Shown here: positions 1 through 60,287 of the stretch, piece after piece | Layout: each line of letters starts with the position of its first letter | Numbering within the stretch: position 1 is the stretch's first letter | Assembly (NCBI GenBank): GCA_027618565.1 | Contig: JAQCEQ010000014.1 | Coordinates: 1 to 60,287, forward strand | Length of the DNA: 60,287 bases | Direction of reading: 5' to 3' | Origin: Planctomycetota bacterium | Lineage (GTDB): Bacteria > Planctomycetota > Phycisphaerae > Phycisphaerales > SM1A02 | Notes under the pieces: model-generated | What the model saw: only the letters and a program-made list of their open reading frames with translations | What the model was told of the DNA's origin: nothing | The model's database searches: none | Position numbers and translations under genes: made by a program

Positions 1-46
1 GACCTCTTTCGTCTGCTCCCGCCCCGCCCCACCCCGCCCGCCCATT

Positions 47-2002
47 ATGTCATTCGACGCGTCCCAGATATCCGATCGCGATCGCGTCCTCGAGGCCTCC
101 GACCTTGTGGCGGTGGTTAGCGATGTGGTGCCGCTCAAGCAGCGCGGGCGCGAGCATGTGGGCCTCTGCCCATTCCACGACGACCACTCTCCCTCGATGT
201 CGGTCGTCACCCACAAGGGGAACGCCTTCTACAAGTGCTTCTCCTGCGGCGCCGGCGGGAACGCCATTGACTTCATGATCCACTTCCACCGTATGACCTT
301 CCGCGAGGCGCTGGAGGCGCTCGCGAAGCGATTCGGCGTGGTGCTCACCGGCACGGGTTCGCAAGGCGGTTCCCTGGCGCCCATTCGGCGTGCCCTGCAG
401 ATCGGCCTGGAGTGGTACCGAAAGACGCTTCTGGAGGATGACGGCCGCGATGCGCGCGAGGCCATCGCCGCCCGGCACATCTCCAAGGACATGGTGGAAC
501 AGTTCCAGTTGGGAGCCAGCAGCCCCCGCCGCGACCGGTTCGTGTCGGCGATGCGGCGGCGCCTGGAGTCGGAACGCGACGCAGGACGGCCGATCACCGA
601 GCAGGCGTTCATGGATGCTGGCTTGGTGATGGACGGCCGGGACGGGCTCCGCGACGCCTTTCCGCATCGCCTGATCTTCCCGATCCTCAATGAGTCGGGC
701 GACCCCATCGCGTTCGGGGCGCGCCGCCTCAATGATGCCGAAAACCCGAAGTACCTCAACAGCCCAGAGAGCCCGCTCTTCCACAAATCCAAGGCGCTCT
801 ACGGCATCCATGCAGCTCGCGCCGCGATCGTGGAGGCCAAGGTGGCCGTCGTGACCGAGGGCTACACCGACGTGATCGCCTGTCACCAGGCGGGGATCCG
901 CAATGTCGTGGCCACGCTCGGGACGGCGCTCACGACGGAACATGCTCGCGCGCTCTCCCGGCTGGCTGACCGTGTGGTCCTCCTCTTCGACGCCGACGAC
1001 GCCGGGCGCAAGGCCGCTGACCGCGCGACCGAAGTCTGTTTCCGCGAGAGGGTGGACATCTTGATCGCCACGATCCGGGGTGGCAAGGACCCGGACGAGT
1101 TGCTGCGCCAGCCGGACGGCATTGTTGCGATGAGGGAGACCATCTCTGCGGCGCGCCCCGCGCTGGAGGTGGCGGTCTCCTCGCTCCGGGACCGGCTGGC
1201 CGCCTCCACGGGTACCAGCGACCGCCAGCGCGCCATCGAGGACCTGCTCCAGCGCCTGGTCCAGTGGGGCCTCAACGACGCCGAGCCCATTCGGCGCGGA
1301 CTCCTTCTGGATGACCTGGCGCGCGCGACCGGGCTTCCGCGAGTCACGATCGAGGAGGGTATCGCTCGGTTCCGGACGGCTGCCCGTCCGTCGCCGCGCG
1401 TGGCGACCCAGGTGAAGCTCGATCCGCGACTGGATGGAAGCGAGGCGATGCACGGCCGCGCGCAGCGGATCGCTGAAGAGGACCTGCTGGTGTCCATGCT
1501 CATGGCGCCGGCGGCGTGCCTCGGCTCCTTCGCCAGCCCTGACGGGGAGACGGCGTCCCTCGCCGAACTCCTCGATCCCGCTGCCTTCGGCGAACGCCCG
1601 TTGGCTCAGCTCTACGCGCGCATGCTGGAGCGCATCGAGTCGGGGCGTGAGCCGGCGGTCCAGTACCTCCTGGACGAAGTCGACGGTGGACAGCGAGTCC
1701 TCTTGCTCAACCTGGCTGCCAAGGCTGCGCAACGCGCCGAGCTCAGTGAGCTGGCGCGCGGACATGGGGCCGACCCGGGGGCGGCGTCGACGGGACGCGA
1801 ACCCATCGCGGATTCGCTGCGTACGGTTCTGCTTCGATTGCAGGCGCCCGATGGCACGGGGCGTGCATCGGGCCCGAACGGAGTTGCTGCCACCCTCACG
1901 CCCACGGACGCACAGGCCCGCCTGGACGCCATCCGCCACCAAGGGCACCGGCCGACCGCGATGACGGTCATCGACCACGCGGCGGAGATCCGCCCTCGCT
2001 AG
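47..2002 (+). CDS. dnaG: DNA primase DnaG
   Basis: Synthesises RNA primers at the replication fork. The 651-residue protein has the usual DnaG order. An N-terminal CHC2 zinc finger has C41, H44, C64 and C67. A central catalytic core carries the Toprim motifs TEGYTDV (about 269-275) and FDADDAG (about 315-321). A C-terminal helical region (about 470-600) is expected to contact the replicative helicase DnaB. The ATG at 47 places the zinc finger at the normal distance from the N-terminus. No clear Shine-Dalgarno sequence lies upstream, where the DNA is C-rich. rpoD follows after 69 bases, the classic dnaG-rpoD arrangement, though a preceding rpsU cannot be seen because the window begins here. 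Identification is firm. Confidence 0.97.
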   Translation: MSFDASQISDRDRVLEASDLVAVVSDVVPLKQRGREHVGLCPFHDDHSPSMSVVTHKGNAFYKCFSCGAGGNAIDFMIHFHRMTFREALEALAKRFGVVLTGTGSQGGSLAPIRRALQIGLEWYRKTLLEDDGRDAREAIAARHISKDMVEQFQLGASSPRRDRFVSAMRRRLESERDAGRPITEQAFMDAGLVMDGRDGLRDAFPHRLIFPILNESGDPIAFGARRLNDAENPKYLNSPESPLFHKSKALYGIHAARAAIVEAKVAVVTEGYTDVIACHQAGIRNVVATLGTALTTEHARALSRLADRVVLLFDADDAGRKAADRATEVCFRERVDILIATIRGGKDPDELLRQPDGIVAMRETISAARPALEVAVSSLRDRLAASTGTSDRQRAIEDLLQRLVQWGLNDAEPIRRGLLLDDLARATGLPRVTIEEGIARFRTAARPSPRVATQVKLDPRLDGSEAMHGRAQRIAEEDLLVSMLMAPAACLGSFASPDGETASLAELLDPAAFGERPLAQLYARMLERIESGREPAVQYLLDEVDGGQRVLLLNLAAKAAQRAELSELARGHGADPGAASTGREPIADSLRTVLLRLQAPDGTGRASGPNGVAATLTPTDAQARLDAIRHQGHRPTAMTVIDHAAEIRPR

Positions 2003-2071
2003 GCCCTGGCCGAACCCGACTCCCACCACGCGCTACCCTCCTCTGACACCCTCCAACACCCCACGCCAACC

Positions 2072-4003
2072 ATGTCAGCCCCAAACTCCGCCCCTGTTTC
2101 CTGGTCCTTCCACCGTGTCCGTACGCTTGAGCTTGACTTCGAGCAGTTCCCCGTCATCCGGGATCTCTGCGAGTTTTCCCGCCAGCGCGGCTTTGTCTCG
2201 TGCGAGGAGATCAATACCTGCTTCCCGGACGAGTTCGTGGAGTCAGAGTCGACGGCCGTCGACCAGATCATTGCCCACTTCCGTAGCCATGGCGTGGAGA
2301 TCCTGGATCACCGCGAGGCGATGCGCCGTGGCGTGCCGATGTTCGAGGCTCCGCTCCAGACCAACCTCAAGTTCATCCGCGACGACCAGCTGAAGGCCCG
2401 GCGGCGTCCCGACCACGAGAAGAAGAAGGCTGAGGCTGCAAAGGCCGCCGAAGAGGCACCCCTGCCGCAGGCGCTGGTGGAGCTGGACGAAGAGGAGATC
2501 CTTGACGACGCCGACATGAACAGCGCCGTGCAGGAGGCTCTCGCGGAAAAGGGTGCGAAGCGGATCGATGACCCGATCCGGATGTACCTCACGCAGATGG
2601 GCAACATCCCGCTGCTCACCCGCGAGCAGGAGATCCGGCTGGCGAAGAAGGTGGAGATCTGCCGGCAGATGTATCGGCGGCTGGTGCTGGAATGCGACTA
2701 CGCGGCGCAGCTGGCCCTGGAGATCTTGGGCCAGGTCCACGACGGGGCACTGCCCTTTGACCGCACGATGCGCATCTCCACCGCCATGGAGAACCACAAG
2801 GAAGTCATCGCCGCGCGGATCCGCCCTGAGATGAATCCAGGGACGATCCAGAAGCTGATGGAGCTCAACCATTCGGACTGGGACACCATCGCCGCAGCGG
2901 AGGACGACTCCAAGCGCACGGAGCTGCGCGGGCTGATCCAGTCGCGCCGGCGCAAGATCGCCACGCTGCTGGAGGAGTGTTGCCTCCGGACGGGGAAGAT
3001 CCAGCCCATCATGCGCAAGCTCCAGGCGATCGCACGCAAGATGGCGGAACTCAAGACGCTCTTGGAGCGTGCCGCGAAGAAGCCGACGCTCTACGACCCC
3101 GAGGATGTGCAGGTCATGCGTGACGAGTACGCGGGTCTCCGCGACCTGGTGCTGGAGGAACCGACCGAACTCTCCGCGCGGCTGCTCCGCCTCCAGCGCG
3201 TCTTTGACGACTACGAGCAGAGCAAGCGCGAGCTTGCCGCCGGAAACCTGCGGCTGGTCGTGTCCATCGCCAAGAAGTACCGCAACCGCGGCCTCCCCTT
3301 CCTGGACATCATCCAGGAGGGCAACACGGGCCTCATGCGCGCCGTCGACAAGTACGAGTACATGCGTGGCTACAAGTTCTCGACGTATGCGACGTGGTGG
3401 ATCCGCCAGGCGATCACCCGCGCGATCGCCGACCACGCGCGGACGATCCGTGTCCCGGTCCACATGATCGAGACGATGAGCCGCCTGCGCAACATCCAGA
3501 AGCACCTCCTGCAGCAGTTCAACCGCGAGCCCACGGTAGAGGAGATCGCCGTGCAGGCCAAGATGCCGGTGGAGGAAGTGCGCCGCGTCATCAAGATCTC
3601 GCGCCACCCGATCTCGCTGGATCGACCCGTGGGCGAGAGCGAGGACTCGCACTTCGGTGACTTCATCGAGGACGAGCGCCAGGAGGCGCCAAGCTCCAGC
3701 GCCGGCAGCGAGATGCTTCGCCAGCGCATCAACGATGTCCTCATGACGCTCTCCTACCGAGAGCGCGAGATCCTCAAGCTCCGCTACGGCATCGGAGACG
3801 GCTACACCTACACGCTCGAGGAAGTGGGGCGGATCTTCAAGGTCACCCGCGAGCGCGTGCGCCAGGTGGAGTCGAAGGCGTTGCGCAAGCTGCAGCACCC
3901 CACCAAGCGGAGCCGCCTGATGTCGTTCCTCCACGAGGAGAACGCCGAGGGCGCGGAGACCGTTGCCACCGCGGTGCCGCTGGACGACCAAGGGCTGGAG
4001 TGA
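2072..4003 (+). CDS. rpoD: Primary RNA polymerase sigma factor RpoD (sigma-70)
   Basis: Housekeeping sigma factor that directs RNA polymerase to -10/-35 promoters. The 643-residue protein shows a region 1.1-like N-terminus and region 1.2 around residue 165 ([11 protein letters not shown]). A long non-conserved spacer (about 195-385) is of the kind found in large primary sigmas. Region 2 (about 389-470) includes [17 protein letters not shown] and the DNA-melting segment [15 protein letters not shown]. Region 3 follows, then region 4 (about 558-625) with the helix-turn-helix ending [17 protein letters not shown]. The length and complete region 1 separate it from alternative sigmas. It lies 69 bases after dnaG and may be cotranscribed, although a -10-like TACCCT at 2033-2038 could give it its own promoter. 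Confidence 0.97.
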
Positions 4004-4027
4004 GCCATCGAGCAGGGCCTGCGCCCG

Positions 4028-4049
4028 CGCCGCGGCTACTCCCGCGGCG
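4028..4049. terminator. GC-rich inverted repeat between convergent rpoD and gabD
   Basis: A perfect 8-bp stem (CGCCGCGG / CCGCGGCG) with a 6-base loop sits between the stop codons of two convergent genes and overlaps the end of the minus-strand gene. There is no T-run on either side, so it is at best a weak or factor-assisted bidirectional terminator. Confidence 0.35.
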
Positions 4050-5511
4050 AGCCCCGCGGCGCGGTGCCGATGGACACCATTCGCAGGTCACAGTACTCGA
4101 GGATTCCCTCGGGACCACCCTCTCGTCCCCACCCGGACTGCTTGACGCCGCCGAACGGCGCGACTGCGCTTGAGGGAAGTCCATCGTTCACCCCGATGAC
4201 TCCTGCCTCAAGGCGGCGAGCGAGTTGGTCGGCGCGCGAGGGATCACCCGTGAAGACATAGGCGGCCAGGCCGTAGGGCGTGCCATTGGCGATGTCGATC
4301 GCCTCGTCCTCGCTCCCAAACGACGCGATCGGTGCCACGGGTCCGAAGGTCTCCTCCGCGAAGCAGTCGGCGGCGGTGGGCACGCCCTTGAGGACGGTTG
4401 GTGCGTAGAAACGGTCGCGGCAACCATCGACGCGGACGCGATGCCCGCCGGTCGTGATGGTGGCGCCGCGGGCGATCGCGTCGGCAACCTGGGCCTCCAC
4501 CCTGGCCATCGCACCATCGTCGATGAGCGGGCCGACCTGCACGCCGGGCGTCAGGCCATGCCCGACCCTGAGCGACGTCGCGGCGGCGGTCAGCCGGTCG
4601 GCGAAGTCGTCGTGCAGGCGATGGTGGACCAGGATCCGGTTGGCGCAGATGCAGGTCTGCCCGGCGTTGCGGAACTTGCTCGCGGCGCACTGTTCGACCG
4701 CCAGGTCCAGGTCGGCGTCCTCGAGCACGATGAAGGGTGCCAACCCTCCCAGCTCCAGCCCCAGGCGGATGACGCGCCTGGCACTGTGCGAAATCAGGAG
4801 CCGTCCCACCGCGGTCGAGCCCGTGAACGAGACAAGCCGCGTGCTGGCGTGGCCAAAGACCCGCTCCGCAAATCGGGCCGGGTCGCAGGTGATCACCTGC
4901 ACGACGCCTCGCGGAGCCCCCGCCTCCACCGCCAGTTCGGCCAGCGCGATGGCGCACAGCGGCGTCCGCTCGTCGGGCTTCACCACCTGTGTGCAGCCCG
5001 CCGCAAGCGCAGGCGCCAGCTTGCGGGCGATCATCGCGAGCGGGAAGTTCCACGGGGTGATGGCAGCCGTGACTCCCGTGCCCTGCGCCAAGACCCTCAA
5101 GCGCTTCCCTCCGGGGAGGTCCGACTCGCGCAGCGGCCCGTCAAGGAGCGCCGGTGCCACGGCCGCGGCGTTCTCGAAGAACCCGGCCGCGTACGCGACC
5201 TCCCCCATCGCCTCCGCGACCGGCTTCCCCTGCTCCCGCGTCATCAGCGTGGCAAGCCGGTTGGCGTCTCGTCGCAGGAGGAAGCCGATCCTGGACACCA
5301 CGGCGGCGCGGGCGTGGGCCGCAGTGGATCGCCATCCGGGCAGCGCGGCGGCCGCCGCGTCAAGCGCGCGGTCGATCTCGCCGCCGGTGCAATCGGGCAC
5401 TTCGGCCACGAGTTCTCCGGTCGCGGGATCCTCAACGGCGATGGCGGTGGCGTCCGGGCGAGTGGCGACCCACTCCCCATCGATCAGGCACTCGGTCCGC
5501 ATCGTGGGCAT
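4036..5511 (-). CDS. gabD: NAD(P)-dependent succinate-semialdehyde dehydrogenase
   Basis: Aldehyde dehydrogenase superfamily enzyme, closest by eye to GabD, which oxidises succinate semialdehyde to succinate at the end of the GABA pathway. The 491-residue length is typical. It contains the cofactor-binding segment TPWNFPLAMIARKLAPALA, the general base E253 in LELGG, and the catalytic C287 in NAGQTCICANR, 34 residues later as expected. The C-terminal GGVKQSGWGREGG motif is also present. No GABA transaminase is adjacent, so the true substrate is inferred from family resemblance. It is divergent from the WXG100-like gene at 5550 and convergent with rpoD. A TAGACT hexamer ends 6 bases before its ATG, suggesting a leaderless transcript. 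Confidence 0.88.
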   Translation of the reverse strand: MPTMRTECLIDGEWVATRPDATAIAVEDPATGELVAEVPDCTGGEIDRALDAAAAALPGWRSTAAHARAAVVSRIGFLLRRDANRLATLMTREQGKPVAEAMGEVAYAAGFFENAAAVAPALLDGPLRESDLPGGKRLRVLAQGTGVTAAITPWNFPLAMIARKLAPALAAGCTQVVKPDERTPLCAIALAELAVEAGAPRGVVQVITCDPARFAERVFGHASTRLVSFTGSTAVGRLLISHSARRVIRLGLELGGLAPFIVLEDADLDLAVEQCAASKFRNAGQTCICANRILVHHRLHDDFADRLTAAATSLRVGHGLTPGVQVGPLIDDGAMARVEAQVADAIARGATITTGGHRVRVDGCRDRFYAPTVLKGVPTAADCFAEETFGPVAPIASFGSEDEAIDIANGTPYGLAAYVFTGDPSRADQLARRLEAGVIGVNDGLPSSAVAPFGGVKQSGWGREGGPEGILEYCDLRMVSIGTAPRGSPRE

Positions 5512-5517
5512 CGGACG

Positions 5518-5523
5518 AGTCTA
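5518..5523 (-). promoter_or_regulatory. -10-like box of gabD (leaderless type)
   Basis: On the minus strand TAGACT ends exactly 6 bases before the gabD start codon. This is the same spacing seen at many other genes in the window. No convincing -35 hexamer is visible. Confidence 0.5.
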
Positions 5524-5537
5524 AGTCCCCGCTTCCC

Positions 5538-5543
5538 TACACT
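5538..5543 (+). promoter_or_regulatory. -10-like box of the WXG100/FtsK cassette
   Basis: TACACT ends 6 bases before the ATG at 5550. The expected -35 position (about 5515-5520) overlaps the divergent -10 box of gabD, so the two promoters may exclude each other. Confidence 0.5.
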
Positions 5544-5549
5544 CCTCGC

Positions 5550-5822
5550 ATGGCCAAGGCAGTCGTCGATCCCAATGAACTCCGCCGGTTCGCGAATGAC
5601 CTCAGGAAGTTCAATGCCGATGTTCAGGGCGGCGTCTCCCTGCTGAGTGCGCGCATGGGCGGGCTGGCGCAGACCTGGCGAGATCAGGAGCAGACCAAGT
5701 TTGCGGAGGAGTTCGACGCGACCGTCAAGGTCCTCCAGCGATTCGTGAAGTCGGCTGACCTCCACATCCCTTTCCTGCTGCGCAAGGCGGATCGGATCGA
5801 CGACTACCTCAATCAGCGTTGA
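5550..5822 (+). CDS. WXG100/ESAT-6-like small helical protein
   Basis: A 90-residue protein predicted to be two amphipathic helices joined by a turn at TWRDQ (W43), with no signal peptide and no cysteine. Size, helical hairpin and a tryptophan at the turn match the WXG100 family of type VII secretion substrates, except that the usual W-x-G is W-R-D. The second helix has a phenylalanine (F51), as WXG100 proteins often do. No C-terminal YxxxD/E secretion signal is present. It opens a cassette in which the last gene encodes an FtsK/EccC-like ATPase, the strongest contextual support. The next gene begins 3 bases after its stop. The family call is inferred from pattern and context; a generic coiled-coil adaptor is the alternative. 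Confidence 0.6.
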   Translation: MAKAVVDPNELRRFANDLRKFNADVQGGVSLLSARMGGLAQTWRDQEQTKFAEEFDATVKVLQRFVKSADLHIPFLLRKADRIDDYLNQR

Positions 5823-5825
5823 TCG

Positions 5826-6455
5826 ATGTCCGGAGCACGCGTCCGATCGTTTGAAGTGCTGAGCCAAGCCAAGGTGGCTCTGGTGGACCTGCGTGACCGG
5901 CTCGGCACCGGGATCTCGGAGGCGACCAGCGACCTGGAGCGCTTTGGGCAATGGCTGGAGGGCGACCTCCCCCGGGAGCTGGCGTCGCGGCTGCGCAAGC
6001 AGGAGGAGGAAATCGTCATGGCCAAGAGCACCCTCTTCCGCAAGGAGTTGGTGGTGAGCGCCAAGGACAGCAAGCCTTCGGTGGTGGACGAGAAGAAGGC
6101 GCTGCAACGCGCCATCCAGCGAGCGGAAGACACGCGACAGCGCCTGGCGGCGACGAAGAAGTGGGCGATCGCGTTCCAGCGAGAACTCCAGCTCTTCCGC
6201 GGCGCTGTCACGGGGCTGCAGGGCGCCGTGGACCATGACCTCCCGATGGCGGTCGCGGTGACGGGGCGGATGCTGGTTGCGCTGGAGCGGTACGCCGCGG
6301 AGCGCGCGCCCGACCTCCAGAAGGTGTTTGCCGACGCGGAGCGCGATGCCGTCCCGGAGGGAGTGGAGTCGGGAAGCGAGGAGCGCCTCCCCTCCATGCG
6401 TCGAGGCAGCCAGGAAGGGCAGCACGACGATGCCTCCGGCGAGGCCGCACCATGA
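5826..6455 (+). CDS. Coiled-coil protein of the FtsK/WXG100 cassette
   Basis: I do not recognise this 209-residue protein. It is mostly charged alpha-helix with likely coiled coils (about 15-75 and 85-175) and a low-complexity acidic tail rich in Glu, Ser and Gly. There is no signal peptide, membrane segment or cysteine, so it is probably cytoplasmic. It starts 3 bases after the 90-residue WXG100-like gene and its stop overlaps the next start by 4 bases (ATGA at 6452-6455), so it is almost certainly cotranslated with its neighbours. By position it could be a chaperone, adaptor or longer substrate of the ATPase encoded at 6707. It could also be a long WXG/LXG-type helical substrate, but no toxin domain is visible. 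Confidence 0.6.
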   Translation: MSGARVRSFEVLSQAKVALVDLRDRLGTGISEATSDLERFGQWLEGDLPRELASRLRKQEEEIVMAKSTLFRKELVVSAKDSKPSVVDEKKALQRAIQRAEDTRQRLAATKKWAIAFQRELQLFRGAVTGLQGAVDHDLPMAVAVTGRMLVALERYAAERAPDLQKVFADAERDAVPEGVESGSEERLPSMRRGSQEGQHDDASGEAAP

Positions 6456-6673
6456 GCGCACACGGTGCCAAGGCCAAGTTGCAGTTGGCGCTCAAGGACT
6501 TTGAGACCAAGTGGCACCAGCTTTCGGAGGTGTGGGACGACCCCGCGAGCCGGGGACTGAATGCCAAGTACATCGATCCGCTCCACGACCGGATCCGGCA
6601 GGCGATCGCTGCCCTGGAGAAGATCTCCGAGGTGCAGTTGAAGGCGCGGCGCGAGTGCACGCCGGAGTCCTGA
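6452..6673 (+). CDS. Second small WXG100-like helical protein
   Basis: A 73-residue all-helical protein with no signal peptide. The first helix ends at a turn containing W28 (EVWDDP), followed by a second amphipathic helix (about 37-65, YIDPLHDRIRQAIAALEKI). This is the same helix-Trp turn-helix plan as the 90-residue protein at 5550, although the two share little direct sequence. Two small helical-hairpin proteins next to an EccC-like ATPase resemble the paired ESAT-6/CFP-10 arrangement. The start overlaps the preceding stop by 4 bases, implying translational coupling. Family membership is inferred and should be treated as a hypothesis. Confidence 0.55.
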   Translation: MSAHGAKAKLQLALKDFETKWHQLSEVWDDPASRGLNAKYIDPLHDRIRQAIAALEKISEVQLKARRECTPES

Positions 6674-6693
6674 CTGGCTTCTCCGGGGATCTC

Positions 6694-6699
6694 TACACT
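6694..6699 (+). promoter_or_regulatory. -10-like box before the FtsK/EccC-like gene
   Basis: TACACT ends 7 bases before the GTG start at 6707, the same arrangement as at 5538. The ATPase gene may therefore have its own leaderless transcript in addition to readthrough from the cassette. Confidence 0.45.
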
Positions 6700-6706
6700 C
6701 CACGGC

Positions 6707-9700
6707 GTGCCGCTGGACTTGACGCGCGATCGTGAGCCGAGTTTCACCGAGGTCGAGAGGCGGCTCCACGCGCTCCTGACGGAGGCCGGCAGTCGATTGG
6801 AGCGTGACCGGCGGGACACCGCGCAGCGGGTGGACGCCCTTCGAGAGTCAGAGGAACTCGAGCACTCCAGGACGCTGGGAACCATCCGTTCGACCGCTGA
6901 GGCGGTCATGGGAGGCGCGGATGAACTCCGGGACCGGGCGGTGGCGTCGGCGGAGGCAAGGTACGGCTCGCGGCTCCAGAAGTTTCAGGAGCAGGTGACG
7001 GAGCGCGCAGAACTCCTCAAGTCGTCGGCGGCGGACGCCGTAGCCACGGCCAAGGATCGATACGAGAAAAAGGTGTGGATCGCGGAGAGCCTCTTTGAGG
7101 AACAGGAGCCACTCCCCCGGATCCGATTCGAGGAGTCGCAATCACGGGCACGCGAGGCGATGGAGCAGGTCCATCGCGTCCTGGAAGACCTGGTGACCTA
7201 TGTGCGCGGATGCCGACAGCAAGTCCCGCCTCGTCCCGTCGTGGAGGGAACACTGTCCGATCCCGAGGCGATCATCGCGGAATCAGGCCAGTGGCTGGTG
7301 GATTGCCTTCCGCGCATCCGCTCGCACCGGCTCCCGAAGTTCCTGCGTGGCATCGTGCCCGCCGTCATTGTGGTATCCATCATCACGCTCGGGGGGACCG
7401 TCGGTTGGCTGGCCAACCTTGCGGTGGGGCACCACCAGTTTGGCGAACCGCTGAACGAGCTCCTCACCGCCGGCACCCGTGGCGCACTCATCGGCGCGGG
7501 TTCCAGCACGCTGCTGGCCGTCATCGTCATCCTGTTCGTGGCGATCGCGGTCAATCGTCGCCTCTCGGCCGAGTTGCAGGCGGCGTGGACGCATGCAGCC
7601 CGCGCCGAGGCCGCGTTTGACCTGTGGATCAAGAGGAATGCGGCCGCCCGGAGGGAAGCCGAGGCGAGGATCGTCGTGACGCGGGACGAAGCGCTGGCGG
7701 CTGCGCATACCCAATATGCCCCCGTCGAGGCTCGGGCGTCGGAATCCAAGGAACGGGCCTTTGCCAAGCTCAAGGCCCTGCGCGAGAAGGAAACCCGGAG
7801 CCTCTCGGAGGTGCGGGAGCGGTCGCTTCGCGAGGCGCTCCTGGTCCACGCGGCGCAGGTGGCGGACGCGACGCGACAGCGTGACGAGGCCCAGGCCCAC
7901 GAGCTCGCCAGGCACCGCAGCGCGGTGGAGACCATCAATGCGCATGAACGGGAATCGATCGCCGCCATGGTGGATCGGTGGTGCGCCGCGAGAAACCAGG
8001 CACAGGCCGATGCCGACGGGCTGGCGGACGGGACACGCGCGCTGCGCCGCCCGTGGTCGACGCTGGAAGGCGACTCCGCCCTCGCCGCGCGGTTCGCTCC
8101 CGCCATCCCGTTTGGCGCATTCGTGATCGACGGCACCGAGATCCCCGGTTGCCGCACTCCCCCGGGAGAGCTGGCGTGGCGTGACGGTGCGCCTCCACGG
8201 CTGGAGTGCGCGGCGACCCTGTGTTACCCGCACAAGGGCGGCCTGTTGATCGAGTCTGGAGCCGAGGGGCGCGATGAGGCGTTGCTCTGCCTGCAGGCCG
8301 CGATGATGCGGCTCCTCACGCTGATTCCTCCAGGAAAGGTCCGATTCACGATCCTGGATCCGGTGGGGCTGGGCCAGGGATTCGCCGGATTCATGCACCT
8401 GGCGGACCACATGGAGGCCCTGGTCGGCGATCGGATCTGGACCGAGACGCGGCACATCGAGTCGCGGCTCACGGAACTGACCGAGCACATGGAGACGGTG
8501 ATCCAGAAGTACTTGCGCGATGAGTTCCCCGACATCGAGTCGTACAACATCCAGGCCGACGAGATCGCGGAACCGCTGCGCTACCTTGTGATCAGCGACT
8601 TTCCCACGGGATTCAACGAGGTGGCCGTCCGCCGGCTCAACAGCATCGTGGAGAGCGGGGCACGGTGCGGCGTGCATGTCCTCCTCCTGCGCGATGTCCG
8701 GGCGTCCCTGCCGACCGGGACCGACCTGGAGATCCTGCGTTCCCGGCTCACGCGCGTCGAGCACAAGGATGGCATCTGGCGTTGCCTGGAACCCGGGATC
8801 GAGATGCTGCCCTTGCACCTGGATGTCCCGCCGGACCCGGAGCGGTCCATGGACATCGTGCACCGGGTGGGTCGCGCCGCGAAGGCCACCTCGCGAGTGG
8901 CGGTCCCCTTCCGGATGATTGCGCCGTCCGAGGCCGAGATGTGGACTCGCACGACGGAGAAGTCTCTCGCCGTGGAGCTGGGGCGGACGGGAGCCACGCG
9001 GCTGCAGCAGCTGACGCTGGGCCTCGGGACGGCGCAGCACGCCCTCATCGCCGGCCGCACGGGTTCGGGCAAGTCGACGCTCCTCCACGCCATCATCACC
9101 AACACGGCACTGTGGTACAGCCCGGATGAAGTGGAACTGTGGCTGATCGACTTCAAGAAGGGCGTGGAGTTCAAGACCTACGCCACCCACCGCCTCCCAC
9201 ACGCGAGGGCCGTCGCCGTCGAGACGGACCGCGAGTTTGGGCTGAGCGTGCTCGCCGGGTTGGACGCCGAGATGAAGCGGCGGGGGGAGAGCTATCGCAC
9301 GATGGGCGTGCAGGACCTGGCGGGCTATCGACGTGTATGCGCACAGCCACTCCCGCGCGTCCTCCTCATCGTGGACGAGTTCCAGGAACTGTTCGTCGAG
9401 GACGACAAGCTGGCCCAGGATGCGGCGATGCTGCTGGACCGATTGGTGCGGCAGGGCCGTGCGTTTGGCATGCATGTGATCCTCGGTTCGCAGACCCTTG
9501 GCGGCAGCTACGCGCTTCCGCGGACCACCATGGGGCAGATGGGCGTGCGGATCGCGCTGCAGTGCAATGAGGCGGATGCTTCATTGATCTTGAGCGACGA
9601 CAACCTCGCCGCGCGTTCTCTCTCGCGCCCCGGCGAGGCGGTCTACAACGACTCGGGCGGACTGCTCGAGGGCAACAGCCCGTTCCAGGTGTGCTGGCTT

Positions 9701-10624
9701 GAAGAGGAGGATCGAGACCGGTACCTGGAATTGACTCGTTCCACCTGTGCGGCTCGATACCCCGACCGGCCGGATCGGCTGGTGGTCTTTGAGGGCAATG
9801 CCCCCGCCGAGTGGCGAGAGGATCGACTCTCGCTGGTGGTCGCGGCCGACGCGGCTCATGCCGCCGACCGGTCCAGGCCCGGCGTGCGCATCTGGCTGGG
9901 CGATGCGGTGAGCATGAAGGAACCGACGAATGTGCTCTTGCGCCGCCAGAGCGGGAGCAACATCGTCATCGTCGGCCAGCGCGACGAGGCTGCGCTGGGG
10001 ATCTCCACCGCCGCCCTGGGCAGCGCGGTGCTGGCGTGTGCGGCGCAGCGTGGTGCGCTGCGCGTGGAGGTGATCGATGGGATCGCCCCGGATGAACCGG
10101 ATGCTGGGCGACTGGCCGAGTGGCATGCGCGGATTGGGCTGGAGGGTTCGGTCAAGCCGCCGCGTGGTGTCGCCGGCGTCCTCGCCGAGCTGGCAGACCT
10201 GGTCCGGCACCGGACCTCGCAGGGGCTCACCGACGAGCCGCCCGTCCTCCTGCTTGTCCACGGTGGCCATCGCGTCCGTGACTTGCGGCGAAACGAAGAT
10301 GACTATTCGTTCTCCTCTGACGGCACGCCCCCCACGCCCGACAAGCTCCTGGCGCTGATCATGCGAGACGGCCCGCTCGTGGGCGTGCATGCGATTCTCT
10401 GGGTGGACACGGTCACCAACCTCAACCGTTTGGTCGATCGATCCGGGATGCGCGAACTGGACTGGCGGGTGTGTTTCCAGATGTCCAACAACGACTCCAG
10501 CGCCATCATCGACTCCCCTGCCGCCAGTCGCATCGGCCAGTATCGAGCGCTGGTGGCCAGCGAGGAACACGGCACGATGGAAAAATTCCGGCCCTTTGCG
10601 CCGATGGACCGTTCTTCTCGCTGA
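6707..10624 (+). CDS. Membrane-anchored FtsK/SpoIIIE (EccC-like) ATPase
   Basis: A 1305-residue motor ATPase. Its layout is an N-terminal coiled coil (about 1-200), two membrane segments (about 213-237 and 258-285), a second long coiled coil (about 290-430) and then three FtsK-like lobes. Lobe 1 (about 480-730) has no Walker A lysine (GLLIESGAEGRDEAL). Lobe 2 has a canonical Walker A GRTGSGKST (about 783-791) and Walker B VLLIVDEFQELF (about 885-896). Lobe 3 (from about 1060) is degenerate again (IVIVGQRDEAAL). Serial FtsK lobes with partial degeneration are typical of EccC/EssC, the type VII secretion motors, whereas the DNA translocase FtsK has one motor domain and a gamma domain. The GTG start is supported by TACACT 7 bases upstream. 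A role in secretion is inferred from architecture and the small WXG100-like neighbours. Confidence 0.8.
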   Translation: MPLDLTRDREPSFTEVERRLHALLTEAGSRLERDRRDTAQRVDALRESEELEHSRTLGTIRSTAEAVMGGADELRDRAVASAEARYGSRLQKFQEQVTERAELLKSSAADAVATAKDRYEKKVWIAESLFEEQEPLPRIRFEESQSRAREAMEQVHRVLEDLVTYVRGCRQQVPPRPVVEGTLSDPEAIIAESGQWLVDCLPRIRSHRLPKFLRGIVPAVIVVSIITLGGTVGWLANLAVGHHQFGEPLNELLTAGTRGALIGAGSSTLLAVIVILFVAIAVNRRLSAELQAAWTHAARAEAAFDLWIKRNAAARREAEARIVVTRDEALAAAHTQYAPVEARASESKERAFAKLKALREKETRSLSEVRERSLREALLVHAAQVADATRQRDEAQAHELARHRSAVETINAHERESIAAMVDRWCAARNQAQADADGLADGTRALRRPWSTLEGDSALAARFAPAIPFGAFVIDGTEIPGCRTPPGELAWRDGAPPRLECAATLCYPHKGGLLIESGAEGRDEALLCLQAAMMRLLTLIPPGKVRFTILDPVGLGQGFAGFMHLADHMEALVGDRIWTETRHIESRLTELTEHMETVIQKYLRDEFPDIESYNIQADEIAEPLRYLVISDFPTGFNEVAVRRLNSIVESGARCGVHVLLLRDVRASLPTGTDLEILRSRLTRVEHKDGIWRCLEPGIEMLPLHLDVPPDPERSMDIVHRVGRAAKATSRVAVPFRMIAPSEAEMWTRTTEKSLAVELGRTGATRLQQLTLGLGTAQHALIAGRTGSGKSTLLHAIITNTALWYSPDEVELWLIDFKKGVEFKTYATHRLPHARAVAVETDREFGLSVLAGLDAEMKRRGESYRTMGVQDLAGYRRVCAQPLPRVLLIVDEFQELFVEDDKLAQDAAMLLDRLVRQGRAFGMHVILGSQTLGGSYALPRTTMGQMGVRIALQCNEADASLILSDDNLAARSLSRPGEAVYNDSGGLLEGNSPFQVCWLEEEDRDRYLELTRSTCAARYPDRPDRLVVFEGNAPAEWREDRLSLVVAADAAHAADRSRPGVRIWLGDAVSMKEPTNVLLRRQSGSNIVIVGQRDEAALGISTAALGSAVLACAAQRGALRVEVIDGIAPDEPDAGRLAEWHARIGLEGSVKPPRGVAGVLAELADLVRHRTSQGLTDEPPVLLLVHGGHRVRDLRRNEDDYSFSSDGTPPTPDKLLALIMRDGPLVGVHAILWVDTVTNLNRLVDRSGMRELDWRVCFQMSNNDSSAIIDSPAASRIGQYRALVASEEHGTMEKFRPFAPMDRSSR

Positions 10625-10656
10625 GCCCGATCCCCGAGCCGCTTCGGTGAGCCGGG

Positions 10657-13600
10657 TCACTGGATCGAGTCGCCAGGCGGGTCCAGCAAGGTGAGTCGCC
10701 GGTCCAGGTCATCCGCGAGCCGATGCCACTTCGTGGGAGTGCTGCCGTGGGGGGGGCGCAGGTGGGGCGCCATGATCGCGACCGGCATCCACTGGAGGGC
10801 TCTGGAAAGCGAGGCAAGGTCTTCGTGCAGTGTCGCTCGGATCCCGGGTGGCAGCTGCCGCATCGCCACGCGCAGCGTGAGCCGTTGGAGCCGGCGTGAG
10901 GCGTCGTTCCAGGCGCGCAGCCCGGCCGGATCGTCTGCCGGGCCCGAGGACTTCTGGAGTGCGTGCTCCACGGCGAGCAGGGTGAGGGGGATCCTGGCGC
11001 CGGGGACCCAGTCCGCCCCGAGCAGCAGGTTGGGGACGACGGTTCGCTCGGCAATCTCGGCGGCATCATCCGCGAGTGTCCGGCGTGTGCCATGCGTGCG
11101 CTCGATGAGGCTGGCGACCCGTGTGGCCAGCGAAGTGAGTTGGAGCACCTCCCCAAGCGTCGTCGCGCAGACTTCGTGGAGCGCGGAGCGCTGGGCGCCC
11201 TGGTCGGCCACGGTGCGGCGGGCGCACACATCGAGCATGTCCTCTGGCGCCGATGTGCCCAGCACGGAAGCCTGCAGGACCAACTCGTTCCAGCGAGGGT
11301 CAAACTCGAGATGGTGCTTGATGGCGCCTCGAAGGCCGGACGAGGAACTGGGTGATGGTGAGGCGGGCGGCGGTGCGCCGGTGCGGTTCTTCCTCCAGGC
11401 GGCCAGCAACGATTCAGGCGACCTGGTCCCCGCGAGTGTCACTTCGTCGCCATCGCCGACCTCCACCAGGGGGAGCAGGTGGAGCGGAACTGGTGGAGGA
11501 TCGGCATCCCAGGCCGCCCGGACCTGGTCCGCGGCGGCGGGATCGTTCCCGATCCAACGGAGCCACGCTTCCCACTCCATGGCGACCGAGCCGCCGGCGG
11601 CTCGAAGGTGCGCGGCCACCGACTCAGCAATGGCCGACAGCGTGCCCAGCCTCTGGCGCGTTGGCTTCGGGAGCGACTTCACGAGGTGATCGACGAGCTC
11701 GCTCCTGTGCCCCGGGAGTGGCTGGAGCAGGCGCAGGAGGACGCCTTCGTCGGGGATCGCGGCAAGCTGGGCACAACCCAGCGTGACGGTCGCGCCGTCG
11801 GACGGCGATCCAGGCGCATGTTCGTACCGCACTGGCGCTCGGAGTGAGCCAGCCGCCACGGAATCGGGGAAGTCCTCGTCGGCGATGGTGTCGGGTGCGT
11901 CGTGCCGGACATCAGCGTCCGTGAAGCACAGCATGTCCGGGTCCTGCCGCCGCTCGGTCGAATGCCAGCGACGCAGTTCTGGCCAGTCGTGGATCTCGGC
12001 GGGGACACGCTGATCGAAGAACGAGAACAACTCGGATTCCGTGGCGAGAAGCCCCGTGCGCCGCCGCTTCGCCTCTTCAGCCCGCACGCGCTCCAGAAGT
12101 GCGTCATTCCTGTCCTGAAAAGCCAGCCGTGGACCGGCCCTCCCTTCCACGAGAGCCCCCTGGATCATGACATCGCGTGCGCCCTTGGGATCGATCGGGC
12201 CAAACGCCACACGAGAGCGCTGCACGACGACCAGCGAGCCCCAATGCACTTGCTCCCATGCAGCGGCGTGCCCGGTCTCCTGGACCCAGTGCGGGTCGCT
12301 CACCGTGCGGCGCAGGCCGTGATGGACCGCGGATGCCACCCACTCGCCGCGGATCGGGCCGCAGAGCCGGGCCGTCCGTCGACCTGTATCCACGACTTCG
12401 GCGGCGATGATCCATCTCGACGTGCTGTGAGACAAGGCACTGGATGGATGAATGGCCACGGACTGCCCGCTGGGGAGCTTGTACTGTCCGTCATCCATGC
12501 GCTCGGCGACGAAGCACGCCAGCCCATGCACCAGTGCTCGGTGGACCTTGCCAAGATCCGGCACGCTCGGGGCCGCCAGCGATACCGAGACGCCCGCGGG
12601 GACGAGTTGCCGGCGGAGTTGGTCGTGGATGAACTGCCACTCGCGAAGGCGCAGGTGGCTGAGTCCGCTGGAATGGCACCAACGCTTGAGGGCGCTGGAG
12701 CCGTGCTCCTCATGCGCGGTCGACCACGCGCGCCACAGCCCCAAGATAGATCCGAAGTCGCTCTTGGCGTCGTGCCAGGCCGGCGGCGCGACGATGCGTC
12801 TTGATGCTGTCGACTCCCGCATCCTCGGATCGGTGGTGGAGAGGAAGCTGGTCACGACAGCCGCCTCGGCTGGGCAGCCGAGGTCGATGGATGCGAGGAG
12901 GACGCTGGCCAGGCGTGGGTCGACGGGGAACTCCCCGATGCGCCGGCCGCGTGGCGTGAGTTCGTTGCCCGCGGAGATCGCTCCCAATTCGCGAAGCGTG
13001 TCGCGAGCCTCCGAGATCGCGCGGTCGGACGGTTGGTCCACGAACGGGAACCGCTCGGGACTCCCCAGCTGGAGCGATGCCATCCGCAGGAGCACGCCTG
13101 CCAGGTTGGTGCGCCTGATCTCCGGCTCCGTGAACGCGGTACGAGCGGCGAAGTCCTCCTCGGAGCAGAGCCGCACGCAGCGGCCCGGCCCGAGGCGCCC
13201 GGCCCGCCCCGACCGCTGTGCCGCTGCCGCCCTGGAGATGTCCTCCAGCGGCAGCCGCATCACGCGGGATCGAGTGCTGTAGCGGGCCACCCTCGCCAGG
13301 CCCGTGTCGACCACCGACCGGATGCGTGGCACCGTGAGCGAGGTCTCGGCAATGTTGGTGGCCAGGATGATGCGCGGCAAGGCGCCTGGCTTGAAGACTC
13401 GGTCCTGCTCCGTGCTGGAGAGCCGAGCGAAGAGCGGGAGGACCTCGGTGCCTTGACCGAGCCGTCCGCCGAGGATCTCCCCAAGCTGGTGGATTTCCGC
13501 TTCGCCGGGGAGGAAGCAGAGGCAGTCGCCGCCGTCGGTGCGGAGGAGCCTCACGATGGCATCGGCGGCGGCATCGAGGATCTCGTCGTCATCGGAGGGC

Positions 13601-14247
13601 GGTGCCCACTCGATGTCCACGGGATGCAATCGGCCCTCGACGTGGATGGTCGTGCAAGTGAGACCGTGGCCGCCAAAGTGCGCGGACAGTCGCTCCGCGT
13701 CCAGCGTGGCAGAGCTGAGCACGATGCGCAGCTCGGGCCGCTGGCGCAAGAGTCGGATCGACACCCCCAGCAGGAAGTCGATCGCCACGCTGCGCTCGTG
13801 GACCTCGTCAATGATGAGCGTGTCGTAGGCACCGAAGGAACGATCCCGCTGGAGGTCCTGCAGCAGGAGCCCATCGGTGATCGTGACGATCGGCGCTTCG
13901 GGCTTGAGGGAGGACTCGAATCGCGTCCGGAAGCCCACCAGCTCCCCCACGGCGTGGAGCCCCGCGGGGCACCCGCCGTGCGCCAGCTCCCAGGCGATTC
14001 GTGCCGCCACCGCCCTGGCGGCCACCCTGCGAGGTTGGGTGATCGCGATGCGGGACTCAAGCGTTGGCCGTGCACGGGCCGCGATCCGCGGGAGCAGCGT
14101 GCTCTTTCCAGAGCCGGTCTCACCCGCCACGATCGTGACTTGGCTGTCCACGACGGACGCAGCGATCTCGTCGGCGCGCGCCGCGACCGGCAGGGCGAGG
14201 TCCATCGGGCTGGCAGCGACCAGGCGTCGTCGGTCCGCGCGAATCAC
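10657..14247 (-). CDS. hrpA: ATP-dependent RNA helicase, HrpA type
   Basis: DEAH/RHA-family helicase. The 1196-residue protein has Walker A GETGSGKST at 42-50 and a DEVH box at 147-150 (DEVHERS), one residue different from the classic DEAH. The SSATL helicase motif follows, then the QRSGRAGR motif VI region (ATNIAETSLTVPRIRSVVDTG precedes it). The long C-terminal part fits the DUF3418 region of HrpA, slightly shorter than the roughly 1300 residues of the E. coli protein. In E. coli, HrpA acts on mRNA processing and rescue of collided ribosomes. The start is GTG at 14247; TAGACT ends 7 bases before it. It is convergent with the FtsK-like gene and divergent from tRNA-Val. Confidence 0.93.
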   Translation of the reverse strand: MIRADRRRLVAASPMDLALPVAARADEIAASVVDSQVTIVAGETGSGKSTLLPRIAARARPTLESRIAITQPRRVAARAVAARIAWELAHGGCPAGLHAVGELVGFRTRFESSLKPEAPIVTITDGLLLQDLQRDRSFGAYDTLIIDEVHERSVAIDFLLGVSIRLLRQRPELRIVLSSATLDAERLSAHFGGHGLTCTTIHVEGRLHPVDIEWAPPSDDDEILDAAADAIVRLLRTDGGDCLCFLPGEAEIHQLGEILGGRLGQGTEVLPLFARLSSTEQDRVFKPGALPRIILATNIAETSLTVPRIRSVVDTGLARVARYSTRSRVMRLPLEDISRAAAAQRSGRAGRLGPGRCVRLCSEEDFAARTAFTEPEIRRTNLAGVLLRMASLQLGSPERFPFVDQPSDRAISEARDTLRELGAISAGNELTPRGRRIGEFPVDPRLASVLLASIDLGCPAEAAVVTSFLSTTDPRMRESTASRRIVAPPAWHDAKSDFGSILGLWRAWSTAHEEHGSSALKRWCHSSGLSHLRLREWQFIHDQLRRQLVPAGVSVSLAAPSVPDLGKVHRALVHGLACFVAERMDDGQYKLPSGQSVAIHPSSALSHSTSRWIIAAEVVDTGRRTARLCGPIRGEWVASAVHHGLRRTVSDPHWVQETGHAAAWEQVHWGSLVVVQRSRVAFGPIDPKGARDVMIQGALVEGRAGPRLAFQDRNDALLERVRAEEAKRRRTGLLATESELFSFFDQRVPAEIHDWPELRRWHSTERRQDPDMLCFTDADVRHDAPDTIADEDFPDSVAAGSLRAPVRYEHAPGSPSDGATVTLGCAQLAAIPDEGVLLRLLQPLPGHRSELVDHLVKSLPKPTRQRLGTLSAIAESVAAHLRAAGGSVAMEWEAWLRWIGNDPAAADQVRAAWDADPPPVPLHLLPLVEVGDGDEVTLAGTRSPESLLAAWRKNRTGAPPPASPSPSSSSGLRGAIKHHLEFDPRWNELVLQASVLGTSAPEDMLDVCARRTVADQGAQRSALHEVCATTLGEVLQLTSLATRVASLIERTHGTRRTLADDAAEIAERTVVPNLLLGADWVPGARIPLTLLAVEHALQKSSGPADDPAGLRAWNDASRRLQRLTLRVAMRQLPPGIRATLHEDLASLSRALQWMPVAIMAPHLRPPHGSTPTKWHRLADDLDRRLTLLDPPGDSIQ

Positions 14248-14254
14248 GGCGGCG

Positions 14255-14260
14255 AGTCTA
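14255..14260 (-). promoter_or_regulatory. -10-like box of hrpA (leaderless type)
   Basis: On the minus strand TAGACT lies 7 bases before the GTG start codon, identical to the gabD box in sequence. Confidence 0.5.
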
Positions 14261-14296
14261 GGAGCGGGATGGTGGCGGCGGTCCGGAGCCCTTGAC

Positions 14297-14302
14297 TAGG
14301 AT
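14297..14302 (+). promoter_or_regulatory. -10-like box of tRNA-Val
   Basis: TAGGAT lies 9 bases before the mature 5' end of the tRNA. No good -35 element is visible. Confidence 0.4.
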
Positions 14303-14311
14303 GCGAACCAT

Positions 14312-14384
14312 GGGCGCGTAGCTCAGCGGCTAGAGCGCTGCTTTTACACGGCAGATGTCGCAGGTTCGATCCCTGTCGCGCCCA
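14312..14384 (+). tRNA. tRNA-Val (anticodon TAC)
   Basis: Full cloverleaf of 73 nt: acceptor GGGCGCG/CGCGCCC, D-arm GCTC/GAGC, anticodon stem CTGCT/GGCAG around loop TTTACAC, T-arm GCAGG/CCTGT around TTCGATC, and discriminator A. The anticodon TAC reads valine codons. CCA is not encoded. Confidence 0.97.
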
Positions 14385-14423
14385 CTGTTGCTGCCGACGG
14401 CACACGCGCGACCACACCCACCC

Positions 14424-16283
14424 ATGCCATTCGCCCGTCCGATGTCCATCCTTGCAGGGCTGACGCTGGCCACCCTCGTGGCTTGCGACATGACCGAGCG
14501 CGCCACGCCGACGGTGGTCGACCGGATTGACCTGAAGGAGAAGGATGGATTCCGGATCGATGTCGACCCGATTATGCGGGGAACGATTGCTTCGGAGACG
14601 ATCGTGACCGGCTACCAGCCGCTGGTGGCCCGCGGGTACGGATTGGTGGTGGACCTTCCGGGGACGGGCAGCCGCATCGCCCCCGCGCCGATTCGCGCGC
14701 AGGTCATTGCTGATCTGGCGCGAATGGGATTTGGCACGGACGGCAGCGGAACACTTCCGGGCCCGGAGGAAGTGGTGGACAGCAACACCACGGCCATCGT
14801 CGCAGTGGAGGGAATCGTTCCGCCTGGCGCGGTGAAGGGAAGCACCTTCGATGTCCGGGTCTATGTGGTGCCCGGCACGTCGACCCAGAGCCTGGACGGC
14901 GGAAAGCTGGCATATGTCGACCTGCGGCCGGGCCCCTTCCGGGTCGGGAGCGAGCAGTCCAAGCTGGTGGCCTCGGCCAAGGGACCTCTGGTCATCAATC
15001 CGTTCGCGAACAACCGGGATCCCAACTCCAACTCGGTCGACCGGCTGACCGCGCGGATCCTCAACGGTGGCGTGATCTCGGAGGACCTTCCGGTTCGGCT
15101 CCGACTCGCCACCCCAAGCCACAATCGGTCCAAGGTGATCGAGGCGGCCGTCAACAGCACCTTCCCGCGGGAGGCGGGGCAACGCGAGCCGACCGCTCGG
15201 GGTCGCACCGACGAGGTGGTCGACATCAGCATCCCGCCTTCTTGGGAAGACCGCACCGACGAGTTCGTCCAGCTGCTCAGGCATGCGCCCGTGCAGCTGG
15301 CGGACAACGACCGGATGGCCGTGTCCATCCAAAAGGCCCTGCTGGCCAACCCCGGCGCGGCGGAAGCCGCGCGATGGCGATGGCAGGCCTTGGGGAAGCA
15401 GGCGCTGCCGGCGATCCGTGAACTCTATGACTACCCGGAAGAACAACCCCGCTTTGCCGCGCTGACCGCGGGTGCGGGCCTTGGCGATCCCCTGGTCGTG
15501 CAGCCGCTGGAGAAGATGGCCAGGGAGGCCGACCGATCTCTCCGGATCAAGGCCATCGAATTGCTTGGGAGCATGGGGCCGAACACGAGCATTGACATCG
15601 CGCTGCGGCCCTTCCTGGATGACGATGACATCGATATCCGGCTGGAGGCGTACGAAGCGCTCGCAAACAGGCGAGATCCCCTGATCTTCAGGTACACCGT
15701 CGACGGGAAGTACGAGCTGGACATCGTCCCCTCCGACGACGCCCTGATCTACATCACGCAGACAGGGATCCCGCGGGTGGCCATCTTCGGGGGCGAGACG
15801 CAAGTGACGATCCCGATGACCATCCACGACTGGGACGGGAGGCTCATCATGCGCGGCGACCTGGGCGAGGATCGATTCTTGGTGCGACATCGCCCCGCCA
15901 ACGGCGGTCCCGCGGAGCAGATCATGGTCGCCCCATTCCTGCCCGAGCTGGCCTACGCGCTGGGGCACGGGGAGAGCGGGGATGCCACCCCGCACGGACT
16001 GGATATGTCGTACAGCGACGTGGTCGCCGCGCTTCACTCGCTCTGGAAGGCCGGCTATGCCAATGCGGACTTTAAGGCGCAGCAGGATCGATTCCTGGCC
16101 GAGCTCAACCGCACGGATCCGCTCACTCGACATGGGCCGCGGCCTGACTTTGCCGATGAGCGCACGGTCCTGCCGGGCGCCGACGTGCTGGCAGGGATCG
16201 ACTCCGAGGAGGTGGACCCGCTCAAGGCGGAGGCGTACCGCCCCGAGGATGGCCAGCGCCCGGACCAGGTCGTCCCGCGCTGA
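14424..16283 (+). CDS. FlgI-like lipoprotein with C-terminal repeat extension
   Basis: A 619-residue exported protein with a signal peptide ending in a lipobox (LVAC, lipidated C21). The first half resembles the flagellar P-ring protein FlgI: YGLVVDLPGTGS, then TTAIVAVEGIVPPGAVKGSTF and LDGGKLAYVDLRPG correspond to conserved FlgI blocks. From about residue 320 the protein departs from FlgI into a helical segment with HEAT-like repeats (around 360-440) and a mixed C-terminal domain. FlgI is normally about 365 residues and not lipidated, so this may be a P-ring derivative or an envelope scaffold. No other flagellar gene is present. I chose ATG 14424 because longer starts run into the tRNA; ATG 14442 is a shorter alternative that keeps the lipobox. 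Confidence 0.65.
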   Translation: MPFARPMSILAGLTLATLVACDMTERATPTVVDRIDLKEKDGFRIDVDPIMRGTIASETIVTGYQPLVARGYGLVVDLPGTGSRIAPAPIRAQVIADLARMGFGTDGSGTLPGPEEVVDSNTTAIVAVEGIVPPGAVKGSTFDVRVYVVPGTSTQSLDGGKLAYVDLRPGPFRVGSEQSKLVASAKGPLVINPFANNRDPNSNSVDRLTARILNGGVISEDLPVRLRLATPSHNRSKVIEAAVNSTFPREAGQREPTARGRTDEVVDISIPPSWEDRTDEFVQLLRHAPVQLADNDRMAVSIQKALLANPGAAEAARWRWQALGKQALPAIRELYDYPEEQPRFAALTAGAGLGDPLVVQPLEKMAREADRSLRIKAIELLGSMGPNTSIDIALRPFLDDDDIDIRLEAYEALANRRDPLIFRYTVDGKYELDIVPSDDALIYITQTGIPRVAIFGGETQVTIPMTIHDWDGRLIMRGDLGEDRFLVRHRPANGGPAEQIMVAPFLPELAYALGHGESGDATPHGLDMSYSDVVAALHSLWKAGYANADFKAQQDRFLAELNRTDPLTRHGPRPDFADERTVLPGADVLAGIDSEEVDPLKAEAYRPEDGQRPDQVVPR

Positions 16284-16287
16284 CCAC

Positions 16288-16316
16288 TTGAATTGCGGGC
16301 CAGAACCGCAGATACT
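16288..16316 (+). promoter_or_regulatory. Candidate sigma-70 promoter of smc
   Basis: TTGAAT (16288-16293) and GATACT (16311-16316) are separated by 17 bases, with the smc start about 80 bases downstream. Only part of each consensus matches. Confidence 0.4.
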
Positions 16317-16398
16317 CTCCACTGTCGTGTCACCGTCGCACGGATGCCTCGGCGGGCCCGCGTTCCAGAGCAGGCGCACACAACAGGAGGTTTGATCT

Positions 16399-19300
16399 AT
16401 GCGGTTGTCCAAGGTCACGCTGAGCGGTTTCAAGAGCTTTGCGGATCACACTGAGTTCCACTTCGACGAGGGGATCATCGGCATCGTCGGCCCCAACGGG
16501 TGCGGCAAGAGCAATGTCGTGGACGCGATCAAGTGGGTGCTGGGCGAGCGGAGTGCCAAGAGCCTCCGGGGCACCGCGATGGCTGACGTCATCTTCGCCG
16601 GCAGCGCGGTCCGCAAGCCGGCCGGCAGCGCCGCGGTGACGCTCTGCTTTGACAATCCCAGGCTTGCCTCGGGGGATGCCCGGATGCATGACCCATTCGC
16701 GACGCCGGGCGAAACACGGCCGGCGGAACTGGACTCGCCCGAGATCGAGATCGAGTGGATCGATGAGGCTGGGGCGGAATCTGGGGTCGTGCGGCGCGGC
16801 GCCGTCCGCGACCGGTTGCTGCCCGTGGACACGGACTCGGTGGATGTCACTCGGCGACTCTGGGCGGATGGACGGAGCGAGTACCTGATCAACAACCGCA
16901 AGGTGCGGCTTCGCGACATCAAGGACCTGTTCTTTGACACCGGCATCGGCACCGATGGCTACGGCATCATCGAGCAGGGCAAGGTGGCCGCCCTGCTGGA
17001 GGCCAATCCCGCGGAGCGACGGGCCGTCCTCGAGGAAGCTGCGGGCGTGGCTCGATTCCGCACGCGTCGCGCGGAGGCCGTCCGCAAGCTGGAGGCCGCG
17101 GAACGAAACCTGGTGCAGGTCCGCGAGCAGCACGCGGGCACCGAGCGGCGGCTGCGGATTGTTCGCGGACAGGCAGACAAGGCGCGCCGATTCCAGGAAC
17201 TGGAGTCGCGGCGGCGTGCGCTGCGCGAGTCGATCGTCATCGATCAGTATCGGGAGCTGGAGGTGGAGCGGGCTTCCGCGGATGCCGACGGAGCGGCGAC
17301 GGTCGGCGCGCGCGACCGGTCCGAGCAGGCGATCCGGGCCATCGAGTCCCGGCAATTGGACCTGGAGGTGGCTCGCGACCGTGCGGCCGGTGCCTGCCAC
17401 GCGCTGGAGCGAGACGCGATCGAGGCGGATGGGGTGGCGCGAGAGTCTTCGGCGCGGGCCGACATGCTTGCCGGCCGGCTGGAAGAGGTCCGCACCCAGG
17501 TGCAGCAGGAACGGGCGGGCATTGCTTCGCTGGACGTGCGGCTGGATGAACTCCGCACAGAGGTGGCGCGCGCACAACAGGCCGAGGATGCGGCGCTGGC
17601 CGCCGTCACTGCCGCGGACCAGGCACTCTCGGACGAATTACAGCGACGCACCGTCGCCGCCGGAGAGGTGTCGCAGGCGCGGGCGCGCGTGGACCACGCG
17701 CGCGACTCGTGGCACGCGGCCGAGCGTGAACGGGCGCGGATGCAGGAGCGGATGCACGGGACCACCATCCGGGTCCAGTCCGTCCGAGAGCAACTGGAGC
17801 GCCAGTCCGCACGCGAGGCACCCTTCGCACAGGAACTGGACGCGCATCGATGCGCCCTCAATGGTGCCAAGGTCACGCTCCAGGTGGCGCGCGACGACGA
17901 GGTGCGGCTCCTGGCACAGTTGAACGCGGTCTCCGCGTCCAACATGGAGCGCGGGGATCGTAAGGGAGACCTGGCTCGGTCCATCGCCGACCTCCGCGAC
18001 CGTCGCGCCCGGATCGAGGGACGGCACCGGGTGCTCGCGGACCTGGATGCGGCGCACGAAGGTGTCGGCAGCGCAGCGCTGACGGTCCTCTCGGACCGAG
18101 AGAGATTTCCCGGCGTGCTCGGCGTGCTTGGTGAGCTCATCGAGACGGATCGGGGCCACGCGGTCGCTGCGGAAGCAGCGCTGGGTGACCGCCTGGACCT
18201 CTTGCTCATGCGTGACGCCGGTTCGACGCGCACATTCCTGAGGCAAGCGACGGGTGCTGATGGCGAAGGAGCCTTCGCCGGCCGGGTCACCTTCGCAGCG
18301 ATCGAATGGCCACGCGCTTCGGCGCCTCGCGCCCACGGCATCGACGGCGCCGTCCCGCTGACGGCCGCGGTCCGTGGCCTTGGCGACGCTGCGGCGCTCG
18401 TGGAGCAATTGCTCGCCAGCGCGTGGCTGGCCGAGGGACTGGAACGAGCGCTGGAGTTGGCGCAGGGTCCGCTCGCTGGATGCCGCATCGTGACCCTCGC
18501 CGGAGATGTCGTCGACGAGTGGGGCGTCGTGGCGACGGGGCGCCCTGAGCAAGCAACGGCAGGCATGGTGTCTCGCCGCGCCGAGCTGGTGGACCTCGCC
18601 GAGCAGGCGGAGTCGTGCCGCGCCGAGCTGGCGGCGCTGGAGTCCGGGTTAGTTGGCCTGGAGGGCGAGGAGAAGGAGTCCGCCGTTGCACAGCAGGAGG
18701 TGGAGACCGCGTTGGCTGCGGCTCGCCGGCTCTTGGTGGAGAGCCAGTTCCAGATCGAACGGACGACGCAGCTCATGGCTCGGATGGAGCGTGAGCGATC
18801 GGCGCTGGTTGCGGAACGCATGGAGGCCGAGGAGCGCCTGGAGGCGATGCTTCGCGAGGCGCAGACGCTTGAATCCGCGCTCCGGTCTCAGACGGCGCAG
18901 GGCAGCCTCGCGAGGGAGCGACACGAGCATGCGTGTGGGGCGCTCAGCGCGGGCGAAGAAGCGCTGTCCAAGGTGGACCTGCAGCTGGGGTCGGTGCGGA
19001 TGGCCCTGGCGGAGGCCAACACCCAGTCCCAGTCGCGGCGACGCGAGCGCGTGCTGCTGGCCGCGAGCGCGGACGAGGCTGGTCGCCGGCGCGAGGAGTT
19101 TGTTCGGCAGCTGGAGGGTCGCGACGCACAGATGGCCACCATCGATGCCGACCGTGGCCATGCACAGCGGGCCAAGCAGGAAGCCGAGGCGCGCGCCGCA
19201 AAACTGCGGTCGGACAAGCTGGTGTCGGAGGCGATGCTGCGCGCGGCGGTGTCCGCCGCCGAGGCTGGCACGCGGGAACTCCGTGCCGAGCGTGAGCGCT

Positions 19301-20196
19301 TCACGATTGCGGAGCGAGCATGCAACAATGCGCAGATGCGGCTTCGCGAGGCTCAGATCCGCATCGAGAATCTCTCGGCGCAGGTGATGGAGGAACTGGG
19401 GCTGGACATAACCTCGATTGAGTCGCTCCCCGGGGCGCTGACCGACCGAGAGGCACGGCATGCCGAGGCGGAATCCCTGCGCCACGAGATTCGCGCCCTT
19501 GGGAACGTCAACCTGGACGCGATCGCCGAGGTGGATGAACTCCAGCGGCGCTTCGAGGACCTCACGACGCAGCTGGCCGACATCGACTCCGCCCGAGAGA
19601 GCCTGTCGGCACTCATCATGCACCTTGAGGCCGCGTGCCGCACGCGATTCGAGATGGTGTTTCAGGCGGTGCGCGAGCACTTTGGCGGCACGGACGGGAT
19701 GTTCCGCCGGCTCTTTGGCGGCGGCAGCGCCGACATCTACCTCCTGCCGACCGAGTCCGGCGAGATCGACTGGCTGGAAAGCGGCATCGAGATCCGCGCC
19801 AAGCCGCCGGGCAAGGAGCCGCGCGTCATCAACCAGCTCTCCGGCGGCGAGAAGAGCATGACGACGGTGGCGCTCCTCATGGCGATCTTCCGCAGCCGCC
19901 CTGCCCCGTTCTGCATATTGGACGAGGTGGACGCCGCGCTGGACGAGGCCAACGTGGAGCGATTCTGCGGGAGCCTCTCGTGGTTCCTGGATCGAAGCCA
20001 CTTCATCGTGATCACCCACCACAAGCGCACGATGCAGGCCTGCCACAAGCTTTACGGCGTCACGATGCCGCAGCGCGGCGTGTCGCGTCGCGTGAGCGTG
20101 AGGTTTGACCAGGTTGGTCGCGATGGGAAGATTCAGGCCGGTGTCGAAGCCACGGATGCCTCGGACCAGCCGGAGCCCGTCGCCATCCCGGCGTGA
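16399..20196 (+). CDS. smc: Chromosome segregation protein SMC
   Basis: Structural-maintenance-of-chromosomes ATPase that dimerises and condenses DNA together with ScpA and ScpB (neither is in the window). The 1265-residue protein starts with the SMC signature [14 protein letters not shown] and Walker [10 protein letters not shown] (about 31-39). Two long coiled coils flank a hinge near 570-690. The C-terminal head has the ABC signature LSGGEKS (about 1148) and Walker [14 protein letters not shown] (about 1170-1183). It is slightly longer than the usual 1150-1200 residues, mostly through coiled coil. A strong Shine-Dalgarno sequence, AGGAGG at 16385-16390, sits 8 bases before ATG 16399. This is unusual in the window, where most genes lack one, and it fixes the start. 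Confidence 0.97.
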
Positions 20197-20202
20197 CCAG
20201 CA

Positions 20203-22464
20203 TCAGTCCCCGGGGATGATCACGGTGAGCGTGCGCTCCTCGGGTGGCAGGCACATCGTTTCTGTGCACGCCTGCCACCGGACGGAGATCGCGACGGTCT
20301 GCCCGGCTGCTGCTCCGCTCCCGGACATTCGCAGCGGGATGGTGAAGCTCCCGCCGAGGACCCTGGAGCCATCCGCTGCGTCCTGCACCGGCGGCATCGT
20401 CCAGTCCACGCGCACATCGCGGGTCTGGCTGGTGATCGCGAGCGGCACGAGCGAGAGCCCCGTGCCGGCTGGTGCGCTCGCGATGATCTTCCAGCCGTCG
20501 GGCATCCGGAAACTGATGGCCGTCCCGGTGGCGGTGACTTCGATCGGGCTGGCCTGCCTGTCGCGGTTCGCAGTCTCCGGAGGCGAATCCGACAATTGGC
20601 CCGACCGGAGGAGCCCGACCAGGCTTCGGCAGGTGGACACCGGGGAGGCCGCGATCGCACCGCTCGCGGCAGTGAAGGTTCGATCCATGACACGACTCCA
20701 TTCGCCCGACGGGTCGATGGACGCCAGCCACGGCAACTGCGCCATCATCTCGCCGGGTCCGCTGGGGACAGCGCCGTCATGGAGGCCCGCGGGCCGCACG
20801 AAGAGGTCGATGCGACCCGGCGCCGACTCGTACCAGCGTGATGTGGCTTCGTCCAAGAACGATGTCCGCGCGTCCGCCGCCACCTGCAGCGCGCGTGCGC
20901 GCCACATGGGGTCGCCGGTGGCGTCGGCAAGCGCGTGAAGCCCACGGATGAGGCACGCCAAGTCCTCCAGCGTGGCGGGCAAGTCGACGCGTTGGCGCTT
21001 CGCATGTCGCCAGGTGCCATCCGCGCTCCTAAAGGTCTCAAGCGCCGCCGTCGCGGCGTCGGCGGCCAGCCGGGTCCAGTCGGGTCGATCCATGTTCGCG
21101 CCAGCGTCAGCGAGCCCCGCGATCATGAGCCCATTCCAGCCGAGGATCGCCTTGTCATCGCGACGAGGCTGCTTGCGTTGGTCGCGAACGGCGAGGAGAG
21201 CCGCGCGCGCACGCTGCGTCGCCGGAGCGAGCGACGCTTCGGCCGAGGTCATCGTGAGGACCCACGCTGGGGCGGCCTCGGGATGGTGCGGGTCTCGGAA
21301 GTTGGGGCGACCGGTGAGGCCGAGGGCTGCCATCGCCGCCTTCACCTCCGGTTCGGGGAGCCCTGCGGCGGTCAGGGCGGCCCGCGCTTCGTCGGGCGAC
21401 CACAGGAAGGAACCGCCCTCGCGTCCATCCACTTCCGCATCCATCGAGGAGTCAAACAGCCCGTCGGGGCGCAGGCACTCGCGCTGGAGGCTGGAGACGA
21501 CTCCCTCGCAGACCTGCGCAAACAGCGGGTTTCCCGTGCGCTTCGCCGCCTCGGCGTACAAGGGCAGCAATTGGGCCTGGTCGTACAGCATCTTCTCGAA
21601 GTGCGGGACAGTCCAGGTGCCGTCGACCGCGTAGCGGTGGAAGCCGCCCCCGAGCTGATCCGCCACGCCGCCGAGCGCCATCTTCTCCAGCGTGAAGTCC
21701 AGGTGCTGCCGCGCCGGTCCGCTGGGCTGCCACTGGGCGAGGAATTCCATGTACGCCGGCTGCGGGAACTTGGGAGCGCCACCAAAGCCGCCGTTCGTGC
21801 TGTCCGCGTATCGAAGAAGCGCCTCGCCAGCCTGATTGACGATGCCGGTGGTGATCCGGACGGGCGCCGCGGTCGCGGAAAGGTCCGCCGTCACGGCGGC
21901 GGACAGCCGGTCGGCCTGTTCCTCCAGCTGCGGCCGCTCCGTGTCCCACGCCGAGTGGATGCGCTCCAGCAGCTGCACGAAACTGGGCTTCCCGTGCGAC
22001 GGCGATTTGGGGAAGTAGGTCCCGGCGAAGAATGGCTTGAGGGTGGCGGGTTCCAGGAAGATGGTCAGTGGCCATCCACCGCTTGCCCGGCCTTCCGTGG
22101 CCGCGGTGTACGCCTGGCACGAGGCCATCATGATGGCATCGACATCCGGCCGCTGCTCGCGATCCACCTTGATGGAAACGAAGTTCGCGTTGAGGTAGGC
22201 GCCGACGGCGGCATCCTCAAAGCTCTCGCGCTCCATCACATGGCACCAGTAGCACGAGGAGTACCCCACCGAAACAAGGATCGGCACGCCCCGGCGGCGG
22301 GCCTCCGCGAACGCAGCATCGCCCCACGGCATCCAGTCGACGGGATTGTGGGCATGTTGGAGCAGGTATGGGCTGTCCTCCGCCGAGAGTTGGTTGGTGT
22401 GCGCAGGTGGTGCACCTTGAGGCATGGCTGTGAGGACGGATGTCAGGACGATGGAGAGGGACAT
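20203..22464 (-). CDS. DUF255 thioredoxin-like protein fused to a DsbD-N-like domain
   Basis: A 753-residue protein of the YyaL/spermatogenesis-associated-20 type. It has a likely signal peptide (1-20) and the family hallmark [22 protein letters not shown] thioredoxin-fold active site C71-Y-W-C74 (SSCYWCHVM) and a six-hairpin glycosidase-like toroid (about 200-620) follow. The last 110 residues (about 640-753) are not normal for this family. They resemble the periplasmic N-terminal domain of DsbD, with GWKIIA, an immunoglobulin-like pattern and the paired cysteines [11 protein letters not shown]. This suggests periplasmic thiol redox work. It is convergent with smc, 6 bases between stops. No leaderless box is visible before its ATG. 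Confidence 0.85.
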
Positions 22465-22637
22465 GGCATCGCGCGGTGTTCAAAGAGTCCGCTTGGACCG
22501 CGGGTACGAGCCCATCAACCGGACCAGGTCGGCGTCAACGGCATCGATCTCGTCGCGGATCGTGGGCAGGTCGTGGCTGGAGTCCTGGTCCATTGTGAAA
22601 AGTCCGGCGGCGCGGCTGACCGATACTACGAGAGCAT

Positions 22638-23540
22638 ATGAACCCCGCACCGTCCGCCTGGGCTGTCGATGCTCCCTCCGCTACCGTGAGCGTCTCGGCG
22701 GTCATGCTCGTCATCGGCTTGGTGCTGCTCCTGCGCGGGAACCGCGTGCTCCAACCGATGGCGATTGTTGCGGGTGCCTTGGTGGGCTGGGTTGTGGGGT
22801 CCTCCGCGCAGGCCGTGCTGGTGCCCAGTTGGCCGTGGATGGCCTGTGCCATTGGGGGCGCCGTGGTTGGGGCGCTGTGCGCGGTGCTTGGATTGCGATT
22901 GCTGGTGGCGATGACTGCCGCCGTGGTGGGAGCCGTCATCGGACTGGCCGTCGGGGCCGTGGCGATCGATTGGGGAGCCGTGCCAGCGGCGGCGGTGGTT
23001 CCATCAGACGCTCAATCGTCGGCATCCGTTGAACCCCTCAATGAGCGCGCGGCGTCGGCGGTGATCCTGGCCACGCTCGACGAAGTGCTTGGCCGTGGCG
23101 CGGCGATCGCCAACAGCATCCGGGTCGATGATGTGTGGAGCCAGTTTGGATCCCCCGCGGATGGCACGACTCCCGCGACGCCCATCGCCGGTGCGAAGTC
23201 TTCTGTCGAGGTGTGGTGGGCCACGCTGGACCAACCGTCGCGGACCGTGGCGGCGGGTTCCGTGGTCGTGGGCGCGACCGTCGGGTTTCTCGCCGGACTG
23301 CTGTTCTTCAAGGCGATGATCGCGATCATCACGGCGCTTGCTGGTGGGTATCTCGTGACGTCAGCGGGCTGGGTGCTGGCGGCACACTTCATTGCCTCCG
23401 TCGGTGAGCCCAGCGCGCTCGTGTGGTGGCTCAGTTTCGTAGGCATAGCCGTCGTCGGTTGCGCCTTCCAGTGGCGGTCCAAGCCCAAGCCCAAGCCCAA
23501 GCCTGCGGCCCCGAAGGCAGAGGCGGCCGCGGGAGACTGA
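22638..23540 (+). CDS. Multi-pass membrane protein of unknown function
   Basis: A 300-residue integral membrane protein with about seven glycine- and valine-rich hydrophobic segments: four in residues 15-125, then a soluble loop of about 90 residues, then three more in 210-285. It ends in a basic Lys-Pro repeat tail (KPKPKPKP). The small-residue-rich segments recall DUF4203/TM198-like proteins, but I cannot confirm that. No enzyme motif is present. The preceding 173-base gap contains GATACT 10 bases before the start but nothing else notable. lysA follows 53 bases downstream with its own -10-like box. Confidence 0.75.
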   Translation: MNPAPSAWAVDAPSATVSVSAVMLVIGLVLLLRGNRVLQPMAIVAGALVGWVVGSSAQAVLVPSWPWMACAIGGAVVGALCAVLGLRLLVAMTAAVVGAVIGLAVGAVAIDWGAVPAAAVVPSDAQSSASVEPLNERAASAVILATLDEVLGRGAAIANSIRVDDVWSQFGSPADGTTPATPIAGAKSSVEVWWATLDQPSRTVAAGSVVVGATVGFLAGLLFFKAMIAIITALAGGYLVTSAGWVLAAHFIASVGEPSALVWWLSFVGIAVVGCAFQWRSKPKPKPKPAAPKAEAAAGD

Positions 23541-23581
23541 GCCGGGCGGATGCGCTCGTCGTCAACGGAGCGCCCCACGAC

Positions 23582-23587
23582 TACGAT
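23582..23587 (+). promoter_or_regulatory. -10-like box of lysA (leaderless type)
   Basis: TACGAT ends 6 bases before the GTG at 23594. This is the reason for preferring that start over the longer open frame reaching back into the upstream gene. Confidence 0.45.
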
Positions 23588-23593
23588 TCCGTC

Positions 23594-24910
23594 GTGGACC
23601 ACTTCCACTTCATCAACGGTGCGCTGTACTGCGAGGGTGTCTCGATGGACGAGATCGCCGAGTCGGTCGGGACGCCGTGCTATGTCTATTCCCGGGCCAC
23701 GATCCTGGAGCATTTGCGCCGCGTCCGCGCCGCCTTTGAGCCTCTGAGCCCTTGGATTTGCTTCTCGGTCAAGAGTTGCCCCAACCTCTCCATTCTCCGC
23801 CTGATCTCCGGCGCCGGAGCGGGAATGGATGTGGTGTCCGGCGGCGAACTCTGCCGGGCGATGGAGGCCGGTTGTTCGGCGTCGAAGTGTGTGTACGCGG
23901 GAGTGGGCAAGACCGACCACGAGATCGAATTGGCGCTGCGCAGCGGCATCGGCCTCTTCAATGTGGAGAGCGAGCAAGAGTTTGAGGCGATTGCCGCCTG
24001 CGCGGAGCGCTTGGGGATTCCATGCGACGGCGCATTGCGAATCAACCCCGATGTCGACCCCAAGACCCACCGCTACACCTCCACCGGCAATCGCGAGACA
24101 AAGTTTGGCGTGGACCTGGTGCGCGCGGCGGATTTCCTGCGCGCCAGCCACGGCCATCACTGGTGCCGGATCCGCGGCCTCCACATGCACATCGGTTCAC
24201 CAGTCTACGACCCGACTCCCTATGAGCAGGCGATTCGCAAGGCGCTGGCGCTCATGGACACGCTTCGCGATGACGGCATCGTGCTGGACACGCTCGATCT
24301 TGGCGGAGGCTTTGGTGCCGACTACATCACGGGGCAGAGCCCGGCGGCAGATGCCTACGCACAGGTCATCGTCCCGCTCCTGGAAGATCGCGTGCGCGAT
24401 GGACTTCGGGTCATCCTGGAGCCAGGCCGCAGCATCGTCGCCAATGCCGGCGTCCTGCTGCTCTCCGTCGTGTACACCAAGCAATCCGGCGACCGGACTT
24501 TCGCGATTTGCGACGCCGGCATGAATGCGTTGCTGCGGCCCAGCCACTACGACGCCTTCCACTTCATCTGGCCCACCCGCCCCGCCGCCGGCGTGATTCC
24601 CGCCGCGCGCACGATGGAGCCGGAGTTGCCCGGTCTGGTCGTCCACGACATCGTCGGCCCGCTGTGCGAGACCGGCGACTTCCTGGCGCTGGGTCGATCG
24701 ATCCCGGTCGTCGCGCGCGGCGATCGCCTCGCCGTATTCACCGCTGGCGCGTACGGGATGAGCATGGCCAACCGCTACAACTCGTCGCCACTGCCTGCGG
24801 AGGTGCTGGTGGACGGTGACTCGTTTGAAATCGTGCGCGCGCGCGAGACCTACGACGACATGGTCTCCCATGAGCGTGTCGGCGAACTGGCGCCCGCCAT
24901 CGCGGAGTAG
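23594..24910 (+). CDS. lysA: Diaminopimelate decarboxylase
   Basis: PLP-dependent fold-type III enzyme that converts meso-diaminopimelate to lysine, the last step of lysine synthesis. From the GTG at 23594 the protein is 438 residues. K60 in CFSVKSCPN is the PLP-binding lysine. The phosphate-binding glycine stretch is LDLGGGFGADY. CDAGMN, the substrate-binding VGPLCETGDFLA and the C-terminal YNSSPLPAEVLVDG are also conserved. The frame is open upstream to 23423, but that part overlaps the preceding gene and lacks homology-like content. Its end lies 23 bases from the convergent pgpA stop. Confidence 0.95.
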   Translation: MDHFHFINGALYCEGVSMDEIAESVGTPCYVYSRATILEHLRRVRAAFEPLSPWICFSVKSCPNLSILRLISGAGAGMDVVSGGELCRAMEAGCSASKCVYAGVGKTDHEIELALRSGIGLFNVESEQEFEAIAACAERLGIPCDGALRINPDVDPKTHRYTSTGNRETKFGVDLVRAADFLRASHGHHWCRIRGLHMHIGSPVYDPTPYEQAIRKALALMDTLRDDGIVLDTLDLGGGFGADYITGQSPAADAYAQVIVPLLEDRVRDGLRVILEPGRSIVANAGVLLLSVVYTKQSGDRTFAICDAGMNALLRPSHYDAFHFIWPTRPAAGVIPAARTMEPELPGLVVHDIVGPLCETGDFLALGRSIPVVARGDRLAVFTAGAYGMSMANRYNSSPLPAEVLVDGDSFEIVRARETYDDMVSHERVGELAPAIAE

Positions 24911-24933
24911 CACCGCGGTGCCGGGGGCCGCGC

Positions 24934-25491
24934 CTAGGCGAGGAGCGACGGCACCACCCACCGCAGGCCAAGCTGCAGGAGGATCCATCCCTGCGCCGCA
25001 GCGACGATGTCATCCATGAGGATGCCCGCTCCGCCGCGCATGGACTGAATTCCGCGCGCCGGCGGGAGCTTGAGTACATCGAATGCCCGGAAGACGACAA
25101 ACGCCAGTGCGATGGTCGACCACTCGGGGAGGACATGACCCGACACCGTGAGCGCATCCCTGGGCAGGAAGAGGAGCGTGAGCGCCATTCCGGCCACTTC
25201 ATCCGCCACGACGATGCCGGGGTCCTTGGTGCCTGTGGCGCGCTCGCCAGCGTCGCCAAAGCGCAGGCACGCGATCGATCCCCACGCCGCGAGGAGAAGC
25301 AGGCAGGCTTCATTGACCCATGCGGGGCACTGCAAGCTCCACAGCAGCGCCAGGACCACGCACGGGGGCAGCGATCCCCACGACCCCGAGGCCGGCAGGT
25401 AGCCCAGCCCAAAGCAGGTGAGCGAGTGCCGTGCGAACCACGGCGTTTCGCCCCATCCTCCGGGCAACACCGATGGCGGACGCAACCCCAT
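24934..25491 (-). CDS. pgpA: Phosphatidylglycerophosphatase A
   Basis: Membrane phosphatase that removes the phosphate from phosphatidylglycerophosphate to give phosphatidylglycerol. The 185-residue protein has the PgpA pattern: GLGYLPASGSWGSL near the start, VVADEVAGM in the middle, FRAFDVLKLPPARGIQ, and the acidic GAGILMDDIVAA near the end. Several hydrophobic segments are present. The ATG at 25491 overlaps the stop of pgsA by one base (TGATG), so the two consecutive steps of phosphatidylglycerol synthesis are translationally coupled. A longer in-frame extension upstream lies inside pgsA and was rejected. Confidence 0.93.
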   Translation of the reverse strand: MGLRPPSVLPGGWGETPWFARHSLTCFGLGYLPASGSWGSLPPCVVLALLWSLQCPAWVNEACLLLLAAWGSIACLRFGDAGERATGTKDPGIVVADEVAGMALTLLFLPRDALTVSGHVLPEWSTIALAFVVFRAFDVLKLPPARGIQSMRGGAGILMDDIVAAAQGWILLQLGLRWVVPSLLA

Positions 25492-26102
25492 CAGTGTGCC
25501 TCCATGCGCGCGCGCAGGAGCCGGCTTCCGCGCCGCACATACGGGACAAGCGTCAGGACGGTGAAGCCGGTCGCGGCCCAGAGGATCCATCGGGCGGCGG
25601 TGGTCCAGTCTGCGCTGGCATCGCTGGCACCATCGCGCGTCGCGGCAACGATCGCCGTGCCGATCGCCACGCATTGCAGCGCCATCTTCCATTTGCCCGA
25701 CTGTTCGGCGGGGAACGCGGCTCCCATCGACTCCGCCACGGCGCGCAAGCTGGTGACGAGGAGTTCGCGGCCGAGGATCGCCAAAACCATCCACGCCTCA
25801 ACGGCACTCCGCGGTGCGAGCGGAGTGGCCATGAGCACCACCAACGCGCCCAAGATCAGGAACTTGTCGCAGAATGGATCCATGACTCGCCCGAACGGGC
25901 TCACGGCCCCCCACTTCCGGGCGAGGTATCCGTCCACGGCGTCGCTGGCGGCAGCGATGCTGAACAACACGCACGCGAGCACACCAATGGAGGGCGCGGG
26001 ACCCTCTCTAGGCCAACCCAACATCGCAAAGATGCCGATCGCCAACACCAGCCGAAGCGAGGTGACGAGGTTGGGAAGGGTCTGACGGAGCATCAACGAC
26101 AT
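25491..26102 (-). CDS. pgsA: CDP-diacylglycerol--glycerol-3-phosphate 3-phosphatidyltransferase
   Basis: Integral membrane CDP-alcohol phosphotransferase that makes phosphatidylglycerophosphate from CDP-diacylglycerol and glycerol-3-phosphate. The 203-residue protein has the complete family motif D-G-x2-A-R-x8-G-x3-D-x3-D at residues 57-79 (D57, G58, A61, R62, G71, D75, D79) and the usual N-terminal NLVTSLRLVL helix. It precedes pgpA, which acts on its product. It is divergent from nuoJ across a 108-base gap. A TACCAT box lies 9 bases before its ATG. Confidence 0.95.
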   Translation of the reverse strand: MSLMLRQTLPNLVTSLRLVLAIGIFAMLGWPREGPAPSIGVLACVLFSIAAASDAVDGYLARKWGAVSPFGRVMDPFCDKFLILGALVVLMATPLAPRSAVEAWMVLAILGRELLVTSLRAVAESMGAAFPAEQSGKWKMALQCVAIGTAIVAATRDGASDASADWTTAARWILWAATGFTVLTLVPYVRRGSRLLRARMEAH

Positions 26103-26129
26103 GAGGGTCGGATGGTAAAGGGGAGCGGG

Positions 26130-26158
26130 TTGCGGTATCGGACCTACGCCCCTATTCT
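26130..26158 (+). promoter_or_regulatory. Candidate promoter of nuoJKLMN
   Basis: TTGCGG (26130-26135) and TATTCT (26153-26158) are separated by 17 bases. They lie in the divergent gap between pgsA and nuoJ, with about 45 bases of leader before the nuoJ ATG. It is one of the better sigma-70-like matches in the window. Confidence 0.5.
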
Positions 26159-26210
26159 CCCGCCTCCCCGCTGCCCAAGGACGGGCGGCACGGTTCTCGT
26201 CACCCCACCC

Positions 26211-27149
26211 ATGGTTCCCATCGAACTACTCGCAGGCGGCGCGCTGGGTGCCGCAGGGTTGCTTCTCATCCTCCTCCGAGGTGGGCACACGGTTCACCGT
26301 ACCGGTGGTGCCATTGCGGCGTTGGGGGGGTTGGCGATCCTCGCCGGTGGCGCCGGACTTGGCGCGCCGACGGCCGGTGAATCCGGATTCTCGTTCCCAC
26401 TCCTCGTGGCTCTCCTCGCGGGCGTGATGTCGGCGGCCGGTGCCGTGCGGGTGATCTCCAGCCCTCGGCCGGTGTTGGCTGCGATCTTCTTCGTGCTCGT
26501 CGTCGTCGCCGGGTGCATGCTCTACCTCACGCTTGGGGCCGAGTTCTTGGCCTTCGCGCTGGTGATCGTGTATGCGGGTGCGATCCTGATCACCTACATG
26601 TTCGTGCTCATGCTGGCGCAGCAGGCATCGGGTGACTCCAAGAGCGGTGCCGCCGAGTATGACCGCAACGCACGCGACCCCATCGCCGCCGTCTTCGTTG
26701 GGCTGGTGCTCTTCCTTTCCATCGCCACGATCATGTGGAAGGCGGTCGATTCGTTTGACCCCGCCACCACAGGGCAGATCCAGCGCGCGAGGGCGTGGAT
26801 CGCGCTGGGCGAACTGCCCAAGGGGCTTCGAGAGGCGGTCGAGTCCGTCGAGCCGGGCGCGACCCCGGAGGCCGGGACGCTCCATGTCAGTGCGGGCGAG
26901 GTGTCCCTCCAGGTCACCAAGGCGGATGGATCGCGAGGAAGCGTCACGCTCCCGGAATCGTCCCTGCCGCACAACACGCAGACGGTGGGCGTGGCGCTTG
27001 TGAAGCAGTTTCCCGTCAGCCTGGAGCTGGCGGGTGTCATCTTGCTGATGGCGATGCTTGGTGCGGTCGTGCTGGCGCGCCGGCAGATTGAGATCGGCGA
27101 CGCGCAGAAGGCTGAACTCCACGCTCGAAGCCACGGAGGTGCCGCGTGA
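26211..27149 (+). CDS. nuoJ: NADH-quinone oxidoreductase subunit J (extended form)
   Basis: Membrane subunit of respiratory complex I. The core NuoJ pattern (SSPRPVLAAIFFVLVVVAGC, LGAEFLAFALVIVYAGAILITYMFVLML) lies at about 82-135 rather than at the N-terminus. The 312-residue protein is therefore well above the usual 170-210. Residues 1-70 add about two extra hydrophobic segments. A soluble insert of about 85 residues (about 182-270) precedes the last membrane helix (ELAGVILLMAMLGAVVLARR). I start at ATG 26211; the frame is open further upstream but that part overlaps the pgsA region. The stop overlaps the GTG of nuoK (GTGA at 27146-27149). Confidence 0.9.
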   Translation: MVPIELLAGGALGAAGLLLILLRGGHTVHRTGGAIAALGGLAILAGGAGLGAPTAGESGFSFPLLVALLAGVMSAAGAVRVISSPRPVLAAIFFVLVVVAGCMLYLTLGAEFLAFALVIVYAGAILITYMFVLMLAQQASGDSKSGAAEYDRNARDPIAAVFVGLVLFLSIATIMWKAVDSFDPATTGQIQRARAWIALGELPKGLREAVESVEPGATPEAGTLHVSAGEVSLQVTKADGSRGSVTLPESSLPHNTQTVGVALVKQFPVSLELAGVILLMAMLGAVVLARRQIEIGDAQKAELHARSHGGAA

Positions 27150-27469
27150 GTGCGCTCACTGCCGACGCCGCGCTCATCCGGCTGGCGCTGGTGATCGCCG
27201 CGCTCCTCTTTTCCATCGGCATCGCCGGCTTCCTGTCGCGCCGCAACATGATCGTGATGTTCCTGTGCACGGAACTCATGTTCCAGGGTGCGGCCCTGGC
27301 GCTCATCGCCTTTGGCAAGATGCACGGCGATCTGAGCGGACAGGTCTTCACGATCTTCATCTTGACGGTCGCGGCCGCGGAAGCGGCGCTCGCGCTCGGC
27401 TTGGTGATCCTGCTCTACCGACGACGAGAGACGCTCAACTCCGAAGTTTGGTCGGAGCTGAAGGAATAG
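27146..27469 (+). CDS. nuoK: NADH-quinone oxidoreductase subunit K
   Basis: Small three-helix membrane subunit of complex I, 107 residues, normal length. It has the family pattern GIAGFLSRRNMIVMFLCTELMF, whose conserved glutamate takes part in proton translocation, and a second conserved acidic position in VAAAEAALALGLVILLYR. The GTG start overlaps the nuoJ stop by 4 bases, indicating coupled translation. nuoL follows after 19 bases. Confidence 0.96.
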   Translation: MSALTADAALIRLALVIAALLFSIGIAGFLSRRNMIVMFLCTELMFQGAALALIAFGKMHGDLSGQVFTIFILTVAAAEAALALGLVILLYRRRETLNSEVWSELKE

Positions 27470-27488
27470 GACTGGGAGCGGACGCCTG

Positions 27489-29612
27489 ATGACACTCTCT
27501 CCCATCACCTCCATGCTCCCTGGCACGATGCTGGCATCGTCGGATGTTCCGGCGGCGACGATTGCGCCTGAATTCGCGTGGCTCGGTTGGGCGCTGGCGC
27601 TGCCGGCCATCTCCGCCTTGGCATGCACGCTGATGGCGCTGTGCAAGGTGAAGGGAAAGCTGCCTGGATGGCTGACGGTGGCATCGTTGGGGACCTGCTT
27701 CGTCCTCATCCTCAAGGCGTATCAATCAATGCCCGAGGGGCCAATCGTGGTGCCGCTCGCGGAGTGGATGAGCTTCTCGTGGGGACCAAGCGACTTCCAT
27801 TCACTGCAGGCGGCGCTGGAGCTCTACATCGACCGACTCACGATTTTCTGGATGCTGTTCGTCTCGGGGCTGGGCACGCTCATCGCGCTCTACGCCACCG
27901 AATACATGGAACACGATGTGAAGGCTGGCTACGCGAGGTTCTTCGCAGGCGTCAGCATCTTCCTGTTTGCGATGACCGCCCTCGTGATGGGCGGAAACCT
28001 GTTGCTCCTCTACCTGGGCTGGGAAGGCGTCGGTCTTGCCAGTTACATGCTGATCGGCTACTTCTTCACGCGACCGTCGGCGGTCGCCGCGGCCAAGAAA
28101 GCGTTCATCGTCAACCGCATCGGCGACCTCGGCTTGGCGCTTGGCATCTTCCTCACCTGGCGCTGCTACGGCACGATTGAGTACTCCGAACTCTTCCAGA
28201 TCGCCGGGAACCCGCCCCGCGATGGTCCCTGGGAAGAGGCGCTCATCCCCTACCTCTTGATGCTTGGTGCCTTTGGCAAGAGCGCGCAGGGACCACTCTA
28301 TGTCTGGTTGCCCGACGCGATGGAGGGCCCAACACCCGTCTCCGCGCTCATCCACGCGGCGACCATGGTGACGGCTGGCGTCTTCTTGATCGCACGCTGC
28401 TACCCGCTCTTCCTGCTGCAGCCCGACGCGCTCACCGTGGTGGCGTGGATCGGTGGATTGACCGCGTTCTGGGCCGCCACGATTGGGATGGCCCAGTACG
28501 ACATGAAGCGAGTGTGGGCGTACTCCACGATTTCGCAGCTCGGCTACATGTTCCTGGGGCTGGGCCTTGGCACCACCTTCGGCGCCTGCTTCCACACCTT
28601 CACCCACGCGTTCTTCAAGGCGTGCCTGTTCTTAACGGCCGGCGCCGTGATGCACGGATTCGCGGGCCAGCTGGACATCCGCAAGCTGAGCGGCCTCTCC
28701 AAGATCCCGGGGTTCCGGATGGTGTCGTGGTTCGCGCTCCTGGGCGCGTTGTGGCTCGCGGCGTTCCCATTCTCCGCGGCCTTCTTCTCCAAAGATGAGA
28801 TCTTGTCCGCAGGAGTCGGCTCGGACCGCGCAGACTTCCAGTTCCTGGGTTGGCTTGGATTGTTCACCGCGGGCCTCACTGCCTACTACACCTTCCGAGT
28901 CTGGTTCCGCGCCTTTGCCGGTCCGGTGCATTTTGAGCCGGGCGAGGAGGTGCATGCGCACGGCGAGTTCCACCCGCATAGCCCCCGCTGGGCGATGAAG
29001 CTGTCCATCGCGATCATCGGCATCGGTGCCGTGCTCGCGGGCTATCCCGCCTACGAAGCGATGTTCCTCCACAAGGAAAACTGGGTGCAGTGGATGATGG
29101 CCGGTTCCACGGCCGTTGGTGGTGCTGGTGTGGTGGAGCAGGCGGCAGATCACGCTGCTGAAGCGTCCTCAGGTCATCAGGTGCTTGGCATGTCGGCGCA
29201 TGCCGCCACCAGCGTGGCTGGCTCGATCTTTGGGATCGGGGGCATTCTCATCGCGCTCTACCTGCACCTCATCAGGCGATCGGCCGCCGATTCGCTGCGA
29301 CGCGCAATCCAGGCCACGCCCCTCATTGGCTGGATTCCCGGCGCCGCCGAGAATAAGTGGTATGTGGACGAGATCTACAACGCCGTCTTCTGCGTGCCAC
29401 TGTGGGTGACGGGGCATGTCCTGCACTTCATCGACAAGCACATCCTTGATGCTGGTGTCGTGGACGGCATCGGTTCGTCGCCAAGCCTGGTCGGGCGCGT
29501 GTTCCGCCCCCTGTACGGCGGCGTCCTGCAGTCCTACGCCGTGACCATGGCCGGTGGCGTTGGCCTCATCCTGGCGTGGCTTGCCTACACCTGGCTGCGG
29601 GGAGGATTCTGA
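27489..29612 (+). CDS. nuoL: NADH-quinone oxidoreductase subunit L
   Basis: Largest antiporter-like proton-pumping subunit of complex I. The 707-residue protein has many membrane segments and the hallmark GWEGVGLASYMLIG with its functional glutamate. AAKKAFIVNRIGD, the channel segment LPDAMEGPTPVSALIHAATMV and STISQLGYMFLGLG are also conserved. The C-terminal region carries the long amphipathic helix region and a final membrane anchor. It is part of the nuoJKLMN block; nuoM starts 3 bases after its stop. Confidence 0.97.
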   Translation: MTLSPITSMLPGTMLASSDVPAATIAPEFAWLGWALALPAISALACTLMALCKVKGKLPGWLTVASLGTCFVLILKAYQSMPEGPIVVPLAEWMSFSWGPSDFHSLQAALELYIDRLTIFWMLFVSGLGTLIALYATEYMEHDVKAGYARFFAGVSIFLFAMTALVMGGNLLLLYLGWEGVGLASYMLIGYFFTRPSAVAAAKKAFIVNRIGDLGLALGIFLTWRCYGTIEYSELFQIAGNPPRDGPWEEALIPYLLMLGAFGKSAQGPLYVWLPDAMEGPTPVSALIHAATMVTAGVFLIARCYPLFLLQPDALTVVAWIGGLTAFWAATIGMAQYDMKRVWAYSTISQLGYMFLGLGLGTTFGACFHTFTHAFFKACLFLTAGAVMHGFAGQLDIRKLSGLSKIPGFRMVSWFALLGALWLAAFPFSAAFFSKDEILSAGVGSDRADFQFLGWLGLFTAGLTAYYTFRVWFRAFAGPVHFEPGEEVHAHGEFHPHSPRWAMKLSIAIIGIGAVLAGYPAYEAMFLHKENWVQWMMAGSTAVGGAGVVEQAADHAAEASSGHQVLGMSAHAATSVAGSIFGIGGILIALYLHLIRRSAADSLRRAIQATPLIGWIPGAAENKWYVDEIYNAVFCVPLWVTGHVLHFIDKHILDAGVVDGIGSSPSLVGRVFRPLYGGVLQSYAVTMAGGVGLILAWLAYTWLRGGF

Positions 29613-29615
29613 TCC

Positions 29616-31259
29616 ATGAGCGCTGCCTGGATCACCATCCTCCTCCCGCTCCTGGCCGCTGCGGTCATCGCATTCGCTCCATCCAAGATGGCGAAGTGGA
29701 TCGCACTCGCCGCGACGGGCGTTGTCCTTGCGGCCACCCTTCGGCTGGTGGTCGGATTTCACGATTGGGGCAGCGGCGACTTCCAGTCCGAGTCGGAGGC
29801 CCTCCGATTCCTGCCAGAGTTCGGCATCAGCCTCTCGCTGGGCTACGACTCCGTGGCGCTGGTGATGGCGCTCCTCAACGCGGTGCTCATGCCGCTGTGC
29901 GTGCTTGGCTCCTTCAGCGCCATCAAGGATCGCCAGCGCGAGTACTACGCGTGGTTCATGGTCCTGCATGCGTCGCTCATGCTGGCCTTCGCCTCGCGTG
30001 ACGCCATCACCTTCTATGTGGGCTACGAGTTCACGCTCGTCCCGATGGTCTTCCTGATCGCGATCTGGGGCGGTCCTGAGCGCCGCGCCGCCGCGACCAA
30101 GTACTTCTTGTTCACCTTCTTTGGGTCAATCTTTCTCCTCGGTTCCCTGCTCTGGCTAGGTGCCCAGATGCGCGAGTCCACGGGTGTCTGGAACTTTGAC
30201 CTGGATGCGATGATCGCGTACTCGCAGCAGCTCCCCGCCGACACGCAGTGGTGGCTGTTCCTGTTCCTTGGCCTTGGCTTCGCCGTCAAGGTTCCGATCT
30301 TCCAGCTGCACACCTGGCTGCCGCTGGCGCACGACCAAGCGCCCACCGGTGGCTCGGTCATCCTGGCGGGCACGCTCCTGAAGCTGGGGACCTACGGTCT
30401 CTTCCGAATCGCGCTCCCCGCTGCGCCCGAGGGAGCGGTGGCATTGGCTCCACTGTGGGCGATCCTCTGCATCTGCGCCATCGTCTACGCCTCGCTCATC
30501 TGCTGGGTGCAGCGAGATGTCAAGCGTCTCGTTGCGTACTCGTCGATTGGCCACCTGGCGCTCTGCGTGCTGGGCCTCTTTGCGTTCAACATCATTGGCG
30601 CCGAGGGTGCCGTGTACTACATGGTGAACCACGGGCTTTCCACCGGTGCGATGTTCCTCTGCATCGGCATGATCTACGAGCGCTACCACACCAAGGACAT
30701 GGAGCGCCTCGGCGGCCTGGCCAGGCGCATGCCAGTGTGGGCATTCTTCTTCGGGCTCTTCACATTCGCCAGCCTGGGCCTTCCAGGCCTCAACGGGTTT
30801 GTCGGTGAGTTCCTCTGCCTCATGGGCACCTTCATCGCCGACGCGAAATCTGGCGTGGACAACTACCCCGGCGTGCTTGGTCCCAACTACGCGTTCATCG
30901 CAGCCTCGGGGCTGGTGCTAGCGGCGATGTACCTGCTCATCATGCTGGGCAAGATGATCTGGGGACCATTGCGCGAGCCGCACGACGATGGCCACCACCA
31001 GCCAAGCGGCCTCTCGGTCGACCTCAACTGGCGCGAGATTGGCATCCTCACTCCGCTAGCCGTGCTCTGCCTCTGGCTGGGGCTGGCGCCGGGATTCGTC
31101 CTGGAAAGCCTGGAGCCAGCGTGCACGAGAATGCTGGCTCCGTTCCCGGCGATCGTCCAGGCGCAGCATGATGCTGTCGCGGCAGCCGCCGCTGAGGCCG
31201 TGGCATCCGACACGCCGGCCGCAGAGTTGATCATCACCACCGCGGAGGCTTCGCGATGA
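29616..31259 (+). CDS. nuoM: NADH-quinone oxidoreductase subunit M
   Basis: Second antiporter-like proton channel subunit of complex I, 547 residues with about 14 hydrophobic segments. Conserved blocks include YVGYEFTLVPMVFLIAIWGG with the key glutamate, KYFLFTFFGSIFLL, and the channel lysine and histidine region VKVPIFQLHTWLPLAHDQAP. AYSSIGHLALCVLG follows. The C-terminal tail of about 50 residues after the last helix is alanine-rich. Its stop overlaps the nuoN start (ATGA at 31256-31259). Confidence 0.97.
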   Translation: MSAAWITILLPLLAAAVIAFAPSKMAKWIALAATGVVLAATLRLVVGFHDWGSGDFQSESEALRFLPEFGISLSLGYDSVALVMALLNAVLMPLCVLGSFSAIKDRQREYYAWFMVLHASLMLAFASRDAITFYVGYEFTLVPMVFLIAIWGGPERRAAATKYFLFTFFGSIFLLGSLLWLGAQMRESTGVWNFDLDAMIAYSQQLPADTQWWLFLFLGLGFAVKVPIFQLHTWLPLAHDQAPTGGSVILAGTLLKLGTYGLFRIALPAAPEGAVALAPLWAILCICAIVYASLICWVQRDVKRLVAYSSIGHLALCVLGLFAFNIIGAEGAVYYMVNHGLSTGAMFLCIGMIYERYHTKDMERLGGLARRMPVWAFFFGLFTFASLGLPGLNGFVGEFLCLMGTFIADAKSGVDNYPGVLGPNYAFIAASGLVLAAMYLLIMLGKMIWGPLREPHDDGHHQPSGLSVDLNWREIGILTPLAVLCLWLGLAPGFVLESLEPACTRMLAPFPAIVQAQHDAVAAAAAEAVASDTPAAELIITTAEASR

Positions 31260-32803
31260 CCATGCTGGCCCCCATCACCCTCGCAAGTTCCATGGCTGAC
31301 CGGGTCGGGCTCCTGTGGCCCGAACTCCTGCTCCTGATCGCGGCGATGGTCGTGGCCCTCATGGGCCTGAGCAAGGATCGGACTATCCGGGGCGCTGTCG
31401 GCCCCGTGTCCATCCTCGCGGTGCTTGCGTCTGGCGTGCTGGCGCTGGTCACCGGTGGCGCAGAAGCGGCCGCAGCTGCTGGCGTCCCCTTCCCCGCGCT
31501 TGCGCAGTGGCTCAAGCCGATGGTCGCACTCATCGCCGCAGGCCTCATGGCCGTGCAGGGCGGGTTCGTGGACCAAGCACTGGAAGCCGCGATTGGTCGA
31601 AACGCTGCCGCGTTCAACCCCCTTCGCGCCATTCGTGGCGAGTTCCACGCCTTCGCGCTCTTCTCGATCGCCGGCGTGATGCTGTTGACCACCGCGACCG
31701 ACCTCATCTGGCTCTTCCTCGCGCTGGAACTGGTGTCGCTTCCCACGTACGTGATGGTCGCGATCGGCCGTAGCGACCGGCCCGGCCTGGAGGCGGCTGT
31801 CAAGTACTTCTTCCTCGGCGCGATGGCCACCGCCGTCATGCTGATGGGCTTCGCGCTCCTCTACGGCGCGACCGGCTCGCTGCAGTTCGACCTCATCCGC
31901 AATGCGTTTGGCGCCCAAGCTGCCAGCGGCGGCATCGCGCTGTTGGGCGTGGGTGGCCTGATGCTCACCGCCATCGGACTCTTCTTCAAGATCACTGCGG
32001 TCCCGATGCACTTTTACGCGCCGGATGTGTACGAGGGCGCACCGCTTCCGGTTACCGCGGTCCTCTCATTCATTCCCAAGGTCGCAGGGTTTGTGGGGTT
32101 GATCCTGGTGCTGGGGACCGCGGGCCTCACTTCCGGCGAACTCCCCAAGCCCATCATCGCACTCCTCTGGATGGCTGCCATCCTCACGATGTCATTGGGG
32201 AACATGGGAGCACTCCTGCAGCACTCCATGAAGCGCACGATGGCGTACTCGTCGATTGCGCACAGTGGCTACATGCTGGTGGCACTGGCCGCAGGGACGA
32301 CGGATGCCCTTGACGCACTCCTTTTCTATCTCTTCGCCTACGGCGTGACGACGGTGGCCACCTTTGGCGGACTCGCCGTCATTCAGCGCGCGGGTGGCGA
32401 CGCGGATCGATTTGAAGACCTTGCCGGCCTTCGCCGCACCAACCCGTGGGCGACATCGATGATCGTCCTGGGTGCACTCAGCTTCACCGGTATTCCGCCG
32501 CTCCTGGGCTTCTTTGGGAAGTTCTGGATCCTGACCAGCGCCTTCGAGGCGGGGCAGGTCGCGCTGTGCATCTTCCTCGTGGTCAACAGTCTTGTAAGCG
32601 CGCGCTACTACCTGCGGTTCATGGCGACACCGGTCATCGCGGAGCCCGATTCCAACGCCACTCCCACCGAGCGAAATCCCAGCCGGGCACCCGTGCTGGC
32701 AAGCGTGGTGTTTGGGTTGGCGTTATTGATCCTCCCCTGCTTCACCGGCTCGATCTTCGGCTGGGTGCAGCAGGCGACCGATGCACCCGCAAAGGCGCAG
32801 TGA
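31256..32803 (+). CDS. nuoN: NADH-quinone oxidoreductase subunit N
   Basis: Third antiporter-like subunit of complex I, 515 residues, normal size. It contains FLALELVSLPTYVMVAIGR with the conserved glutamate, AVKYFFLGAMATAVMLMG and FFKITAVPMHFYAPDVYEGAP. RTMAYSSIAHSGYMLVALAAG is the second channel motif. It ends the nuoJKLMN block. The catalytic and peripheral-arm genes nuoA-I are not in the window, so they must lie elsewhere if the complex is complete. tRNA-Arg follows 47 bases downstream. Confidence 0.96.
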   Translation: MTMLAPITLASSMADRVGLLWPELLLLIAAMVVALMGLSKDRTIRGAVGPVSILAVLASGVLALVTGGAEAAAAAGVPFPALAQWLKPMVALIAAGLMAVQGGFVDQALEAAIGRNAAAFNPLRAIRGEFHAFALFSIAGVMLLTTATDLIWLFLALELVSLPTYVMVAIGRSDRPGLEAAVKYFFLGAMATAVMLMGFALLYGATGSLQFDLIRNAFGAQAASGGIALLGVGGLMLTAIGLFFKITAVPMHFYAPDVYEGAPLPVTAVLSFIPKVAGFVGLILVLGTAGLTSGELPKPIIALLWMAAILTMSLGNMGALLQHSMKRTMAYSSIAHSGYMLVALAAGTTDALDALLFYLFAYGVTTVATFGGLAVIQRAGGDADRFEDLAGLRRTNPWATSMIVLGALSFTGIPPLLGFFGKFWILTSAFEAGQVALCIFLVVNSLVSARYYLRFMATPVIAEPDSNATPTERNPSRAPVLASVVFGLALLILPCFTGSIFGWVQQATDAPAKAQ

Positions 32804-32833
32804 ACCGCAGCGGCGGAGTCAAATGATTCACGC

Positions 32834-32839
32834 TAGAAT
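32834..32839 (+). promoter_or_regulatory. -10-like box of tRNA-Arg
   Basis: TAGAAT lies 11 bases before the mature 5' end of the tRNA. The upstream -35 region is GC-rich and unconvincing. Confidence 0.45.
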
Positions 32840-32850
32840 CCGCCCCTTCA

Positions 32851-32924
32851 GCACCCGTAGCTCAATTGGATAGAGCACGAGCCTACGAAGCTCGGGGTTG
32901 CAGGTTCGACTCCTGCCGGGTGCG
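32851..32924 (+). tRNA. tRNA-Arg (anticodon ACG)
   Basis: Full cloverleaf of 74 nt: acceptor GCACCCG/CGGGTGC, D-arm GCTC/GAGC, anticodon stem CGAGC/GCTCG around CTACGAA, T-arm GCAGG/CCTGC around TTCGACT, and discriminator G. Anticodon ACG, presumably deaminated to ICG, reads CGN arginine codons. CCA is not encoded. Confidence 0.97.
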
Positions 32925-32973
32925 CTGGGTGGGTGGGCTCAGCCGCGCGTTCAAGGCGAAGGGGCTCCACACA

Positions 32974-33001
32974 GCGCATCTCGACGTGCGCGTCGACGCG
33001 C
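32974..33001 (+). terminator. GC-rich stem-loop after tRNA-Arg
   Basis: TCGACG (32981-32986), a 4-base loop and CGTCGA (32991-32996), extended by outer GCGC/GCGC pairs with small bulges. It is the only structure in the 122 bases between tRNA-Arg and polX. No T-run follows, so terminator activity is uncertain. Confidence 0.3.
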
Positions 33002-33034
33002 GCTGAGGATTGGTTCCATCGAATGCCGTTGGCG

Positions 33035-33040
33035 TAGAGT
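33035..33040 (+). promoter_or_regulatory. -10-like box of polX (leaderless type)
   Basis: TAGAGT ends 6 bases before the GTG at 33047. A TTGGTT lies at 33010-33015, 19 bases upstream of it. Confidence 0.45.
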
Positions 33041-33046
33041 CATTTG

Positions 33047-34807
33047 GTGTCCTCCAACGATGCGATCGCCGCGCACCTGTCGCATCTGGGCGACCTGCTT
33101 GAACTGACCGGCGCCAATGTGTTCCGGGTGAACGCGATGCGTCGAGCGTCGCGCAGCGCCGAGGGGGCCAGCGTGGACCTGGCGCGGCTGGCTGTGTCGG
33201 AGCCCAAGGCGCTTTCATCGGTGGATGGCATCGGCGAGGGAATCGCCGCACGCATCGTTGAACTGGTGACCACGGGAAAGTGCAGCGAGGAAGCCAAGTT
33301 GGCGGCGCAGGTTCCCCCGGGCGTTCCTGCCCTGCTCCAGCTGCCGGGGCTGGGTCCCAAGAAAGTTCGTCGGCTCTGGCAGGAAGCGGGCGTGGAGGAC
33401 ATCTCGTCGCTCACCGCACGCATCGACGACGGGACCATCGCCGGGATGACGGGATTTGGCGCCAAGAGCGTCGCCAACCTCAAGGACGCGATCGCCTTCC
33501 AGGCGCGGGGCATCGGCCGCTTCCGCCTGGATGTGGGCTGGCGCGAGGCGCATCGACTGCTGGGCTTGCTCGCCCAAGACACGCGAGTCCTCCGCACGGC
33601 ATTCGCCGGAAGCCTTCGCCGCAACCGTGACACGATCGGTGATGTCGACCTCCTGGTCGCCGCCGATGATGCCCTTCCCCTCATGGATCGGTTTTGTGCC
33701 GCGCACGACGTGGAGCGCACCCTGGCGCGCGGCGACACCAAGGCATCGGTCCGACTCTTGAGCGGCCTGCAAGTTGACTTGCGCGTGCTTCCGCTGGCGC
33801 AGTTTGGTGCGGCGCTCCTTTACTTCACCGGCAGCAAGGAACACAATGTCGCACTGCGCGGTCGTGCGCAGGATCGTGGGCTCACGCTCAATGAGTACGG
33901 GCTCTTCCCCGATGACGGCGAGGCCGCGCCCCACACGCGCGGCGTGAAGGCCGTTGCCGCCGCGACAGAAGAAGAGATCTACGCCGCGCTGGAGACGCCA
34001 TTCCTCCCGCCGGAACTTCGCGAGGTGTATGGCGATGCCCCGCTCGCTGCCCCGCCCGCTGGCCTCCTGGAACTGAGCCATATCGTCTGCGAACTCCACT
34101 CGCACACGACCGCCAGCGACGGCGCGATGACCATCGAGGAACTCGCTCGCGCCGCCAAGGCTCGTGGCTTCCACACCATCGCCGTCACAGACCACTCTAA
34201 GAGCAGCGCTATCGCCAATGGGCTGTCCGTAGAACGGCTCCGCGCACACATCACGGCGATCCATGCCGCCCGCAGCCGCGTGCCCGGCATCCAGATCCTG
34301 GCGGGCAGCGAAGTGGACATCCTCGCCGACGGGAGCCTTGACTACTCCGACGACTTGCTGGAGGCACTGGATATCGTCGTTGCCAGCCCGCATACGTCGC
34401 TCAGCCAGGATCCCGAGACAGCGACACGCCGGCTGCTGCGGGCGATCGAGCACCCCGCCGTAGACATCATCGGCCACCCCACCGGTCGAGTCATCTTGGA
34501 GCGACCGGGGCTGGAGCCGGACATCGAAACCCTCGCCAAGGCCGCTGCCGCGCGTGGCGTGGCGCTGGAGATCAACGCGCATCCCGCCCGCCTGGACCTG
34601 CGGGACTCGCATGTCCGGATGGCGCTGGCGCAGGGTGCGCTCATTGCCATCGACTGCGATGTCCACCACGAGGAGGACTTCGACAACCTGAGCTTTGGCG
34701 TGGGCACAGGCCGCCGCGGAGGGCTCACGAAGGATCGATGCGTCAATGGGATGAGCGCCGACGCGCTGCAGGCATGGCTCAGTCGGGCTGGATCGCCCCG
34801 CTCGTAG
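33047..34807 (+). CDS. polX: DNA polymerase/3'-5' exonuclease PolX
   Basis: Family X DNA repair polymerase with a PHP exonuclease domain, 586 residues. The N-terminal 8-kDa-like region (GDLLELTGANVFRVNAMRRA) is followed by helix-hairpin-helix motifs (VDGIGEGIAARIVEL and LPGLGPKKVRRLW). The palm has FAGSLRRNRDTIGDVDLLVA with the metal-binding aspartates and a third aspartate in VDLRVL, then YFTGSKEHNVALR. The PHP domain begins near residue 345 (CELHSHTTASDG), with further metal ligands in VTDHSK, GSEVDI, IGHPTGR and the CDVHHEED region. GTG 33047 is preferred to TTG 33044 because TAGAGT ends 6 bases before it. Confidence 0.94.
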   Translation: MSSNDAIAAHLSHLGDLLELTGANVFRVNAMRRASRSAEGASVDLARLAVSEPKALSSVDGIGEGIAARIVELVTTGKCSEEAKLAAQVPPGVPALLQLPGLGPKKVRRLWQEAGVEDISSLTARIDDGTIAGMTGFGAKSVANLKDAIAFQARGIGRFRLDVGWREAHRLLGLLAQDTRVLRTAFAGSLRRNRDTIGDVDLLVAADDALPLMDRFCAAHDVERTLARGDTKASVRLLSGLQVDLRVLPLAQFGAALLYFTGSKEHNVALRGRAQDRGLTLNEYGLFPDDGEAAPHTRGVKAVAAATEEEIYAALETPFLPPELREVYGDAPLAAPPAGLLELSHIVCELHSHTTASDGAMTIEELARAAKARGFHTIAVTDHSKSSAIANGLSVERLRAHITAIHAARSRVPGIQILAGSEVDILADGSLDYSDDLLEALDIVVASPHTSLSQDPETATRRLLRAIEHPAVDIIGHPTGRVILERPGLEPDIETLAKAAAARGVALEINAHPARLDLRDSHVRMALAQGALIAIDCDVHHEEDFDNLSFGVGTGRRGGLTKDRCVNGMSADALQAWLSRAGSPRS

Positions 34808-34810
34808 AAT
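34805..34810 (+). promoter_or_regulatory. -10-like box of ffh
   Basis: TAGAAT overlaps the polX stop codon and ends 9 bases before the ffh ATG, giving a predicted leader of only about 2-3 bases. Confidence 0.4.
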
Positions 34811-34819
34811 GCCGGGTCC

Positions 34820-36277
34820 ATGTTTGAAGGTCTGACCCGCCGATTCCAGGACACCTACCGCGATCTCACCGGAAAGGGTCGCCTCAGCGAATCCAATGTC
34901 CGCGAGGCGCTGGCGGAGGTCCGCACGGCGCTCCTGGAGGCCGACGTCGAGCAGGGCGTGGCGGACTCGTTCTGCAATGAAGTCCTCTCCGAGGCGGTCG
35001 GCGAGCGCGTGACGCGCAGCCTCAAGCCTGGCGAGGAGTTCATCGGGATCGTCCACCAGAAGCTGGTGGAACTGATGGGGCCGCCGGCGGGGACGATCTC
35101 ACTTGTGTCGCCCGGCCCAACGGTCGTCCTGATGTGCGGCCTGCAGGGGTCCGGCAAGACCACCACCTGCGGAAAACTGGCGCAGTGGTTTCGCAAGCGC
35201 GGCCAGACCGTGCTGGTTGCGGCGTGCGACTTGCAGCGACCCGCCGCCGTGGAGCAGCTGGAGCAGGTGGTGATGGGAGTCGCGGCGCTGGGTGGCTCGC
35301 GCGTGGCGTTCCACGGCGAACCCGATCAGTGCGCGGAGTACGGCAAGGCGGTCGGTGCTGCAGTGGGCGTGGCGCGCCGTGCGCTGGCCAAGGCCAAGGC
35401 CGACAAGTTTGATGTCCTGATCCTGGACACCGCGGGTCGATTGCATGTCGACGCCGCGCTCATGAACGAGCTGGAGTCACTCGACCGCGCCGTCGAGGCC
35501 CACATGCGCCTCTTGGTGCTGGATGCGATGACCGGCCAGGACGCCGTGCGAAGTGCCAAGGCCTTCCACGAGAAGCTGGAGGTGGACGGCGTCATCCTGA
35601 GCAAGTTTGACTCTGACACTCGCGGCGGTGCCGCCATCAGCGTCAAGCGGGTGACCGGCGCCCCCCTGCGATTCGTGGGCGTTGGCGAGAAGCCCGACGA
35701 CCTGGAGGAGTTCCATCCCGAGCGCGCCGCCGGGCGCATCCTGGGCATGGGCGATGTGGTCTCGCTGGTGGAGCGAGCCCAGGAAGCCGTCAAGGAAGAA
35801 GAGGCTGCCGAACTCTCCGCCAAGATGGCCGAGGGCCGGTTCACCCTGGATGACTTCCTCAAGCAGCTCAAGACCATCCGCCGGATGGGACCGCTCAAGC
35901 AGATCCTGGGGATGCTCCCTGGGGTCGGCAGCGCCCTCTCCGGAATCGACATGGAGGACGGGAAACTGGACCGAATCGAGGCGATGGTGGGCAGCATGAC
36001 CCGCAAGGAGCGCGCCGACCTGGACTGCCTGAATCGATCCCGGGTCAAGCGAATCTCCACCGGCAGCGGAAGCACCGAAAACGACGTCAATGGACTGGTC
36101 AAGCAGTTCGGAATGATGCAGAAGATGATGAAGCAGTTTGGGGGGATGGCGGGTGCCGGCAAGGCCGCCGCGATGCGCCAGATGGCCGCTGCGGGAGCCG
36201 GAGGCGGCTTCCCCACCCGGGGGAGCACCCGGACGGCCAGCCCCGCCGCTGGGTTCAAGAAGCGAAAAAATCGGTAG
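34820..36277 (+). CDS. ffh: Signal recognition particle protein Ffh
   Basis: GTPase of the signal recognition particle, which takes nascent membrane proteins to FtsY. The 485-residue protein has an N domain (1-100) and a G domain with P-loop GLQGSGKTTTCGK. DTAGRLHVD, SKFDSDTRGGAAIS and the GVGEKPDDLEEF closing motif follow. The methionine-rich M domain (about 320-470) includes KQILGMLPG and LNRSRVKRISTGSG. DSDTRGG has Ser where many Ffh proteins read DGDARGG. No 4.5S RNA gene is recognisable nearby. It starts 12 bases after polX and is convergent with the Minf_1886 gene. Confidence 0.96.
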   Translation: MFEGLTRRFQDTYRDLTGKGRLSESNVREALAEVRTALLEADVEQGVADSFCNEVLSEAVGERVTRSLKPGEEFIGIVHQKLVELMGPPAGTISLVSPGPTVVLMCGLQGSGKTTTCGKLAQWFRKRGQTVLVAACDLQRPAAVEQLEQVVMGVAALGGSRVAFHGEPDQCAEYGKAVGAAVGVARRALAKAKADKFDVLILDTAGRLHVDAALMNELESLDRAVEAHMRLLVLDAMTGQDAVRSAKAFHEKLEVDGVILSKFDSDTRGGAAISVKRVTGAPLRFVGVGEKPDDLEEFHPERAAGRILGMGDVVSLVERAQEAVKEEEAAELSAKMAEGRFTLDDFLKQLKTIRRMGPLKQILGMLPGVGSALSGIDMEDGKLDRIEAMVGSMTRKERADLDCLNRSRVKRISTGSGSTENDVNGLVKQFGMMQKMMKQFGGMAGAGKAAAMRQMAAAGAGGGFPTRGSTRTASPAAGFKKRKNR

Positions 36278-36303
36278 CGCCGCACGAATGGGTGATCACG
36301 ACC

Positions 36304-36321
36304 CCCACCCGGCTCGGTGGG
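36304..36321. terminator. Stem-loop between convergent ffh and Minf_1886-type gene
   Basis: CCCACC, a 6-base loop and GGTGGG form a 6-bp stem in the 51-base gap between two convergent stop codons. There is no T-run. The location suggests a bidirectional terminator. Confidence 0.35.
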
Positions 36322-36328
36322 CAAACTG

Positions 36329-36697
36329 TCAGTTGGATTTCAGGACCCGCCCCAGCGTTTCTTGCCGGGCGAAGACCTCGTCAAAGTCCAGAACACCGCG
36401 GAAGTCGTTAAGGGAGTCCCGTTCGGTGGTGGAAAGCAGCCCCGCCTCCACCAGCTTGAAGACGATCCTGCCAAAATCCTCGGTCCGGTTGATGTTCCAG
36501 GACGACAGGACCGCCCTGGCGAGCGGACCGAAGCGGTCCTTGGCCAGGTCGCACAGCCCCATGCAGAGCTCCTGCCCGGACACATGCCGAGCCTCGCCGG
36601 ACTCGGTCGCCCGGTTGAGGATCGCCACGGTGTGGCCGATTCCGTCGCGGACGAACTCGAACGCTTCTGGCCTGTAGGGTGCGGTCTGGACCACCAT
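36329..36697 (-). CDS. Minf_1886-type conserved protein of Verrucomicrobia/Planctomycetes
   Basis: A 122-residue soluble protein without signal peptide or membrane segment. Features such as AYEFV-like AFEFVRDGIGHTV, the HVSGQELCMGLCDLAKDRFGP block and LDFDEVF near the end match my recollection of the Minf_1886 family, which is largely limited to Verrucomicrobia and Planctomycetes and has no assigned function. It is divergent from the OmpA-like gene and convergent with ffh. A TAGAAT box ends 6 bases before its ATG. Function unknown. Confidence 0.8.
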   Translation of the reverse strand: MVVQTAPYRPEAFEFVRDGIGHTVAILNRATESGEARHVSGQELCMGLCDLAKDRFGPLARAVLSSWNINRTEDFGRIVFKLVEAGLLSTTERDSLNDFRGVLDFDEVFARQETLGRVLKSN

Positions 36698-36703
36698 GAC
36701 GGG

Positions 36704-36709
36704 ATTCTA
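36704..36709 (-). promoter_or_regulatory. -10-like box of the Minf_1886-type gene
   Basis: On the minus strand TAGAAT ends 6 bases before the start codon. This is the closest match to the -10 consensus among the leaderless-type boxes. Confidence 0.5.
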
Positions 36710-36801
36710 GCCGATTCCTCGGGGAAACCGCGCGAAAAGTCTGTGTAGACTCGCGCGCACTTGCCCTGGACGGCACTTCACCATCACGAGGAGTTCACAC
36801 G

Positions 36802-37647
36802 ATGCGCATTACCAGCCTGCTCGCCCTTTCCCCACTTGCGGCTCTCCCCTTCGCTCTCGCGGCCTGCGTGCCGCAGGAGAAGTATGACGAGCTCCGCACG
36901 GCCTATCGAAGTCAAGAACAACAACTAGGGGCACAAGGAGAGGAACTCCAGACGGCCCGAGCCAATGAGTCGCGCCTTCGCACGCAGCTGGCACAGGCTG
37001 CAGCGGATCTTGAGCGCCTGGACTCGCTGGGTTCCGGCGTCGGGCAGGACATGGAGACGCTCATGGGTGAGTTGGAGGCGCTTCGTGGTCGCGTGTCCGC
37101 GCTGGATTTCGGCGCACTCTCGCCGGAAGTGAACACGGCGCTGGCCGCGCTCGCAGCGCAGTACCCCGACATTCTCTCCTTCAACGCGAAGTTGGGCATG
37201 CTCCAGTTTGCTTCGGACTTCACCTTTGACCTCGGATCCGTGGAGCTCAAGCCCGAGGCGAAGTCGTTGCTTCGCAAGCTGGCACCGGTGCTGAATTCAG
37301 GCGATGCCGCAAATCTTGAGATCGTCGTCGTCGGCCACACCGACGACTCGCCGATCAAGCGCCCCGCAACCCGCCAGGCGCACCCCACCAATGTGCACCT
37401 CTCCGCCCACCGCGCCATCTCCGTGCGAGACGCGCTGGTCGGTGACGGCCTGACCCCAAACCGATTCCAGATCGCGGGCTACGGTGAGTTCCGCCCGGCG
37501 GTCCCCAATGGGCCAAAGGGCACCGCGGGCAACCGGCGAGTCGAGATCTTCCTCCGCCCGATGCCGATGGTCATCGAGGCCGTCATCGTCGAGGAGACGG
37601 TGACGACGACGCCGGCCCCGGTTGCGGACGACGAGCCGACCAAGTAA
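36802..37647 (+). CDS. OmpA-family outer membrane lipoprotein
   Basis: A 281-residue exported lipoprotein: a signal peptide with lipobox LAAC (C22), a coiled-coil linker (about 30-100) and a C-terminal OmpA/MotB peptidoglycan-binding domain (about 130-255). The binding motif VVVGHTDDSPIK lies near 173-184, and AHRAISVRDALVGDG and NRRVEIFL complete the domain. A Thr/Pro/Val tail follows. The coiled coil plus OmpA domain suggests a protein tethering the outer membrane to the cell wall. A Shine-Dalgarno sequence, GAGGAG at 36788-36793, lies 8 bases before the ATG, and TAGACT at 36746-36751 is a possible -10. Confidence 0.9.
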   Translation: MRITSLLALSPLAALPFALAACVPQEKYDELRTAYRSQEQQLGAQGEELQTARANESRLRTQLAQAAADLERLDSLGSGVGQDMETLMGELEALRGRVSALDFGALSPEVNTALAALAAQYPDILSFNAKLGMLQFASDFTFDLGSVELKPEAKSLLRKLAPVLNSGDAANLEIVVVGHTDDSPIKRPATRQAHPTNVHLSAHRAISVRDALVGDGLTPNRFQIAGYGEFRPAVPNGPKGTAGNRRVEIFLRPMPMVIEAVIVEETVTTTPAPVADDEPTK

Positions 37648-37726
37648 TCCCGCCTCGAACTGGCGCTTTCCCCCGCTCTCGGCGGCGGATTCGTGCAAGG
37701 ATTCTGCAAACTCCCCCCTGCGCCGC

Positions 37727-37754
37727 TTGCCCCGGCGTGATCAAGGGCTACCTT
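37727..37754 (+). promoter_or_regulatory. Promoter of the secreted repeat protein (leaderless type)
   Basis: TTGCCC (37727-37732), 16 bases, TACCTT (37749-37754), then only 7 bases to the ATG at 37762. It is one of the few leaderless-type sites here with a recognisable -35. Confidence 0.5.
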
Positions 37755-37761
37755 TGTCCCC

Positions 37762-39972
37762 ATGGAGACCCGAATGCCCAGAATGCTGTCACTTACCGGT
37801 GCCGTCCTTTCGCTCCCGATCTGTGCCTTGGCCCTTGCCCAGGCCGACCCTCAGTTGAGCGAGATCCGTGTCGATGAGCTCGGCGTCGACCTCAACGAGT
37901 ATGTCGAGATCATGGGTGCGCCAGGACAGTACCTGGACGGCTACTGGTATGTGGTGATCGGCGACAACGACTTTGCCTTTCCCCCGCTCCAGAACGGGAT
38001 GGTGGAAGTGGCGATCCCGCTGACCGGCATCATCCCGGCGAGCGGTTACTTCGTGCTCGCCGAGGCGTCCTTTACCTTAGGCGTCGCTGACCAGTACGCC
38101 ACATTCAACCTGGAGTCGCCGGACAACACGACCCACCTTCTGGTGACGAACTTCTCTGGTTCCGTCGGCATGGACCTGGACACCAACGACGATGGCACGC
38201 TGGACCTGACGCCGTGGGCTGCGATCACCGACGGCGTGAGTTTCGTGGATGTCATCAACCCAGATGGCGTGAACGCCGACTTCTATTACTACGAGGCGCA
38301 CACGGTCGGTCCGACCTTCACGGGATCCCCTGCCGCCGCGTTTCGATGCCTCTCCGACGGCACATGGACACCAATGGGTGACGATCCCTCCAGTGATACG
38401 CCTCATGCAGCCAACCCCGACTGTGGCGGTGCCGGTGGCGAGTTCCAGCTTGCTGAGATCCGCATCGACCAGCAGAGCACTGACAATGACGAATATGTGG
38501 AGATCACGGGGATGCCCGGCGCGTCGCTCGCAGGAATCACGCTGGTGGCCATCGGCGATGTGACACCGACGGGGCTCCCTTCCGACTTGCAGGGCCGTAT
38601 CGAGTCGATCACGGATCTCTCGCTGGCGACGATTCAAGCCGACGGGCGCCTGCTCGTTGCGGAACCCACCTTCACGATGGGCGTCGCGGACTACACGACC
38701 GCTGCGGGCGAATTGAACTTTGAGAACACAGACAATGTCTCGTTCTTCCTGGTGAGCGGGTTCTCAGGACTGATGGATGAAGACCTCGATGCCGACGACA
38801 ACGGTGTCTTCGACTATGTGCCGTGGACGAATGTCTTTGACGAAGTGGCCATCGTCGGCCTTGACACGACCCTCGTGTACGCCTCGTCAGTGGTGGGACC
38901 GGACGGCAACTACACCCCCGGCCAGATCGCTCGCTGCGAGACGACCCTCGAGTGGAAGATTGGTCCCTTCAACACGACCGCCGGTGGCGACACGGCAGGG
39001 GAAGTCAACCTCGCGTGCGATGCCTACCCAGTGCTTGAGTGTGGTGAAGCGACTGCGGGTGCCTGCGACCAGGTGCACCCTGGCCCCTACTGCAGCGACG
39101 CCAATTGCTGCACGGCGGTCTGCAGTGTGGACGCGACTTGTTGCTCGACTGGATGGGACCAGGCGTGCGTCGACCAGGCCGCCATCTCGTGTGGGGGAGC
39201 GACCACCGTGTGTGACCAAGGCGATGTGTTCTTCAATGAGATCCGCATTGACCAGACCGGCACCGACCTCGATGAGTACATCGAGATCGGTGGCGCGCCT
39301 GGGACGGCGCTCACGGGCTTCACGATCATCGTCATCGGCGATGGCGCCGGCGGGAGTGGCGTGATCGAGCGGGCGTTCAGCCTGGCCGCCGCGACGATCC
39401 CGGAAGACGGGACGCTCCTCATCGGCAACACGGGAATGGTGCTGGGTACGCCTGATGTTTCTTCTGGCGTGGCTTCCAACTGGCTGGAGAACAGCGACAA
39501 CCTCACCTTCTTCCTCGTCACTGGGTCGACGGCCGTGGTGTTGACCGACCTCGACACGAACGACGACGGTGTCCTCGACATTATCCCGTGGACCGCGATT
39601 GTCGACGAGGTGGCCATGATTGAGTCGGCCACGATTCCACCAACAGGCACCGAGTGGGCCTATTCCGACCAGCAGGTCGGGCCCGACACCATCTACGTCC
39701 CGGGCCATGTCTGGCGCTGCCAGGACAGCGGCTGCTGGAACATTGGGCTGTTCGACCCGCTCGCGGGATCCGACACAGCGGGTCTGGCCAACCTCGATTG
39801 CGAGGAACCAAGCTGCGCGGCCGACCTGGACAACAGCGGCGTCGTGGATGGTCAAGACTTGGCGGTCGTGCTGAGCAGTTGGGGCGAAGCGCTGGGCGAC
39901 ATTGACCAGAACGGCCAGGTGGACGGCGCAGATCTCGCGGCGCTCCTGGGCAGCTGGGGTGTGTGTCCCTGA
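37762..39972 (+). CDS. Secreted three-repeat protein with dockerin-like C-terminus
   Basis: A 736-residue exported protein with a signal peptide (about 1-26, ending ALALA). Three divergent copies of a beta-rich module of about 190 residues lie at about 30-215, 229-420 and 490-682. Each opens with a SEIRVD/AEIRID/NEIRID motif and contains an Asp-rich D-L-D-x-N/D-D-x-G-x-x-D turn of calcium-binding type. The module is lamin-tail-like by appearance. Between copies two and three is a cysteine-rich segment (about 422-483) with CC pairs and W-D-x-x-C. The last 50 residues hold two dockerin-like EF loops (DLDNSGVVDGQDL and DIDQNGQVDGADL) ending GSWGVCP, a C-terminus common in Phycisphaerae secreted proteins. 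Probably a surface or extracellular protein; function unknown. Confidence 0.85.
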   Translation: METRMPRMLSLTGAVLSLPICALALAQADPQLSEIRVDELGVDLNEYVEIMGAPGQYLDGYWYVVIGDNDFAFPPLQNGMVEVAIPLTGIIPASGYFVLAEASFTLGVADQYATFNLESPDNTTHLLVTNFSGSVGMDLDTNDDGTLDLTPWAAITDGVSFVDVINPDGVNADFYYYEAHTVGPTFTGSPAAAFRCLSDGTWTPMGDDPSSDTPHAANPDCGGAGGEFQLAEIRIDQQSTDNDEYVEITGMPGASLAGITLVAIGDVTPTGLPSDLQGRIESITDLSLATIQADGRLLVAEPTFTMGVADYTTAAGELNFENTDNVSFFLVSGFSGLMDEDLDADDNGVFDYVPWTNVFDEVAIVGLDTTLVYASSVVGPDGNYTPGQIARCETTLEWKIGPFNTTAGGDTAGEVNLACDAYPVLECGEATAGACDQVHPGPYCSDANCCTAVCSVDATCCSTGWDQACVDQAAISCGGATTVCDQGDVFFNEIRIDQTGTDLDEYIEIGGAPGTALTGFTIIVIGDGAGGSGVIERAFSLAAATIPEDGTLLIGNTGMVLGTPDVSSGVASNWLENSDNLTFFLVTGSTAVVLTDLDTNDDGVLDIIPWTAIVDEVAMIESATIPPTGTEWAYSDQQVGPDTIYVPGHVWRCQDSGCWNIGLFDPLAGSDTAGLANLDCEEPSCAADLDNSGVVDGQDLAVVLSSWGEALGDIDQNGQVDGADLAALLGSWGVCP

Positions 39973-40018
39973 CCGAGTGATGCCGTGACCGCTGGCGACA
40001 TGCGCCACATTGTCACCC

Positions 40019-40068
40019 CCAATGCACGCCGAGCGCCCAATGACGGGGTGCTCGGCGTGCTCCATTGG
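40019..40068 (+). terminator. Long stem-loop after the secreted repeat protein gene
   Basis: A 10-bp perfect stem (CACGCCGAGC 40025-40034 / GCTCGGCGTG 40050-40059) is continued inward by a G-T wobble and CCC/GGG. It continues outward, past a 3-base bulge, by CCAATG/CATTGG. The loop is about 7 bases and no T-run follows. It is the main content of the 179-base gap before mlaE and probably ends the upstream transcript or protects its 3' end. Confidence 0.5.
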
Positions 40069-40138
40069 TGAGTGCGAAATCGTGCGACCGGGGCAACCAG
40101 TCTTCCCAAGGGCCTTTTCGCCGCGCCCACCAAGCGGC

Positions 40139-40144
40139 TACCCT
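40139..40144 (+). promoter_or_regulatory. -10-like box of mlaE (leaderless type)
   Basis: TACCCT ends 7 bases before the ATG at 40152. A T-rich TTTTCG lies 18 bases upstream as a possible -35. Confidence 0.45.
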
Positions 40145-40151
40145 TCCGACG

Positions 40152-40988
40152 ATGCAGGCGATCTCCCGCGACGCGATCACCAGCCTCGGTTGGTTCGTGC
40201 ACGACAACCTCAGCGCGCTGGGACGATTCACCGTCTTCATGGGTGCCGTGTTCGAAAGGTTGATCCGGCATCCCTTCAGGTGCCTTCGGTGGGGCCAGTT
40301 CGCCGGGCCGCTGGTGACGGTCGGCGTGCAGAGCGTGGTGGTGGTGTCGATCACCGGCGCATTCATTGGAATGATCCTCTCCTTGGAGACCTATGCGCAG
40401 TTTGAGGTGCTTGGGCAGGCGCAGCGGCTCGGCGGTGTGATCAACATTGCCGTCACCAAGCAGATCGGCCCCGTGCTGGCCGCCGTGATGATCGCCGGGC
40501 GCGTCGGGGGTGCGCTGGCAGCGGAACTGGGCACGATGCGGATCACCGAACAACTGGACGCCATGGAGGCCATGGATGCGGATCCGCTGCGAATTCTCGT
40601 GGCGCCGCGGGTGGTGGCATGCGTCATCATGGCACCGATCCTGACGGTCTTTTCCGACGCCCTCGGCTCTCTGGGATGCTGGTTCATCACGGTCAAGGTG
40701 TTTGGCGTGTCCAATTCGGACTACTGGTTCTACACGGCGGACCTTCTCGAGACCTGGCAACCCATCACTGGCCTCATTAAGGCCGCCGTCTTCGGGCTGG
40801 CCATCGGGCTCATCTCCTGCTACATGGGGTTCATCTGCACGCAAGGCGCGGCGGGGGTGGGCCGTGCGGCGACGAATGCCTTTGTCTACTCGTTCCTCGC
40901 CATCATCGCGATCAACCTGGTGCTGGCGGACTTCCTCAATTCACTGTGGATCATGATCTATGGGGTCGATCGGAGCATCCTTGGCTGA
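40152..40988 (+). CDS. mlaE: MlaE-family lipid ABC transporter permease
   Basis: Inner-membrane permease of the MlaE/TGD1 family, which moves phospholipids between the membranes with an ATPase (MlaF) and an MCE protein (MlaD). The 278-residue protein has about six hydrophobic segments and the family blocks GAFIGMILSLETYAQFE, TKQIGPVLAAVMIAGRVGGALAAELGTM, ITEQLDAMEAMDADPLRILVAPR and GFICTQGAAGVGRA. The start at 40152 is set by TACCCT 7 bases upstream; the frame is open 29 codons further but that part looks non-coding. Neither mlaF nor mlaD is adjacent; instead a transglutaminase-fold gene overlaps its end. Confidence 0.92.
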   Translation: MQAISRDAITSLGWFVHDNLSALGRFTVFMGAVFERLIRHPFRCLRWGQFAGPLVTVGVQSVVVVSITGAFIGMILSLETYAQFEVLGQAQRLGGVINIAVTKQIGPVLAAVMIAGRVGGALAAELGTMRITEQLDAMEAMDADPLRILVAPRVVACVIMAPILTVFSDALGSLGCWFITVKVFGVSNSDYWFYTADLLETWQPITGLIKAAVFGLAIGLISCYMGFICTQGAAGVGRAATNAFVYSFLAIIAINLVLADFLNSLWIMIYGVDRSILG

Positions 40989-42183
40989 GCGCGCGACGAG
41001 CCGAGTGGCTGCGTGCCTGATGGGTGCCTTGGCGCTGGGAGGTGTATCGGAGTCAGCGTCGGCGCATGCGTGGGCGCAGGATCCGAGTGCCCCGCAGGGT
41101 CGACCCCCGCTGCCGCCGCTCTACCGAGGGAATCCGCGCATCGTGGAAGTGAAGTTCTCGGTGAGCATGTTGTTCACCAGTGGTGACCGGGCGCAGCCCG
41201 ACGCGATGCTGCTCACGCAGCATGCGGTCGAGATCCCGCTGACCACCAGCGACTCGCTCTCGCAGGTGGATGTCCTGAGCACCAAGGGCAGTGTGATGCT
41301 CGCCGGCGACGAGATGAAGACCGTGCAGGCGGCGATGCCAATCAAGTCGGAACCGCAGCCGGACGGCACGACGCTCCTGGTCATCGATGTCGGGGCCTTT
41401 AAGGGTCAGCACTCCCGCTTTGATTTCACCTGGCTGCAGCAAGTGTGGGAGAGCCGGCTGGACGAGACTGCGGCTGCTCAGATTTCTTGGCCGCGCGAGT
41501 GGCCCGAGGAGGCTGCGCGAGCGCTGAAACCGGAGCCGTTCATTGAGTCTGACGCTCCCGCCTTCGCGCAGTTCGTGCAGAAGGTGACCGGAGGCCAGTC
41601 ACCGAGGTCGGTTCCGGTCCAGACCGCGGCGAAGGAACTCATTCGAGGGGCGATCGGCCTCTTCCGGAATGTGGGGCAGGGCGAGATGAACGGGAACGCA
41701 GGCGTGTTCCGGGGATTTTCGCTCCAGGGTGCACTGGCCGCCGCGAACTCGGGGACCGGCTCCCCGCACGATCTGGTGTGTGCCTGCGTGGCGACGCTGC
41801 GTGCAGCCGGCATTCCGGCGCGCCCGGTCGTGGGCGTGATTGACGTTGCCGGCTCCAAGGGTGGCGTGCGCTTTGCTTCGTGGGGCGAGTACTTCCTTCC
41901 GGGTGCCGGTTGGGTGCCGTTTGATCCAGAGCGACTCCGCGGGAGTGGCGTTCGGTCCTTGGCCATAGACCGCGACTGGCCCGGCCACGGCGAGATCGAT
42001 TTTGACGACGGCATGAGGATCCCGCTGGCGCACTCGTTCCTGCCGCCAGGGAAGTCGACGGCGGCCATCCAGTATCCAGCGCTCTGGGGCTGGCGGTCCG
42101 CCGGCGCCATCATGCCGCAGTCTTCGGTCATCGATACCGTGGAGGTGCATGTGACCTCGCGCGGCAAGGGAACGCCGGACTGA
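40960..42183 (+). CDS. Exported transglutaminase-fold protein lacking catalytic residues
   Basis: A 407-residue protein with an N-terminal signal peptide and a C-terminal region resembling the transglutaminase/cysteine protease core (about 245-330). The core phrases LRAAGIPARPVVGV and W-G-E-YFLPGAGWVPFDPE are clear. The position of the catalytic cysteine in the usual G-x-C-x-D is taken by proline (GSPHD, P269), and the histidine of HAWxE is alanine (A306); only the final aspartate remains. It is therefore probably a non-catalytic binding domain. ATG 40960 overlaps mlaE by 29 bases; TTG 40981 is an alternative with an 8-base overlap. The overlap suggests coupling with the lipid permease. Confidence 0.7.
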   Translation: MGSIGASLAERATSRVAACLMGALALGGVSESASAHAWAQDPSAPQGRPPLPPLYRGNPRIVEVKFSVSMLFTSGDRAQPDAMLLTQHAVEIPLTTSDSLSQVDVLSTKGSVMLAGDEMKTVQAAMPIKSEPQPDGTTLLVIDVGAFKGQHSRFDFTWLQQVWESRLDETAAAQISWPREWPEEAARALKPEPFIESDAPAFAQFVQKVTGGQSPRSVPVQTAAKELIRGAIGLFRNVGQGEMNGNAGVFRGFSLQGALAAANSGTGSPHDLVCACVATLRAAGIPARPVVGVIDVAGSKGGVRFASWGEYFLPGAGWVPFDPERLRGSGVRSLAIDRDWPGHGEIDFDDGMRIPLAHSFLPPGKSTAAIQYPALWGWRSAGAIMPQSSVIDTVEVHVTSRGKGTPD

Positions 42184-42306
42184 TCGGTCCCCTGCGCTAG
42201 CACCACGCGCAGAGCAAGATGACCAAGGTGCGGGGCATGTGGCGAGGGGCACCTCGTGTACGGTATTTATGAGGGCACACTCCCCGTCCCTACCACCGTT
42301 GGAAAG

Positions 42307-42334
42307 ATCAAAAACGACCGACAAACGGTCGGTT
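42307..42334 (-). terminator. Intrinsic terminator of the CoA-transferase gene
   Basis: Read on the minus strand, CGACCG, a 5-base loop and CGGTCG form a 6-bp stem immediately followed by five T residues. It lies 34 bases past the stop of the CaiB/BaiF gene. This is the clearest rho-independent terminator in the window. The rest of the 184-base convergent gap shows nothing else. Confidence 0.65.
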
Positions 42335-42367
42335 CCAATCTCCCCACGGCGAAAGCCAGCCCGCCCG

Positions 42368-43543
42368 TCAGCGACTCGTTGAGCCCAAGGAGTCAGCCAC
42401 CACCCGCTCCCGGTCCGCGTCCAGTTCCGGCGATGGGCGGTGCGTCGTCGACTCCGCCACGCCGGCCATTCGAATCGGGTTCCCCACCACATGCAGCATG
42501 CCGGCGATGGGGTCCTCCACCTGGTGAATCATGTTGCGTGCGGCGACCTGCGGGTCGCGCGCGACATCCTCCACCGTGTTGATCGGCCCGCAGGGCACAC
42601 CTGCGGCGGTGAGCTTCGCCAGCCACTCGCTTGCAGGATGCGAGCGCAGCGTCCGCTCCATCTCCTCTTGCAACTCATCGATGTGCTCGCGCCTGGCTCG
42701 ATTGCTGTTGAAGCGTTCGTCGCTCGCCAGATCCGCCCGATCCAACACCGCGCAGAGCCGCGAAAAGAGTCGATCATTCCCCGCCGCGATGATGATGTGT
42801 CGATCGGCCGTCTGGAATGCTTGGAATGGCGCGATGCTCGGATGGCGCGACCCTTCCGGCCCCGCCACTTTCCCAAGCCGGTGATAGGACGTCAGCGCGC
42901 CCTCAAGAAGTGCCAGCTGCGCATCCAGCATCGCCACTTCCACATGAGTCCCACGCCGCTCGGCATCCTGCGCGCGCGTGAGCAAGGCCGACACGATGCC
43001 CAGCGCCAGGTAGAGCCCTGCGGTCATGTCGCCAATCGACACACCCACGCGCGTGGGCGGTGAACCCTCGTGGCCGGTGACGCTCATCACGCCACCCATC
43101 CCCTGCACGACGATGTCGTAGGCGGCGCGGTCGGCGTAGGGGCCGGTCGAGCCAAAGCCATTCGTCGACGCGTAGATGAGCGACGGATGCTTGGCGCGCA
43201 CCGCATCGACGCCATAACCCAGCCGATCCATCGTGCCGGGTCGGTAGTTCTCCACCAGCACATCGCCCATCGCGAGGAGGCCGTCAAAGATCTCGCGGTC
43301 GGCCTCGGCCTTGAGATCCAGCGCGATACTCTCCTTGTCAAAGTTGATCGCCGAAAAATAGAGCGACTTGCCGTTGGCAAAGGGGCCGATGGCCCGCGCG
43401 TCGTCGCCGGTTCCCGGCATCTCCACCTTGATGACGCGCGCGCCCAGCCGCGCCAGCACCATCGTGCAGTACGGGCCCGCGAGGACGCGCGAGAGGTCGA
43501 TGATCGTGACGCCGGCAAGCGGCGGCCGGGTTAGATCAGCCAT
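42368..43543 (-). CDS. CaiB/BaiF family CoA-transferase
   Basis: Class III CoA-transferase, 391 residues, normal length. It begins PLAGVTIIDLSRVLAGPYCTMVLARLGARVIKVE, the family N-terminus. SIALDLKAEADREIF and DVLVENYRPGTMDRLGYG follow. The presumed catalytic aspartate is in HVEVAMLDAQLALL. PCGPINTVEDVARDPQVAARNM lies in the C-terminal part. The enzyme moves CoA between carboxylic acids; the donor and acceptor cannot be told from sequence, and no acyl-CoA pathway genes flank it. A TACGAT box ends 9 bases before its ATG. Confidence 0.92.
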   Translation of the reverse strand: MADLTRPPLAGVTIIDLSRVLAGPYCTMVLARLGARVIKVEMPGTGDDARAIGPFANGKSLYFSAINFDKESIALDLKAEADREIFDGLLAMGDVLVENYRPGTMDRLGYGVDAVRAKHPSLIYASTNGFGSTGPYADRAAYDIVVQGMGGVMSVTGHEGSPPTRVGVSIGDMTAGLYLALGIVSALLTRAQDAERRGTHVEVAMLDAQLALLEGALTSYHRLGKVAGPEGSRHPSIAPFQAFQTADRHIIIAAGNDRLFSRLCAVLDRADLASDERFNSNRARREHIDELQEEMERTLRSHPASEWLAKLTAAGVPCGPINTVEDVARDPQVAARNMIHQVEDPIAGMLHVVGNPIRMAGVAESTTHRPSPELDADRERVVADSLGSTSR

Positions 43544-43704
43544 CAGGCGCTGATCGTAGTGGTGGGCAGTCGTGGGCGATCACGCCGCTGCGCCGTCACG
43601 CACCAGCGGCACCTTCGCCCGCACAAGGTGCACGGACCAGGAGTAATGACGATCACTCGATTCCTCCACGACTCCACGGGTACGATGCTTGGATCGGCAC
43701 AAGC

Positions 43705-44073
43705 GTGGACCCTCAGGAAAACCATCCAGTGGAACAACCGCAGCCGAAGCCCCCTGCGGAGAGGCAGACGGCAGATGCCCAGGTCTCGGATCGCTCGCGC
43801 CTCGGGCTTGTGCGGATTGCCGCTGCGATGGTCGTGGCCGTCCTGGCGGACACCATCGGTGCTCCGCTTGGAGAGGTCGGCGGGCTGTTCTTTGACCTCG
43901 GCGTTGGGCTCGTTCTCACCGCCGTCCTCGGTTGGCGCATCGAGATCTTGATTGCCTTCATTTTTGAGGCCATTCCGAGCATCGGGCTCTTCCCATCCTG
44001 GATCGTTGCCGTACCCATCATCGCGGGACGCGACTACCTACGGGTGCTGTCCGGCGCGCGAACGCCACAGTAA
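43705..44073 (+). CDS. Small membrane protein of unknown function
   Basis: A 122-residue protein with a polar, proline- and glutamine-rich N-terminus (1-30) and three hydrophobic segments (about 34-52, 58-76 and 80-105) that carry few charges. No known motif. The start is uncertain: GTG 43705 gives the full length, while a GTG at 43729 would remove eight residues. It is convergent with the minus-strand respiratory operon. The 161-base gap on its left holds nothing recognisable beyond the divergent TACGAT box. Confidence 0.65.
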   Translation: MDPQENHPVEQPQPKPPAERQTADAQVSDRSRLGLVRIAAAMVVAVLADTIGAPLGEVGGLFFDLGVGLVLTAVLGWRIEILIAFIFEAIPSIGLFPSWIVAVPIIAGRDYLRVLSGARTPQ

Positions 44074-44138
44074 CGAGTGGCACCCATTGCACCCGGGACC
44101 GCTGGCGCAGCAGCAACCGCACAGAATCACCTCTAGCT

Positions 44139-44175
44139 ACACCAAGAATGTCCGTTCAACGGCACTCTTTGGTGT
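44139..44175. terminator. Nested inverted repeat at the end of the respiratory operon
   Basis: Outer arms ACACCAA/TTGGTGT (44139-44145 / 44169-44175) enclose a small inner hairpin (CCGT-TCA-ACGG). The structure overlaps the 3' end of the last minus-strand gene in a convergent gap. No T-run is present, so function is tentative. Confidence 0.3.
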
Positions 44176-44635
44176 GGGTTCGACTCCTGCGGCGCAACAC
44201 CGCCAGCAGGCCGACCACCGCAGCCGGAGCCAGCCAGGGAAGCCAGGTGAACCACTCGGGAAGGGAGTCTGCGACGGCGATGGCAACTGACGCCGGCTCC
44301 ATCCCCTCCACGCGAAGTTCATAGATCCCCAGTTCGGCGACCTGCGCCGCCGACTCCACCGCGAGCGGCTCGCCGGGCTCCGCGGCGAACGCAAGGACGA
44401 CTGCGCCGCCTGGCCCGATGATGGCTCCGCGCGGCGGCTCACTTCTCAACGACTCCCCCGCTACTGCAACAACGAACGGTTCTCCGGCTCGAGGCGTGGC
44501 TGGCGACACATAGACCGCAACCGGCGCACCATGAAGTGTGCCACGCGCGACGAGCCGACCGCCGTCAGCGCTCGCCTGCACCGCTGCCACGCTGCATGCG
44601 AGCGCGGCCGCCGTCAGCCAGTGCAACCGCCTCAC
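44156..44635 (-). CDS. Exported, C-terminally anchored protein of the oxidase operon
   Basis: A 159-residue protein of unknown family. It has a signal peptide (about 1-24, ending VQASA), a beta-rich extracytoplasmic domain (about 26-120) and one C-terminal membrane helix (about 128-150) with a basic cytoplasmic tail. The topology is like FixH/YtkA-type assembly factors, but there is no obvious metal-binding His or Cys motif. The GTG at 44635 overlaps the stop of the CtaG/NapH-like gene by 4 bases (GTGA), so it is translationally coupled as the last gene of the respiratory operon. A longer open frame upstream lies inside the preceding gene and was rejected. Confidence 0.7.
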   Translation of the reverse strand: MRRLHWLTAAALACSVAAVQASADGGRLVARGTLHGAPVAVYVSPATPRAGEPFVVAVAGESLRSEPPRGAIIGPGGAVVLAFAAEPGEPLAVESAAQVAELGIYELRVEGMEPASVAIAVADSLPEWFTWLPWLAPAAVVGLLAVLRRRSRTHTKECR

Positions 44636-46599
44636 GCCACACCCCGCATCGCCATCGGCTGCAAGACGATCCAGATTCCCGCTGCACCAAGTGCCAGTGC
44701 AGCCGCCACCCAAGGCCACCGATCTCGCCACGCGGGCAGCAGACGGGCCAACGCGGCGATCGACGCGATGGTCCCAGCCTGCAGCACGAGCATTTGCAGG
44801 GGTAGGAGCCACTCAACACGTGCGTGGTGCATCACCATGTCGCTCGCGCCAGGGCTCTGTCCGGCAATGCGCCAAAGCGCACCAAGCCCGCTGCTCCACC
44901 CAGTGACGAGGTGGAATCCCAGGTGCGCCACCCACATCGCTGCCCCTAGCGGGAGCATCGCGCGCCAGCCGGCTATGAACACCACAGCGCGGCACGCGGA
45001 AGCGATCGCACCGACCGCCATCGGCACGACGACGATGCCAAGCACCATCGCCAAGGCCAGCACCCCGTGCTCGCTTGCCCAGCCCCATCTGCTGATCCAC
45101 GCCGCCGCCGGTGCCGTCATGAGCGCTGCGGTGACAAACGCCGCCGCGGTGATCACCATCCAGAGCACGCCGAGATCAAGTCGGGGACGATCGCCCAACC
45201 GGGCACTCGGCCGCGCGCTCACCGTGAGAGCAATCAGCGTCGCCCTCGGTCGCTCACTCTTCACGGCCACCGTACCAAGGCATTGCTGGTACTGCCCCAG
45301 CGGGCACACCCACGCACAGAAGCTGGCCCCCCGGAAGAACGCATCGACCAGCGCCGCCGACACGAAGTACGCCACGATCACGATCGCCGTCGCGCGCGGG
45401 CTCTCCCACCACGCAAAGCACTCTGCGACCACGAACCACGACACGATCAAGCAGATACTCAGCCACTTGCGTCGCAGCCACGGCGGCCAGTCGAACTGCG
45501 GGCGAACAAATCGACGCACCAGGCCTCGCGGCGCCATGAACGGGCACGCCACGCACGCCACGTTGCCCAGGCACACGATGGCCAACGCCATGCCCCCTCG
45601 CCAGTGGTTCCACGGCCAGGTGCCGGCAAGATTGGACGCTGCATCGTCTGGACCCAGCATTCCATCCACCACGATCGCCACCGCTCCTGCCGCGACGACC
45701 CACCGCGCCACCGTCCGCACTCGCAACTGCGCCAGCCACTCCAGGACTGGTCGTCGGCTGGCCAGCCATCCACGCTTCACCGGACGCCGGCGTTGCGATG
45801 CCGCCACAGGCCTTCGCTCCCCCACGAACGCCCGCCGTAGCAGGATCGCTGCCGCCGGGAGCATGACCAGTTGACTGGCCACCCACATGATGCCCGCGGC
45901 GAGTCGCTGGTCCTCCAGCGGGCTCTCGCCCGCCACGATCGCGCCCGCCTCGTAAAGCGGATAGATGGGTCGACCCACAAACGCCAGGAGCCCACAAAAC
46001 ACAGTGTTTTGCAAGTCGGCCAGCAGCACGATGCCCACACGCGCCAGTGGCGACCACGGACTGCGCCACGGCGAGGGCTCCACGACCTGCATCCACAAGA
46101 GCACGCTCCCCAGCACGAAGGTGGCGTGTTCCACCGCATGCCACCCCGGGTCTTGGGCGGCGAAGGCATACAGCGCTGGCGCGTGCCACAGCCAAGTGGA
46201 GAGCGTGTACGCCGCCAGCGCGGTCACAGGATGGAAGGCGACGCGCGCCGCGGCGCGCACCCGCTTTGAGACGATGAACGGCTGCAAGAACCGCTGCCAG
46301 CTCCACGGCAACCCGCGCCACAGCGGCAAGATCGGTGCGCTGGCCACGATGAGCGGTGCCGCCACAAAGGTGAGCAGCACATGCTGCGACATGTGAACCC
46401 AGAGGAGGTACTTGGACCACGCTTCGATCGCGCCGGTGAGTGCCATCCACGCGACCGCGACGCCGGCCACGAGTGCCGCCATCCGCCAGTCGCTTGCGCG
46501 CCGCCACCCCCAGTTGCCACGAAGCACGACCAGCACCAGCAACGCCAGCGCGGCAAGCACGATGGCCGAGGGACCGCTGCTGGGAATGAACTGGCTCAC
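44632..46599 (-). CDS. CtaG-like assembly domain fused to NapH/CcoG-like membrane domain
   Basis: A 655-residue integral membrane protein with two recognisable halves. Residues 1-265 match the caa3_CtaG type of oxidase assembly factor, with His-rich membrane helices (WVHMSQHVLLTFVAAPLIV, WLWHAPALY, VEHATFVLGSVLLW). Residues about 300-650 resemble NapH/CcoG/NosR-type membrane electron carriers, with two cysteine clusters, CVACPFMAPRGLVRR and FCAWVCPLGQYQQCLG. The soluble ferredoxin domain of CcoG is absent. The operon context (oxidase and bc genes upstream) fits metal-centre assembly or electron delivery to the caa3 oxidase. Start GTG 46599, 18 bases after the cytochrome b stop; no Shine-Dalgarno sequence seen. 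Confidence 0.75.
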   Translation of the reverse strand: MSQFIPSSGPSAIVLAALALLVLVVLRGNWGWRRASDWRMAALVAGVAVAWMALTGAIEAWSKYLLWVHMSQHVLLTFVAAPLIVASAPILPLWRGLPWSWQRFLQPFIVSKRVRAAARVAFHPVTALAAYTLSTWLWHAPALYAFAAQDPGWHAVEHATFVLGSVLLWMQVVEPSPWRSPWSPLARVGIVLLADLQNTVFCGLLAFVGRPIYPLYEAGAIVAGESPLEDQRLAAGIMWVASQLVMLPAAAILLRRAFVGERRPVAASQRRRPVKRGWLASRRPVLEWLAQLRVRTVARWVVAAGAVAIVVDGMLGPDDAASNLAGTWPWNHWRGGMALAIVCLGNVACVACPFMAPRGLVRRFVRPQFDWPPWLRRKWLSICLIVSWFVVAECFAWWESPRATAIVIVAYFVSAALVDAFFRGASFCAWVCPLGQYQQCLGTVAVKSERPRATLIALTVSARPSARLGDRPRLDLGVLWMVITAAAFVTAALMTAPAAAWISRWGWASEHGVLALAMVLGIVVVPMAVGAIASACRAVVFIAGWRAMLPLGAAMWVAHLGFHLVTGWSSGLGALWRIAGQSPGASDMVMHHARVEWLLPLQMLVLQAGTIASIAALARLLPAWRDRWPWVAAALALGAAGIWIVLQPMAMRGVA

Positions 46600-46617
46600 G
46601 GACTCAGGCCGTGAACG

Positions 46618-48129
46618 CTAGCGCGGGGACTGCGCGGCAGGCTCATCCGGCGTCCTCTCCCCCGCAAACGCCTCCGCCGCAATCTCGTCCTGCCGCTCCA
46701 GCTTCGGGTGCAGCGTGCTCATGTAGAGCGCGACGGCCTCCGTTTGCGCGCGGGGCAAGTTCTTGCCAAAGGCCGGCATGTTGCCGCCGCCTTGCTGGAC
46801 TTGCCGCACGAGCTGGTCATAGGAGAGTCGCGTGGCGACATCGTCCAGCGCGGGACCGCGTTCGCCGCCGAGGCCGCCGATCTGGTGGCAGTTGCGGCAC
46901 TGCGCGAACTGGATGACGACGGCACCCGCGCGCTCCAGCGGCGTCCGGCCCGCGAGTTCGTCGTGCGGCGTCTCATACGCGCTCCACGCGTTCATGTCGG
47001 GGCTCCACGGGCTGGTGGCTCCCTCGTAGGTCAGCACGCCGATGCAGGTGGTGACCAGCACCACGGCCAGAACCATGCCGGGTCGCTTGCTGGGTCGTCG
47101 ATCGCCTTCGTTTCCCAGGAACGGGATCGCGAACAATCCCAGGATCAAGAACACCGGCGCCACCAACATCGCGAACGCCTCCGTCGCGGGCGGGATCAGG
47201 CTCACCACGCCAAAGATCCACAAGAATGGGAGATCAGGCCGAGGGTTGGTTTCGATGATCGTTGGATCGGGAATCCCGCCCGGACCGATCGGGCCCTGCC
47301 AGAGCGCGATGGCCACCAAGCCGAGAAGCGCCAGTGCGCAGAAGATCAAGTCGCGCTTCGCGGCGTCGGGCCAGAATGGCACGCCGCCCTTGTGCACTCG
47401 CTCCTCGAAACCCGGCCTGTATGTGGCTCGATCCACCGGCGGCGATGCCGCGGGCATTTCTGAGATGCCGTGGCGAAGCACCAGCATGAGGTGAAGCCCA
47501 ACGAGGCCGATGGCGATTCCCGGCAGCACGAAGACATGCAGCGTGAAGAACCTCGAGAGCGTCGCGCCGGAGATGATCTGGTCACCCAGCACGAGCGCTC
47601 GAATCTGGTTGCCAACCAGCGGAATTCGATCCGCGATCGAGGCGCCGATCCCCAGCCCCCAGTAGGCGTCTTGGTCCCACCGCATGACCTGGCCGGTGAA
47701 CGAGAGCGCCAGCGTGACCAGGCACAGCACCACACCCACGATCCAAGTCATTTCGCGCGGGAACTTGTAGGTGGCGTGGAGGAAGACTTGCGCCATGTGC
47801 AGCATCATCATGATGATCATGGCGTTGCTGCTCCAAGCGTGAATCGCGCGGAGGAGCCAACCGTACGGCACGGCCGTGTTGATGTAGTTCAGGTTGTCCC
47901 ACGCGGTCGCGGCGTCGGGCGCGTAGACCGTCGCGAGGCAGATGCCCGTCACGACCTGGATCATGAAGAACATCAGGGTCGCGCTGCCGAAGACATACCA
48001 CCACCGTGCCGACTTGGGCACCTTGTGTGTCATCACCGGGCCAATGAGCGCGCCAATGCCGGTGCGATCCTCAAGCCACCGCGCAGTGGCGGCCGCGGCG
48101 CTGGTCGCGGATCGAATCAAGCCACTCAT
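46618..48129 (-). CDS. Cytochrome b of a bc-type complex fused to cytochrome c
   Basis: A 503-residue protein. The N-terminal half is cytochrome b with four haem-ligating histidines in two helices (RAIHAWSSN, MMLHMAQVF, FFTLHVFVLPG, VGLHLMLV) and the quinone-site region. Further membrane helices (about 275-385) correspond to subunit IV of b6f-type complexes. The C-terminal 110 residues contain a haem c motif CRNCH and a distal methionine region (GGGNMPAFG), so a cytochrome c is covalently joined. The ATG at 48129 overlaps the Rieske stop by 4 bases. It transfers electrons from quinol to the c haems that feed the caa3 oxidase encoded upstream. Confidence 0.93.
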   Translation of the reverse strand: MSGLIRSATSAAAATARWLEDRTGIGALIGPVMTHKVPKSARWWYVFGSATLMFFMIQVVTGICLATVYAPDAATAWDNLNYINTAVPYGWLLRAIHAWSSNAMIIMMMLHMAQVFLHATYKFPREMTWIVGVVLCLVTLALSFTGQVMRWDQDAYWGLGIGASIADRIPLVGNQIRALVLGDQIISGATLSRFFTLHVFVLPGIAIGLVGLHLMLVLRHGISEMPAASPPVDRATYRPGFEERVHKGGVPFWPDAAKRDLIFCALALLGLVAIALWQGPIGPGGIPDPTIIETNPRPDLPFLWIFGVVSLIPPATEAFAMLVAPVFLILGLFAIPFLGNEGDRRPSKRPGMVLAVVLVTTCIGVLTYEGATSPWSPDMNAWSAYETPHDELAGRTPLERAGAVVIQFAQCRNCHQIGGLGGERGPALDDVATRLSYDQLVRQVQQGGGNMPAFGKNLPRAQTEAVALYMSTLHPKLERQDEIAAEAFAGERTPDEPAAQSPR

Positions 48130-48665
48130 GGCGTCGGCGTCTCGATCCCGGGCAGCACGCCCGCCTGGATGTGCAGCCGGCCGGCCTCGATCCGCCACGG
48201 ATACTCAAAGAGCCCGCGAGGCGGCGGTCCAGACGCGCGCGACCCATCTTCGTAGTACGCCCCGCCGTGGCACGGGCAGAGGAACAGTTTGCTCTGCGCA
48301 AACCACCGAACTGGACAACCCAGGTGCGCACAGTTAACGCTGAAGACTTGGAACTGTCCTGCTGCCAACCGCCTGATCCAACAGCCGGCACGGGAGGTCA
48401 TGCCGTCGATGGGGCTGGCATTGGGTTCCGTGAATTCGCCGTAGCGAGTCTGGCCGACGGGGTACTGGTCAATCGCGCCAAGGTCGATCCACGAAAGTCC
48501 GTGAGCTCCCTCCACGGGGCCGAGCAGGAACCCAAGGATCGGCGCGCCCACGGCAATGCTGCCCGCGCCCATCAACCCGACTCCAGCCTTGAGCATGAAG
48601 TTGCGGCGGCCACCCTTGCCGCAGGAGGCGCATCCATCGCGTCGATCGTGTGCGTCGCCACTCAT
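48126..48665 (-). CDS. Rieske iron-sulfur protein
   Basis: A 179-residue [2Fe-2S] subunit of the bc-type complex. The N-terminus has a short Cys-containing region (GCASCGKGGRRNF) followed by one membrane anchor of Tat type (about 22-48). The cluster-binding motifs are CAHLGC and CPCHGG in the C-terminal half, followed by the proline loop GPPPRGL. The start overlaps the upstream cytochrome c stop, and the stop overlaps the cytochrome b start, each by 4 bases. An in-frame extension upstream lies inside the preceding gene and was rejected. Confidence 0.95.
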   Translation of the reverse strand: MSGDAHDRRDGCASCGKGGRRNFMLKAGVGLMGAGSIAVGAPILGFLLGPVEGAHGLSWIDLGAIDQYPVGQTRYGEFTEPNASPIDGMTSRAGCWIRRLAAGQFQVFSVNCAHLGCPVRWFAQSKLFLCPCHGGAYYEDGSRASGPPPRGLFEYPWRIEAGRLHIQAGVLPGIETPTP

Positions 48666-49336
48666 TGGTTCATTCCTCCAGCCGTGGCCCATGCCGGTCG
48701 CCTTGAGACCAGCCACGCCACGATGTCGGCGGCGTCGCGCGCGGTCGTGGACATCCCGTTCTTCCCAAACTCTGGCCGCCCGAACACGATCCCGTTCCAC
48801 AGTGCCTGGTCGCTCATGAGGGCGATGTACATCGGATCCGTGATGCCGCCCTCGCCGCCGACCGCATGGCACGAGGCACATTGGCTGGCAAACAGGATCT
48901 CGCCACGCACCGCGCTGCCCAGCTGCACCTTCCACCCCTGGGGCGCTGCGCTGCCGCCTTCGCCCCACATCGATCTCCAGGCTGGCACCGCGTCCACCAT
49001 CTGCTGGTCCGGCACCATGCCGCCCGCACTCACCGCGAACGCCGGCATGAGCACGCCACAACCATTGGTCGAGACCTGAAGCACCTCTGCATCGGTCACC
49101 GAAGCCCACCACCGCGCATCCGCTAGCGCCCGTGCGCCGGAGCCGTGCCCGTCGGTTCCGTGGCACCCCGCGCAGTTGGTGTTGAACAACTCAAGCGGTG
49201 TCGGCGCGCTGGCGCGATCCACGCCGCGGTAGACCGGGACTCCCAGCGGCGCGCCATGCTCGTCGCATCCGGCAAGGAATGCCAGCAGCACACCGACGCT
49301 TGCCACCGAGGCGGCCATTCGCGCAGCGCACTTCAT
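48662..49336 (-). CDS. Di-haem cytochrome c lipoprotein
   Basis: A 224-residue exported lipoprotein with lipobox LAGC (C24) and two class I cytochrome c domains. The haem motifs are CAGCH (about 57-61) and CASCH (about 150-154), each followed by candidate distal methionines (GVLMPAF and NGMS). It is probably the electron carrier between the bc-type complex and the oxidase. ATG 49336 overlaps the preceding gene's stop by 4 bases, and its own stop overlaps the Rieske start the same way. Confidence 0.92.
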   Translation of the reverse strand: MKCAARMAASVASVGVLLAFLAGCDEHGAPLGVPVYRGVDRASAPTPLELFNTNCAGCHGTDGHGSGARALADARWWASVTDAEVLQVSTNGCGVLMPAFAVSAGGMVPDQQMVDAVPAWRSMWGEGGSAAPQGWKVQLGSAVRGEILFASQCASCHAVGGEGGITDPMYIALMSDQALWNGIVFGRPEFGKNGMSTTARDAADIVAWLVSRRPAWATAGGMNQ

Positions 49337-50160
49337 CGCCCCGACTCCCTTCCTCGTTCGATCTCCAGCCGCTCGGTCACCGGCAGCCCTGTCAGCGTGC
49401 AGATCTTGGCTGCTCGATTGACGAACCAACCGCACGCCACGCCGAAGGCCACTTCACTGGCGATGAACCATGGCCACGAGATGAACTCCTCCAGTGCTGG
49501 GTTCACGATGCCAAGGATCGGCCAGGTGAGGCAGGTGAGTGTCGCCGGGACGATGATCGCACCCATGAGCATTGGCCGCGACGGCATCATGGCGAGTGCG
49601 ATGGTGAACAACATCCCCACCAGCACAGACATCACTGTGTGGATGACGATGGCATCGATGAGAAACGATCCGTCGAATGCCATCAGTGTCCCGAGCGACG
49701 AGTCGGCCATCGAAGGTGTCACAACGCCCACCAGCAAGTTGATCGGCATCCACGGACTGCCGTGTTCCGCGATGCCCCACGCCACGGCCACGGCCGCCAT
49801 CGCGGCGCCGCCCAACAATCCGCCACGCACTCCGGCGCGGATCGGGTGGACGGCCTCGGGATAGGACCGGCGCCGACGCGACTCATTCGTCGCAGGCGGC
49901 GTTTGGATCGGCACCACAGGAACCATCCCGCCGGCAGCCTTGAACTCCTCAAGCTGCTCGTTCGGGAAGCACGCCTTGAACCAGATGACCAAGCCAATGA
50001 TCGCTAGCACCGCCCCGACAAACGTGAGCGTGATGTTGGTGAGCAACCCAGCAAACAGCAGCCCGACTCCAAGCGCAGCCGTCATCGGACCCGCCGTCGG
50101 GACCGGGATGCCGTGCGAATAGGGCGTCTCGGCACAATCGTGTCGGTTGATGTCACTCAT
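49333..50160 (-). CDS. Membrane protein of the caa3 oxidase operon
   Basis: A 275-residue protein of unknown family with two parts. Residues 1-80 have a short soluble start with CAETPYSHGIPVP and two membrane helices, ending VIWFKACFPNEQLEEF. They occupy the place of a small subunit IV in such operons. After a polar linker (about 80-115), residues 116-250 hold four to five hydrophobic segments with no recognised motif. Both ends overlap neighbours by 4 bases (ATGA), so it is produced in step with oxidase subunit III and the di-haem cytochrome. Role in oxidase structure or assembly is inferred from position. Confidence 0.7.
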   Translation of the reverse strand: MSDINRHDCAETPYSHGIPVPTAGPMTAALGVGLLFAGLLTNITLTFVGAVLAIIGLVIWFKACFPNEQLEEFKAAGGMVPVVPIQTPPATNESRRRRSYPEAVHPIRAGVRGGLLGGAAMAAVAVAWGIAEHGSPWMPINLLVGVVTPSMADSSLGTLMAFDGSFLIDAIVIHTVMSVLVGMLFTIALAMMPSRPMLMGAIIVPATLTCLTWPILGIVNPALEEFISWPWFIASEVAFGVACGWFVNRAAKICTLTGLPVTERLEIERGRESGR

Positions 50161-50774
50161 GGCGTCAGTGTGCCTCCGTCGCGGCCCACGAGATAGACCA
50201 CCGTGAAGACCACCACCCACACGGCATCGACGAAGTGCCAGTACCACCCAACCAGCTCCACGCGACCAGCGTCGCGCGGCTTGACATGCCCGCGCAGCGA
50301 GAGCACCAGGATGCCGGTGAGGCACACCAGTCCCACGATCACATGGAACGCGTGGAATCCGACCAGCGAATAGAAGGTCGTGCCAAACAAGTTGGTGGTG
50401 ATCGTGAGGCCGTGCTGTGTGATGAGCCCATACCACTCCAGTCCGGTGCCGACGATGAAGTACCCACCCAGAAGGATGGTCAGGAGCAGCCATCCCTCAA
50501 ACGCCCGAATCGCACCTGCGGCCAAGGCCCTGAATGATCGAATCGCCGTGTAGCTGGACGCGAAGAGCGCGATGCTGTTGACGATGACGGGGCCAAGGTC
50601 AAGCACATCCCTGGGCTGCGGCCCGGTCGCGCTCTTCCCGATGTAGAAGAGGTACGCCACCACGAAGGTCGCGAAGAAGCACGACTCCATCATGATGAGC
50701 GACGCCATGCCGACCTTGCCGCGCGAGGGTCGTGCGACGGGGTCGGTGAGGATGGATGCTGGGATGGCGCTCAT
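50157..50774 (-). CDS. coxC: Cytochrome c oxidase subunit III
   Basis: A 205-residue membrane subunit of the haem-copper oxidase with five hydrophobic segments. The conserved features include the early MMESCFFATFVVAYLFYIG, LFGTTFYSLVGFHAFHVIVGL and the C-terminal VELVGWYWHFVDAVWVVVFTVVYL. It is the short, five-helix form seen in caa3 and other bacterial oxidases. It follows subunit I by 52 bases and overlaps the next gene by 4. Confidence 0.95.
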   Translation of the reverse strand: MSAIPASILTDPVARPSRGKVGMASLIMMESCFFATFVVAYLFYIGKSATGPQPRDVLDLGPVIVNSIALFASSYTAIRSFRALAAGAIRAFEGWLLLTILLGGYFIVGTGLEWYGLITQHGLTITTNLFGTTFYSLVGFHAFHVIVGLVCLTGILVLSLRGHVKPRDAGRVELVGWYWHFVDAVWVVVFTVVYLVGRDGGTLTP

Positions 50775-50826
50775 GATTCAGTGTGGGGGGTTCAGCTTTG
50801 GGGTTGAGCGTCCTGGTTCACGCGGT

Positions 50827-52500
50827 TCACGCTCCATACGACGAATCCGGATCCTCCGGGTGCTTTGAATCCCACAGCGGACGGCGGCTGCCGACCACGG
50901 GAATGGTGTCAAAATTGTGTTCTGGCGGCGGGCTGGTGGTGGCCCACTCCAGCGTCCAGGCATCCCACGGGTCGTTCCCCGCGCGGCGCCCCGACCGCAG
51001 CGAAGTAATCACATTCCACGCGAAGAGCGCCACCGCGAGGATCTGAAAGATCACGCCAAAGGAAGAGATCTGGTTCCAGATTTCCCAACCTCGATCCGGC
51101 TCGTAGTAGGCGATGCGCCGAGGCATCCCCAGGATCCCACTGATGTGCATCGGTCCAAAGGTCAGCGTGAACCCGATCTGCAGGAGCCAGAAACTCCACT
51201 TGCCAAGCGTTTCCGAGAGCAATCGCCCGGTGGCCTTGGGGAACCAGAAGAAGAGCCCGGCAAAGATCGCGTTGAGCAACCCGCCGATCAGCACATAGTG
51301 GAAGTGCCCAACGACGAAGTAGGTGTCGGAAAGCTGCCAGTCGAACGGAACCACCGCCAGCATGATGCCGGTGAGTCCCCCCAGCACGAACATCGCCAGG
51401 AATCCCAGCGCGAACATCATGGACGCGGTGAATCGAATGTGGCCACCCCAGAGCGTGGCCAGCCAGTTGAAGACCTTGATGCCAGTGGGGATCGACACCA
51501 GGAAGGTCGTCGCCGCGAACAGCGAGTTCAGGAACGGGCCGAGTCCAACCACAAACATGTGATGCGCCCAGACGCCAAGCGAGATGAACATGATGGCGAC
51601 CGTCGCAGCGACCATCAGGGGATAGCCAAAGATCACTTTTCGGCTGAAGACCGGGATCACCTCGCTGATGAACCCAAAGCCGGGAAGGATCAGGATGTAC
51701 ACCTCCGGGTGGCCAAAAAACCAGAAGAGGTGCTGCCAGAAGACGGCATCGCCGCCATTCTGCGTGTCAAAGAAGTGCGCGCCCAGGCTCCGGTCAAAGA
51801 GCAGCATCACTTGCGCGGCCGTCAAGACCGGTATGGCCGTCAGAATGAGGATGGCCACCACCAGCATCATCCAGGTGAGGAGCGGCATCCGCATGAGCGT
51901 CATGCCGGGGCACCGCATGCACAGCGTGGTCGCGATCAAGTTGATCGCCGTCGTCATGCTTCCAAAGCCGCCCACCATGATCCCCAGGATCCAGTAGTCA
52001 GTGGAATTGCCTCGGCTGAACGGGCGCTCGGTGAGCGGCGCGTAGGCAAACCATCCCACATCCGGTGCCGCCGCCGCCCCATCCAGCCCAGGCGCACCGA
52101 GATAGGAGAAGTACAGGAGGATCGAGCCAAGCAGGAACAGCCAGAACCCGAAGGCGTTGAGCCGCGGGAACGCCATGTCGCGCGCGCCGATCTGCAATGG
52201 CACCAGGAAATTGGCCATCCCCAGGAGCACCGGCATGCCCATCAGGAAGACCATTGTGGTGCCGTGCATCGTGAAGAGCTGGTTGAAGACCTCTGGGGAG
52301 ATGAGCTTGTTCTCCGCAAAGGTGAGTTGCGCTCGCATCGCGGACCCCTCCAGCCCGGCGACCACGAGGAAGATCATCCCCGTCACCACATACATGATGC
52401 CCAGCCTCTTGTGGTCCACCGTCGTGGCCCACTCGTGGACCACGGCCGTCCACGGGCGGCGCTCGCCAAGTCGGTGCGGTGTGGCGGGGAGCGAGGTCAT
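50827..52500 (-). CDS. coxA: Cytochrome c oxidase subunit I
   Basis: Catalytic subunit of an aa3/caa3-type haem-copper oxidase, 557 residues. It shows the low-spin haem ligand (FTMHGTTMVFL), the CuB/tyrosine signature FWFFGHPEVYILILPGFG, the paired CuB histidines in WAHHMF, and VVGHFHYVLIGG with the remaining ligands. The tyrosine in HPEVY and the YS-containing helix phrase point to family A. It lies 3 bases after the subunit II stop in the same operon. It reduces oxygen and pumps protons. Confidence 0.98.
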   Translation of the reverse strand: MTSLPATPHRLGERRPWTAVVHEWATTVDHKRLGIMYVVTGMIFLVVAGLEGSAMRAQLTFAENKLISPEVFNQLFTMHGTTMVFLMGMPVLLGMANFLVPLQIGARDMAFPRLNAFGFWLFLLGSILLYFSYLGAPGLDGAAAAPDVGWFAYAPLTERPFSRGNSTDYWILGIMVGGFGSMTTAINLIATTLCMRCPGMTLMRMPLLTWMMLVVAILILTAIPVLTAAQVMLLFDRSLGAHFFDTQNGGDAVFWQHLFWFFGHPEVYILILPGFGFISEVIPVFSRKVIFGYPLMVAATVAIMFISLGVWAHHMFVVGLGPFLNSLFAATTFLVSIPTGIKVFNWLATLWGGHIRFTASMMFALGFLAMFVLGGLTGIMLAVVPFDWQLSDTYFVVGHFHYVLIGGLLNAIFAGLFFWFPKATGRLLSETLGKWSFWLLQIGFTLTFGPMHISGILGMPRRIAYYEPDRGWEIWNQISSFGVIFQILAVALFAWNVITSLRSGRRAGNDPWDAWTLEWATTSPPPEHNFDTIPVVGSRRPLWDSKHPEDPDSSYGA

Positions 52501-52503
52501 CGG

Positions 52504-53526
52504 CTAGCGAAGTCCCATCAGGTAGGCGACCACGGCGGTGAGTTCGTCAGGCGTAAGCCCAAGACTGGGCATGTTGCAGCCGGGCTTGATGGCCTGCGGG
52601 TTGTCAATCCACCGGCGCACGTTGTCCTCGGAGAAGTCGATCGCTCCCGAACCCAGCGTGGCACGGCTGGCGACATGGGAGAGGTCTGGGCCAAAGAGCC
52701 CATCGCTCACGCCGCTCACGGTGTGACAGCTGGCGCAGGCCAGCGACTCGAAGACGGCGCGCCCCCGCATCGCCACGGCCGATGAGGGATCCGCGGCGGT
52801 CGATCGCTGCGCCGTTGACCATGCTTCAAATGCGGCAGCGTCGATGGCGTCCACTCGCAGCAGCATTCCGGCGTGCGCGGTGCCACAGTACTCAGCGCAC
52901 TGCCCAAGGTAGGTTCCGGTGGCGTCCGCCTGGAACCAGGTATTGGTCTGGTAGTTGGGGATCACGTCACGCTTTCCGGCCAGCCGCGGGACCCACCAGG
53001 AGTGCGAGACATCCGCGCTCTCCAACTCGAGCCAGATTTTCCTCCCCACCGGCACAACCAGCTCATTGGCTGTGACGATTCCCAGTTCGGGATAGCGGTA
53101 CTCCCACCACCATTGGTGGCCGATGACCTGCACCCGAAGCGCACCATCGGGCATCTCGGTGAGGTCGACATCCCGGATCACCCGGACGGTGACCAGCGTC
53201 AGCAGGAACACAATGACCGTCGGCACGACCGTCCACGCCAACTCCACCTGATTGCTGCCAAACACCTGCGTTGGCTCCGCTCCAGGCGACAGGCCCGCTG
53301 GCCGGCGCCCCTTCACGATCGCCACGCCAAGCAGGGTGAGCACCACGACGCCGATCGCCGCGGTGACCCCGACCACGAGCCAGATCACATCGTTGAGGTG
53401 AGTCGCTGCGGGGCCGGCTGGGTGAAAGATCGAGGTGGGACTCACACCTGGCGTGCACACCTCCAGATTGTCAATCGATACGGTCGCCAGCAGCATGAGA
53501 TGTGAAACTGCGCACACGCCGACCAT
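52504..53526 (-). CDS. coxB: Cytochrome c oxidase subunit II with fused cytochrome c
   Basis: A 340-residue caa3-type subunit II. It has a signal peptide, two membrane helices and a cupredoxin domain. The CuA site is CAEYCGTAHAGM (about 200-211) and the aromatic stretch is GHQWWWEYRYP. A C-terminal haem c domain has CASCH (about 262-266) and candidate distal methionine NMPSLG. The fused haem means the complex takes electrons from a c-type donor, presumably the di-haem cytochrome in this operon. It opens the operon; TAGCCT ends 6 bases before its ATG. Confidence 0.97.
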   Translation of the reverse strand: MVGVCAVSHLMLLATVSIDNLEVCTPGVSPTSIFHPAGPAATHLNDVIWLVVGVTAAIGVVVLTLLGVAIVKGRRPAGLSPGAEPTQVFGSNQVELAWTVVPTVIVFLLTLVTVRVIRDVDLTEMPDGALRVQVIGHQWWWEYRYPELGIVTANELVVPVGRKIWLELESADVSHSWWVPRLAGKRDVIPNYQTNTWFQADATGTYLGQCAEYCGTAHAGMLLRVDAIDAAAFEAWSTAQRSTAADPSSAVAMRGRAVFESLACASCHTVSGVSDGLFGPDLSHVASRATLGSGAIDFSEDNVRRWIDNPQAIKPGCNMPSLGLTPDELTAVVAYLMGLR

Positions 53527-53532
53527 GCTTGG

Positions 53533-53538
53533 AGGCTA
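53533..53538 (-). promoter_or_regulatory. -10-like box of the bc-caa3 operon (leaderless type)
   Basis: On the minus strand TAGCCT ends 6 bases before the coxB ATG. The expected -35 position falls inside the 3' end of tRNA-Leu, and readthrough from the tRNA is also possible. Confidence 0.45.
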
Positions 53539-53549
53539 TCTGTTTTCAG

Positions 53550-53634
53550 TGCCGGTGACAGGAATTGAACCTGCACTCCTTTAGAGGGAAACGGATTTTA
53601 AGTCCGTCGCGTCTACCAATTCCGCCACACCGGC
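53550..53634 (-). tRNA. tRNA-Leu (anticodon TAA)
   Basis: An 85-nt tRNA with the long variable arm typical of leucine. Acceptor GCCGGTG/CACCGGC, anticodon stem ACGGA/TCCGT around CTTAAAA, T-loop TTCAATT, and discriminator A. Anticodon TAA reads UUA/UUG. A TAGCAT box lies about 20 bases upstream (53655-53660, minus strand). CCA is not encoded. Confidence 0.97.
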
Positions 53635-53691
53635 GCTCTCCACCCGGAACGTTGATGCTACTCGTGACCGACTGTCTCCGCTGCCTGCGAC

Positions 53692-55182
<1,491 letters not shown>

Positions 55183-55253
55183 TCAACCTTTGCCACGAAT
55201 GTCAATGGCCATGGCTTCTGCTAGCCTGCGCCGTCTGTACCCACGGAGGAACT

Positions 55254-56408
55254 GTGTCTATCGTTCGGAATGAATTGCTCGTCCCTGTCACCCTCCAACA
55301 CCGGGGAACCACCCCTGGCGACGGCAAGAAGGCGTGGCTCTCGTGGCTGGATGCGACTGTCCGGTTCGAGGGAAGCGACCTCATCGTCAAGCCCAGCCTC
55401 CCGCCCCGCATCCGGCACCGTGGCCTCCTCAAGGACCTCTCGACGCCGGTACTGAGCGACGACCTCCTCTTCCAGGTCGCCAAGGACATCCTGGACCCCA
55501 ACCAGCTGGCCCACTTCGAGCGCCATGGCTCCATCGACTTCGCCTACGACTTCGAGCGCGGCCGTCGCTTCCGCGTCAACATGTTCATGGCCAGGGGCAA
55601 GCCCTCCGTGGCCGCCCGCCTGATCACCAGCAACATCAAGAAGTTTGAGGATCTCTATCTCCCGGCGAGCCTCGGGGATGTGGCCATGGCCGCGCAGGGA
55701 CTCATCCTTTTCTCGGGGGTCACCGGTTCAGGCAAGTCCACCTCGATCGCGTCGATGTTGGACTATGTCAATGAACGCAAGAAGGTCCACATCATCACGA
55801 TCGAGGACCCGATCGAGTACATCTTCGAGGACAAGAAGGCCACGATCAATCAGCGCGAGATCGGGATCGACTGCACCAACTTCAACGATGCCCTCCGCGC
55901 GCTGGTCCGCGAGAATCCGGATGTCGTACTGGTGGGCGAGATGCGCGACTATGAGACCTTCGAGGCCGCCATCCGTGCCGCCGAGACGGGGCACCTGGTG
56001 TTCGGGACAATCCACGCGTCCAGTGCCTGGCAGACCTTCGGCCGCATCTACGACCTGTTCCCGGAGCAGGAGCGCGAGCAGATCCGAAAACTCCTCGCCT
56101 ACAACCTGCGGGCGATCATCTACCAGAAGTTGCTTCCGACGCTGCGTCCCGAGATCGCACGAATCCCCGCCATCGAGATCCTCATCAACACGCCGGCCGT
56201 GCAGAAGTACGTCCTCGAAGGTCGCGAGGGCGAGTTGCTGGAGATCATCAAGAATTCCCGCCACGAAGGCATGATCGACTTCACTTCCAGCCTGGTGGAC
56301 TGGGTCGAGAAGGAATACATCCACCAGAATATCGCGCTCCAGGCAACACCGAAACCCGAGGAACTCAAGATGCGCCTCAAGGGCATCGGGCACCTGGCTC
56401 ACGGGTGA
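55254..56408 (+). CDS. PilT/PilU-like type IV pilus retraction ATPase
   Basis: A 384-residue GspE-superfamily hexameric ATPase. It has an N-terminal PAS-like domain (1-120) and Walker A GVTGSGKST (about 156-164). The Asp box is TIEDPIEYIFEDKK, the Walker B is NPDVVLVGEMRD and the His box is TGHLVFGTIHAS. The C-terminal part has the PilT-type FPEQEREQIRKLLAYNLRAIIYQKLLP. It lacks the tetracysteine of PilB, fitting the retraction-motor subfamily. The GTG at 55254 has a good Shine-Dalgarno sequence, GGAGGA, at 55245-55250. The next gene encodes a degenerate relative, so the two may work as a pair. Confidence 0.9.
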   Translation: MSIVRNELLVPVTLQHRGTTPGDGKKAWLSWLDATVRFEGSDLIVKPSLPPRIRHRGLLKDLSTPVLSDDLLFQVAKDILDPNQLAHFERHGSIDFAYDFERGRRFRVNMFMARGKPSVAARLITSNIKKFEDLYLPASLGDVAMAAQGLILFSGVTGSGKSTSIASMLDYVNERKKVHIITIEDPIEYIFEDKKATINQREIGIDCTNFNDALRALVRENPDVVLVGEMRDYETFEAAIRAAETGHLVFGTIHASSAWQTFGRIYDLFPEQEREQIRKLLAYNLRAIIYQKLLPTLRPEIARIPAIEILINTPAVQKYVLEGREGELLEIIKNSRHEGMIDFTSSLVDWVEKEYIHQNIALQATPKPEELKMRLKGIGHLAHG

Positions 56409-56456
56409 CCCGGCGCGTGCCTACCCTCCACAGCACGACGATGAACGCTTGAGCCC

Positions 56457-58163
56457 ATGAGCACCCTCACCATGTCGATCCTTGCGCAGGGTGCCCTGCC
56501 CGTCCAGCTCCTGAGTTCGTACAAGCCGATTGTGCTGGCTATCACGCTGATCCCCTATGCGTGGTTGGTCTCCACCAAGCTTGAGAAGGATGCCGGCTAC
56601 TTCAACCTTGGCTCCATCAAGTGGTCGGCGATCTTCCTGGGCACGGCCGTGCTTGCGCTGGCCACGGCGCTCCTGATCCCGATCTTCTGGATTGGTTGGC
56701 CGCTCATGGTCATCGTCTTGGCCGCCACGCCGCTTCTCTACATGCAGTACCGGAACAAGCGGGTCCCCGCGGATCGACAGTACAAGCTCAAGTTTGGAGG
56801 GATCGCCGAGGCTGCCGCCACGCGACGAGAGGCGAAACTGCAGAAGTCGGCCAACATCTCGCTCCACGGGCGCAATGGCCGGTTCCCGCTCCCACAGAAG
56901 GAAACGCCTGAGGCGGCGGCATACGCCCAGATGGAACAGTGGGTCGCCGGGCCCCTGCTGTCGCGTGCGTGGCGGCTGGACATCGTTCCGGTGCAAGGCG
57001 GAGTCATTCCCGTAGTCACGAGGGACGGCGTGCGAACGCGTGGGGAGCCCGTGGCCAATGAATTGGCACTCCCCGCCATGGACATCCTGCGGCGCGTCGC
57101 CGGATTCGTGGTGGAGGACAGGCGTCGGCCGCAACGCGGCACCTTACAGATCAAGGCCCCGGAGGCGGAAGCGACCGCAACCATCACGAGCAGCGGCGGC
57201 AGCGCGGGGCTCTCGGTACGGGTCGAGTTCGAGACGATCGCGATGCACAAGATTCCAGTCACGGAGCTCGGCTTCACCCCGAAGCAGCTGGAGTTCCTGG
57301 AGACCTTCGGAGATGCCGGCGAGCGTCGAGGCACGGTGCTCGTGGCGGCGCCCGCCGGACAGGGGCTGGTCACGACCCTGTATGCGCTCGCCGCCCGCCA
57401 CGATGCCTACACCGCCAGCGTCAAGACCTTCGAGCGGCTGATCGAGGCCCCCATCGAGGGCGTGGACCAGGTCCAGTTTGACCCCTCGAACGCGAGCCTC
57501 GACTACAGTACTGCCTTCCGGTCGATCATCCGTCGCGGCCCCGACGTGGTCACCTGCGTCGATGCCTCCGAGAAGGGCATCGGGTCCGCGCTGGTGGGGG
57601 CCAATATCGACATGCTCCTCACCTACGCCGGTTTCGGCGTGGGCACCAGTCAGGAGGCCCTGCAGGGCTGGATCCGTTCCTGCGGAGGAGACACCAAGCA
57701 AGCCGCAAAGTCGCTCCGTGGAATCATCAACCAGCGCCTGGTGCGCCGACTCTGCCACACCTGCAGGACACCCATTCAGGTCTCGCCTGAGCAGGCGGCC
57801 AAGGTGGGCATCCGGACCGAGCGCCCGATCCAGCTGTTCCGCGCCGGTGGCAAGGTGCAGGTCAAGAACCGCATCGAAGAGTGCCCGGAATGCAACGGGC
57901 TTGGCTACAGCGGCATGATCGGCGTGTTCGAGACGCTCCCGTTCACCAGTGAGGGGAAGTCCGCGCTGGAGCTTGGGAACCTCGCTGGCATGATCCAGGC
58001 TGCCCGGAAGTCGGGTGGCGTTCTGTTGGCCGAGGCCGCGCTCTTCCATGTCCGTTCAGGAGTCACGAGTTTCGAGGAGGCGCAGCGCGTGCTCCAGCCT
58101 CAGACCCAGAAGCCCGCCGCCGCGGCGGGTGCCCCGGCTGCAACCAAGAGACAACAGGCCTGA
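56457..58163 (+). CDS. Membrane-anchored, catalytically degenerate PilB/GspE-like protein
   Basis: A 568-residue protein with an N-terminal hydrophobic region of about three helices (about 15-105), then a GspE/PilB-like domain. The P-loop position reads APAGQGLVTT (about 299-308), lacking the lysine of GxTGSGKT. The Walker B region reads GPDVVTCVDASE (about 361-372) instead of NPDVVLVGEIRD, and no His box is evident. The PilB zinc-finger cysteines are kept: CHTC (about 433-436) and CPECNGLGYSG (about 476-486). It probably does not hydrolyse ATP but could be a structural partner of the adjacent PilT-like ATPase. It starts 48 bases after that gene; a TACCCT lies at 56422-56427. Confidence 0.75.
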   Translation: MSTLTMSILAQGALPVQLLSSYKPIVLAITLIPYAWLVSTKLEKDAGYFNLGSIKWSAIFLGTAVLALATALLIPIFWIGWPLMVIVLAATPLLYMQYRNKRVPADRQYKLKFGGIAEAAATRREAKLQKSANISLHGRNGRFPLPQKETPEAAAYAQMEQWVAGPLLSRAWRLDIVPVQGGVIPVVTRDGVRTRGEPVANELALPAMDILRRVAGFVVEDRRRPQRGTLQIKAPEAEATATITSSGGSAGLSVRVEFETIAMHKIPVTELGFTPKQLEFLETFGDAGERRGTVLVAAPAGQGLVTTLYALAARHDAYTASVKTFERLIEAPIEGVDQVQFDPSNASLDYSTAFRSIIRRGPDVVTCVDASEKGIGSALVGANIDMLLTYAGFGVGTSQEALQGWIRSCGGDTKQAAKSLRGIINQRLVRRLCHTCRTPIQVSPEQAAKVGIRTERPIQLFRAGGKVQVKNRIEECPECNGLGYSGMIGVFETLPFTSEGKSALELGNLAGMIQAARKSGGVLLAEAALFHVRSGVTSFEEAQRVLQPQTQKPAAAAGAPAATKRQQA

Positions 58164-58166
58164 ACG

Positions 58167-59786
58167 ATGACCCTGCAAATTATTACTTTGGTGTTCATCG
58201 CCCTGATCGCCTACTGGTGGGCCAACCAGGGCACCTTCAGCGCGTTCCTCCACCTCACCTGCGTCATCCTCGCGGGCGCACTCACCTTCGCGTTTTGGGA
58301 ACCGTTGAGCGTGATGCTCCTCCCATCGCTCAAGGATCACGCTTGGAGCGTTTCATTCCTGGGTCTCTTCGCGATCCTGCTCCTGGTCTTTCGCGTGGCC
58401 TTCGATCGACTCGCCCCCGGCAACCTCAATTTCCCGCAGTGGGTCAACTATGTGTTTGGCGGCGCGTTCGGTGCGGCCGCCGGTGTCCTGACGGTTGGCA
58501 TGCTGATCATCGGCATGGGGTTCACGCAGAGCCTTGACTCGCTCTTGGGGTTCTACGGGTGGACCCGCGTGCCGGAGAACCGAGGGCAGCCCTATGAGTC
58601 TCAGAGGCTTTTCCTCCCAGCCCACCAGCTGACGGCCGGGTTCTTTGGAATGCTGTCCGGCGGCTCGCTCTCTCCGATCAAGCCCACGGGTCTTCGTGAC
58701 TACTACCCCGACCTTGCGCGGACGGCGCTGTCGCTGCACCGCGACAGCTGGGACAGCGGGCAAGGCAAGACCTCCGTCAACCCCGCCGATATCAAGGTGA
58801 CTGGGTTCTTCTTCGACGAGTCCTACGGCTTTGATGATGGGACCCGGGGGGCCTACTCCCTGCGCCTGTCCTTCACGTCCAGCGCATTCGACCGCGGACA
58901 GGGCCTCACCCTCTCCGCCTCTCAAGCGCGATTAGTGGGTGCGACCACCGGGGGAAAGCGCCGTGAATCGGTCTATCCGGTCAAGTTCGTCGAAGATGTC
59001 GCCGGTGGTTCGCGAGGCACCTTCGCGTTTGACGATGTCCAGTGTTACGCCACCAATCCCAGTGGACAACAGTCTGCGGAAGTTGACCTGATCTTCCCGA
59101 AGGCCAATCTGGCCGATGTTCGATTCGCGATGGTGAAGGGACTCCGGCTCTCCCTCCCCGTCATGCAATCGGCTTCCATCGTATCCCAGCAAGCCGCCGG
59201 TTCGTCCAGTGCCCGGGTCCCCACCCTCAGTTCCGACGGGGCACCAGAACTGGCAGCGAGCGATCTCAGTGACCAAAACTCTGTCTCACCTCTCCGGATC
59301 GGCATCAATCAGGCCAGCGGCTTGGATATCCGAGAAGAGAAGAAGGGCAACTGGATCGAGGGCGGCAAGGGCGATTTCAAGAAGACTGGGACCTTCTCGG
59401 TCAGCCGTGGCCAGCGGGTGACGGGGTTCGTCTGCCCACCCGATACCGCGATCGTGCGCCTCGATGTCTCCCGCGACATCGCGACCGTGGACCTGGACCT
59501 GCTGCGCAAGGACCTTCTCCCCGGTGAGCGATTGCTCTTGGTGGATGACCAGGACCGCGGCTACGCGGCGGCCGGATATGTTTGGGACCGTGGGGAAGAT
59601 GTCCAGGTGGCCTTCGACCCCGTCCAGCTGTTTCCCAAGATCTCCGACTTCCCTGCCACCGCCAGCAGCGGCACCCATCGACTCTGGGCTGTCTTTATCG
59701 TCCCTGTCGGGGTGACGATCAAGCAGGTCCGTGTGGGGCAGACGGTGGTCGGAGCCGGCGAGTTCCTGATCAAGGGCTTGCAGTAG
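58167..59786 (+). CDS. CvpA-like membrane protein with large extracytoplasmic domain
   Basis: A 539-residue protein. The first 130 residues hold four hydrophobic segments in the pattern of the CvpA family (early IALIAYWWANQGTFSAFLHL, then a glycine/alanine-rich segment FGGAFGAAAGVLTVGMLI). The remaining 400 residues are polar and beta-rich with no cysteines of note or recognised domain, probably outside the cytoplasm. The start is 3 bases after the pseudo-PilB stop, so the PilT-like, pseudo-PilB and CvpA-like genes form one unit. Family resemblance of the N-terminal part is moderate and the C-terminal part is unknown. Confidence 0.65.
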   Translation: MTLQIITLVFIALIAYWWANQGTFSAFLHLTCVILAGALTFAFWEPLSVMLLPSLKDHAWSVSFLGLFAILLLVFRVAFDRLAPGNLNFPQWVNYVFGGAFGAAAGVLTVGMLIIGMGFTQSLDSLLGFYGWTRVPENRGQPYESQRLFLPAHQLTAGFFGMLSGGSLSPIKPTGLRDYYPDLARTALSLHRDSWDSGQGKTSVNPADIKVTGFFFDESYGFDDGTRGAYSLRLSFTSSAFDRGQGLTLSASQARLVGATTGGKRRESVYPVKFVEDVAGGSRGTFAFDDVQCYATNPSGQQSAEVDLIFPKANLADVRFAMVKGLRLSLPVMQSASIVSQQAAGSSSARVPTLSSDGAPELAASDLSDQNSVSPLRIGINQASGLDIREEKKGNWIEGGKGDFKKTGTFSVSRGQRVTGFVCPPDTAIVRLDVSRDIATVDLDLLRKDLLPGERLLLVDDQDRGYAAAGYVWDRGEDVQVAFDPVQLFPKISDFPATASSGTHRLWAVFIVPVGVTIKQVRVGQTVVGAGEFLIKGLQ

Positions 59787-59880
59787 GGTTCGGACGAAAA
59801 TTGGGGCTCGAGTCCACGTGGAGTCCATTCCCGGCGGTCCAGTTATTAACCAAATTGTGCCATTTATGGATTCCATTTCC

Positions 59881-59909
59881 TTGGCGAATGGGTTATTTTG
59901 AGTTATGTT
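59881..59909 (+). promoter_or_regulatory. Candidate promoter of the cysteine-rich secreted protein
   Basis: TTGGCG (59881-59886), 17 bases, TATGTT (59904-59909). It sits in a conspicuously AT-rich part of the 204-base gap after the CvpA-like gene, leaving a leader of about 75 bases before the ATG at 59991. Confidence 0.5.
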
Positions 59910-59990
59910 CTGCCAGGCTTGCACCATCGGTGGTGCGGTGTCCCTGTTCTCATAGGCCCTGAGAAAGTTCAGAATTTAGGAGTTACTCCA

Positions 59991-60287
59991 ATGATGGCTC
60001 AGACCCGATCACTGATCTGTACCGTTGTCAGTACTGCCGCATTCGCCTTGGTTGGTAGCGCGTTCGGTCAGAACGCGTGCCTCGACGCTGGCGTTGATGC
60101 AGCTTGCTGCGACACGGTGTGTTCATTCAACCCACTCTGTTGCGATGTTTCCTGGGACCAAGAGTGCATCGATCTCCAGAGCCAGTTGTGCGGCGGCGGC
60201 GGCGGCGGCAATTGCCCCGCTGGCGAAATCGAAGACTGCAACGGCAATTGCTGCCCAGACTTCTGGGTTGGCGACGGCTACTGCGAC
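59991..60287 (+). CDS. Cysteine-rich secreted protein (partial, cut by window end)
   Basis: The first 99 codons of a longer gene running off the window. It has a signal peptide (about 1-26, ending GSAFG). A cysteine-rich module with two CC pairs and W-D-x-x-C follows (about 28-68), closely matching the module inside the secreted repeat protein at 37762. A run of six glycines and another Cys-rich stretch (DCNGNCCPDFWVGDGYCD) follow. The start has AGGAG at 59978-59982, 8 bases upstream; a second ATG at 59994 is equally possible. Function unknown; the rest of the gene lies outside the window. Confidence 0.8.
   Translation, partial: MMAQTRSLICTVVSTAAFALVGSAFGQNACLDAGVDAACCDTVCSFNPLCCDVSWDQECIDLQSQLCGGGGGGNCPAGEIEDCNGNCCPDFWVGDGYCD

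Follow-up and report, generated by a model that had tools for sequence, protein, structure and literature searches.

A four-gene planctomycete cassette of WXG100-type and predicted helical-hairpin proteins with an EccC/FtsK-type ATPase, probably an unusual branch of type VII-like machines

Type VII secretion is usually discussed as a system of Gram-positive bacteria that comes with toxins. Footnote 6 to Table 1 of PMC3482391 (2012) notes a different arrangement, in which a solo WXG protein accompanies a YueA-like ATPase whose FtsK/HerA domains number three, with activity confined to the middle one; the same source lists planctomycetes among the bearers of this pair. PMC3397514 reports that HP0062 has a WRD motif and clusters with an FtsK-domain gene. 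In PMC11090510, an EssC-like ATPase extension of Type III-A CoCoNuTs is described alongside a TerY-P-linked WXG100/FtsK operon.

We compared with these systems a cassette of four genes, A, C, B and T in that order, all on the + strand at positions 5550–10624 of a 60,287-nt stretch of DNA (the window). As the first-pass annotation had reported, the four reading frames are closely linked, and they encode proteins of 90 (A), 209 (C), 73 (B) and 1305 aa (T). Its spacings were likewise confirmed, with A and C lying 3 bases apart and C and B overlapping by 4 bases; the gap between B and T is 33 bases. TACACT boxes are located 12 bases 5′ of the A start codon (5538–5543, + strand) and 13 bases 5′ of the T start codon (6694–6699, + strand), and both are candidate −10 elements of putative function. 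Within the window, the cassette's neighbours are an aldehyde dehydrogenase gene and a DEAH-type helicase gene, and neither of these two adjoining genes is a secretion component.

Gene A (5550–5822, + strand) carries a W43-R-D motif and ends in YLNQR. The protein scores 30.5 bits against the Pfam WXG100 family (PF06013), above the gathering cut-off of 27.3 bits, and is the only WXG100 match in the source genome; against NCBIfam WXG100_ESAT6 (TIGR03930), it scores 27.3 bits, below the cut-off of 44.85. A full-length alignment (residues 1–88) links the A profile to Helicobacter pylori HP0062 (E-value 4.8e-11), and the profile also matches the structures of Bacillus anthracis EsxB and Staphylococcus aureus EsxA; at this sequence-profile level, the full-length matches are to the solved hairpins of HP0062 and EsxB. 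Judged by these profile scores, A is a member of the WXG100 superfamily. Gene B (6452–6673, + strand) encodes a small helical protein with a W28-D-D motif, whose W28 and D30 are invariant across 67 B proteins, and it has no PF06013 match. When the B profile was searched genome-wide, 7 of its 8 secondary matches lay in the A gene, which is better evidence of kinship than the weak hhalign comparison of A with B (24.6% probability). B is probably a distant paralogue of A.

The replacement of W-x-G by W-x-D, first pointed out for W43 in WRD of A and W28 in WDD of B, extends to the whole family (22/22 A proteins in alignment A1, 57/57 from loci found by genome-contig searches, with some genomes shared between the two sets, and 67/67 B proteins). 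Alignment A1 shows no W-x-G in A, nor do the final 60 residues of any of the 57 A proteins, and one B protein has an additional W-x-G somewhere. W-x-D is a family signature. The YxxxD/E signal, which the first-pass annotation had found missing, is absent from the last 12 residues of all 57 A proteins (0/57).

Gene C (5826–6455, + strand) is predicted by AlphaFold2 to form a long antiparallel two-helix hairpin (pLDDT 88.3, helices at residues 9–75 and 87–158) with a low-confidence tail. C had been described as a coiled-coil protein; its helical nature stands, but that description missed that C is a third predicted hairpin (AlphaFold2) and that its slot is filled elsewhere by larger proteins. 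Y156 is invariant (62/62), and a YxxxD/E pattern follows it in 5/62. The C model has no Foldseek match in the PDB at an E-value of 0.001, and a second structural aligner returned generic coiled-coil hairpins with Z-scores up to 11.7, values that this program regards as non-specific when helices are long; the matches listed include no PPE or LXG entry, which is evidence neither way, and Pfam gave no LXG match in C. Across 79 planctomycete C proteins, Pfam detected no toxin domain (0/79, E-value 1e-3) and no nuclease (0/79), while an Imm33-like tail was found in 11, VPS28 in one and PUMA_CC in one. Polymorphic toxin systems combine a C-terminal toxin domain with an immunity gene, a combination that the planctomycete cassette appears to lack. 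C is probably a carrier or a cargo.

Gene T (6707–10624, + strand, GTG start) scores 113 bits against Pfam FtsK_SpoIIIE. Its best Foldseek match is the cytoplasmic domain of Thermomonospora curvata EccC (E-value 3.9e-29), and EccC and EssC rank ahead of FtsK among its structural matches. These comparisons place T in the EccC/FtsK superfamily; its scores are below the curated NCBIfam cut-offs for EccCa/EccCb/EssC (TIGR03924, 110.8 versus 509.15 bits; TIGR03928, 92 versus 778.4 bits; TIGR03925, 87.5 versus 346.55 bits). Hydropathy peaks at residues 209–241 and 258–291 delimit a predicted transmembrane hairpin (residues 209–291; 7331–7579, + strand), and two or more such peaks were counted in 54 of 62 T proteins from genome-contig loci, one in 5 and none in 3. 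The T model contains three FtsK-like domains on the + strand, which are D1 (residues ~466–735; 8102–8911), D2 (~745–990; 8939–9676) and D3 (~1010–1300; 9734–10606), the last with a Foldseek match to EccC and a conserved C-terminal end. Residues 195–1305 hold a single Walker A (783–790; 9053–9076) and a single Walker B (885–891; 9359–9379), both in D2, which also matches the EccC/FtsK profile. In all 60 orthologues, D2 has both motifs, while Walker A is found in neither D1 (0/60) nor D3 (0/60) and a loose Walker B pattern occurs in 9/60 and 1/60, respectively. The earlier description of a membrane-anchored, multi-lobe FtsK/EccC-like ATPase with Walker motifs is therefore borne out by prediction, with two hydrophobic segments, three modelled domains and Walker A and B in the middle one. 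A defence annotation of the cassette was not obtained with PADLOC, which left A, B and C unmatched and gave motor-like matches only for D2 of T.

Two traits by which type VII systems are recognized are found at this locus: a WXG100 gene linked to an EccC/EssC-type FtsK ATPase and, by prediction, an N-terminal transmembrane pair with tandem NTPase domains. EccB, EccD and EsaA-type parts, whose absence had been remarked on, do not lie beside the cassette in the window, nor do the 27 near loci show an extra conserved gene; at the locus level, the cluster holds no EccB/EccD/EccE or EsaA/EssA/EssB. YukD/EsaB had no match at an E-value of 0.01 in 11 of 12 module-bearing genomes, the source genome included. 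One genome (G381) has a single YukD/EsaB match, unlinked to the module.

We found at least one of the four genes in 63 of 392 Planctomycetota genomes (A in 60, C in 60, B in 61 and T in 62) and none in 329. All four are present in 58 of the 63, and one or more are missing in 5. Each component occurs nearly always once per genome. In 40 of the 58 complete genomes the genes are contiguous, in A-C-B-T order in every case (40/40), and in the other 18 they are scattered or broken by contig ends; one single-contig genome has A, C, B and T spread over four loci, all retained. The four genes behave as one unit, because the majority of genomes that have one of them retain the full set, scattered or not. 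Co-occurrence of A and T has a Fisher P-value of 3e-65, with genomes treated as independent and uncorrected for kinship; of 267 genera, 48 have A and 50 have T.

Closer to the source genome's locus, 27 of 41 near genomes have a T orthologue, and A, C and B lie in that order upstream of T in 23 of the 24 whose contig extends there; the exception (G017) lacks this order. In an overlapping draw of loci where 2.5 kb or more precede T, A, C and B were present in 51/55, and T stood without A, C or B nearby in 4/55. Beyond subsets of genera, no further gene is conserved beside the cassette in the 27 near loci, whose flanks were not annotated singly. Of the 41 near genomes, 38 contain a further FtsK-type match, which is weaker and presumably an ordinary FtsK. 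The neighbourhood comparison of T across Planctomycetota, which the first-pass annotation had proposed as a check, thus found conserved neighbours (all four genes in 58/63 genomes); neither folds unrelated to WXG100 nor neighbours unconserved with the ATPase, the two outcomes named as contrary to its reading, were encountered. In a tree of T from 41 of 45 loci (L127, L130, L100 and L102 were missed by a two-motif filter and dropped), families f32, f70, f74 and f6 each kept together. Strictly vertical descent of T was rejected, as f1, f2 and f54 are not monophyletic in this tree.

Five plasmid matches cover at least 30% of T, of which four were examined and Rhodococcus pseudokoreensis was left out. 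The four are operons of other phyla, from Helicobacter, Rhodococcus, Caballeronia and Deinococcus, that correspond to the cassette with a larger protein in the C slot. In particular, the Helicobacter sp. NHP19-012 plasmid has the order A, a 340-aa protein with a WHH nuclease, a SUKH immunity gene, a 77-aa protein and T. The C profile scores 28.5 (Rhodococcus), 18.4 (Caballeronia) and 17.8 bits (Deinococcus), above all 1000 shuffles in each case, though these scores are possibly flattered because the shuffles do not preserve coiled-coil heptads. The scores also exceed the best of 6188 other open frames (14.2 bits), among which 11 of the top 12 are A proteins. The 340-aa protein of Helicobacter goes unrecognized by the C profile (−5.3 bits, lower than its shuffles), and the B profile scores the small proteins of Helicobacter, Caballeronia and Rhodococcus no better than shuffles; consequently, gene order is the basis of the Helicobacter C-slot match and of these three B matches. 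Of the four plasmid A proteins, three fall under the Pfam cut-off. The Caballeronia relative sits between VWA, CARF and TerY-P genes and the Rhodococcus relative adjoins TerD genes, surroundings that allow a non-secretory role.

We propose, with a probability of roughly 0.55, that the four genes specify a self-contained module for type VII-like export; the module is probably an unusual branch of type VII-like machine, whose export function we infer. In the proposed mechanism, A and B would bind C side by side and form an elongated helical rod, a model patterned on the binding of LXG domains by Lap1-Lap2 and of EsaD by EsxB/C/D. The rod would be brought to T, possibly via the invariant C-terminal tyrosine tail of A, and T, as a membrane-anchored hexamer driven by its middle domain, would carry all or part of this complex through the inner membrane. 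In Planctomycetota, the tail that closes C is of low confidence or Imm33-like. The probable task of the machine here is therefore export or display of C itself, or the handling of an unknown cargo, and it would be maintained in a single copy with a fixed make-up, unlike a variable toxin system. Planctomycetes are diderm, and we know of no outer-membrane part for the module. This point, the YukD/EsaB result (11/12), the absent YxxxD/E signal and the scores under the NCBIfam cut-offs speak against export.

The same components could form a cytoplasmic or membrane-docked defence module, where T pumps nucleic acid, A, B and C act as adaptor coiled coils and no protein is exported. The FtsK/WXG100 operons that accompany TerY-P and CoCoNuT systems could be read in this way, and such a role would suit the VWA, CARF, TerY-P and TerD neighbours of the Caballeronia and Rhodococcus relatives; PMC11090510 treats these operons as defence extensions, though it favours defensive secretion. 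D2 of T also matches the PADLOC models SspH and mads_8, which look like general FtsK-type motor matches, but A, B and C match no PADLOC model and EccC structures outrank FtsK as matches of T. Moreover, no C protein has a nuclease domain (0/79), T has a predicted membrane hairpin that PMC11090510 says is missing from CoCoNuT-linked ATPases, no further gene is conserved beside the 27 near loci beyond subsets of genera, and each component is nearly always single. We consider a defence module unlikely.

Single copy, fixed composition and retention when scattered would suit housekeeping better than a weapon, for example a membrane-attached rod and motor that has no secreted product and organizes the envelope, the division site or the chromosome, and the match of the C model to generic coiled-coil hairpins only is compatible with such a rod. 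Yet the distribution is patchy, with none of the four genes in 329 of 392 genomes of the phylum, so that the module is not essential for division, and 38 of 41 near genomes have the presumed ordinary FtsK; this reading appears rather improbable. That T is simply an FtsK-type DNA translocase beside small helical genes that adjoin it by chance would agree with the D2 matches to FtsK motor structures. It is very hard to reconcile with A being a WXG100 protein, with the co-occurrence of the small genes and T in 58/63 genomes, also when unlinked, and with the separate FtsK-type match, and we regard it as highly improbable.

Returning to the type VII-like export module, we tentatively offer a more specific and rather doubtful history, in which it would be a domesticated, effector-free machine in a diderm phylum. 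It would derive from mobile A-C(toxin)-immunity-B-T cassettes by loss of the toxin and immunity genes, and would now be a single-copy physiological system that exports the C rod or displays it at the surface. In some lineages the rod would bear an Imm33-like tail, and W-x-D would mark the whole branch. A conserved, four-part planctomycete version with no recognized toxin would provide a small model for a WXG100 protein with an EccC-type motor and no accessory parts, and would bear on how type VII-like cargo meets an outer membrane. It would also join the uncharacterized HP0062/HP0066 and TerY-P-linked FtsK/WXG100 cassettes under one scheme, a helical-hairpin rod and one motor whose cargo, in the C slot, is interchangeable.

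The membrane-bound EccC/EssC-type ATPase and WXG100 protein are shared with T7SSa to T7SSj of Gram-positives, which PMC11217815 describes as having four NTPase domains at the C terminus and, in most cases, a protein related to EsaB; the planctomycete module has three domains and no EsaB-like gene in 11/12 genomes. The T7SSb pre-secretion complexes LXG-Lap1-Lap2 (PMC9600955) and EsaD-EsxB/C/D (PMC10653861) are described with one helical transport domain and small WXG100-like partners, as here. Unlike them, C has no toxin domain, EsaA/EssA/EssB/EsaB are not beside the cassette and the end of A has no YxxxD. CoCoNuT and TerY-P operons, as described in PMC11090510, have in common with the module a three-domain ATPase in which D2 alone is active, a pair of WXG100-type proteins and a coiled coil, and the Caballeronia plasmid shows a similar gene order. 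Their ATPases are said there to have no transmembrane helices and their coiled coil is fused to a nuclease fold (PMC11090510), whereas T has a predicted membrane hairpin and C no recognized nuclease (0/79). H. pylori HP0062/HP0066 resemble the cassette through W-R-D in both HP0062 and A and the full-length profile match; the Helicobacter sp. NHP19-012 plasmid differs by its WHH nuclease and SUKH immunity gene, neither of which has a counterpart with planctomycete C.

The group in PMC3482391 likewise has a WXG protein and a three-domain ATPase, with Walker A in D2 only (60/60 here). There, the WXG protein is solo and apparently mobile, while the planctomycete ATPase has three small or helical partners, each single copy and co-retained when unlinked; the passages concerned do not describe C and B. 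Beyond this footnote, the literature matches listed contain no description of the four-gene module in planctomycetes. The first-pass suggestion of a minimal or divergent relative with WXG100 and an EccC/EssC-like ATPase is therefore supported, but not as a new kind, since PMC3482391 had already noted it. What is new here is the four-part make-up, the co-retention of the genes when scattered and the correspondence with four plasmid operons of other phyla.

We found that the four linked genes proposed by the first-pass annotation are open frames on the forward strand of the window, encoding a 90-residue WXG100-type protein (A, 5550–5822), a 209-residue predicted hairpin (C, 5826–6455), a 73-residue small helical protein (B, 6452–6673) and a 1305-residue membrane-anchored FtsK/EccC-type ATPase (T, 6707–10624). 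The source genome comprises 62 contigs and 2.26 Mb, with a completeness of 96.8%. Genes for an aldehyde dehydrogenase and a DEAH-type helicase adjoin the cassette on the opposite strand; farther away, dnaG and rpoD lie upstream, whereas the downstream side has FlgI-like and SMC genes. A single 642-residue protein at 14355–16283 combines a FlgI P-ring domain match with HEAT repeats.

By sequence inspection, a TAnACT box begins 12–13 bases 5′ of the start codon in 4 of the 12 genes inspected in the window: ahead of A (5538–5543), ahead of T (6694–6699) and ahead of the reverse-strand genes at 4036–5511 and 10657–14247. This placement suggests leaderless transcripts, with A-C-B and T each having its own promoter. 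The word CTACACT is not enriched in the window (2 observed versus 3.7 expected).

The motor component is related to known translocases. T scored 113 bits against Pfam FtsK_SpoIIIE, and its closest NCBIfam model was EccCa, at 110.8 bits, far below the cut-off of 509.15. We modelled residues 195–1305 (pLDDT 83.5, pTM 0.65), obtaining a partly low-confidence helix (249–446) that starts inside the second membrane segment and is followed by three alpha/beta domains. The top Foldseek match was Thermomonospora curvata EccC (E 3.9e-29, query TM-score 0.31, 982 columns), followed by EccC and EssC fragments and then by FtsK. Across 60 orthologues, Walker A was found in the middle FtsK-like domain of every protein and never in the first or third, establishing a single Walker A domain; a loose Walker B pattern also matched in the first domain of 9 and the third domain of 1. 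Of the 62 full-length T proteins, 54 have at least two hydrophobic peaks in the N-terminal part, 5 have one and 3 have none. T appears to be divided between frames in one locus (L049, genome G039; 207 and 1092 residues) and into several pieces in another (L094, G206), each either an assembly error or a genuine split.

The small proteins differ in how readily they are recognized. A passed the Pfam WXG100 cut-off (30.5 versus 27.3 bits), did not reach that of the NCBIfam WXG100 model (27.3 versus 44.85 bits) and was the sole WXG100 match in its own genome. The family was also matched in two control genomes, including Thermotoga maritima. A profile built from 22 A proteins (mean column identity 73%) matched Helicobacter pylori HP0062 (E 4.8e-11, residues 1–88), Bacillus anthracis EsxB (E 3.3e-8) and Staphylococcus aureus EsxA (E 2e-4). 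Pfam gave no WXG100 match for B and assigned no family to C.

In a B-profile search of 392 genomes (E 0.001), a second match appeared in 8 genomes and fell on the A gene in 7 of them. Similarly, when 6188 open frames other than C were scored with the C profile, A proteins made up 11 of the top 12, the highest reaching 14.2 bits, and AlphaFold2 predicts C to be a confident hairpin of two helices, each about 70 residues, followed by a low-confidence tail (pLDDT 88.3, pTM 0.67). Together, these results indicate that A and B are probably built on one hairpin design, and suggest that C perhaps is too.

The cassette is retained as one unit. Among the 41 genomes nearest the window, its own included, 27 carry a T orthologue: 24 of the 25 that share the window's family, and 3 of the 16 that belong elsewhere in the order. 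A distinct, lower-scoring FtsK-type match, presumably ordinary FtsK, occurs in 38 of the 41. T lies at or close to a contig end in 3 of the 27, and A, C and B precede it in that order in 23 of the remaining 24; in genome G017, they are absent from the 6.9 kb upstream of T. Flanking genes are common only to subsets of genera (at most 6 other loci among the 27). In one near locus (L043, G004; 4733–6083), C and B stand about 1.35 kb apart; in the others the gap is small or absent.

The gene-neighbourhood comparison across Planctomycetota that the first-pass annotation proposed found the partners conserved with T. In a phylum sample of 392 genomes, we detected T in 62 (E 1e-25), C in 60 (E 1e-5) and, both at E 0.001, A in 60 and B in 61; at least one component was present in 63 genomes, and all four in 58. 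The incomplete sets were C, B and T (G402), A and T (G143), A, C and B (G326), B and T (G251) and T alone (G365). In G143 (L100, 4340–10569), C and B profile searches found neither protein, the ATPase is a 1006-residue variant without the membrane hairpin, and a separate 983-residue protein with two hydrophobic stretches, judged by eye, follows it.

The four genes are contiguous in 40 of the 58 complete genomes, always as A-C-B-T, and apart in 18, partly from contig breaks. Single-contig genomes show true scattering: four loci in G141; A at 2.50 Mb, C and B at 4.30 Mb and T at 5.92 Mb in G063; and, in G187 and G336, A-C-B together with T some 0.7 and 0.5 Mb away, respectively. Joint retention is thus established even when the genes are scattered.

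A second draw of named genomes, overlapping the first sample, used the best 80 of at least 461 T relatives. Where at least 2.5 kb lay ahead of T (55 loci), A, C and B were present in 51 and none was nearby in 4. The named hosts were mostly Phycisphaerae, Planctomycetia, Pirellulales, Isosphaeraceae, Gemmatales and Sedimentisphaerales MAGs, with one Lentisphaerae, one Alphaproteobacteria and three Candidatus Kuenenia by record label only. Because the Lentisphaerae-labelled MAG carries a full A-C-B-T (L186, MHBL01000336.1), the module's range may exceed Planctomycetota.

We considered whether the module is a polymorphic weapon or a fixed machine. Pfam (E 0.001) found no toxin or nuclease domain among 79 C proteins, the window's included, and the window's C and B have no immunity gene between them; consequently, a fixed machine fits better. 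A C-terminal Imm33-like tail (PF24719; best E 1.4e-14; for example L143:5126–6187) occurs in 11 of the 79, an immunity-type domain fused onto the presumed carrier; one C protein has a weak VPS28 match and one a weak PUMA_CC match.

Five plasmid matches covered at least 30% of T, and we examined four. The Helicobacter sp. NHP19-012 plasmid encodes an 89-residue A that scores 50 bits against the A profile. It is followed by a 340-residue protein with a WHH nuclease at its end (44.6 bits in Pfam, where the cut-off is 25.1), then by a SUKH immunity protein, a 77-residue protein and T. The Caballeronia sp. SBC2 plasmid encodes VWA, an 89-residue A that passes the Pfam cut-off, proteins of 436, 113 and 76 residues, T, and CARF and TerY-P genes. 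On the Rhodococcus and Deinococcus plasmids, T leads and the small genes come after.

The Helicobacter, Rhodococcus and Deinococcus A proteins fall below the Pfam cut-off, yet reach 24–50 bits against the A profile. The C profile recognized the Rhodococcus (28.5 bits versus 7.6 for the best shuffle), Caballeronia (18.4 versus 7.8) and Deinococcus (17.8 versus 2.7) proteins, and not the Helicobacter 340-residue protein (−5.3 bits). The B profile scored 30.9 bits on a 144-residue Deinococcus protein, and at or below the level of shuffles on the other three plasmids' small proteins. From these comparisons, homology across phyla holds for A and T; for C it is probable in three of the four plasmids, and for B in one. 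The other B and C correspondences are ones of gene order.

The first-pass annotation was also right that both small proteins carry W-x-D instead of W-x-G, and that the YxxxD/E export signal is missing. W28 and D30 are kept in all 67 aligned B proteins, and the sets examined show no variation at a tyrosine five residues before the end of A or at Y156 of C. A YukD-like protein above the Pfam cut-off, unlinked to the cassette in its planctomycete genome (L220, G381 C2:132052–132282), possibly belongs to another type VII-like locus.

As far as the literature searched shows, the four-part composition, W-x-D in A and B, joint retention when scattered and the comparison of the C slot (the position between A and B) are new. 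PMC11090510 describes the coiled-coil protein of CoCoNuT-linked operons as fused to a nuclease fold; its 436-residue Caballeronia counterpart has no Pfam match. By analogy with two described complexes, Lap1-Lap2-LXG (PMC9600955) and EsaD-EsxB/C/D (PMC10653861), A and B would clasp C into a rod that would be passed on to T, whose middle domain would power its transfer over the inner membrane.
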